Source: Crocinitomix sp. (GTDB taxonomy: Bacteria > Bacteroidota > Bacteroidia > Flavobacteriales_D > Crocinitomicaceae). From it: a stretch of DNA of 36,509 nucleotides. The notes under the pieces are model-generated. The model worked only from the letters and a program-made list of their open reading frames with translations. It had not been told where the DNA came from and searched no databases. The translations under genes were made by a program, and so were the position numbers. Below, piece after piece: positions 1 to 36,509 of the stretch (the stretch's first letter is position 1; each line of letters opens with the position of its first letter). Location of the stretch: contig JAURQI010000051.1 in assembly GCA_030836155.1 (NCBI GenBank), positions 1-36,509 of the forward strand, in the 5' to 3' direction.

Positions 1-432
1 CAAGATAAATTTTCTGGTATCGACATGAGTAAAATAGTCGTGCCATTAGATGAGTCGCAAGAAAGCTTACAAATTGAGCAAGTAGCAGGTGGGTTGGCTG
101 AAATATTCAAATCTAAAGTTCATGTCGTCACCGAAAAGAAAGTCGACAGTAATTTAAAGTTAAAGACCGCTGTGCACAGTGGATTAATTACAAAGCAGCT
201 CAAAGCAAAAGGCATTGAATACGAAACGAAAATCCTGACAAAGAAAAAAGGATATGCTATCGATATCGTAAATTACACCGTCAGCATCGACGCGAACTTG
301 ATCGCATTTGCTTATCATTCAGATAGTCTTTTACCGCAATTTGACACGTTTGCTCAGAGTTTGATCACCAATAAAGCTGGGGTTCCTGTTCTGGTTATGA
401 ATTCTAAAGAAGCAGGTAATTATTTCTTCTAG
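1..432 (+). CDS. Universal stress protein (UspA-like), C-terminal part
   Basis: The reading frame is open from the first base of the window, with eight codons before the first ATG at 25, so this is probably the C-terminal domain of a longer protein and not a small gene starting at 25. The visible 143 residues start a Usp fold with the strand SKIVVPLDES and end with GVPVLVMNS, which matches the last beta strand of UspA domains. In Bacteroidota, Usp proteins are commonly about 280 residues with two tandem domains, which fits a domain boundary near the window edge. Usp domains bind nucleotides or act in stress responses. The usual G-2x-G-9x-G(S/T) ATP loop is not evident, so ATP binding is doubtful. 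The gene converges on dnaJ. Family assignment is fairly secure; the specific role is unknown. Confidence 0.6.
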   Translation, partial: QDKFSGIDMSKIVVPLDESQESLQIEQVAGGLAEIFKSKVHVVTEKKVDSNLKLKTAVHSGLITKQLKAKGIEYETKILTKKKGYAIDIVNYTVSIDANLIAFAYHSDSLLPQFDTFAQSLITNKAGVPVLVMNSKEAGNYFF

Positions 433-454
433 AACCTACCAAAATTATAATCAT

Positions 455-492
455 AAAAAACGTTCGCCCTTCCTAAATGGATGTACGAACGC
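455..492 (-). terminator. Rho-independent terminator after dnaJ
   Basis: On the minus strand, GCGTTCG and CGAACGT form a 6-7 bp stem around a 19-nt loop, followed by a run of six T. It lies 25 nt beyond the dnaJ stop codon and separates dnaJ from the convergent Usp gene. The stem is short, so strength is uncertain. Confidence 0.6.
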
Positions 493-516
493 TAATTCAA
501 TTTCCTTTAAAAGTTT

Positions 517-1650
517 TTACCCTTGAAAGAAGTTTTTCATTTTTTCAAAAAACCCTTCTTCCTTTCCACCCGGCTTGGGCTGAAAATTCTCAGAGTCTCT
601 TAACTTTTCAAGTATTTCTTTTTCTTCCGAGGAGATTTTCTTTGGTGTCCATACGTTGACATGAACTAATAAATCTCCACTGCCATATCCCTGAACGCTC
701 GGCAATCCTTTTCCACGAAGGCGTAGCATTTTGCCGCTTTGTGTCCCTGGCTCAATCTTTATCTTGGCCTTCCCCTCTACTAATGGGACCTCAATAGAAG
801 ATCCCAAAACAGCATCTATAAAGCCAATATATGCTTCGTAATGCAAGTTATTGCCATCTCTTTTCAAATGCTCATGTCGCTCTTCCTCTATAACTACAAG
901 CAAATCTCCAGGAACACCATTGAACGGACCAGCATTACCTTTTCCTCCAACTTTTAATTGCATTCCCTCTTCAACTCCCGCAGGGATATTGACCTCTATA
1001 ACCTCTTCTTTTCTTTTTAATCCTTGTGCGTCGACGCCCGAAGGTTTTTTGTCAATGATCTTTCCTGTTCCATGACAAACATGACATGTCGATTGCGTTT
1101 GCATTGCACCCAACATGGTTTGTGTTACGCGCATTACACGTCCTTGACCATTACAGGTTTTACAAGTATTATAGGTTACACCTTCAGCATTAACTAATTT
1201 ATTAACCTTAATCTTTTTGGTAATACCCAATGCAATATCCTTCAGGGTCAACTTAATCTTGATGCGCAAATCAGAACCTCGAGCCACACGAGAACCTCCT
1301 CTTCCTTGGCCTCCGCCTCCGCGAAATGAACCTCCAAAAATATCTCCGAATTGATCGAAAATATCATCCATATTCATACCGCCAAAGCCACCAGCTCCCC
1401 CAAAACCTCCGCCTGCTGCGCCACCTACACCTTGATGACCATAACGGTCATACCGTGCTCTTTTGTCAGCATCACTCAATATTTCGTATGCCTCTGCAGC
1501 TTCTTTGAATTTGTCTTCTGCTTCTTTATCATCTGGATTTTTATCCGGGTGATATTTTAACGCAATCTTACGATACGCCTTTTTGATCGTTTTTTCATCC
1601 GCATTTTTCTCAACCCCCAACACGTCATAATAATCTCTCTTTTCACTCAT
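517..1650 (-). CDS. dnaJ: Chaperone protein DnaJ (Hsp40)
   Basis: This is the co-chaperone that stimulates DnaK ATP hydrolysis and delivers unfolded clients to it. The 377 residues hold an N-terminal J domain with the HPD motif at 34-36, a Gly/Phe-rich linker (about 72-120) containing [16 protein letters not shown], a cysteine region, and the two C-terminal client-binding beta domains. Only two of the usual four CxxCxGxG repeats are present (CKTCNGQG at 163-170 and CHVCHGTG at 189-196). These match repeats 2 and 3, so one zinc centre is kept and the one built from repeats 1 and 4 is absent. From memory, other flavobacterial DnaJ proteins look the same. The C-terminus ends in a charged [11 protein letters not shown] tail. 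It follows grpE by 24 nt on the same strand, so the two are probably cotranscribed. dnaK is not in the window. Confidence 0.96.
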
Positions 1651-1674
1651 TTCCGTTCTTTTAGACCGTAATTA

Positions 1675-2244
1675 TTATTGTCCTACTACTACTTTAGCAT
1701 AACGAAGGACTTTCCCCTTCAGGTTGTATCCACGTTCAATGACGTCAACAATTTTCCCTTTATCATCTGGAGTTGGGGCAGGAATATTCGTTACCGCCTC
1801 ATGTAAATCACCATCAAATACATCTCCTTTACAGTCCATTGGTTCAAGACCTTTGTTCTTTAAGGTCGAGGAGAATTTATTATATATTAATTTAAAACCT
1901 TCTCTTAGACTCTCAGCGTCATCTACTTTTTCGTTGTTTGTCATGGCTCTTTCAAAATCATCCAAAACACCAAGTAGATCCGTCATTAAGCCCCCACTAG
2001 CAGTGCTAATGATATCCGCTTTTTCTTTTATCGTTCTTTTTCTATAGTTGTCAAAATCAGAATAAAGGCGGACGTATTTATTATTCATCTCAGTGAGCTG
2101 CTCTTCAATGGTAGGCTCTTTTTCAATCGCTTCCTCAGTTGCTGCATTTGATTCTGCCGTATCGCTGTTTTCCGCTCCTGCTTCAGTATTTACAGTTTGC
2201 TCATCATGCTCTTGTCCTTTATTTTCGTTTTCTTTTTCAGACAT
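1675..2244 (-). CDS. grpE: Nucleotide exchange factor GrpE
   Basis: GrpE releases ADP from DnaK and resets the chaperone cycle. The protein has 189 residues. The first 45 or so are acidic and probably disordered. They are followed by a long helical region (about 46-110) with the GrpE signature around YVRLYSDFDNYRKRT, and a C-terminal beta domain ending in GYNLKGKVLRYAKVVVGQ, close to the family consensus. It starts at an ATG with an A-rich leader and no Shine-Dalgarno, normal for Bacteroidota. It sits 24 nt upstream of dnaJ in the same orientation, forming a grpE-dnaJ heat-shock pair. A 154-bp spacer separates it from lnt upstream and holds a possible promoter. Confidence 0.96.
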   Translation of the reverse strand: MSEKENENKGQEHDEQTVNTEAGAENSDTAESNAATEEAIEKEPTIEEQLTEMNNKYVRLYSDFDNYRKRTIKEKADIISTASGGLMTDLLGVLDDFERAMTNNEKVDDAESLREGFKLIYNKFSSTLKNKGLEPMDCKGDVFDGDLHEAVTNIPAPTPDDKGKIVDVIERGYNLKGKVLRYAKVVVGQ

Positions 2245-2349
2245 TTTATTTCGTTTTTTCTAATAATCACAAAAAGGCTGCCACTCCTAGGATTAGGACA
2301 TTCTGTCACTTTTTCTTAATTATTCAAAGACATATGCGTGGCAAAATGG

Positions 2350-2357
2350 CAAATTTA
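2350..2357 (-). promoter_or_regulatory. Possible -7 box for grpE-dnaJ
   Basis: The minus strand reads TAAATTTG here, a perfect match to the Bacteroidota -7 consensus TAnnTTTG, about 105 nt before the grpE start. The nearest TTTG upstream (2372-2375) is only 14 nt away, shorter than the usual 17-23, so the call is weak. The leader downstream of it also carries a small inverted repeat GACA-N3-TGTC (2297-2307). Confidence 0.3.
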
Positions 2358-2398
2358 CAGCTTCCTACTGACAAATGGGTTGTTGAAAGAGATACAAA

Positions 2399-4030
2399 TT
2401 ATTTACGCGTTAAATGCGCTTTTTCTGTGAAGCCTGAAGTACGTAAAAATGTTGTAATCGCATAGATAAACAGCGCTAAAGTCAGGAACATGGATAAACG
2501 TCCAATTACATCTCCATAACGCACAAAAAAGGTTATTTCTTTATTGCGATTTAAGATCACATTAAAAGCTCCGCGTTGATTCCAACCTATTTCTTCTATT
2601 ATTTCACCGCACTGGTCAATGGCGCAAGAGATCCCTGTGTTTGCTGAACGAGCAACACTTCTTCTATTTTCTATCGCTCTAATCTGAGAAAAAGAACGGT
2701 GTTGTTTGTAACCCGGTGTATCCTGCCACCAACCATCGTTGGTTATGACACAAAGAATATCTGCTCCCCTTCCTGTGAAATAGGATACATAATCACCATA
2801 AACTGACTCGTAACAGATTAACGGCGCAAAACGATAATCTCCAGAAACCATATTGATTGGTTCCTCTCCTAGTCCAATCATACCTGAGGTTCCTCCCAGC
2901 TCTACCGAATATTCTTTTAATGAAGGAAACCATCCTAAAAAAGGAACTTTTTCTGCACCTAAGACTGGTTTTGCCTTATGGTATACTTGCACCGGGCGAT
3001 TAGGATCTATTAAAAATGCCGAGTTATAATTTTCTATCCAAGCTCTAGCACCTTCGCTATAAAATGAAGCCAAAGATTTCTCCTCTCGAAAGTAACGATA
3101 GCCATCTGCACCGATTAACATATTGACATTATGATGCGCCCTTAAAAAACTTTTGATGGCTATGATGGCCGGTTCATTATCTAAGTTGTCCTCATTCACC
3201 CGTCTTGAAATGGCTGTTTCTGGGCAGACAATTAAATCAGTTGAATCGGTTAATTCATTTGCCGCCAACTCGAACATTGTATTCAGTTGATCCGGCAATG
3301 GAATAATGAACTTTTCGGTATAAGCATCATAATTGGGTTGCACAATGACCAATTCGACAGGGTCTGTTGTCTCCTCATATGTATTGTAAATGATCAAGGA
3401 ACTCAGAATCGGAATTGCCAAACCTAAACCAATAAACATCAAAATAGGGGTTTGAATATTCCATTTCTCTCCACGAAATTTAATATTGCGCACAATCATA
3501 TAAACCATGATATTGATCATTACAACCCAGAAAGAACCTCCAGTTACGCCAGAATATTCATACCATTGAATGATCCAAGGATGATTCCCGAAAACATGTC
3601 CAAAACTCAACCAGGGCCATGATAATTCCCAAAAATAATGGGCATATTCAAAAGAAATCCATAGCACGAGCAAACCTAATAATCCTTTATTCTCTCCAAG
3701 CACACGTGTCATGAAGCCAAAGAAGAAAAATGGCAATGTCATTAACAATGAATTGGACAATACCGCCATATACATCCCACCTTCTGACGCATAATAAATC
3801 CACCAAGTGGTGACGGCATTAAAAACTAAAAAATAGAGGTAATTATATAGAAATCGACCAAAAAACCTTTTCCCTTTTGACCAATCATTTATTTGAACAT
3901 TCATGATGATCAGCGGGACGAAAGAAACAAAAGCTAAAGGAAAAATACCGCCCGTAAATGGAAATGCGAAGCCCATCCCTAACCCTCCGGCTAGAGCCAA
4001 AATAAGATAATGAATTGGTTTCAATTTCAT
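2399..4030 (-). CDS. lnt: Apolipoprotein N-acyltransferase (Lnt)
   Basis: Lnt transfers the third acyl chain to the N-terminal cysteine of lipoproteins in the inner membrane, the last step of lipoprotein maturation. The 543 residues begin with about six hydrophobic segments (residues 7-215), followed by a periplasmic carbon-nitrogen hydrolase domain and a final membrane helix near 515-530. The catalytic residues are visible: Glu271 in CPETAIS, a lysine in YHKAKPVLGAEKVPF (352 or 354), and Cys406 in APLICYESVYG. The length is close to the usual 500-550. The product is relevant to this window because GldK and LptE both carry lipoprotein signals. A -7 promoter box lies only 5 nt before the ATG, which raises the possibility of a leaderless or near-leaderless message. 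The gene is divergent from the acyltransferase gene at 4135. Confidence 0.95.
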   Translation of the reverse strand: MKLKPIHYLILALAGGLGMGFAFPFTGGIFPLAFVSFVPLIIMNVQINDWSKGKRFFGRFLYNYLYFLVFNAVTTWWIYYASEGGMYMAVLSNSLLMTLPFFFFGFMTRVLGENKGLLGLLVLWISFEYAHYFWELSWPWLSFGHVFGNHPWIIQWYEYSGVTGGSFWVVMINIMVYMIVRNIKFRGEKWNIQTPILMFIGLGLAIPILSSLIIYNTYEETTDPVELVIVQPNYDAYTEKFIIPLPDQLNTMFELAANELTDSTDLIVCPETAISRRVNEDNLDNEPAIIAIKSFLRAHHNVNMLIGADGYRYFREEKSLASFYSEGARAWIENYNSAFLIDPNRPVQVYHKAKPVLGAEKVPFLGWFPSLKEYSVELGGTSGMIGLGEEPINMVSGDYRFAPLICYESVYGDYVSYFTGRGADILCVITNDGWWQDTPGYKQHRSFSQIRAIENRRSVARSANTGISCAIDQCGEIIEEIGWNQRGAFNVILNRNKEITFFVRYGDVIGRLSMFLTLALFIYAITTFLRTSGFTEKAHLTRK

Positions 4031-4035
4031 GGATG

Positions 4036-4043
4036 CAAATGTA
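4036..4043 (-). promoter_or_regulatory. -7 box directly before lnt
   Basis: The minus strand reads TACATTTG, a perfect TAnnTTTG, with only five bases between it and the lnt ATG. The -33 element is poor (no TTG at 17-23 nt). If used, transcription would start at or within a few bases of the start codon. Confidence 0.45.
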
Positions 4044-4073
4044 TAAGAAATTAAGCGGAGTTTTGCCAGAACT

Positions 4074-4101
4074 TTGATTTGAAATGCTTTTTCTATATTT
4101 G
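4074..4101 (+). promoter_or_regulatory. Promoter of the acyltransferase gene
   Basis: TTG at 4074-4076 (in TTTG) is followed after 17 nt by TATATTTG at 4094-4101, matching the Bacteroidota housekeeping promoter. The gene starts at 4135, giving a leader of about 30 nt. It is divergent from the lnt -7 box some 50 bp away. Confidence 0.6.
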
Positions 4102-4134
4102 TAGGACTGAGAAGCCCTGCACCAACTTAACCAG

Positions 4135-5241
4135 ATGCCGAGAAATAAACGACTTCATTTTAAAGATCTTAACGCCTTAAGAGGACTTGCGTTTTTTCCA
4201 GTGTTTATTTTTTGCACGCTTTATTACATTAGTGCTGGTCAAAATGGTATGCTTAAAGAAATTAATTTTTTCGTAGAGAAAATTGCTCAGAACTCACTGG
4301 ATTTTTTCTTTTTGCTATCGGCTTTTCTTCTGACCTCTCATGCTTTACGTGAATATAAATACCTTGAAGGCTTTTCGTTAAAAAACTTCTACATTCGTCG
4401 ACTTTTCAGAATTGCACCGGTCCTCATTTTAGCATTAATTTTTACTTTTATTTTCCATCCATGGATGAATGACAAGCTCGCCTTGCATGAAATTTCACTT
4501 CCAAGTGCTGCTCCTTTTTTATACATGCTACCTAATTATTTTTCAAGTTCATTTCAATTCCTCTTTATTGCCATAATAGCGTCAATTTATCTTTTTCTGC
4601 AGTTTTATTTTGTATGGGGAATCGTATTAAAATATTTACGGGACTTCATTCCTCATGTCGGTATCGCATTAGTGGTATTTGGCATTGTTGTTCGCATGGT
4701 CCATATCTACAAAGGCACAAGTCATGTATTGGATACCATGGCTTATGCAACACCTATTGGCGTTGGTGCTTTTTTAGCTTATGCAGTAAGGGCTGATTTG
4801 AAAATAATCCAACGACTAAAAGAAATCCCAAAAAACATAAATACCGTTATATATATTGTTGGAACCATTCTAATCATTGGCGGATATATCCTAACTTCGA
4901 AGCATTTTTCTTCTGCGTTTATCCCGTTGTTTACATCTGTATTTTTCGGCTATGTAATTGTGGAACAAACGTTTGGAAAAAACTCTTTTGTTCAATTAAA
5001 GAACCAAAAAGTATTAACCCATCTGGGACGGGTCAGCTTTGGACTCATTGTTTATCAAAGTCTGATCGCTTTTTTGGTGATGATTGCGTTTGAATCGCTT
5101 GAAGGTGACTTAAACTCACCTTATGCCCTACTACTTATTTTGCTAAGTAGTTTCATTGGCGCCATCGTTGCTGCCAATATCAGTTACAAAATACTTGAAA
5201 AGCCGTTACTTCGAATTCGCCGAGAATTCAAAAAGATTTAA
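4135..5241 (+). CDS. Acyltransferase-3 family integral membrane protein
   Basis: This family (OafA/NodX type) moves acyl groups, often acetyl, onto surface sugars or other extracytoplasmic acceptors. The 368-residue protein is almost entirely membrane-spanning, with about ten hydrophobic segments. The family hallmarks are visible: LNALRGLAFF at the N-terminus, LDFFFLLSAFLLT near 55-67, and LKNFYIRRLFRIAPVL near 81-97. One feature is odd. In the first helix the family normally has Arg followed 11 positions later by His, an important residue; here the residue at that position is Cys (RGLAFFPVFIFC). The activity may therefore be changed or lost. The gene stands alone on the plus strand, and its stop codon overlaps the stop of the convergent ABC-F gene. 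The substrate is unknown. Confidence 0.8.
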   Translation: MPRNKRLHFKDLNALRGLAFFPVFIFCTLYYISAGQNGMLKEINFFVEKIAQNSLDFFFLLSAFLLTSHALREYKYLEGFSLKNFYIRRLFRIAPVLILALIFTFIFHPWMNDKLALHEISLPSAAPFLYMLPNYFSSSFQFLFIAIIASIYLFLQFYFVWGIVLKYLRDFIPHVGIALVVFGIVVRMVHIYKGTSHVLDTMAYATPIGVGAFLAYAVRADLKIIQRLKEIPKNINTVIYIVGTILIIGGYILTSKHFSSAFIPLFTSVFFGYVIVEQTFGKNSFVQLKNQKVLTHLGRVSFGLIVYQSLIAFLVMIAFESLEGDLNSPYALLLILLSSFIGAIVAANISYKILEKPLLRIRREFKKI

Positions 5242-7184
5242 TCCTCTAATTCCGCTTTTTCTAACTCGGCATTCTCCCAAGTTGCCATTGCTTCTTCGAG
5301 TTCTTTTTGCGTCGCATTAAAACCAGCCAATAGGGATTTATATTCTTCAGATTCGTTGTATGGCGTTTCATCAAGTATGACTGTTTTTTCTTTCAACTCA
5401 ACTTCTAACTCCTCAATTCTACGCTCCCATTTTTTGATCTTACTATCCAGTCTTTTAAGATGAAGTTGTTCTTCTCTCGATAACACTTTTTCTTCTTCAA
5501 CCACTACCTCTTCAAGCTTCGGCGTTGTTTTCGCTTTCTTTTTGGCATGCTCGCTTTGCATTGATTGAGCATTTCCTTCTTCGTCCAAGCGTTTCAGAAA
5601 TTCATTGACACCAAAATAATGCGTTCGAATCCTTCCTTCTCGTATTTCCCAAATCTTATTACTTAAGCCATCTAAAAACTCACGGTCGTGCGAAACGAGC
5701 AACAAGGTTCCCTCATAGTTACCCAATGCATCCTTCAGAATCTCCTTACTTTGGATATCTAGATGGTTGGTTGGCTCATCCATGATCAGGAAATTAAAAT
5801 CCTCAAATAATAGTTTACAAATAGCTAGACGCGTGCGCTCCCCACCTGAAAGAACCTTAACTTGTTTTTCAGAGTCTTCACCACTGAATAAAAAGGCTCC
5901 GAGTATACTTCGAATATCTTTTCGTTTTTCGCCAACAGCGATATCGTCAATTGTTTTAAATACCGTTTTTTCAGGATCGAGTTGTTCTGCTGCATCTTGC
6001 GCAAAATATCCAACACGAACATTATGGCCATATTCAATTTGCCCATCGTATTCGGTTTGGCGAGTGATACATTTGATCAAGGTCGATTTCCCCACTCCGT
6101 TGGGTCCAAGCAATGCGATTTTTTCACCTCTTGCTAGCACCACTTCTAATCCGTTAAAAATGGTTTTTTCGCCAAATGATTTTTTTAATCCTGCCAAATC
6201 CAATACTCGCTTTCCTGACGGGTTTTCAAGTGAAAAACGCAAATGGAATGCTTTTCTAGCAATGGTATCAATTTCGATACGCTCAACCTTATCTAACTTT
6301 TTGATTAAACTCTGAGCAAAAGCGGCTTTATTGGCCTTTGCTCGGTATTTATTGATGAGATCCTCGGTTCTCTTGATTTCGCGATCTTGGTTTTTCTTAG
6401 CAGCAATGGCGCGCTCCATCTCCTCTTCATGCAAAACCAAATATTTTGAATAATTGCAACTATAATCATATAGTCGTTGATTTGCAATCTCAACGGTGCG
6501 ATTTGTAACATTGTCCAAGAATCGCCGGTCGTGCGAAATCAAAACCAAGCCTCCTTTAAAGTTTATCAAGTAATTCTCCAACCATTGAATTGAAACAATG
6601 TCTAAGTGGTTGGTTGGCTCATCTATCAATAGAACCTCAGGGTTGTTAACTAGTAATTTGGCCAATTCTACACGCATTTGCCAACCTCCACTAAAACTAC
6701 CAATTTCTAAGTCAAATTCACCTTGGTTAAAACCTAAACCTTTTAAAACAAGTTCTATTCGCTCCTCAAAAGAATGAGCGTCCAAAACAACCAAACGATC
6801 ATTAATCTCTGTCACTTCGTTGATCAGTGACATGTATTCATCTGATTCATAATCAGTACGTGTCGTCAATTCATTATTGACAAAATTTAATCTTTCATTC
6901 AATGACTGAATTTCCTGATTCGAACGTTTGATATACTCACGAACGGATATATCCTTTCGGATCTCAATGTCTTGGGTTAAATAACCAATCGACGCTCCCT
7001 TTTCGACAACTACAGTTCCTTCTGTAGGTTTTATTTGTCCAGAAATAATACCGAGCAAGGTTGATTTACCGACTCCATTTTTACCTGTAAGACCAATTTT
7101 ATCGCCACGATCAATAAACAAGGAGATATCCTTATAAAGGAAACCTTGCGGTAAATGATAGGAAAGGGCACCAATACGAACCAT
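5238..7184 (-). CDS. ABC-F family ATPase (Uup/YheS-like)
   Basis: ABC-F proteins are soluble twin ATPases without membrane domains; characterised members act on the ribosome. The 648 residues contain two complete nucleotide-binding domains. The first has Walker A GKNGVGKST (34-42) and signature SFSGGWQMR. The second has Walker A GPNGVGKST and signature LSGGERTR. Both have an LLIDEPTNHLD or LIMDEPTNHLD Walker B. Between them lies the charged P-site tRNA-interaction motif linker (around YLVLHEEEMERAIAAKK). The C-terminus carries a charged, helical, probably coiled-coil extension from about residue 545, as in Uup-type members. Its own promoter lies just upstream. The exact subfamily cannot be fixed by eye, so no symbol is given. 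Antibiotic resistance is not implied. Confidence 0.92.
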   Translation of the reverse strand: MVRIGALSYHLPQGFLYKDISLFIDRGDKIGLTGKNGVGKSTLLGIISGQIKPTEGTVVVEKGASIGYLTQDIEIRKDISVREYIKRSNQEIQSLNERLNFVNNELTTRTDYESDEYMSLINEVTEINDRLVVLDAHSFEERIELVLKGLGFNQGEFDLEIGSFSGGWQMRVELAKLLVNNPEVLLIDEPTNHLDIVSIQWLENYLINFKGGLVLISHDRRFLDNVTNRTVEIANQRLYDYSCNYSKYLVLHEEEMERAIAAKKNQDREIKRTEDLINKYRAKANKAAFAQSLIKKLDKVERIEIDTIARKAFHLRFSLENPSGKRVLDLAGLKKSFGEKTIFNGLEVVLARGEKIALLGPNGVGKSTLIKCITRQTEYDGQIEYGHNVRVGYFAQDAAEQLDPEKTVFKTIDDIAVGEKRKDIRSILGAFLFSGEDSEKQVKVLSGGERTRLAICKLLFEDFNFLIMDEPTNHLDIQSKEILKDALGNYEGTLLLVSHDREFLDGLSNKIWEIREGRIRTHYFGVNEFLKRLDEEGNAQSMQSEHAKKKAKTTPKLEEVVVEEEKVLSREEQLHLKRLDSKIKKWERRIEELEVELKEKTVILDETPYNESEEYKSLLAGFNATQKELEEAMATWENAELEKAELED

Positions 7185-7201
7185 AATCTAAATTTCTGGT
7201 G

Positions 7202-7232
7202 CAAATGTAGGCATTCGAATCTTGCAAACAAA
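7202..7232 (-). promoter_or_regulatory. Promoter of the ABC-F gene
   Basis: On the minus strand TTTG (7229-7232) is followed after 19 nt by TACATTTG (7202-7209), an exact match to the Bacteroidota consensus. The start codon is about 18 nt downstream of the -7 box. The -33 element lies inside the T-tract of the preceding gldM2 terminator. Confidence 0.75.
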
Positions 7233-7269
7233 AAAAAGCAGGCATGAGCACCAAACTTGCTCAGCCCGC
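7231..7269 (-). terminator. Rho-independent terminator after gldM2
   Basis: On the minus strand GCGGGC-TGAGCA pairs with TGCTCA-T-GCCTGC (12 bp with one G-U pair and one bulged T) around a 7-nt loop, followed by eight T. It closes the gldM2 transcript. Its T-tract doubles as part of the ABC-F promoter. Confidence 0.8.
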
Positions 7270-7305
7270 CTTTTTTACACGGTTTATCTTTAATTCTATT
7301 TTGGT

Positions 7306-9018
7306 CTATCTCACGGTAAATGTCACAGCTCCCTTGCGGACAGTATTGGAAGGATCAGCATAGTCTACAAATATCGTGACGGTTTTTCCAGAACTTTGCC
7401 TTAATAAGCGCATTGCATCAGTATCTAAAGTTCCTCCTCGATTTACTTTGCCTTTCCCCATGAGTCCCCCTACCATTACCGTACCACCTGTTATCGTATA
7501 GGTTATGCCCGTTAAATTAACTTCTGACCCCAGTGTTGTTCTCAGGCGATTCTGCGCTAGTACTGTCGGTCTTGAAACATGATCTCCGCTTTTAATGGAT
7601 CCTAGCATGATTTGTGGAGCTGGTAAGCCTTTGACATCATAAGCATAAGAACCCAAATTAACGGAAGTACCATCTGATTTTTGTGCGATAACACTAATCG
7701 TTGCCTCCCTTGCTCCATCTACGGGTGATGCAATCCACTGGCCGCCTTCTTTTCTTATTTTGCATCCGCTTCCTTTTAGAGTTACCTTATCTGCAGGAAA
7801 ACCACTTGCTGTTGCTTCCAGCACATTTCGGTATCCGCGATAAAGCACACGCATTTGAGGTTGCGATACAACTCCCATAGGTTGACCAACTGTATAGTCA
7901 AATGACCAAGGTTTCCATACAAGACCACCACGTTCGCGCACACCAATCGCTCCTTTTAATTTATGTGGACCCGGTGCTGCGCCGTCCAAGGTAATTCCTC
8001 CGGTTGTTTCTTTCCATCTTTCTGGAAGCGTATCGGCGTCCATACCCCACTTTATCTTGTATACCTCCGTTGAATCATAGGCCGCAATCAAAACGTTTAA
8101 TTCCATTGAATCACCCATGTTCATATATGCCGTAGGAGCAATAGCCATTGGTTCAATCTTATTTACCGGATAAGGCGGCTCATCAATTTTAGCGAGCATA
8201 TATCCCGAAGCAATCGACTCAGCATTTTTAACATCCACCTTTAATGATGTGAACATTGCCGCAGCAGCGACTAACGGTGCATGATTAAAAGTAACCGATA
8301 CCCAAGGCATTTCTTTTTCTTCTCCTGGATCATATAAAGTTTCCGGAATGGACAGTGCTTTGTAGAAGTGAGCGAGATAAGCGGTGTCTCTTGGGTTTGC
8401 CTTTAGTAAAGCTTTTGATAATTCACGCGCGTTACCAGGGGGCGTAAATGACCAGTTCTTATTTTTTTCTTGATAAGTACCCATTGATTGAACAATCTTA
8501 TCTCTAAAGGCATGAATCCGCTCTCTAATGACCAAGCCTCTTTCTATTGGTTTCTCAGGATTACCACCAATGAATAATTGAGTCGGTACGTCATAATTAT
8601 CTTTGACTCCGATCTCCATTAAAGGTTTTAGCTGATTGACATTACCATTTTCATCCCGTCCATTTTGCGCTATCCAATCTTTCCCTTCCACTTCTTTAAT
8701 CATGTCGTTACACTCTTGTAGAAGGTAACCAACCAACTCACTGGTTTCTGCTTTAAGTGTATCCGCTTTGGATTTCCATGTATTACATAGGGTTAAGTCT
8801 GCTTGTTTTGCTATTAAGGTCATTCGTTTCATATCGAACATTAAATAATCCTCATTGACTTTATCATTAATAATGGTTGCACTTTGATCCAGCTTATCAT
8901 TGATGGTTACAAATGCGTTAACAACTTCTTTGGTCACATTGAGGGCCAATAAGGCTGTTAAGACCAAGTACATCATCCCGATCATTTTTTGTCTTGGTGT
9001 TTGCTTTCCTCCTGCCAT
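7306..9018 (-). CDS. GldM/PorM paralogue, second copy (T9SS motor)
   Basis: GldM is the inner-membrane-anchored, long periplasmic partner of GldL in the proton-powered T9SS and gliding motor. This second copy has 570 residues from the ATG at 9018. An upstream in-frame GTG at 9045 would add nine residues but is rejected, because the ATG product (MAGGKQTPRQKM) aligns at its first residue with gldM copy 1. One membrane helix follows (IGMMYLVLTALLALNV). The positively charged Arg9 that pairs with the GldL glutamate in the F. johnsoniae motor is present. The periplasmic part shows the same landmarks as copy 1: FIGGNPEKP, FNHAPLVAAAAM, NKIEPMA, YTVGQPMGVVS, MRVLYRGY. Strong terminators lie both before and after the gene, so it should be a separate transcription unit; no clear promoter was found. 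It may correspond to gldP of F. johnsoniae, which I recall as a gldM-like gene beside gldO. Confidence 0.9.
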   Translation of the reverse strand: MAGGKQTPRQKMIGMMYLVLTALLALNVTKEVVNAFVTINDKLDQSATIINDKVNEDYLMFDMKRMTLIAKQADLTLCNTWKSKADTLKAETSELVGYLLQECNDMIKEVEGKDWIAQNGRDENGNVNQLKPLMEIGVKDNYDVPTQLFIGGNPEKPIERGLVIRERIHAFRDKIVQSMGTYQEKNKNWSFTPPGNARELSKALLKANPRDTAYLAHFYKALSIPETLYDPGEEKEMPWVSVTFNHAPLVAAAAMFTSLKVDVKNAESIASGYMLAKIDEPPYPVNKIEPMAIAPTAYMNMGDSMELNVLIAAYDSTEVYKIKWGMDADTLPERWKETTGGITLDGAAPGPHKLKGAIGVRERGGLVWKPWSFDYTVGQPMGVVSQPQMRVLYRGYRNVLEATASGFPADKVTLKGSGCKIRKEGGQWIASPVDGAREATISVIAQKSDGTSVNLGSYAYDVKGLPAPQIMLGSIKSGDHVSRPTVLAQNRLRTTLGSEVNLTGITYTITGGTVMVGGLMGKGKVNRGGTLDTDAMRLLRQSSGKTVTIFVDYADPSNTVRKGAVTFTVR

Positions 9019-9111
9019 TGTATTTGATTTTAATTCCCCTTGCACAGGGATGGTTTATAGAAGGAATACAGAATTGAATAAGAAGTAACAAAAAACATTT
9101 ACGCCAACAAT

Positions 9112-9148
9112 AAAAAGGCGAGAAACACCGAAGTGTTCTCGCCTTTTT
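9112..9148 (-). terminator. Strong terminator after gldN2 with a UUCG tetraloop
   Basis: On the minus strand AAAAAGGCGAGAACAC pairs with GTGTTTCTCGCCTTTTT (one bulged base) around C(TTCG)G, one of the most stable RNA tetraloops, ending in five T. It lies between gldN2 and gldM2 and should stop readthrough from one to the other. Confidence 0.9.
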
Positions 9149-9175
9149 ATTCACGTTTCATTGGGTTAATGAAAG

Positions 9176-10180
9176 TTAATATTCCCAAAGATCAGCTTCA
9201 ATATTATTTAATCGATTTTCTATTTTTTCCGATTCTAAGAGTGCATCTTGGCCAGATTTATAACTGTCAATTTCACGCCCATAAATATTGGATTCTTTGA
9301 CTATATAGCTCTGAAACATTCTCTTCCAAAATAAATCATCCAATGACATGCGTTGCGCATCATTATGTCGATTGGCCAAAAAATAATTTTGAAAAACATA
9401 ACGGCATTCTGGAAAATAGAGCCAGAATAATTCTCGAAGTCCTGTTATGTTTCCATTTACATCTCGCTCATAGACAATGGGTGCAATTCCAATAACACGA
9501 CGTTCTGTCTTTGATCTTTCTTTATCGAAAAACCAATCCTCTTTAATTTTATATTGCACAATATCTGATGATGTAAACCACGTTGTATCTGGATCGGGAT
9601 AAACAACCTTCCTTATATCAAGAATTGGATCATAGATAGTGCTATCTTCAGCAGGATCGATTTGACTCTTTAACGGGGGAGTAAATGGATCTTGATAAGT
9701 GGATCCGAGATAAATAAATAATTCTTCACGGAACAATGAATCATTGTAATAATTTCCCCCTGGTAGGCTTGATTGGATAGGATACTTAAAGCCATCGCCA
9801 TCTTTCCAATCTTCCCAATTAGGATTGAAAGGAGAATACAGGGTTAAGTCACCATTTAGAATATGTTGACGTATAATTGTCCACATGCTCCATGTCTGCG
9901 GATTTTTATTCCACATACTTTCTTGGATGTCATCTAGTGGATAATAAAGGGGTTGATTAAATTTTTGACGCAGATCAATGACGCTCCAAACGCGCTTACT
10001 CCATACAACGTCCGCCTCACGAACAGGCTCATAGGCAACGACTCTTTTGGTTGGAATATGTTCTGATATATAGACACCATCCATTACACCAGCAGCTGGG
10101 GTTGGTATTGGTCCTCTGATAAATTGCGCATGATTTGAAAAGGCCATGGACAAGCCTAACGATAGAATTAAGTACTTCAT
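9176..10180 (-). CDS. GldN/PorN paralogue, second copy (T9SS ring)
   Basis: GldN forms, with the lipoprotein GldK, the periplasmic ring attached to the outer membrane in the T9SS. This copy has 334 residues from the ATG at 10180. An upstream TTG/GTG-type start would only prepend residues that do not resemble a signal peptide. The N-terminus MKYLILSLGLSMAFSNHA-Q is a signal peptide. The mature part tracks gldN copy 1 closely by eye, including VWSVIDLRQKFNQPLYYP, YSPFNPNWEDWKDGD, YKIKEDWFFDKERS and LRELFWLYFPECRYVFQN. The divergent parts are the signal peptide, a loop around residues 165-195, and the extreme C-terminus. Terminators flank it on both sides. In F. johnsoniae gldO is a gldN duplicate directly after gldN, so this may be positionally equivalent. 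Confidence 0.92.
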   Translation of the reverse strand: MKYLILSLGLSMAFSNHAQFIRGPIPTPAAGVMDGVYISEHIPTKRVVAYEPVREADVVWSKRVWSVIDLRQKFNQPLYYPLDDIQESMWNKNPQTWSMWTIIRQHILNGDLTLYSPFNPNWEDWKDGDGFKYPIQSSLPGGNYYNDSLFREELFIYLGSTYQDPFTPPLKSQIDPAEDSTIYDPILDIRKVVYPDPDTTWFTSSDIVQYKIKEDWFFDKERSKTERRVIGIAPIVYERDVNGNITGLRELFWLYFPECRYVFQNYFLANRHNDAQRMSLDDLFWKRMFQSYIVKESNIYGREIDSYKSGQDALLESEKIENRLNNIEADLWEY

Positions 10181-10273
10181 AGGTTTGGTTTTAGTGATAC
10201 AATGCACGTGAGGGAGCATGATTCGTATAAAACCGGTACCAATACAATGTCAATTATAAAATTCGTTACAAAA

Positions 10274-10304
10274 AAAAGGTGTTAGTCAGAGACTAACACC
10301 TTTT
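10274..10304 (-). terminator. Perfect-stem terminator after gldN copy 1
   Basis: AAAAGGTGTTAGTC and GACTAACACCTTTT form a perfect 14-bp stem with a 3-nt loop. On the minus strand the T-run is seven long. It ends the gldK-gldL-gldM-gldN transcript about 20 nt after gldN copy 1. Confidence 0.92.
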
Positions 10305-10324
10305 CATTTTCTTATGGATCAACA

Positions 10325-11326
10325 CTAGAAGCTCCAGAGGTCATGTTCGAAATTAAAGATCTTCTCTTTAATCCGTTCAGACTCGAGCAAGGCATCAACC
10401 CCAGCTTTGTAGCTATCTATATCTCGATCGTATAAATTTGTTTCTTTGACGATATAACTTTGGAACATTCGTTTCCAAAATAAGTCATCAAATGACATTC
10501 GTTGCGAGTCGTTGTGACGACTTTGAACGAAGAAGTTCTGGAATACATATCGACACTCCGGGAAATACAACCAGAATAGTTCACGAAGTCCAGCAATGTT
10601 TCCATTACCATCTATTCGATATACTACAGGCGCTACTCCGATAATACGACGATCTAATACTGAACGTTCTTTATCAAAAAACCAATCTTCTTTAATCTTG
10701 TACTGAATAATATCCTTTGAAGTAAACCAAATGGTATCACTTGGAGGATATACCGCTGTCCAGTTACCAAATTCATCCTGAACCAAACTATCTTCGTCCG
10801 GATATACATAACTTTTTAATGGCTCAGCAAAAGGATCAACAAGCTCAGTTCCCATGTAAATAAACATTCTTTCACGGAACTCTTTGTCATTGTAATAATT
10901 TCCACCAGGATTATTAGGAACAACAGGATACTTGAACATATCACCATCTTTCCAATCTTCCCAATCAGGATTAAATGGAGAGTAGATAGTCAAATCTCCT
11001 GTCATCACATGATGACGAATGATCGTCCATAAACTCCAACGAGACGAGTTCTTTTTCCACATCCCTTCCTGAAGGTCATCCATTGGATAATAAAGCGGAT
11101 GATTGAATTTCTCTCTTAAGTCAATCACACTCCACACACGCTTACTCCAAGTAACATCCGCTTCACGAACGTATTCGTAAGGGACTACTTTCTTCGTTGG
11201 TACATGTTCTTTCACATATACCCCATCCAAAACACCTGGCGCTGGATTCGCGATTGGACCGCGAATATCCTGAGCTATAGTAGCTCCAGCACTCAACATC
11301 ATCAAAGAAAAAATTAATCTTTTCAT
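10325..11326 (-). CDS. gldN: GldN/PorN, T9SS ring component
   Basis: This is the first GldN, the GldK partner in the periplasmic ring needed for T9SS secretion and gliding. The 333 residues start with a signal peptide (MKRLIFSLMMLSAGATIA-Q). The mature protein has the family landmarks VWSVIDLREKFNHPLYYP, IYSPFNPDWEDWKDGD, IIQYKIKEDWFFDKERS, LRELFWLYFPECRYVFQN and DDLFWKRMFQSYIVKE. It lies 57 nt downstream of gldM on the same strand, which is the standard K-L-M-N order, and is considered the ancestral copy for that reason. A hairpin sits in the gldM-gldN spacer and may set the ratio between the two products. Confidence 0.95.
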   Translation of the reverse strand: MKRLIFSLMMLSAGATIAQDIRGPIANPAPGVLDGVYVKEHVPTKKVVPYEYVREADVTWSKRVWSVIDLREKFNHPLYYPMDDLQEGMWKKNSSRWSLWTIIRHHVMTGDLTIYSPFNPDWEDWKDGDMFKYPVVPNNPGGNYYNDKEFRERMFIYMGTELVDPFAEPLKSYVYPDEDSLVQDEFGNWTAVYPPSDTIWFTSKDIIQYKIKEDWFFDKERSVLDRRIIGVAPVVYRIDGNGNIAGLRELFWLYFPECRYVFQNFFVQSRHNDSQRMSFDDLFWKRMFQSYIVKETNLYDRDIDSYKAGVDALLESERIKEKIFNFEHDLWSF

Positions 11327-11353
11327 CTCGCCTAGTTTTACATTTGTTTAAAG

Positions 11354-11377
11354 TGGAGAGTGAAGGCTCACTCTCCA
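11354..11377 (-). other. Hairpin in the gldM-gldN spacer
   Basis: TGGAGAGTGA and TCACTCTCCA form a perfect 10-bp stem with a 4-nt loop, seven bases after the gldM stop. In the transcription direction only three T follow (CTTTAAAC), so it is a weak terminator at most. An attenuator or an RNA-processing or stability element is more likely. In the plus direction it is followed by five T. Confidence 0.6.
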
Positions 11378-11383
11378 TTTTTA

Positions 11384-13111
11384 TTATCTCGTTGTGAAAA
11401 CCAATGCTGTTCTTTTCGAAACACCATCTGGTCCACGATAGTTCACCATGATTGTCACCTGTTTTCCACGTGACTGTGCTAAAATTTTCGTAGCATTTGC
11501 ATCAAGTGATCCACCACTGTTAATTTTACCTTTTCGCATTACACCGTCAACAGATACTGTTCCATTTACAATGCTAAACTTAACATTTGTCAAAGGCACA
11601 CTGTCGTCGTATCTACAAGAAACACGTCCTTGAGATTTCACACTTGAAAGACCAGGAGACTGTCCTTGAGAAATACCACCCAAGTATAAATTTGGTGTTG
11701 GCAATGATTTAACTTTGAACTTGAAAGAACCTAAATTCACAGATCCTCCGTCGTCTTTACGACCGTTCACACTAATCGTTGCTTCACGAACACCAGCTCC
11801 TACTTTTGCAATGTATCCCGGTCCGCTCTTACTTAAAGAACACCCACTACCCGATAAGGTTACACGGTCTGCAGGGAAACCTGAAGCGGTTCCTTCTACT
11901 TTATTGTCATAACCACGGTATAATACACGCATTTCAGGTAATGAAACTACACCCATTGGCTGACCAACAGTATAATTAAATTCCCAAGGTTTTGGTACTT
12001 CAACACCACGTTGCTTAACATAGATCACACCTCTTACTTTGTGCGCTCCTGCTTGATCACCTGGTAAAGAAATACCGTCTCTTTTCTCATCTAAGAATCG
12101 TTTCCAGTTTTCAGTATTAGATGTATCAGCATCCATTCCGTAGTCTAGTTTCACAATTTCAGTTGAATCATAAGCCGCGATCATTACGCGAAGCTTTAAT
12201 GAATCTCCTTGGTTGATATAACCAGTTTCCGCAAACGCCAATGGTTCAATTTTGTTAAAATCAAACTCTTGAACATCTACTTTCGATAATAAGAAACCAG
12301 TCGCCATTGACTCAGCATTCTTAATATCCAACTTCATAGAAGTTAACATTGCTGCCGCTGCAACAATTGGTGCGTGATCGAACATTACTGAAGGCCATGG
12401 AAGAGTTTCCTCAACTCCGTGAACCTTACGCGTAATCTCCTCTGGAATATCCAACGCCATCATGAATTTCTTGATTTGCGCTGTATCATCCGGATTCGCC
12501 GTTTTCAAAGCCGCATCCAATTGACTGATGTCTTCTGGAGCTTTAAAGGTGTATTTACCTTTAGCATCATCATAATTACCCATGATTTCTGCCACTTTGT
12601 TTCGGTATTCGAGAATTGTTTTACGAATCGCTAGCCCTTCCTCTTTAGGTTGTTCAGGATTTCCACCAATGAAGCGGTTAGTTGGTACATCATAGTTGTC
12701 CATAGCAGAGATATCTGCTAAAGGCTTTAAACTAACAATGTATTCTCCATCCTTCTCTTCTACCCAATCAACTCCACCTTCTACTTCTTTAATCATTTCG
12801 TTACATTCCCCTAAAAGGAAACTAACGACTTTCTTTGTTTCTTCCTGAACCTGAGCAGCACGATCTTGCCATACTTTTAATGGCTTGATGTCCATACCTT
12901 GTGCTTTTGCAGTAATGATCTTTTTCTCAAAAGCAGCATAGATTCCGTTATTATTTGTATTAATGATCTCAGCACTACGGTCCAACTTATCGTTGATCGT
13001 CACGAAAGCAGCAATTACCTGCTTAGAAACGTTCAATGCAAGAAGGGCAGTCAGTACGAGGTACATCATACCGATCATTTTCTGTCTGGGGGTTTCTTTT
13101 CCTCCTGCCAT
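11384..13111 (-). CDS. gldM: GldM/PorM, T9SS motor protein
   Basis: GldM passes mechanical energy from the proton-driven GldL ring across the periplasm to GldK-GldN. The 575 residues start with MAGGKETPRQKM, then a single membrane helix (about 12-31), then the long periplasmic part built of consecutive beta domains. Arg9, the residue known to face the GldL glutamate in the membrane, is present. Landmarks such as FIGGNPEQP, FDHAPIVAAAAM, YTVGQPMGVVSLPEMRVLYRGY and a C-terminal domain ending in TALVFTTR agree with GldM proteins of usual length (about 515-580). It follows gldL by 53 nt. It is considered copy 1 because of its place in the canonical K-L-M-N order. A close paralogue lies at 7306-9018. 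Confidence 0.96.
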   Translation of the reverse strand: MAGGKETPRQKMIGMMYLVLTALLALNVSKQVIAAFVTINDKLDRSAEIINTNNNGIYAAFEKKIITAKAQGMDIKPLKVWQDRAAQVQEETKKVVSFLLGECNEMIKEVEGGVDWVEEKDGEYIVSLKPLADISAMDNYDVPTNRFIGGNPEQPKEEGLAIRKTILEYRNKVAEIMGNYDDAKGKYTFKAPEDISQLDAALKTANPDDTAQIKKFMMALDIPEEITRKVHGVEETLPWPSVMFDHAPIVAAAAMLTSMKLDIKNAESMATGFLLSKVDVQEFDFNKIEPLAFAETGYINQGDSLKLRVMIAAYDSTEIVKLDYGMDADTSNTENWKRFLDEKRDGISLPGDQAGAHKVRGVIYVKQRGVEVPKPWEFNYTVGQPMGVVSLPEMRVLYRGYDNKVEGTASGFPADRVTLSGSGCSLSKSGPGYIAKVGAGVREATISVNGRKDDGGSVNLGSFKFKVKSLPTPNLYLGGISQGQSPGLSSVKSQGRVSCRYDDSVPLTNVKFSIVNGTVSVDGVMRKGKINSGGSLDANATKILAQSRGKQVTIMVNYRGPDGVSKRTALVFTTR

Positions 13112-13164
13112 GATTTATCTATTTTTTTGTTTAACAATTAATTAATATCACTCAAGAATGATGA

Positions 13165-14010
13165 TTAATCTCTAGATATAGTCATAGCTTTTAGCATATT
13201 ACCATAAACTTGATTTAAATCAGTCAAGTTCTTAGATAACATTGCCATGTTTTCTTTGTACAATTTAGTATCCTCAATAGAGTCACTTAAATTTTCCATC
13301 ATCTCAGTAACTTGAGATTGGAATTTTTCAGTGCTTTCTAGATGCTGGCTAGAACCTTTCAATTGTAACTCATATACATTGTTTAATGCAGATAAGTTAG
13401 TTGATACTTTCTGTAATTGCTCACCGAAAGAAGCTCCTTCTTCAGCACCTGAAGTTAATCCTAATAATGACTCAGAAGCACGATCATAAGTCTCTGATAA
13501 AGTAGCTACTTTAGTTGAAGCGCTTTCCAAAGAAGAAACATAAGAATCTGTAGCTGCAGCAGCTCCAGAAACAGCTTTCAAACCTTCAGCGTTTTCGCTC
13601 AATGTTCTGATACCATCCCCTAAGCGATTTAACAACTCAGCGTCAATCTTAGCTTCCTCTAGTAGGCTATCAAACTTCTCAGTGATACCAGTAACGGAAC
13701 CTCCGCCACCACCACCGTGATGCGATAAACCTGACTCACCTTTTTCGTCTAGATAAGCATGAAGATCGAAATCTTCATCATGTGCTAATGCTAGTTCAGG
13801 GTATACTAATTCCCACTTTGGATCTTCATGTAACGGTTCGAATGCCGAGAAGAAGAAGATAACTGCTTCAGTCAATAGACCGACAACAAGCATGGGTCCT
13901 GCACCTGGCCAGTGCATGATTTTAAATAGTGCTCCCAAAATTACGACTGCTGCTCCAATACCGTAGAGCTTCGCCATAAATAATTTCCATTTTTTAGTTC
14001 CTGGTCTCAT
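13165..14010 (-). CDS. gldL: GldL/PorL, proton-channel motor protein of T9SS
   Basis: GldL forms the membrane pentamer around GldM and converts proton flow into movement. The 281 residues have two membrane helices at about 17-32 and 39-57. The polar residues that make the proton path in F. johnsoniae GldL (Tyr13, Lys27, His30, Glu49, Glu59) have matching candidates here: Tyr16, Lys30, His33, Glu48 and Glu58. The sequence KIMHWPGAGPMLVVGLLTEA is typical. After the conserved LVYPEL the cytoplasmic tail is long, rich in Ser, Glu and Ala, and probably coiled-coil (about 105-281). It is the only gldL in the window although two gldM genes are present. It starts 75 nt after gldK. Confidence 0.96.
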   Translation of the reverse strand: MRPGTKKWKLFMAKLYGIGAAVVILGALFKIMHWPGAGPMLVVGLLTEAVIFFFSAFEPLHEDPKWELVYPELALAHDEDFDLHAYLDEKGESGLSHHGGGGGGSVTGITEKFDSLLEEAKIDAELLNRLGDGIRTLSENAEGLKAVSGAAAATDSYVSSLESASTKVATLSETYDRASESLLGLTSGAEEGASFGEQLQKVSTNLSALNNVYELQLKGSSQHLESTEKFQSQVTEMMENLSDSIEDTKLYKENMAMLSKNLTDLNQVYGNMLKAMTISRD

Positions 14011-14084
14011 AGTTTCCTTTGCTTTAAGTTTAACATTTATCTATTTGGTTATTTATTTGATTGCCTATTCAATGAGTTGAATGA

Positions 14085-15662
14085 TTATCTCAACTCCATA
14101 TCAGATCGAAGTTCGTTACCGCCTTCTGATTCGAAGTCACGTCCACCTCGTCCAATGTGTGTTTGAACACATCTGAATCCGATATAAGACTTCGCTGTAT
14201 CCTGATATTCATAAGTTCTTGTACCTACTTGTAAGTAGTATCCTATGTCCTTCCATGATCCACCTCGAATCACTTTACGCTTCATTGAAGGTGGATCCCA
14301 ATCCATTGCATGATAACGGTATTCAGGACTTAAATCATGAGTGAATTCGTAAACTGACTCATCGAAAGCTGTTTCTGTCCATTCTGCAACATTCCCTGAC
14401 ATACAATATAAACCATAACCGTTCGGGTTGTATGAATACGCTTTTACTGTGTAAAAACCACCGTCGTCAAAATAACGACCTCTCATAGGTTTAAAGTTAC
14501 CTAGCATACATCCACCTGAGTTTCTGATATACGGCCCTCCCCACGGATATGGACTTTGCTTTAAGTTACCTCTTGCAGCGAATTCCCATTCACCTTCAGT
14601 TGGTAATCTAAAATCTTGTACCCAAAGTGACCCTACCGAATGTAACCAGCTATTCAACTTTTGAGTTCTCCATACAGAGAAAGCTTTTGCTTGAACCCAT
14701 GTTACACCAACTACTGGATAGTTGTCATAAGCTGGGTGCCAGAAATACATATTCGTCATTGGATCATTAAACGAGTAGGTGAAATCACGCACCCAACATA
14801 ACGTATCTGGATAAACATTAATTACCTCGTCGATAATAAATCTTGAACGATCTTCATGTGAACGCAACGCGTTGTTTTGACCTTTTTTATTGAAATGGCC
14901 TAAATCCATTTCTTGACCAACTGGCTCTCCTGTAAAAGGATGATCAGGATTCTTCAGCCCACGGTGCTGAGGATCTAATGACGGATTCGTATAGTTTCCA
15001 TCTGGATCATACCCATTACGAACAATATTCACACGACCTTTACGAGCTGCCTCTTGCAGGTCAATCCAATAGTATCTGAATTTCAATTTACGCGTATCGA
15101 TTTCACGACGCTTGTAGAATCGCTCATTCGGACGAAGGTACATATCCGAAATAAGTGGAATGATCTGCTGATCAGTAATTCCTTTCATTTTCCAAGACAA
15201 CGAGAATAATTCGCGATTGATATATGGCTGAGAAGGATCGAATTCTTTCCATTCAAGGTTCATCTCATCATAATAGATGTCTGGGTGACTTAACATGTCC
15301 CCTATATCCTCTTCATCTATCTCATCATTACCCGTCGGGTTCGTATTCTCATAAACTTTTTCTAAGAATATGGAATCTCTTACATAAAAGACAAACTCAC
15401 GATATTCGTTGTTTGTAATTTCTGTTTGATCCATATAAAAAGCTGGAATCGAAACCACGTGTGCACGTGATTGATGCAGGAATGGAACATCCTGATCGCT
15501 ATTTCCCATTGTGAATGAACCCGCAGGAATGTATACCATACCCATTGGAATCTCAGGAAAAAACACTTTTCTACCCTGCACTCCGGTCAGATGACCGGAC
15601 CCCGGATTACAACTTGTTAACACAAGCGTAATACCTACTACAAAAACCATTAATTTTTTCAT
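14085..15662 (-). CDS. gldK: GldK/PorK, T9SS ring lipoprotein
   Basis: GldK is an outer-membrane lipoprotein that forms the periplasmic T9SS ring with GldN. The 525 residues start with a lipoprotein signal, MKKLMVFVVGITLVLTSC, with the lipobox LTSC and Cys18. The body is a formylglycine-generating-enzyme (SUMF1/FGE) fold used structurally: GSFTMGNSDQDVPF and EITNNEYREFV in the first half, and VVGVTWVQAKAFSVWRT, RLPTEGEWEFAARG, YCMSGNVAEWTE and VIRGGSWKD in the second. The two halves are separated by a long insertion (about 100-280), which is usual for GldK. It opens the canonical K-L-M-N run and lies about 100 nt after porP copy 1, matching the porP-porK order known from Porphyromonas gingivalis. 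Confidence 0.96.
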   Translation of the reverse strand: MKKLMVFVVGITLVLTSCNPGSGHLTGVQGRKVFFPEIPMGMVYIPAGSFTMGNSDQDVPFLHQSRAHVVSIPAFYMDQTEITNNEYREFVFYVRDSIFLEKVYENTNPTGNDEIDEEDIGDMLSHPDIYYDEMNLEWKEFDPSQPYINRELFSLSWKMKGITDQQIIPLISDMYLRPNERFYKRREIDTRKLKFRYYWIDLQEAARKGRVNIVRNGYDPDGNYTNPSLDPQHRGLKNPDHPFTGEPVGQEMDLGHFNKKGQNNALRSHEDRSRFIIDEVINVYPDTLCWVRDFTYSFNDPMTNMYFWHPAYDNYPVVGVTWVQAKAFSVWRTQKLNSWLHSVGSLWVQDFRLPTEGEWEFAARGNLKQSPYPWGGPYIRNSGGCMLGNFKPMRGRYFDDGGFYTVKAYSYNPNGYGLYCMSGNVAEWTETAFDESVYEFTHDLSPEYRYHAMDWDPPSMKRKVIRGGSWKDIGYYLQVGTRTYEYQDTAKSYIGFRCVQTHIGRGGRDFESEGGNELRSDMELR

Positions 15663-15734
15663 GCTACCTTCGTTTTTCTACCAATCTTTATCTCTCGACT
15701 ATCAGGACTTAATAAGGGTTAGGTCTTCTTTTAA

Positions 15735-15742
15735 CGTCAGAA
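15735..15742 (-). promoter_or_regulatory. TTCTGACG motif upstream of gldK
   Basis: The minus strand reads TTCTGACG, 73 nt before the gldK start. The same TTCTGAC core occurs before both porP genes (16779-16785 and 18062-18068). It may be part of a promoter for a dedicated sigma factor or an operator; no -33/-7 consensus promoter is visible nearby. Confidence 0.3.
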
Positions 15743-15764
15743 TTATAATTAGGTTACATTTTTT

Positions 15765-16751
15765 TTACTGCAAGATAAATGGATTACCATGTCTTGGTAC
15801 AATTGGCGGAGGCGGGAACATACAATAGTTCACCATCAATTCATGTGTTCCTTTACCATATTCATTCAATGGATTTGTCATAATATCAAATGAATATCCA
15901 ATTTGTAAAGCATCTTTTTGAGAATCATCACTCGGCGGGAATCCGTAACCAACCATTACTCCAATAGCGTCAGAAAGTCGGTATGTTACACCTCCCCAGA
16001 AGTAGGCTTTATTATTAATCCAGATATCAGCCATTACGTTTAAGTCAAACACCATTGTTGATCCGTCAGCTTTTAACAATAAGCTAGGCTTTAAATCGAT
16101 CACGTTAGCAGTACCAATTGCGTCAGATAAACGGTACTTGTAACCAGCCATCACATAATAGTGACGAGCAACTGAATAATTAATTTGAGTAAGCGCTGAT
16201 AAACCTGGCGCCAAATGCGTTGAAGACAATCCAACATAGTAACCTTCGTTACCATACCAGAACAAACCAAAGTTCATATCCATCTTTGTTTGTCCAACTG
16301 GATTTTCAATATCTGCGATTGTTGCATCATAAACATCTGTTGGCGGTACCCAATTTGGGCTAAACCCAACGTTAATAATCCCCAATCCTAAACCTCCACT
16401 TAACGTACCATATGGTGTAGGAAGGTGATACGCTCCGTTAACCGTTAGGTTATTATTTCGCATAAAACCAATGGCATCATTATGAAATGACAAACCAACG
16501 CCTAAACCACCTGGTCCAAGTGTTACATTTTGCAAGTTTCCTTGAGCGTTAAACAATGTTGTATTCGGTGCATCTTGCACTCGATCCCATTGATTTCTGT
16601 ATATCAATGTTCCGCAATAACCTTTAAATCCAGTTGTTGCCGGATTAAATGACATGCGATCAAACATGTAATGTGTAAACTGCTTATCCTGCTGAGCGTA
16701 AGTCAAGCTTACTGATATACAGCACAATAACAACGATAAAACTTTCTTCAT
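15765..16751 (-). CDS. PorP/SprF family T9SS outer-membrane protein, copy 1
   Basis: PorP/SprF proteins are beta-barrel outer-membrane components of the T9SS; PorP is needed for secretion in P. gingivalis and SprF for SprB adhesin export in F. johnsoniae. The 328 residues begin at the ATG at 16751 (an in-frame TTG two codons earlier is rejected). The signal peptide MKKVLSLLLCCISVSLTYA is followed by the family signature QQDKQFTHYMFDRMSFNPA, then YRNQWDRVQDAPNTTLFN and GGLGVGLSFHNDAIG. Alternating hydrophobic strands continue to a final NPFILQ. It lies directly before gldK, as porP does before porK in P. gingivalis. The second copy upstream is clearly homologous along the whole length. I do not choose between porP and sprF. 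Confidence 0.93.
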   Translation of the reverse strand: MKKVLSLLLCCISVSLTYAQQDKQFTHYMFDRMSFNPATTGFKGYCGTLIYRNQWDRVQDAPNTTLFNAQGNLQNVTLGPGGLGVGLSFHNDAIGFMRNNNLTVNGAYHLPTPYGTLSGGLGLGIINVGFSPNWVPPTDVYDATIADIENPVGQTKMDMNFGLFWYGNEGYYVGLSSTHLAPGLSALTQINYSVARHYYVMAGYKYRLSDAIGTANVIDLKPSLLLKADGSTMVFDLNVMADIWINNKAYFWGGVTYRLSDAIGVMVGYGFPPSDDSQKDALQIGYSFDIMTNPLNEYGKGTHELMVNYCMFPPPPIVPRHGNPFILQ

Positions 16752-17090
16752 AAACAAGTTTTTCTATACCATTTTAGTGTCAGAACACTCCAACAAGTGG
16801 CTAAAATAAATAAAAATAATGGAAAACTAAATTTTTTCTTTTAAAGTTTTATCTTCTTCATCGACGGTTCTAAACCAAATTCTCAATCGATTTTAAACAA
16901 AACATATTCTGAAATTCATTCAGTTCTTATCTATTATCCAATATCTCAACCACAAAATAAAGAGCGCTCAACAGATTCCTCTGTCTTAAGTTAATACGCT
17001 ATCAACTTTTAAAAGTTTCAATGAACAAGAAAATACTACCGTTTAATCAACAAGAAGCTTACTTTATGTTAAAAATTTAAAACCTTGGTT
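16752..17090. other. AT-rich spacer between the two porP genes
   Basis: A 339-bp segment with no credible reading frame. It holds the TTCTGAC motif close to porP copy 1 and, at 17004-17017, a 14-bp AT-rich palindrome (AACTTTTAAAAGTT). No hairpin with a T-tract and no TAnnTTTG promoter in the transcribed orientation was found. Its length is unusual within an otherwise tightly packed minus-strand run. Confidence 0.6.
16779..16785 (-). promoter_or_regulatory. TTCTGAC motif upstream of porP copy 1
   Basis: The minus strand reads TTCTGAC, 28 nt before the ATG and preceded by TG, giving TGTTCTGAC as in the porP copy 2 leader. See also gldK. Confidence 0.3.
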
Positions 17091-18038
17091 TTACATGAGT
17101 ATATGCGGACAAACCGTGCGAATAATTTTCTTTGCTGGAGGAAAAATGCTGTACTGGATCATTAATTCATGTGAACCACTACCCCACACTTTCATCGGGT
17201 TGGTCATAAACTCGAGTGCGTAACCAAAACTCAGGTCACCTAGACTCATCCCAGCCATTAAGCCTGCTCCGTCACTGAATCGGTAAGTTGCTCCAACCCA
17301 TACGGTTTGTGAATTCATTAAATCATATTCTGCGCGAATATTAAAGTCAAAAACTGCCGTTGCTCCATCTGCTTTTATCAGAACCGAAGGTTTTAACTCA
17401 AACTGCCGATTGTTTCCGACATTAAAATGAGTTCCAGCTAAAACATAATAATGGCGTTGACTCGTATAACTCATCTGCTGATAATCTGCTTCAGCTAGGT
17501 GTGTTGTGGAAAAACCAATATAACCAAGGCGATTGGTATAGTAGAGTCCTCCGTTAAAATCAAATTTAGTTTCAGCTACTTTATTTACGAGGTTACTGAT
17601 TGTTGGATCCATCGCAATAGGGTCAGTCGGTGTAATCCATTCTCCATCGATTGCCATTTGTAAAAACCCTAACCCAAGTCCAGCACTAAATTTCCCAATT
17701 GGTGTTTGGATATGGTATGCGCCATTGAGCTTTAAATTGTTCTGTCTCACTGAGCCGATCGCATCATTATTAAATGATAAGCCCAGTCCGATTGCACCTG
17801 GAACGTGAATGATATTATCCAAATTACCTTGCACATTAAACAAGGTAGTATTTGGAGCATTTTCAACTTTATCCCATTGATTTCTATAAATCATTGTTCC
17901 CGTATAACCTTTAAATCCGGTAATAGCTGGATTAAATGACATCCCGTCGAATGAATAGAAAGTGAGTTGGCGATCTTGTTGTGCAAACAAAAAACAAGAT
18001 GCTGAAATAAGAAAAAATGTACTGAGTAATTTTATCAT
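17091..18038 (-). CDS. PorP/SprF family T9SS outer-membrane protein, copy 2
   Basis: A second, full-length member of the PorP/SprF family, 315 residues. The signal peptide MIKLLSTFFLISASCFLFA is followed by QQDRQLTFYSFDGMSFNPA, then YRNQWDKVENAPNTTLFN and GLGLSFNNDAIG, which line up with copy 1. The C-terminal half has the same succession of short beta strands and ends in HELMIQYSIFPPAKK plus a short tail. In this family duplicates often pair with particular large adhesins or other cargo; no such adhesin gene is in the window. It lies 78 nt after the arginase-like gene on the same strand. Relative to copy 1 it is diverged enough to suggest a different partner and not a recent duplication. Confidence 0.9.
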   Translation of the reverse strand: MIKLLSTFFLISASCFLFAQQDRQLTFYSFDGMSFNPAITGFKGYTGTMIYRNQWDKVENAPNTTLFNVQGNLDNIIHVPGAIGLGLSFNNDAIGSVRQNNLKLNGAYHIQTPIGKFSAGLGLGFLQMAIDGEWITPTDPIAMDPTISNLVNKVAETKFDFNGGLYYTNRLGYIGFSTTHLAEADYQQMSYTSQRHYYVLAGTHFNVGNNRQFELKPSVLIKADGATAVFDFNIRAEYDLMNSQTVWVGATYRFSDGAGLMAGMSLGDLSFGYALEFMTNPMKVWGSGSHELMIQYSIFPPAKKIIRTVCPHILM

Positions 18039-18060
18039 GTGAATGTTGTTGCACCATCTA

Positions 18061-18068
18061 CGTCAGAA
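18061..18068 (-). promoter_or_regulatory. TTCTGACG motif upstream of porP copy 2
   Basis: The minus strand reads TTCTGACG, 23 nt before the ATG and preceded by TG. Both porP leaders have ATGGT 6-8 nt further on, so the two 5' regions look related by descent or share a function. Confidence 0.3.
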
Positions 18069-18116
18069 CATTCATCATGATTTTATGTCGATAAAACGGG
18101 AAAGTAACCTCGGTCA

Positions 18117-19286
18117 CTACGATAATTTGCGATAAGTCCGCAACCAGAGATCTGGCAACTCGTTATTTAAGGCGTTTTCATAATCTTCGTAATCACAAGG
18201 AACTAGCAAATGACGCTGTAATTTCATTCCTTTCATATTTGGATATGGCACTTCCATCCACCATCGACTACTTTTATTACTCTTGTAGAAAATAATTTCA
18301 TCCTTGAAGTCGTCAATATTGACACGATATTTGAGATAAGCGGTTTTACTTCCGACAGGGTAATCTTGTTTTCTTAGGTTATGCCCTTCAATAAAATACC
18401 AGCACATTTGCGCCAGCAGATTGATATCGGCTTTTTGATCTGACTGACTTTCTGCAAGCTTAAAGTTGAATAAGCCCAAGGCGCTTAATTTATCACTCAT
18501 TCCTGCATATCGCATAACCCGACAAGCATCCTCACCATAAAAGCCGTTTGGCAAATAAGTACTATTTCCTCTATAGTCAGCAGCCTTAATTGCATTCAAA
18601 TCGAAGCTTAAAATATCAGCATTGCGCAATAATGGTTCAGCCATCCGTTGATTATTGTAGAAATCCCCTAGACGATAATGATCAAAGTAAAGCTCTTCCA
18701 ACAATTTACGTTCTTCCCTTGAAATCAAATTAGACTGGTAACCAAAGAGCGAAAAATTAAACAGGTAATTCGGCTTGTGGAGAATAATTTTATTGAGCCA
18801 ACCCCTTGCATGAATATCATCTTCGGGATCACCCATGTCTAATTCTGCATCAACAGCGACTAGGTTAATGGTTTGCTCTAGTTTTTCGTATGCTTTATAA
18901 ATCGCAAACGTCAAATCCTGGCTACCCCCGATGACTAACGGTATGATGTCTTTCTTGGATAATTCGGCAACAACTTCTACCAGTGCCATGTAGGTATCCA
19001 TAACCTCATTACCCGGGATAATTATCCCAAGATCGTAAATAGTCGATTTCCAATCTCCCTTAAATTGTTTAGCAAAAGCCGCGCGAAATGCTTGTATCCA
19101 ATATTTATATTCACTGTCACCATTGCCTTGTCGATATTCAGGAACAAAAATGAGTGCAACACCCTTCTGATCTATATCTGGAAAACCACCATTGATACTA
19201 TTCACCCTTAGCATTCCACCAATCTGCTGATCGGTATATTGCACGGGTTCTACATCGGGAGTAAAATAAATACTGAGATCTTTCAT
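18117..19286 (-). CDS. Arginase/ureohydrolase-fold protein with altered metal site
   Basis: The 389-residue protein has the order of motifs of the arginase/formimidoylglutamase fold, and databases usually call such proteins formimidoylglutamase. The metal ligands are not intact. The GGDHS motif is GGSQD (120-124; His to Gln). DAHxD is DAELD (146-150; His to Glu). SxDxD is SFDLN (227-231; last Asp to Asn). Three of six canonical manganese ligands are therefore replaced, and an ordinary hydrolase activity is unlikely. A C-terminal extension (about 310-389) follows the catalytic fold. It starts 24 nt after topA and precedes the porP and gld genes on the same strand. I recall this gene beside gldK or topA in other flavobacteria. 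A role linked to gliding or secretion is inference from position only. Confidence 0.8.
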   Translation of the reverse strand: MKDLSIYFTPDVEPVQYTDQQIGGMLRVNSINGGFPDIDQKGVALIFVPEYRQGNGDSEYKYWIQAFRAAFAKQFKGDWKSTIYDLGIIIPGNEVMDTYMALVEVVAELSKKDIIPLVIGGSQDLTFAIYKAYEKLEQTINLVAVDAELDMGDPEDDIHARGWLNKIILHKPNYLFNFSLFGYQSNLISREERKLLEELYFDHYRLGDFYNNQRMAEPLLRNADILSFDLNAIKAADYRGNSTYLPNGFYGEDACRVMRYAGMSDKLSALGLFNFKLAESQSDQKADINLLAQMCWYFIEGHNLRKQDYPVGSKTAYLKYRVNIDDFKDEIIFYKSNKSSRWWMEVPYPNMKGMKLQRHLLVPCDYEDYENALNNELPDLWLRTYRKLS

Positions 19287-19310
19287 TCAATTGTTAAGCT
19301 TCGAAAGTTT

Positions 19311-21617
19311 CTACTTCTTTTTTGCTTTCCGTTTTTTTGCCGGCTGATTTTCCATGATGTGCAAGCACTCATCATAAGTCAAATCTTTTGGTTCAACGTC
19401 TTTTGGCAATTTATAATTTTTTCTTCCAACTTTCAAATAGGGACCGTACCGACCATTCAGTAACTGCATAGTATCATCCTCATCAAAAGACTTGATTATC
19501 CTGTTTCGATCCTCTTCTTTTTTCTCTTCTATCAGCTCAATCGCACGCTCAATAGTCATGTTTTCCAGCGTATCACCGTTTTCTTCTTTTATTGAAACAA
19601 ACAATTTTGCTTGCTGAACATAAGGTCCAAAACGACCTTTATTGATTTTAATATCCACATCCTCGTACTGTCCAATTACTTTCGGAAACTTGAAGAGTTC
19701 CAAAGCCTCCTCTATTGTAATTGTCTGGATACTTTGATCTTTCTTTAAAGAGGCAAATTTCGGCTTTTCTTCTTGATCAGACTCGCCTATTTGCGCCATT
19801 GGACCATACCTTCCAATTCTTGCATAAACATTCAAGCCAGTTTTAGGGTCTACACCCAACATCCGTTCTCCGGAAGCACGTTCTGAATTTTCAATCGTAT
19901 CCTCCACGCGTTTATGGAAAGGACCATAAAATTCTTCAATCATTTTGGTCCACTCGACCATTCCATTGGCAATGTCGTCAAATTCTTTTTCAACGTTTGC
20001 CGTAAAATTATAATCCATTACTTGACCGAAGTGCTCCATTAAAAACTCTGTAACAACACGGCCAATGTCAGTTGGAATCATTTTCCCTTTATTGCTTCCT
20101 GTCTTCTCTGTAGCTTCATCTACTTTAATTTGACCTGCATCAAGCGAAAGTAGTTTGTATGATCTTAGTTCCCCTTCGCTTTCTCCTCGTTCTACATAAC
20201 CTCTTTTTTGAATCGTCGAAATCGTTGGCGCGTAAGTTGAAGGTCTACCAATACCAAGCTCTTCTAACTTCTTTACCAAACTTGCTTCCACATAACGTGA
20301 AGGTGGACGTGTAAATCTTTGTACCGATTTCAATTCGGTTTGTTCAAGGACATCGCCCTCCGACATAGCAGGCAACAAGCCTTCCATTTCATCATCTTCG
20401 TCATCTAACTTAGACTCGAGGTAAACCTTTAAGAAACCGTCAAACAAAACGATCTCACCATTAGCTGCAAATTCAAATCCTTGCGGTGCATCAATTTTAA
20501 TTGCAGTTCTTTCTAATTGGGCGTCAGACATTTGCGATGCGATAGATCTTTTCCAAATAAGCTGATATAATCTCGCTTCATCTCGTTCCGCATCAATGCT
20601 ATGCAATGTAAAATCAGTTGGGCGAATCGCTTCGTGTGCCTCTTGAGCTCCACCTGATTTATTTTTAAACTTTCTTACTTTATGGTATTCTTTTCCGTAT
20701 GACTGTTCGATTTCGTTTTTCGCACCTGTCAGCGCTGTTTCTGATAAGTTTACTGAATCTGTTCTCATATAAGTTATCAAACCTGATTCGTATAATCGTT
20801 GCGCGACAGACATTGTTCTTGACACCGAAAAACCTAATTTCAAACTCGCTTCTTGCTGCAATGTAGAAGTTGTAAAAGGAGCCGCAGGACTCTTTTTTGC
20901 TGGCTTCTTTGTAATGCTTTTCACTTTATATGCATAATCAGCACTATCAGACAAGAACGATTCAACATCTGACTGACTATCGAACTGCTTATTAAGTTTT
21001 GCCTTGAGGATAGAACTACCCACTTTAAAAACACTTTCTGTTCTATAGAATGATTTTGTAGTAAATTTTTCGATATCCTGTTCACGCTCCACAACCAAGC
21101 GAACTGCAACTGATTGCACACGTCCGGCAGACAATGAAGGCTTCACCTTTCTCCAGAGGACAGGAGATAATTCAAAACCAACTAAACGATCTAAAATTCT
21201 TCTTGCCTGCTGCGCGTTGACCAAATCATCATCAATTGCCCTTGGTTTTTCAATCGCTTTCAATACTGCTGATTTGGTTATCTCATTGAATGTGATACGC
21301 TTGTATCCTTTTTTATCAAGACCAAGCGTTTCTTTTAAGTGCCAGGATATAGCTTCTCCCTCTCGATCCTCATCGGAAGCCAGCCATACAAAGTCGACAG
21401 CTTTGACTTGCTTTTTAAGTTCGGTGATAATTTTCTTCTTATCGGAAGAGATAATATATTTTGGTTTGAATCCATTTTCGATATCGATAGATCCATCTCC
21501 TTTGGCTAAATCTCTTACATGTCCGTAACTTGACATCACAATAAAATCTTTGCCTAAATACTTTTCAATGGTCTTCGCTTTCGCTGGTGACTCGACAATA
21601 ACTAGGTTTTTCCCCAT
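19311..21617 (-). CDS. topA: DNA topoisomerase I (type IA)
   Basis: TopA relaxes negative supercoils by cutting one strand through a tyrosine link. The 768 residues begin with the Toprim domain (LVIVESPAKAKTIEKYLG; acidic motif SDEDREGE at 81-88). They continue with the type IA core, whose catalytic tyrosine is Tyr283 in LITYMRTDS. The C-terminus lacks the cysteine zinc fingers of E. coli TopA. Instead it has at least three short repeats with the pattern GRYGPMAQIG, GRFGPYVQQA and GRYGPYLKVG, and a Lys-rich tail. This zinc-free form is common outside gammaproteobacteria. It starts at the ATG at 21617, divergent from miaB across a 217-bp spacer, and heads a minus-strand run that continues through the arginase-like, porP and gld genes. 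Confidence 0.97.
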   Translation of the reverse strand: MGKNLVIVESPAKAKTIEKYLGKDFIVMSSYGHVRDLAKGDGSIDIENGFKPKYIISSDKKKIITELKKQVKAVDFVWLASDEDREGEAISWHLKETLGLDKKGYKRITFNEITKSAVLKAIEKPRAIDDDLVNAQQARRILDRLVGFELSPVLWRKVKPSLSAGRVQSVAVRLVVEREQDIEKFTTKSFYRTESVFKVGSSILKAKLNKQFDSQSDVESFLSDSADYAYKVKSITKKPAKKSPAAPFTTSTLQQEASLKLGFSVSRTMSVAQRLYESGLITYMRTDSVNLSETALTGAKNEIEQSYGKEYHKVRKFKNKSGGAQEAHEAIRPTDFTLHSIDAERDEARLYQLIWKRSIASQMSDAQLERTAIKIDAPQGFEFAANGEIVLFDGFLKVYLESKLDDEDDEMEGLLPAMSEGDVLEQTELKSVQRFTRPPSRYVEASLVKKLEELGIGRPSTYAPTISTIQKRGYVERGESEGELRSYKLLSLDAGQIKVDEATEKTGSNKGKMIPTDIGRVVTEFLMEHFGQVMDYNFTANVEKEFDDIANGMVEWTKMIEEFYGPFHKRVEDTIENSERASGERMLGVDPKTGLNVYARIGRYGPMAQIGESDQEEKPKFASLKKDQSIQTITIEEALELFKFPKVIGQYEDVDIKINKGRFGPYVQQAKLFVSIKEENGDTLENMTIERAIELIEEKKEEDRNRIIKSFDEDDTMQLLNGRYGPYLKVGRKNYKLPKDVEPKDLTYDECLHIMENQPAKKRKAKKK

Positions 21618-21673
21618 AGTTTACAGTTGACTTACGTTATCTTTGAACACGCTTCCTCTGAAATGTGCGTGGC

Positions 21674-21681
21674 CAAAATTA
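21674..21681 (-). promoter_or_regulatory. Possible -7 box for topA
   Basis: The minus strand reads TAATTTTG, matching TAnnTTTG, 57 nt before the topA start. No good -33 element lies 17-23 nt upstream. The bases after it (GCCACGCA) also occur in the grpE leader. Confidence 0.35.
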
Positions 21682-21770
21682 TGAATGTTATTTCAATTAA
21701 CGTAACAGTTAAACCGGAAAAAAGATTTTTGCCACCCCTTATTATGTAATAATAAAAAAACAAATAAAAC

Positions 21771-21793
21771 TTTACTGACAGTTTGTCAGTAAA
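21771..21793. promoter_or_regulatory. Inverted repeat over the miaB promoter, candidate operator
   Basis: TTTACTGACA and TGTCAGTAAA are perfect 10-bp arms separated by GTT. The site overlaps the -33 element of the miaB promoter. The size and symmetry suit a dimeric repressor of the TetR kind. No T-tract follows on the plus strand, so it is not a terminator for a plus-strand gene, and it lies before both divergent genes. Confidence 0.6.
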
Positions 21794-21815
21794 ATCGATA
21801 ATATCCCTAAATTTG
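21782..21815 (+). promoter_or_regulatory. Promoter of the miaB operon
   Basis: TTTG (21782-21785) and TAAATTTG (21808-21815) are separated by 22 nt, slightly long but within the range reported for Bacteroidota. The miaB ATG is 20 nt after the -7 box. Confidence 0.6.
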
Positions 21816-21834
21816 TAAAAAACAAGAACGAATA

Positions 21835-23289
21835 ATGAAAGAATTCAACGACGTGGAAAAAGTGATTGATGAGACTGTGCAAGGGGCAGCAACGATGATA
21901 GCGCAAGAGGAAGGAAAAAACCAAAACGGAAAAAAACTCTATTTAGAAAGTTATGGTTGTCAAATGAATTTTTCAGATAGCGAGATTGTAGCTTCTATTC
22001 TTTCTGAGAACGGTTTTACTACCACGAGAGATTCATCCTCAGCGGATGTAATCTTAATGAACACCTGTTCTATACGTGAAAATGCAGAGCAACGCGTTCG
22101 TAATAAATTAAGCCAATATCAAAAAAGAAAAAAAGAAAAACCATCCTTAGTTATCGGAATTCTTGGCTGTATGGCTGAGCGTTTGAAAAAAGATTTGCTG
22201 GAGCAGGAAAAATTAGTTGATCTTGTTGCAGGACCGGATGCTTATCGCGATTTACCCAAATTAATTCAGGAAGTTGAAAGTGGTCAAAAGGCTGTGAATG
22301 TCCTTCTTTCTCGTGAAGAGACTTATGCTGATATTTCTCCCGTGCGTCTAGGAAAAGGTGGTATAGCTGCATTTATTTCCATCATGCGCGGTTGTGATAA
22401 CATGTGCTCATTTTGTGTTGTTCCGTTCACACGAGGAAGAGAGAGAAGTCGTGATCCAAAATCAATTGTGCAAGAAGCTCAAGAATTATTTGATCAAGGT
22501 TATCGCGAAGTAACGCTTTTGGGACAAAACGTCGATAGCTATAAATGGAACATCACCAAAAAAGGAGAAATTATCGACCCTTCAGAACCTGTTGTGAATT
22601 TTGCTCAACTGATGGAGATGGTAGCGCAAGTCAATCCTCTTTTACGGATTCGTTTCTCGACTTCCCACCCGAAAGACATGACGGATGACGTACTTCATAC
22701 GATGGCTAAGTACGAGAACTTGTGCAAGTATATTCATTTACCTGTGCAATCAGGAAATACTGACGTATTGAAACGCATGAACAGAGGGTATTCAAGAGAA
22801 TGGTATATGAATCGCATTGAAGCTATAAAAAGAATCATGCCTGATTGTGCAATTTCAACAGATATTATTGCTGGATTTTGTGGCGAAACAGAAGAAGAAC
22901 ATCAAGACACCCTTTCCTTAATGAAAGAAGTGGGGTACGAATTTGCCTATATGTTTTATTATTCTGAACGACCAAAAACATTGGCAGAACGTAAGTTTGA
23001 AGATGATATCCCTCTAGAAACAAAAAAAAGAAGATTAACAGAAATACAAGCCGTACAAGCTGAACTGTCTCATGCTGCAAATAGCAAGATGCTCGGAGAA
23101 AAATGCACCATCCTAGTTGAAGGAACTTCAAAACGATCGGATGATGAAGTATTTGGCCGGAACTCACAAAATGTTGTGGTCATTGTACCAAAGAATAACT
23201 TGAAACCTGGAGATTATGCTGATGTTATCATAACCGATTGTACGACGGCAACACTTCGAGGAGAATTAATTCAAACTGAAGAAGCATAA
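21835..23289 (+). CDS. miaB: tRNA-2-methylthio-N6-dimethylallyladenosine synthase MiaB
   Basis: MiaB is a radical-SAM methylthiotransferase that adds a methylthio group to i6A37 of tRNAs reading codons that begin with U. The 484 residues have the three-part structure of the family. An N-terminal cluster-binding domain carries Cys42 ([11 protein letters not shown]), Cys78 (NTCSIRE) and Cys112 (LGCMAER). The radical-SAM core has CxxxCxxC at Cys187, Cys191 and Cys194 ([19 protein letters not shown]). The C-terminus is a TRAM domain (about 415-480). An N-terminal extension of about 30 residues precedes the fold. Its stop overlaps the start of the sigma-54 activator by one base, so the two are translationally linked and should be coexpressed. 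Confidence 0.96.
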
Positions 23290-24551
23290 TGGATATTCAG
23301 CAGATAAAACAGCGATTTGGAATTATCGGCAATGCGGGTGCGCTAATTCAAGCCTTGCATATTGCTACGCAAGTTGCACCAACGGATATTAGTGTATTGA
23401 TTGCGGGTGAAAGCGGGACAGGTAAGGAAGTCATGCCGAAAGTCATTCACCAACTCAGTTCTCGAAAACACGGCTCCTATATTGCTGTTAACTGTGGTGC
23501 AATTCCAGAAGGAACGATCGATAGTGAATTATTTGGTCACGAAAAAGGTTCCTTTACCGGAGCTCATGACCAAAGAAAAGGATATTTTGAGGTAGCCGAT
23601 AATGGCACCATATTTTTAGACGAAGTAGCTGAATTACCGCTTACCACTCAGGTAAGATTGTTGCGTGTACTTGAAACTGGTGAATTTATTAGAGTTGGAT
23701 CATCTAAACCGATTAAAACTAATGTTCGAATTATTGCAGCAACAAACGAAAACATGATTGACGCCATACAGAAGGGTAAATTCAGAGAAGATCTCTTTTA
23801 TCGTCTCAGCACTGTGCCGATTAAACTTCCTCCATTGCGCGAACGCAAAGACGACATTCATTTATTATTCAGGAAATTTGCTGCAGACTTTGCAGAAAAA
23901 TACCGCATGCCTGCGATCCGATTAACCGACGAAGCAGCACATATGCTCATGAACTATAATTGGCCTGGTAATATTCGTCAATTAAAAAATGTTACCGAGC
24001 AAATATCGGTTGTTGAAAACGCAAGAGAAATTGCGGGAGTAGTGCTTAAAAACTACTTACCAAACTACAGTGCGAATAACTTACCAGTGCTGAGCAGTGA
24101 TAAGAACGATAATAATTTCAGTGAACGAGATCTATTGTACAAAGTCTTGTTTGATATGAAAAAAGACTTGAGTGAATTAAAGAAAATGGTCATTACTATG
24201 CTCAAGGACGGAACGGATGATTTAAGTCATGAGGATCGTAATGCCATGATCGCACGTTTGTACAACGAAGGCTCTAATGCAGGTAGCTCAGCGGCAGCAG
24301 CCGCTCTTTTGCAAGAACCTCCAACAACTAATTATCCAGAAGAAACTGTTTTAGACTCAGGCTCAACTTATCCGGATGATTTTGAAGAACATATTGAAGT
24401 AGAAGAATCCTTATCATTGGAAGATCGCGAAAAAGAATTGATCCAAAAAGCTCTAGAAAAACATAGAGGCAAGCGCAAGTATGCAGCTCAAGATTTAGGA
24501 ATTTCTGAGCGCACACTCTACCGGAAGATTAAAGAGTATGATTTAAAATAA
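23289..24551 (+). CDS. Sigma-54-dependent transcriptional activator lacking a sensor domain
   Basis: This is a bacterial enhancer-binding protein that uses ATP to open sigma-54 promoters. The 420 residues contain only an AAA+ domain and a C-terminal DNA-binding domain; the receiver or PAS domain usual at the N-terminus is missing. Walker A is GESGTGKE (40-47), the sigma-54 contact loop is GSFTGA (87-92, where most members have GAFTGA), and Walker B is TIFLDE (107-112). An acidic, low-complexity linker (about 265-375) leads to a Fis-type helix-turn-helix (KYAAQDLGISERTLYRKIKEY). It overlaps miaB by one base and is followed after 28 nt by lptE. From memory this gene order is common in flavobacteria. 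Activity may be set by expression level or by another protein. Target genes are unknown. Confidence 0.92.
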   Translation: MDIQQIKQRFGIIGNAGALIQALHIATQVAPTDISVLIAGESGTGKEVMPKVIHQLSSRKHGSYIAVNCGAIPEGTIDSELFGHEKGSFTGAHDQRKGYFEVADNGTIFLDEVAELPLTTQVRLLRVLETGEFIRVGSSKPIKTNVRIIAATNENMIDAIQKGKFREDLFYRLSTVPIKLPPLRERKDDIHLLFRKFAADFAEKYRMPAIRLTDEAAHMLMNYNWPGNIRQLKNVTEQISVVENAREIAGVVLKNYLPNYSANNLPVLSSDKNDNNFSERDLLYKVLFDMKKDLSELKKMVITMLKDGTDDLSHEDRNAMIARLYNEGSNAGSSAAAAALLQEPPTTNYPEETVLDSGSTYPDDFEEHIEVEESLSLEDREKELIQKALEKHRGKRKYAAQDLGISERTLYRKIKEYDLK

Positions 24552-24579
24552 GACCTCCCAAACTACGTTCAAAGCATAG

Positions 24580-25077
24580 ATGAAAAGATTTTTAGCCATA
24601 CTTGTTACGCTTATAAGCATTGTCAGTTGCGGTGTCGTTCAATACGGTATGATTGATGGAAGTATTGATGCAGATACATTTTCTGTAGAAATCTTTGAGG
24701 AGCAAGATGCCAACGCGCCCTCAGGTTATGGTGCGACTTATACCGACTACTTGAAGGATTATGTTATTTCTCGGACAAAGTTGGACTTAAAAAACGAAGG
24801 TGCAGATATTGAATTATTTGGAAAAGTCACCTTTTTCAATACCTCTCCAGTGGCGGTGCAATCTGAAAGTGGAGCCGCTTTAAATCGGCTTACTGTGACG
24901 ATTAATGTAACGGCCATCAACAATGTTAACGAGGAGCAAAGTTTTGAGCAAAACTTCAGTCAGTTTTCTGATTTTGAAGCCGGTCAAGACTTGATTAGTG
25001 TTCAGGATGAACTCCTAGAGGATATCAATGAAAAACTCTCACAGGATGTCATCAATAAACTTACAAGTAACTGGTGA
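24580..25077 (+). CDS. lptE: LptE-like LPS-assembly lipoprotein
   Basis: LptE plugs the LptD barrel that inserts lipopolysaccharide into the outer membrane. The 165-residue protein has a lipoprotein signal, MKRFLAILVTLISIVSC, with Cys17, and the YGMIDGSID start seen in Bacteroidota LptE. The pattern of two beta segments (VEIFEEQDA; DIELFGKVTFFNTSPV) and C-terminal helix (ISVQDELLEDINEKLSQDVINKLTSNW) fits the LptE fold. Similarity to proteobacterial LptE is low, so the name rests on the Bacteroidota family and on the gene order with miaB and secG. The stop codon overlaps the GTG start of the next gene by four bases. Confidence 0.8.
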   Translation: MKRFLAILVTLISIVSCGVVQYGMIDGSIDADTFSVEIFEEQDANAPSGYGATYTDYLKDYVISRTKLDLKNEGADIELFGKVTFFNTSPVAVQSESGAALNRLTVTINVTAINNVNEEQSFEQNFSQFSDFEAGQDLISVQDELLEDINEKLSQDVINKLTSNW

Positions 25078-26165
25078 TTTCAGGCGATCAAATACAACAT
25101 CTTATCGCGCATCCTGCTTCTATCAGTGCGGATCAGCTAAATGATCTCAGCGAACTGGTTGAAAAATTCCCTTATTGCAGCTCATTACATATGCTTTTAC
25201 TAAAAGGTATGGCGCTTGAAAATGACCTGAAATTTGAAAGTCAGTTAAAAATAGCTGCTGCCCATGTGCATGATCGTGGACATTTATACCACCTCATTCA
25301 TACGGAAGATCAAATTACTGCCGTCCATACAACACCTGAAAAAAGCCAACCCGACGAAAGCGAAGAAAAAACCATAGTGGATGATAAATCTTATGTCACT
25401 TCCGTTGAAGAAAAAGAAATTCTGGAAAACGAATCAAAAATAATTGAGCTTGAAAACAATAAAGAGGCTGAGCAAACTGAGGTAATTGAAGACGAAGAAC
25501 CAATTACAGAAAACAATGAACTAGAAAAAACTATACTGACCGACGCCATTGATCAGAACTATGTGGACACGGTTTTATCTTTTGATACTGAGATTCGGAC
25601 CAAAGACACTGAACCTGAAACTGATATTATTGAAGAAGAAAAAGTAAGCGAAATTGAAGATAAAGAAGCTGAGGCTGAAACCAATTTAGAGGACTTAGCG
25701 GCCAATAGATTATACAATGAAGTTGAATTAAACACTTCTGAACAACCAGCTGAACCGCTGAGTTTTGTTGAGTGGTTAAAACATAAACGATCGGAGATTG
25801 CTTCTGAAGAAAGTACACCAACCGAAGCAAAGAAACCGAGTACCAAATCAACGGCAATATCCAGCGTAACCGAAACAAAAGCCTCACGTAAGTCAAAAAC
25901 AGATGCGTTGTTAGAAAAGTTTATTGCTGAAGAACCGAAGATTTCGAGACCAGTAAAAGACTTTTACAGTCCGGTTAAGACTGCTAAAAAAAGCGTTGAA
26001 GAATCAGACGATTTAGTGAGTGAAACATTAGCGAAAATACATCTGATGCAAAAGAATTATGACAAGGCAATATCTTCTTATCAAAAATTAATTTTGTTAT
26101 ATCCAGAAAAAAAGACTTTCTTTGCAGATCAGATTAAAAAAATAGAAGAAATTAAAAAGAAATAA
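25074..26165 (+). CDS. TPR-containing protein with acidic middle region, function unknown
   Basis: I do not recognise a characterised homologue. The 363 residues have three parts. The N-terminal segment (1-80) is helical, with the recurring Bacteroidota pattern FPYCSSLHMLLLKGM and AAAHVHDRGHLYHLI. The long middle (about 85-300) is very rich in Glu, Asp, Lys, Ser and Thr and probably disordered; it holds a short conserved-looking PLSFVEWLKHKRSE. The C-terminal tetratricopeptide-like pair of helices is LAKIHLMQKNYDKAISSYQKL. No signal peptide is seen, so it is probably cytoplasmic. It starts with GTG inside the lptE stop (GTGA overlap) and ends one base before secG, so it is tightly coupled to an envelope-biogenesis operon. 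A scaffold or adaptor role is a guess. Confidence 0.75.
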   Translation: MISGDQIQHLIAHPASISADQLNDLSELVEKFPYCSSLHMLLLKGMALENDLKFESQLKIAAAHVHDRGHLYHLIHTEDQITAVHTTPEKSQPDESEEKTIVDDKSYVTSVEEKEILENESKIIELENNKEAEQTEVIEDEEPITENNELEKTILTDAIDQNYVDTVLSFDTEIRTKDTEPETDIIEEEKVSEIEDKEAEAETNLEDLAANRLYNEVELNTSEQPAEPLSFVEWLKHKRSEIASEESTPTEAKKPSTKSTAISSVTETKASRKSKTDALLEKFIAEEPKISRPVKDFYSPVKTAKKSVEESDDLVSETLAKIHLMQKNYDKAISSYQKLILLYPEKKTFFADQIKKIEEIKKK

Positions 26166-26166
26166 A

Positions 26167-26520
26167 ATGGGAGGAATTTTAACTGTATTAATCTTAATCG
26201 CCTGTGCTGCATTGATTCTTTTTGTGTTGGTGCAAAACCCTAAAGGTGGAGGATTAAACTCTGAGTTTGGTTCAGCTGTTCAATTGGGTGGAGCAAAACG
26301 TGCGACTGACATTCTAGAAAAAGGAACATGGGGATTAGCAATTGCGATTGCTGTTATCTGTTTAGGGATGGCAGCAGGAGGAAATACGGTAGTTCAAACA
26401 GAAGAATCTGTTGACCTTGAAGTGGATGCTTCAGAAGTAACTTCTGATGATGAAACAACCTTACCAACTGCACCAGAAGGTGGAGGAAGTAACCTTCCAA
26501 TTCAGAATCCTAATCAATAA
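26167..26520 (+). CDS. secG: Preprotein translocase subunit SecG
   Basis: SecG is the small auxiliary subunit of the SecYEG channel. The 117 residues start with a membrane helix (MGGILTVLILIACAALILFVLVQ), then the family motif NPKGGGLNSEFG with a Gly-rich loop, a second helix (about 58-76), and an acidic low-complexity tail of about 40 residues that is longer than in E. coli SecG. It starts one base after the TPR gene stop and is the last gene before a perfect terminator. All T9SS clients, including the CocE-like hydrolase in this window, need Sec first, so the gene is upstream of that route in function. Confidence 0.93.
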   Translation: MGGILTVLILIACAALILFVLVQNPKGGGLNSEFGSAVQLGGAKRATDILEKGTWGLAIAIAVICLGMAAGGNTVVQTEESVDLEVDASEVTSDDETTLPTAPEGGGSNLPIQNPNQ

Positions 26521-26539
26521 GGATCACATAAATATTAAT

Positions 26540-26573
26540 AAAATGTCAGTATGTCATTGCATACTGACATTTT
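26540..26573 (+). terminator. Terminator between secG and groES
   Basis: AAAATGTCAGTATG and CATACTGACATTTT form a perfect 14-bp stem with a 6-nt loop, followed by more T (eight in all). It separates the miaB-secG operon from groES-groEL. Confidence 0.93.
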
Positions 26574-26603
26574 TTTTGCTCAAAAGTGAAAATCAATGAA
26601 AAT

Positions 26604-26622
26604 TTGACACGGAAACTGTCAA
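26604..26622. promoter_or_regulatory. Inverted repeat upstream of groES
   Basis: TTGACA and TGTCAA are 6-bp arms separated by 7 nt, about 70-90 nt before groES and just ahead of the possible promoter. It is not the CIRCE element (TTAGCACTC-N9-GAGTGCTAA). It may be a regulator site for the heat-shock operon. Confidence 0.35.
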
Positions 26623-26630
26623 GTAGTGAC

Positions 26631-26659
26631 TTGGCACAAAATGTGACCATTTAGAAATG
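26631..26659 (+). promoter_or_regulatory. Degenerate promoter for groES-groEL
   Basis: TTG (26631-26633) is followed after 18 nt by TAGAAATG (26652-26659), two mismatches from TAnnTTTG. The leader to the groES ATG would be about 30 nt. A better match was not found between the terminator and groES. Confidence 0.3.
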
Positions 26660-26692
26660 TTAACAAGAATATAAAAATCAAAAAATACGATT

Positions 26693-26959
26693 ATGTTGAA
26701 ACCATTGGCAGACAGAGTTCTCATCGAAGCTGCTCCCGCTGAGGAGAAGACCGCAAGCGGAATCATTATTCCAGACACGGCAAAAGAAAAACCTTTGCAA
26801 GGAAAAGTGATCGCTGTAGGTCCCGGCAAAAAAGACGAGCCTATGACGCTTAAAGAAGGAGATACAGTTCTTTATGGTCAGTATTCAGGTACTGAAATCA
26901 AAATTGACAGTTCGAGCTATCTTATCATGCGCGAGTCGGATGTTTATGGAATTCTTTAA
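26693..26959 (+). CDS. groES: Co-chaperonin GroES (Hsp10)
   Basis: GroES is the heptameric lid of the GroEL folding chamber. The 88 residues begin with [20 protein letters not shown]. They include the mobile loop region ([15 protein letters not shown]), then [21 protein letters not shown] and a C-terminal [13 protein letters not shown], all standard. The protein is slightly shorter than the usual 92-97 residues. It precedes groEL by 31 nt, the universal order. The miaB-secG operon upstream is cut off by a terminator, so groES-groEL should have its own heat-responsive promoter. Confidence 0.97.
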
Positions 26960-26978
26960 TCGAGGTTATACATTTTAA

Positions 26979-28625
<1,647 letters not shown>

Positions 28626-28689
28626 GCCTTTAAGACGACCGCGTTTCCTCGTGACTTGTTGCGGGATAGCGTAGGACGGATCTATAAAA

Positions 28690-28719
28690 AACCCCGAATT
28701 ATTTATTTAATTCGGGGTT
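28690..28719. terminator. Bidirectional terminator between groEL and the secreted hydrolase
   Basis: AACCCCGAATT and AATTCGGGGTT form a perfect 11-bp stem with an 8-nt AT-only loop. An A-run lies before it and a T-run after it, so it can work for both convergent genes. Confidence 0.92.
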
Positions 28720-28741
28720 GTTTTTTATTGACGTAACATGT

Positions 28742-30622
28742 TTATTTCTTCACCCAAGGACGTATATACGTCTTGTTATTTTCTGTCGTTATGCGAATGT
28801 GATACATTCCTGTATTCAAACTGCTTACATTTATAGCCTTTTCATCATTTAGCGCATCTTGCAACACTACCTGTCCCATTATGTCATAAATCTGATAAGT
28901 TATGTTCGATGCTTCATCAACCTGAATAAAAAGTTGATCTTCCGTTGGGTTAGGGAAAAGACTCATCAGTGGGTTTTGGTAATCCTCATTTAACGATAAA
29001 AAGGCATTCTCTCCGGGTAACCTCACATAGCTTGGGTAGGCATCAGAATGATGCACATTAATCTGAGCGATACTCCCAGCTCCGTCGACGTGCATCTCTC
29101 CACCATCTTGCAAATTAACATGATATCGAATGGCATTATTACCAGAGACGTAAATCTTAATCTGATGTCCAGTCAACCACGTATAATTCGTGAATGGCAG
29201 GTTAATATCGACTTCGTAGACTTCTCCAGGGTCCATGAATTCTTCCGCTGCTTCTGTATAATCCCCACCGCGAAAACGCATCCGCTGAATGCCATCTGTT
29301 ATCAGCATGCTTCGTCCATCAGGATAAACATCTACCAAACGAATAGCAATATCACAATCGGGTTGATCTGCCGAAACATATAAATGTACTTTAACGCGAC
29401 CTGTAATACTCACTGGTGCTAACAGTGCATTGGTTTCGAATGTAATTACATCATCTCTCGTATCAAGAGAAGATTGGTCAAAAGGTCCTTGTTCTAATTC
29501 ATCACTTAAAGTAGCTCCACCAATAGTTGGTGATGGATTTTCAGGATCAGAAATAAAGTTGGAGTAACCGCTACCTGGGCTTGCACCTAATCCATTTGAT
29601 TGGGTTAAATAAATATCGTCAGTAGATGTTGCTGCAATATCACTTTCATCTGAATATTTCCACTGATCATTCCCGCCCATTTCATAATAAGTGACCATTG
29701 GCGTTTCATCCCAACCATTGCCTTCATCCATTAAATAATACATCATAAAATCCCAAGCCATCGTATCGCTTCGGAACTCTGCATTATCATATTCTAATTC
29801 ACCTTGAACAGCGGAACCAACGTAAGCTTCTCCCGTTCCGCCATGGACCCACGGCCCCACTAACAACCATTGCTCATCCATAACCGCTGGATCCGCTAAA
29901 GATCTGCTATCCTTATAAAAATCCATCATTTTATCAATATTGTGATCATACCAACCGCCAATCTGTAGGGTCGGAATTTTTAATATACTCGGGAACCAAC
30001 TGCCGCTTTCTGCAGCCGCCCAGATTAGATTATCATACGGATTTGCAAGCACAATCGGAGATAGTCCATAACCCAATGCATCCAACTGATAAAGGCGTGC
30101 TTCTTCCAAAACGCCGCCAGTAAAATATGAATCGTAAGATTGATGCCCTGTGGCAACTAAAGGAACGGCACAAGTATGATTGGGGTGATCTTCACGTGCG
30201 GTTTGATATTGGATTCCTCCTAAAGCAGAGGGACCCCAAGTTCCGATACGATCGCGGTGCCAATCTTGCTCTGAAATCCATTGACAAATATCGTACCCAT
30301 CCTCTCCCCTATCAGCATCCGGATCAGCCGCTGGCATAGACCCATAAAAACCACGCCAATCAACAATCACCCAAATAAAAGGCTGATCATCTAAATCCGT
30401 ACCCACGCCCATCGGCAATGAAAATTGAAAGAAATCCTTATTATATGGCGTTTGAATTAAAATCACTTCTGCCGAATCTACTCCCTCGGGGATATAAACG
30501 TCGGCCTCTAATTCTGCTCCATCTCGAACGGGTATATAAATATCGTCAAAGGCCGGTATTAATATTTGCGCGTTGCTTAAAAGACTTCCTGCACAAACAA
30601 GAAAAAGTAATAATCCTTTCAT
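28742..30622 (-). CDS. Secreted CocE/NonD-type hydrolase with T9SS sorting tail
   Basis: This is a probable extracellular ester or peptide hydrolase exported by Sec and then by the T9SS. The 626 residues have a signal peptide (MKGLLLFLVCAGSLLSNA-Q), an alpha/beta-hydrolase domain beginning at IYIPVRDGAELEADVYIP, and a C-terminal jelly-roll typical of the X-Pro dipeptidyl-peptidase/CocE family. A plausible catalytic triad is Ser132 in GPSALGG, Asp226 in GGWYDH and His260 in GPWVHGG, matching cocaine esterase Ser/Asp/His positions in context. From about residue 550 a type-A T9SS sorting domain is present: LFPNPTEDQLFI, IYDIMGQVVLQ, LNTGMYHIRI, ending KTYIRPWVKK. The substrate is unknown. It is a direct candidate client for the secretion genes at 7306-18038. 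Confidence 0.92.
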   Translation of the reverse strand: MKGLLLFLVCAGSLLSNAQILIPAFDDIYIPVRDGAELEADVYIPEGVDSAEVILIQTPYNKDFFQFSLPMGVGTDLDDQPFIWVIVDWRGFYGSMPAADPDADRGEDGYDICQWISEQDWHRDRIGTWGPSALGGIQYQTAREDHPNHTCAVPLVATGHQSYDSYFTGGVLEEARLYQLDALGYGLSPIVLANPYDNLIWAAAESGSWFPSILKIPTLQIGGWYDHNIDKMMDFYKDSRSLADPAVMDEQWLLVGPWVHGGTGEAYVGSAVQGELEYDNAEFRSDTMAWDFMMYYLMDEGNGWDETPMVTYYEMGGNDQWKYSDESDIAATSTDDIYLTQSNGLGASPGSGYSNFISDPENPSPTIGGATLSDELEQGPFDQSSLDTRDDVITFETNALLAPVSITGRVKVHLYVSADQPDCDIAIRLVDVYPDGRSMLITDGIQRMRFRGGDYTEAAEEFMDPGEVYEVDINLPFTNYTWLTGHQIKIYVSGNNAIRYHVNLQDGGEMHVDGAGSIAQINVHHSDAYPSYVRLPGENAFLSLNEDYQNPLMSLFPNPTEDQLFIQVDEASNITYQIYDIMGQVVLQDALNDEKAINVSSLNTGMYHIRITTENNKTYIRPWVKK

Positions 30623-30670
30623 TATATGGTAGTTTGGTTTCGATTAATATACGAGAAAAAGAGCTGATTC

Positions 30671-30708
30671 CCCTATTACTATTTCAATAGTTTTAGCCAG
30701 TTATAGGG
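30671..30708 (-). other. Nested hairpin after the phosphoglycosyl transferase gene
   Basis: CCCTAT and ATAGGG (6 bp) enclose a second stem ACTAT/ATAGT. It starts 7 nt after the stop codon at 30715. In the transcription direction it lacks an immediate T-tract, so it is at best a weak or factor-dependent terminator of the polysaccharide operon. Confidence 0.35.
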
Positions 30709-30714
30709 TGAAAA

Positions 30715-31311
30715 TCAACGAAAAATACTGAATATAGTTTTAAAAATCAGACCAATGTCCAGCCAAAAATTTCTCTCCTTAATATATTTAAGGTTCAATT
30801 CTAATTTGGCCGGCATCACCTCTTCTATATAGATTTTTTCGGGATTATCAGCTGCACCAAGTATCTTTTGCTCATCCAAATACTCTATAGAAGCAAAGTC
30901 CGTCAGCCCTGGCAAAGCGAGCAGTACTTTCTTTTGCTCTTCACTATACATATCAACGTACTTCGGCACTTCTGGTCTTGGTCCGACAATACTCATTTCA
31001 CCTTTGACAATATTAAAAAGCTGTGGAAGTTCGTCCAATTTATACTTTCGAATAAAACGTCCGACTTTTGTCACCCGATTATCATCACCAACCGTCAACT
31101 GACCAGCGCGATCTGCATTAGGACGCATGGACCGAAACTTTAATAAGTTAAATAATTTTCCATTTTTACCAACCCGTTCTTGCTTATAAAAAACACCTCC
31201 CTTGCTATCAAAAGCAATCCAAACAGATAATAAAATGAGTAAAGGTGAGAATACAATGATTACGATCAAAGCGGATAATAGATCGAAAATACGTTTGAAA
31301 AAGTGATACAT
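30715..31311 (-). CDS. Monotopic phosphoglycosyl transferase (initiating sugar transferase)
   Basis: Enzymes of this family transfer a sugar phosphate from a nucleotide sugar to undecaprenyl phosphate, the first membrane step of capsule, O-antigen or glycan assembly. The 198-residue protein is the minimal catalytic form, without the long N-terminal membrane region of WbaP/WcaJ. It has one re-entrant hydrophobic helix (about 8-33), the FYKQERVGKNGKLFNLLKFR segment, the catalytic Asp-Glu pair at 93-94 in KLDELPQLFNI, and GEMSIVGPRPEVP. It starts one base after the wecB stop and ends the operon. The sugar used cannot be told from sequence; in such small forms it is often a di-N-acetylated or N-acetyl sugar. 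Confidence 0.9.
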   Translation of the reverse strand: MYHFFKRIFDLLSALIVIIVFSPLLILLSVWIAFDSKGGVFYKQERVGKNGKLFNLLKFRSMRPNADRAGQLTVGDDNRVTKVGRFIRKYKLDELPQLFNIVKGEMSIVGPRPEVPKYVDMYSEEQKKVLLALPGLTDFASIEYLDEQKILGAADNPEKIYIEEVMPAKLELNLKYIKERNFWLDIGLIFKTIFSIFR

Positions 31312-31312
31312 C

Positions 31313-32395
31313 TTAGTTCAATTTCTCTTTCAAAAAAGTCACGATATTTTGACAAGCCTCTCCTTGTCCATAAAGATCGATTTCAAAATCTGATTCTTTG
31401 GCTAGCATATCATTTACACCAGCTTTGATCAGGTCAGGATTAGATCCCACAATTACATTTACTCCAGCTTCAATCAGTTCTACCCATTCAGTCTGTTCTC
31501 TCATGGTCACGCAATGCTTTTTGAAGAAGAAAGCCTCTTTTTGCAGCCCCCCTGAATCAGTCATAACTAGGGAACAGTTTTGGATCAATTCGATCATATC
31601 AAAATAACCTACGGGATTAATCTTATGAACTTTTAAATTGAGATTAAAAGCTGCAAGTTTTTGCTTGGTTCGCGGATGCAATGGCATTACAATAGGTATT
31701 ACATGTTCATGCATGTGATTCAGTGTATCCACAATGCTAGATAATTTCGCTGGATCATTTGTATTCTCTGCTCTATGAAGCGTCGTCAAGATAAATTTAT
31801 CAAAGGGGATTTCCTTTATTATATTCGATTTTTCTTTGGACTGTTCTGCATAGAAGTATGCCGCATCTTGCATGACATCTCCCGATAAAACCATATCACA
31901 ATCCATATAGCCATAACCTTCTTTTAAAAGATTGTCGATAGCAGCTTGAGTTGGGCAAAATAAATAATCTGAAATACGGTCCGTTAAAATACGATTAATT
32001 TCTTCTGGCATTTCCATATTAAAACTTCGCAAACCTGCCTCTACATGTGCTACTTTTATCTGTAATTTCTTAGCGGCTAAAGCTCCCGCTAATGTCGAGT
32101 TGGCATCACCGTATACTAGAACTAAATCAGGTTTTTCTTGGACGATTAATTCTTCAATACCCTCTAACATTCTTCCAGTCATCGCTCCGTGTCCTAAACT
32201 GTTAATAGCCAGATTATACCCTGGCTTAGGAATCGCCATTTCATCAAAGAAGACATCACTCATATTCGTATCGAAATGTTGTCCTGTATGGACAATTACC
32301 TCTTCAATGGCTCCACTTTCATTGAATGCTCTACTGAGTGCTCCTGCTTTTACAAATTGGGGACGCGCGCCAATTACTGTTAGAACTTTTATCAT
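31313..32395 (-). CDS. wecB: UDP-N-acetylglucosamine 2-epimerase (non-hydrolysing)
   Basis: This enzyme interconverts UDP-GlcNAc and UDP-ManNAc for surface polysaccharides. The 360 residues are of usual length. Visible landmarks are the N-terminal VIGARPQFVKAG, the motif VYGDANSTLAGALAAKKL, AHVEAGLRSFNMEMPEEINR, TTLHRAENT (with the conserved His) and TDSGGLQKEAFFFKKHCVTMR, all in the order seen in WecB/MnaA. It lies 11 nt after the DegT aminotransferase gene and one base before the phosphoglycosyl transferase. A relative acting on a different N-acetylated UDP sugar (for example WbpI) cannot be excluded. Confidence 0.93.
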   Translation of the reverse strand: MIKVLTVIGARPQFVKAGALSRAFNESGAIEEVIVHTGQHFDTNMSDVFFDEMAIPKPGYNLAINSLGHGAMTGRMLEGIEELIVQEKPDLVLVYGDANSTLAGALAAKKLQIKVAHVEAGLRSFNMEMPEEINRILTDRISDYLFCPTQAAIDNLLKEGYGYMDCDMVLSGDVMQDAAYFYAEQSKEKSNIIKEIPFDKFILTTLHRAENTNDPAKLSSIVDTLNHMHEHVIPIVMPLHPRTKQKLAAFNLNLKVHKINPVGYFDMIELIQNCSLVMTDSGGLQKEAFFFKKHCVTMREQTEWVELIEAGVNVIVGSNPDLIKAGVNDMLAKESDFEIDLYGQGEACQNIVTFLKEKLN

Positions 32396-32406
32396 AAGCC
32401 TGTAAG

Positions 32407-33624
32407 CTATGTCATAACTTCTTTAACCGCTTCTTTCACTGCCTTTGTAACCTGGGCAAGATCATCGTCGCTTAAGTTAAAATATACGGGTAAGGTGATT
32501 TCATTTTGATATTTTCCAAATGATTCTGGATAATCTCTAATATCGTAGCCTTGCGATTTATAGGCCGTTAAAAGCGGCAGTGGCTGAAAATGTACATTAA
32601 CCGATACTTGCTTTTCAAAGATATGATTGATAATCTCATCTCTTTGTGCCTCTGTTGCTCCTGCGACGCGAATCATATAGAGGTGATATGAAGTTTCTTT
32701 TATATCCGTTTTATAAGTCGGGCAGATAATCAAATCTTCATTAGCAAATGCATTATCATAAAATGAAAATATTTCTTTTCGCCTATTGAGGTTTGAATCG
32801 TAACGTTCGAGTTCAACCAAGCCAATGGCTGCTTGAATATCCATCATATTGCATTTATAACCTGGCTCTAACACATCATAACGCCAATTACCGCCGCCCG
32901 CTTTGACTTTAGCCAAGGCATCCTTAGATTGCCCATGCAGCGATTTCATATTCAGTCGACGATAAATTTCGTCAACATCAAATTCTTCTGGCAAATTTAG
33001 ACAAACCGCCCCTCCCTCAGATGTCGTCAGGTTTTTTACCGCGTGAAAAGAAAAAACTGCCGCATCTGTCACGCTACCGTTCATTTTACCTTTATATACT
33101 GCTCCAATGCTGTGCGCTGCATCTGCCATGACCAAAATACGTCCTAATCGTTGCTGATCTTCCGTATTCGCACTAAACAATCTCTTAATTTCATCTTCTC
33201 TTACCAAGGCATTAATTTCATCATAATCACATGGAAAACCAGAAATATCAACCGGAATGATGGCCTTTGTTTTATTCGTGACAACGTTTCTAATATTGGC
33301 TAAACTTATATTAAAGTCCTTTTGATCGATATCCACCATTATCGGCTTTGCTCCGCAATGCATAACGACATTTGCCGTAGAACAATACGTATAAGCTGGA
33401 ATAATGACTTCATCTCCCGGGCCAACACCAAACCAGCGCAACACCAACTCCATTCCGGCAGTTGCAGAGTTTAAACAAATAACTTTTCGACAACCGACAT
33501 AGTCAGCTAGCTTCTGCTCGAATAATTTGGTTTTTGGTCCAGTGGTTATCCATCCAGACAACAAAACCTTTGACACTTCATCAACGATATGTTGATCCAT
33601 GCGAGGTGGAGAAAATGGAATCAT
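32407..33624 (-). CDS. DegT/DnrJ/EryC1-type PLP sugar aminotransferase
   Basis: These PLP enzymes turn keto-sugar nucleotides into amino sugars for surface glycans. The 405 residues have the family order: GWITTGPKTKLFEQKLADYVG, NSATAGMEL, EVIIPAYTYCSTANVVMHCGA, ADAAHSIGA, and the PLP-binding lysine Lys197 in FSFHAVKNLTTSEGGA. An insertion around residues 140-160 (VREDEIKRLFSANTEDQQRLGR) belongs to a Bacteroidota subgroup I have seen before. The dehydratase that would make the keto sugar is not in the window. It heads the three-gene run with wecB and the phosphoglycosyl transferase, and has a plausible promoter 18-45 nt upstream. Confidence 0.92.
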   Translation of the reverse strand: MIPFSPPRMDQHIVDEVSKVLLSGWITTGPKTKLFEQKLADYVGCRKVICLNSATAGMELVLRWFGVGPGDEVIIPAYTYCSTANVVMHCGAKPIMVDIDQKDFNISLANIRNVVTNKTKAIIPVDISGFPCDYDEINALVREDEIKRLFSANTEDQQRLGRILVMADAAHSIGAVYKGKMNGSVTDAAVFSFHAVKNLTTSEGGAVCLNLPEEFDVDEIYRRLNMKSLHGQSKDALAKVKAGGGNWRYDVLEPGYKCNMMDIQAAIGLVELERYDSNLNRRKEIFSFYDNAFANEDLIICPTYKTDIKETSYHLYMIRVAGATEAQRDEIINHIFEKQVSVNVHFQPLPLLTAYKSQGYDIRDYPESFGKYQNEITLPVYFNLSDDDLAQVTKAVKEAVKEVMT

Positions 33625-33641
33625 AAATCTGATCTTTTACA

Positions 33642-33669
33642 CAAAAATAAGAAACTTATTGTCGCCAAA
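33642..33669 (-). promoter_or_regulatory. Promoter of the aminotransferase-wecB-PGT operon
   Basis: On the minus strand TTTG (33666-33669) is followed after 16 nt by TATTTTTG (33642-33649), fitting TAnnTTTG with a slightly short spacer. The start codon is 18 nt downstream. Confidence 0.5.
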
Positions 33670-33769
33670 CTCTTAATTATACGGATTCAGTCAACAGATT
33701 ATTATGAATATCGGTTGGACATAGAAAAAAATAAAATGGAAGAATTGTTTAAAACTGTTTTTTTTTAGA

Positions 33770-33964
33770 TCACTGTATAGCCAGCTGTCTAATCAGTATA
33801 TCAAGATATTGCTCCATTCCCTCTCTAAAATTTGTTTTCACCTCGTAATCTAAGAAAGATTTGATCTTTGTAATATCCGCTTGAACAAGATCGTTCCATG
33901 CGTTCAAAACTGAAATAAATATAAGACTTTCAGAGCTACGATACTTAAAAAAAACGATCAACAA
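33770..33964 (-). pseudogene. Remnant of a sugar-nucleotide epimerase, C-terminal end
   Basis: A 391-bp gap separates the PIG-L and DegT genes (33625-34015). The only coding-like piece is 64 codons on the minus strand, ending at the TGA at 33770. Its last 40 residues (QADITKIKSFLDYEVKTNFREG and on to the end) match the C-terminal pattern of NAD-dependent UDP-sugar epimerases (xADISKAKxLLGYxPKxSxxEGL). Everything before that, including the Rossmann fold, is absent in all three minus-strand frames up to the neighbouring gene. I read it as the tail of a deleted gene. The rest of the gap is AT-rich, with the promoter near 33650 and nothing else I can name. It could alternatively be a small unrelated protein. 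Confidence 0.5.
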
Positions 33965-34015
33965 AGGATTGTTTAATACGAACGCATATAATCAGCCGTT
34001 TATCGCAATTAAGAT

Positions 34016-34654
34016 TTAGTTTATCCAACGTATAACCTCAAATGTCTCAGCGTATTTGGCGTTAATTTGAACGCCACGAACAGTTGCTAGCGATTCGATA
34101 AAATGTTCATTAGCGTAGGGTCTATGCGCTTGCGACTCATACTTCTTTAAAGCATTTATTTTGGCCTTTAGATTATCCTCTGATAATTTGAAAAAACATG
34201 AAGTTTGAAACGAAATATTATTCCAAGGCATTTCATAAGAAAGAATTGTGGTAAACTTAAAAGCACGTAATGCTTCTTCAGCAACAGTTTTATGGTCTTG
34301 GTGCATATCGGTTAAAGCAGGAATAAAAACCATATCCGGTTGAATCTCGCTTCTCAAGTTTATGATATCATCCAAGATCTCTTGTCGACGATAGTTAAAT
34401 GTTCGGACATCATAATCTAATAATTTCAGATTCTCCTGCTTTACACCTAATACTTTGACAGCTGCTTTAACTTCCGTGATCAAAATATCTGATGGATAAC
34501 CGGAACCAACAGACTGTTTACATGGTGAAAAAGCAACATAATAGACCTCATGCCCCTCTTCTATTAACTTATTGATGGTCCCACCACACCCGAATTCTCC
34601 ATCATCCGTGTGTGGTGCTAAAATCAATATCTTTTTATTCTTTTCTTTGAACAT
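34016..34654 (-). CDS. PIG-L/LmbE family deacetylase
   Basis: This family consists of zinc-dependent N-deacetylases acting on GlcNAc-type sugars or related small molecules. The 212 residues carry the two metal motifs: AP-HTDD (His15, Asp17, Asp18, in the family AHxDD pattern) followed by FGCGGTI, and HxxH at 118-121 (MHQDHKTV). The length is normal. It lies 41 nt downstream of rny on the same strand and next to surface-polysaccharide genes, so it may modify a sugar in that glycan; this is inference from position. The substrate cannot be read from the sequence. Confidence 0.88.
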   Translation of the reverse strand: MFKEKNKKILILAPHTDDGEFGCGGTINKLIEEGHEVYYVAFSPCKQSVGSGYPSDILITEVKAAVKVLGVKQENLKLLDYDVRTFNYRRQEILDDIINLRSEIQPDMVFIPALTDMHQDHKTVAEEALRAFKFTTILSYEMPWNNISFQTSCFFKLSEDNLKAKINALKKYESQAHRPYANEHFIESLATVRGVQINAKYAETFEVIRWIN

Positions 34655-34695
34655 AGCTAAGTACTTATACGACTAAATTAATAGTTTCTATCTAC

Positions 34696-36237
34696 TTACT
34701 TCGCGTAGTGTACCGCTCTTTTTTCACGAATGACTGTGACTTTAACCTGTCCGGGATAAGTCATTTCGTTTTGAATCTTTTGCGAAATAATGAATGACAA
34801 CTCATCCGCACGTTGGTCATTTACCTTTTCACTTTCCACCATTACACGCAATTCTCTTCCCGCTTGTATAGCATATGAATTAATTACACCATCAAATCCA
34901 AGCGCTGTCGTCTCGAGTTCTTTAATTCGCTTAATATACGATTCTGCAATTTCACGTCTTGCCCCAGGTCGCGCTCCAGACACTGCATCACAAACTTGCA
35001 CAATTGGCGAGATAAGCGTTGTCATTTCCACCTCATCGTGGTGGGCTCCTATCGCGTTACAAACATCTGGTTTTTCACCATGCTTCTCAGCAAGTTTCAT
35101 CCCTAAAATTGCGTGAGGCAATTCTGGCTCATCCTCAGAAACTTTTCCAATATCGTGCAAGAGTCCAGCCCGTTTAGCAAGCTTCACATTTAATCCTAAT
35201 TCAGTTGCCATGATCGCACATAAATTAGCCACTTCTCGCGAGTGCTGTAATAAATTTTGGCCGTAAGAAGAACGATACTTCATTCGCCCGATCATGCGCA
35301 TTAATTCTGGGTGTAAACCGTGAATACCCAAATCTATGCAGGTTCTTCTACCTGTTTCGATAATCTCTTCATTGAGTGATTTCCTAGTTTTGGCAACGAC
35401 TTCTTCAATACGAGCTGGATGAATTCGTCCATCAGAAACTAATTGGTGCAATGCCAATCGCGCCACTTCACGACGAACAGCATCAAAACATGATAAGATA
35501 ATCGCCTCTGGCGTATCGTCAACAATGATCTCAACGCCTGTTGCAGCCTCTAGCGCACGAATATTTCGTCCTTCACGCCCAATAATTCTACCTTTCATTT
35601 CGTCACTTTCAATTCTGAAGATAGAAACAGAGTTTTCGATTGCCTGCTCTGCTGCCACCCTTTGAATCGACTGAATAACGATTTTCTTCGCTTCTGCATT
35701 GGCAGTGATTTTTGCTTCATCCACCATATCCTTAATAAAGGCCATAGCATCAGTTCTCGCTTCATCTTTCAGCGCTTCCATCATCGTTGTCTTCGCTTCG
35801 TCCGGCGAGTAACCAGAAATTTTAGCTAATTCATTCACCTGCTTTTGATGCAGTTTAACGATTTCCGCTTTTTTAGCTTCAATTGATTCTAACTGCTGTT
35901 CCACCTGATTCTTCAAGCTTTCAATCTTCTTATCTTTTCGGTTAATTTCTTCTAGGCGATGATTCAGTTTTTTATCTTTACTCTTTGTCTTGTCTTCTAG
36001 GCTTTGAATATTCCTCTCTCTATTTCGAACAGCTTTTTCATGCTCTTCCTTCAATTGCAAAAAACGTTCTTTCGCCTCTAAAACCTTGTCTTTTTTTAAT
36101 GCTTCAGCGTCTGCCTCGGCTTCTTTTATGATGTTTTCAGCTTTACCTTTTAAGATACTTTTTTGAAGTAAAAACGCAATTAATCCGCCAACGACTAAAC
36201 CAATTACTCCTCCAACAATAACACTTGTCAGTTCCAT
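34696..36237 (-). CDS. rny: Ribonuclease Y
   Basis: RNase Y is a membrane-anchored endoribonuclease that starts mRNA decay. The 513 residues show an N-terminal membrane helix (about 5-24), a long charged coiled coil (about 30-195) that includes the degenerate repeats [20 protein letters not shown], a KH RNA-binding domain with [15 protein letters not shown] (216-230), and an HD hydrolase domain with LLHDIGK (His361-Asp362) and IGAHHDE. All residues expected for activity are present. It follows zapA after an 80-nt spacer. A hairpin-forming segment in that spacer will be in its 5' leader if the two are cotranscribed. Confidence 0.97.
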
Positions 36238-36260
36238 AGTTTAAATATTTATAATCGAAT

Positions 36261-36301
36261 CCCTTCTCTCCAGTCCGGACCTATCTGTCCTAATGAGAGG
36301 G
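36261..36301 (-). ncRNA. Candidate structured RNA element in the zapA-rny spacer
   Basis: On the minus strand CCCTCTC pairs with GAGAGAAGGG (5-7 bp with an AA bulge), enclosing an inner hairpin GGAC-N6-GTCC. The segment is richer in G and C than its flanks. It could be a small RNA, a 5'-leader element of rny, or chance. The spacer is short for a full 6S RNA. Confidence 0.35.
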
Positions 36302-36312
36302 TTAAAGAATGG

Positions 36313-36339
36313 AAAGATCAACCTGCCTGATTGATCTTT
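36313..36339 (-). terminator. Hairpin at the zapA stop codon, possible weak terminator
   Basis: AAAGATCAA and TTGATCTTT form a perfect 9-bp stem with a 9-nt loop; the TGA stop of zapA lies in it. On the minus strand the 3' arm is followed by CC-A-TTCTTT, a broken T-tract, so termination would be partial. Confidence 0.45.
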
Positions 36340-36509
36340 TCTATAATTCGTTGAATGTCTTCGTTGAAAGTGCTAAAGTCGGGCGTTTGTTGTTTTGCAG
36401 GATCACTTTGTACAGCCATTTGCAAAGCTGTCATTGCTAATAAGTCCTGCATATCCTTCACTGCGTAACTCCCTTGGAGTTTCTTTATATTTCTATTGAT
36501 GCGTTCTGC
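36318..36509 (-). CDS. zapA: Cell division protein ZapA, C-terminal part
   Basis: ZapA binds FtsZ filaments and promotes their bundling at the division site. Translation from the last window base gives 63 residues in frame to the TGA at 36318, reading AERINRNIKKLQGSYAVKDM followed by QDLLAMTALQMA, the family's coiled-coil signature. The 5' part lies outside the window. The following spacer and rny on the same strand give the zapA-rny order that I recall from other Bacteroidota. The last 25 residues are polar and probably flexible. Confidence 0.85.
   Translation of the reverse strand, partial: AERINRNIKKLQGSYAVKDMQDLLAMTALQMAVQSDPAKQQTPDFSTFNEDIQRIIEKINQAG

What the first reader, a model, noticed from the sequence alone, without database searches (positions are those of the whole stretch)
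7306..13111. Second gldN-gldM pair in swapped order next to the canonical gldKLMN
Seen: after gldK-gldL-gldM-gldN come a second gldN (9176-10180) and a second gldM (7306-9018), full length, with intact signal peptide or membrane helix, and conserved along their whole length. The second copies run N2 then M2. Known: F. johnsoniae has gldO (a gldN duplicate) after gldN, and I recall a gldM-like gldP beyond it. Inference: a second ring/motor set that can replace or mix with the first, perhaps for other cargo or surfaces. Both copies look too diverged for a recent duplication.
Basis: partly seen in the sequence, partly recalled or inferred. Interest (0 to 1): 0.7.

Follow-up and report, generated by a model that had tools for sequence, protein, structure and literature searches.

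The report
Spare gliding-motor shaft and ring genes
A bacterium of the genus Crocinitomix carries, beside its normal secretion-and-gliding motor operon, a second and probably weakly expressed gene for the motor's drive shaft (GldM) and another for its ring or track subunit (GldN), a natural test of whether one motor can be fitted with alternative moving parts.

Summary
M2 (7306-9018) and N2 (9176-10180) are intact, old paralogs of M1 and N1 beside gldK-L-M-N. The window belongs to Crocinitomix (Crocinitomicaceae). In most relatives read here N1 is followed by an ABC-F gene; the extra genes sit between the two.

It is not a second motor set: each of 15 genomes searched has one GldL over the family cut-off. 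N2 and M2 are probably not in the operon: a terminator hairpin follows N1, and both genes lack the codon adaptation of K, L and M1. They are separable: M2 occurs without N2, once within the genus, and N2 without M2. N2 is not gldO; Flavobacterium gldN-gldO pairs form their own clade, and no gldM copy follows gldO in 5 of 5 loci. One origin for all N2 tested is rejected; one origin for M2 of the Crocinitomix branch is not. The 'swapped order' thus probably records M duplicating first, then N.

Most likely M2 is an alternative shaft for the same GldL pentamer, with a faster-evolving ring-facing end (D3-D4), and N2 an alternative ring/track subunit. Expression, mixing and phenotype are inferred. 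New variant of a known kind.

The parts
7306..9018 (-). gldM2: second GldM (membrane helix plus periplasmic domains D1 to D4), 570 aa
9176..10180 (-). gldN2: second GldN, 334 aa
10325..11326 (-). gldN1: GldN of the canonical operon
11384..13111 (-). gldM1: GldM of the canonical operon
13165..14010 (-). gldL: the only GldL over the family cut-off in this genome
14085..15662 (-). gldK: ring/track lipoprotein
10274..10304 (-). terminator-like hairpin with U-run between gldN1 and gldN2 (-19.4 kcal/mol, z -4.9)
9109..9151 (-). strong hairpin with U-rich 3' side between gldN2 and gldM2 (-25.6 kcal/mol, z -6.6); missed by both detectors written here; coordinates approximate
7232..7275 (-). hairpin with U-run between gldM2 and the ABC-F gene (-28.4 kcal/mol for the stretch, z -2.5); missed by both detectors; coordinates approximate
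5238..7184 (-). ABC-F ATPase gene that directly follows gldN in relatives without the extra genes (flank, not part of the system)

Best explanation
M2 and N2 are alternative subunits for one and the same type IX secretion/gliding motor, not a second motor. M2 makes an alternative GldM shaft that plugs into the single GldL pentamer (shown: membrane segment nearly invariant, one GldL; inferred: assembly) and drives the GldK/GldN ring or track through a tip (D3-D4) that evolves faster than that of M1. N2 is an alternative GldN that can take places in the GldK ring/track (inferred from family and from gldO). The two genes are probably separate, weakly or conditionally expressed transcription units beside the strongly expressed gldKLMN operon (supported by hairpins and codon use; not measured). 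History: on the Crocinitomix branch an old gldM copy came first (M1-N1-M2); N2 arose later by local copying of gldN1, or was repeatedly overwritten from it, which leaves the order N1-N2-M2.
For: One GldL over cut-off in 15 of 15 genomes, G000 included. 27 of the first 30 GldM residues invariant in 16 rows of M1 and M2; M2 aligns to the F. johnsoniae motor GldM 6ys8 from residue 1. Passages of papers: GldM dimer inside a GldL pentamer (PMC8986121); PorM D4 binds PorN, cross-linked (PMC12421860; PMC5790014); GldK and GldN proposed as parts of the moving track (PMC12635249). D3/D4 divergence M2 against M1 3.0 and 2.0 times, D1 1.4. Terminator-like hairpin after N1: N1-N2 19 of 23, N1-M2 4 of 4, N1-abcF 21 of 21 sites; inside the operon K-L 0 of 68, L-M1 0 of 71, M1-N1 0 of 71. 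Codon adaptation beyond flank codon use: M1 z 5.8, L 4.2, K 4.6, N1 1.8; M2 -0.4, N2 -0.9; C. algicola M1 6.7, N1 3.3, M2 -0.1, N2 -0.1; groEL as positive control 7.4. In six Fluviicola loci pS is 0.41-0.57 for K and 0.30-0.49 for L but 0.71-0.83 for N2 and 0.66-0.77 for M2, like the flanks arg and abcF. On the Fluviicola branch M2-type genes of some species group (28 rows, 99*) with the M1 beside gldL of others, so the type can serve as the regular GldM. History; M1-N1-M2 without N2 in L098, L114, L120, L142.
Against: No expression, interaction or phenotype data. Window N1 is only weakly codon-adapted (z 1.8), and in the Crocinitomix MAG G150, which has M2 without N2, M2 is codon-adapted (z 3.7), so weak expression is not general. 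The generic scan found no excess of promoters (29 found, 33.7 expected) and lists the N1-N2 hairpin on the + strand only. Detected terminators are fewer after N2 (3 of 12) and M2 (7 of 18). A hairpin without U-run also lies between M1 and N1 (z -4.0). D4 is fast-evolving in GldM generally. Co-occurrence of M2 and N2 (Fisher p 1.7e-6) is not significant over independent pairs (5 pairs, median p 0.25), so a functional pairing of the two is not shown. Trees of thirds of GldN disagree, so overwriting of N2 by N1 is not separated from repeated birth.
Confidence: 0.6

Rival explanations
1. N2 and M2 form a dedicated matched pair, a private shaft-and-ring set (with shared GldL and GldK) for other cargo or surfaces.
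For: N2 and M2 are adjacent in 14 of 40 complete sites, against 4 with M2 only and 1 with N2 only; the fast-evolving part of M2 (D3-D4) is the part whose homologue in PorM binds PorN.
Against: M2 without a close N2 in five genomes: L098, L114, L120, L142 and the Crocinitomix MAG G150; N2 with a single full-length GldM in L130, L147, L107 and L140 (MAGs, so incomplete); independent-pairs test not significant; different histories.
Confidence: 0.2
2. Ordinary backup or dosage copies, as gldO partly backs up gldN in Flavobacterium: no special role, kept by weak selection and remade now and then.
For: gldO is partly redundant with gldN (passage in PMC9127263); gldN copies occur in 13 separate groups of the FastTree of 164 rows; codon use of M2 and N2 like the background; a broken M2 (L065) and a broken N2 (L122) occur.
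Against: M2 has residues common to 5 of 5 Crocinitomix M2 and absent from 4 of 4 M1 (T29, N34); between Fluviicola species M2 changes slowly at amino-acid level for its synonymous divergence (dN/dS 0.05 and 0.07 in two pairs), so it is under purifying selection.
Confidence: 0.18
3. One ancient N1-N2-M2 arrangement inherited by the whole family and lost often; N2 looks young only because gene conversion from N1 overwrote parts of it.
For: Same site and order in distant genera; the rejection of a single N2 clade comes mostly from the middle third of GldN (p-AU 4e-7, against 0.039 and 0.042 for the other thirds).
Against: Synonymous sites of the N1/N2 pairs are near saturation throughout, so no recent conversion; M2 trees do not give one clade once L045_M2 is added (p-AU 0.004); states with only M2 or only N2 are common.
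Confidence: 0.25

Closest known systems
gldN-gldO of Flavobacterium johnsoniae
   Same: Second gldN directly after gldN, same family, old duplicate; gldO partly redundant with gldN (passage in PMC9127263).
   Different: Separate duplication: five gldN-gldO-type pairs form one clade apart from all N1/N2 of Crocinitomicaceae (100/100); no gldM copy next to them in 5 of 5 loci.
GldM/PorM (GldLM 5:2 motor; PDB 6ys8, 7cmg, 6ey4)
   Same: M2 passes the GldM equivalog cut-off; sequence and model match these structures.
   Different: M2 is a paralog encoded outside gldKLMN, with faster-evolving D3-D4.
Extra porM orthologues of F. johnsoniae
   Same: More than one GldM in a genome; mentioned in one clause of PMC5790014.
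   Different: Their place and sequence were not seen here; second full-length GldM genes found away from gldKLMN in other families (L073-L080) are not the Crocinitomix M2.

Membership tests
GldM (TIGR03517) | Score over the equivalog cut-off of 180 bits | tested here: met
   M2 214.1 bits
GldM (TIGR03517) | N-terminal membrane helix that sits in GldL | tested here: met
   27 of 30 residues invariant in 16 rows; aligns to 6ys8 from residue 1. Binding to GldL not testable.
GldM (TIGR03517) | Periplasmic domains D1 to D4 | tested here: met
   Pfam D1-D3; AlphaFold2 model pLDDT 83.2, pTM 0.50 matches PorM 7cmg and GldM 6ey4 (TM-scores 0.29-0.39, elongated chain); D4 by position and model, not by Pfam.
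GldN (TIGR03523) | Score over the equivalog cut-off of 85.9 bits | tested here: met
   N2 169.2 bits; profile matches solved GldN/PorN chains. The N2 model was poor (pLDDT 58.8) and was not used.
gldO | Common descent with Flavobacterium gldO | tested here: not met
   10 Flavobacterium-type rows one clade (100/100), N2 with Crocinitomix N1 (99/93)
   None beside gldN-gldO in 5 of 5 loci; no paper with gldO and gldP in the library; the name was not verified.
Complete second GldLM motor | A second GldL | tested here: not met
   One over the cut-off in 15 of 15 genomes; only short weak matches besides, in G098, G104, G128 and G150

The most novel reading that the evidence does not exclude
M1 and M2 share one GldL pentamer as a heterodimer: the two shafts of the 5:2 motor become genetically different, with one conserved tip and one fast-evolving tip that engage neighbouring GldN1/GldN2 subunits of a mixed track, so that the cell can retune stepping, torque or grip by making more or less M2.
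Probability: 0.17. Interest if true: 0.78.

Novelty: new variant of a known kind. Interest (0 to 1): 0.47.

Why it matters
How a GldM dimer pushes the GldK/GldN ring or track is open: a recent model has one D4 tip bound to a GldN homologue and the other free (PorM, passage in PMC12421860). A natural paralog that keeps the membrane helix and changes the tip, with only one GldL to plug into, makes the question testable by separate deletion and swap of M1 and M2. It also shows that shaft and ring subunits of this motor duplicate independently and often in one family, which the literature searched here did not report (listings only).

Tried and rejected
Rejected: M2/N2 as orthologs of gldO/gldP. 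Rejected: a whole second motor. Rejected: recent duplication. Considered and dropped: absence of N2-M2 in the Crocinitomix MAG of L095; the genome search showed M2 about 21 kb from M1 beside the ABC-F gene. Considered: inserted neighbour genes as a clue to function; the genes between N and M2 in G142 (FG-GAP/ASPIC) and G150 (CotH, T9SS-tail, histidine kinase, HINT domains) gave no common theme. Led nowhere: N2 structure model; promoter scan; mapping of PorN contact loops onto N2 (not attempted beyond the alignments).

Rows dropped or chosen: 30 of the other 46 family-f1 genomes were fetched, picked from a list that was cut off. Trees leave out proteins under 430-450 aa (GldM) or 230-260 aa (GldN) and identical rows; the tree leaves out 31 of 168 GldM rows (other families). 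Loci are the best 80 by likeness to N2, so copy frequencies there are biased. The site counts keep one locus per identical GldL end. The first terminator detector gave N1-N2 14 of 23, N1-abcF 16 of 23, N2-M2 7 of 13, M2-abcF 7 of 19, and 0 of 71, 74 and 74 inside the operon; it missed the window's own hairpins, so it was rewritten, which still missed those after N2 and M2.
Full report
What is there. The window is the whole contig C4 of a 3.19 Mb genome. Reading leftwards on the minus strand it holds topA, an arginase-family gene, two PorP/SprF genes, gldK, gldL, gldM1, gldN1, gldN2, gldM2 and an ABC-F ATPase gene. All six gld genes pass the NCBIfam equivalog cut-offs. The genome's own family holds the named Crocinitomix algicola 0182: the contig of L096 has the length and position of G031, which genome-search runs the same genus. 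SprA is present in one piece, GldJ in pieces on two contigs below the curated cut-off, and there are 41 matches to the type B secretion tail TIGR04131, most but not all over the cut-off in the rows shown. So the secretion system around the copies looks complete enough to be in use.

Site and distribution. In other Flavobacteriales families read here gldN is followed by the ABC-F gene in 21 of the 23 short loci L003-L032 that reach far enough to contain gldN; the other two, L024 and L028, show no ABC-F gene. In Crocinitomicaceae the extra genes lie between gldN1 and ABC-F. Of 30 family-f1 genomes fetched (of 46 besides the window's own), 10 show N1-N2 then M2 (G031, G050, G104, G107, G120, G122, G124, G128, G132, G142; foreign genes lie between in some) and one, G098, shows N1, 11 kb of other genes, then M2-N2 in the unswapped order. 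The scan of named genomes adds further cases and two simpler states: M1-N1-M2 (L098, L114, L120, L142) and M1-N1-N2 (for example L130, L147, L107). Outside the family, G002 (f3) has N-N-M too, and G027 (f10) has M-N-M. Among 40 complete sites 14 have both copies, 4 only M2, 1 only N2, 21 neither (Fisher p 1.7e-6), but over independent pairs the link is not significant (5 pairs, median p 0.25).

Separable. Whole-genome searches confirm that the four M1-N1-M2 genomes and the Crocinitomix MAG G150 have no close second GldN; three of them (G541, G542, G150) have distant GldN-like matches (67 to 160 bits) elsewhere. In G150 gldM2 stands beside ABC-F about 21 kb from gldM1, and the stretch between, read in full in L177 and L178, holds no gldN2. 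G150 is 6.1 Mb and has two strong GldJ matches, so the MAG may be mixed, but M1 and M2 lie on one contig. Conversely L130, L147, L107 and L140 have N2 and one full-length GldM, while L123 and L126 have a second GldM on another contig.

History. A FastTree of 164 GldN rows puts N2 in 13 separate groups, as a rule next to N1 of the same or near species, N2 mostly on the longer branch. On a careful tree of 24 rows the four Crocinitomix N2 are one clade (100/98) beside Crocinitomix N1; one clade with the N2 of G098 and L097 is rejected (p-AU 0.0013), as is adding L099 (1.7e-4) and L045 (2.9e-34). For GldM, one clade of the Crocinitomix M2 with those of G098, L097 and L098 is not rejected (p-AU 0.357); with L099 0.0735; with L045 as well 0.004. 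Thus M2 looks older than N2 on this branch, and M1-N1-M2 plus a later local copy of N1 explains the 'swapped' order. Thirds of GldN disagree: the middle third carries most of the rejection (p-AU 4e-7), the outer thirds little (0.039, 0.042), and the last third speaks against own-genome pairing in G098 and L097 (0.042, 0.022). Old partial gene conversion is therefore a live rival. Recent conversion is not: N1/N2 pairs are near saturation at synonymous sites.

Not gldO. Five gldN-gldO-type loci of genus g60 were read (8 of 25 g60 genomes with a GldN match have two copies). GldM of one of them (L180) is nearly identical to the solved GldM 6ys8 over all 513 residues, which I recall as Flavobacterium johnsoniae. 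The ten GldN of these loci are one clade (100/100), away from all Crocinitomicaceae rows. In 5 of 5 loci a 357-359 aa gene, not a gldM, follows. Over the phylum sample 102 of 392 genomes have a GldN match; 14 show two matches, of which 10 are two genes and 4 one gene in two pieces.

Expression, inferred. Between gldN1 and gldN2 lies a hairpin with a U-run (-19.4 kcal/mol, z -4.9), between gldN2 and gldM2 one of -25.6 (z -6.6), and after gldM2 one in a stretch of -28.4 (z -2.5). Over Crocinitomicaceae loci a terminator-like hairpin follows N1 in 19 of 23 (before N2), 4 of 4 (before M2) and 21 of 21 (before ABC-F) sites but is found in 0 of 68, 0 of 71 and 0 of 71 gaps inside the operon; 0 of 1490 shuffles; after N2 3 of 12, after M2 7 of 18. 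A hairpin without U-run between M1 and N1 (z -4.0) is a caution, and the generic scan shows no promoter excess. Against codons drawn from flank usage for the same protein, K, L and M1 are adapted to ribosomal-protein codons (z 4.6, 4.2, 5.8), N1 weakly (1.8), N2 and M2 not (-0.9, -0.4); groEL gives 7.4. C. algicola shows the same split. In G150, with M2 but no N2, M2 is adapted (3.7), against a general rule. In six Fluviicola loci K and L differ less at synonymous sites (0.41-0.57; 0.30-0.49) than N2 and M2 (0.71-0.83; 0.66-0.77), which are like the flanks arg (0.69-0.83) and abcF (0.62-0.84).

How it likely works. GldM is a dimer whose membrane helices sit in a GldL pentamer (passages, PMC8986121) and whose D4 contacts GldN, shown for PorM-PorN by cross-link (passages, PMC12421860; PMC5790014). 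GldK and GldN have been proposed as part of the moving track (passages, PMC12635249). M2 keeps 27 of 30 membrane-segment residues common to 16 rows and Arg9 in 5 of 5 Crocinitomix M2 (the role of Arg9 is recalled), with a single GldL to bind. Its D3 and D4 diverge 3.0 and 2.0 times as fast as those of M1. On the Fluviicola branch M2 of some species and M1 beside gldL of others fall in one group of 28 rows (99*, 9 M2 and 19 M1 or unplaced rows), and close relatives differ in M1 type although their GldN1 are sisters (L107 against L123/L126/L127), so the types can trade the main place. The simplest reading is exchangeable shafts and ring subunits on one motor. Whether M1 and M2 mix in one dimer is open.

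Novelty. A second gldN is known (gldO), and extra porM orthologues of F. johnsoniae are mentioned in print. The linked, repeatedly formed N2/M2 of Crocinitomicaceae was not found in four searches (listings only). I file it as a new variant of a known kind.

Noticed in passing
G546:C151:31109-32206, G547:C22:49997-51049 (D1-D2 only); G142:C7:68445-69651, G107:C1:2237016-2237543, G104:C1:401772-402326 (D3-D4 only): Stand-alone open frames that match only GldM D1-D2 (about 400 aa) or only D3-D4 (mostly about 205-250 aa, 392 aa in G107) away from the operon in several Crocinitomicaceae genomes.
   Followed up: no
G098:C1:572813-573577, G541:C6:116991-117779, G542:C14:992992-993501, G150:C117:13683-14489: Distant GldN-like matches (114 to 160 bits) far from gldKLMN; the one in G150 has a stop inside.
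   Followed up: no
L073-L080: Full-length GldM genes away from gldKLMN in families f9 (7 loci) and f3 (1 locus, L075), one clade apart (99*).
   Followed up: partly
window 15765-16757 and 17091-18038: Two PorP/SprF genes before gldK show the same split as M1/M2: one codon-adapted (z 4.7), one not (z -0.4). G150 also has two.
   Followed up: partly
L044 (G104): GldM1 only 55-58% identical to that of five other Fluviicola loci while GldK and GldL are 92-97% identical: the M1 gene seems to have been replaced by another type.
   Followed up: partly
L065 5019-6802; L122: A second gldM (L065) and a second gldN (L122) split into two frames: decay or sequence error.
   Followed up: no
L100, L103-L105, L113, L119, L141, L147, L166, L171: MAG records named Chryseobacterium, Chitinophaga or Candidatus Kuenenia carry Crocinitomicaceae-like or other Flavobacteriales-like gld loci; the names look wrong.
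   Followed up: no
window 28742-30622 (-): S15-family peptidase with a T9SS sorting tail, a likely cargo, on the same contig.
   Followed up: no
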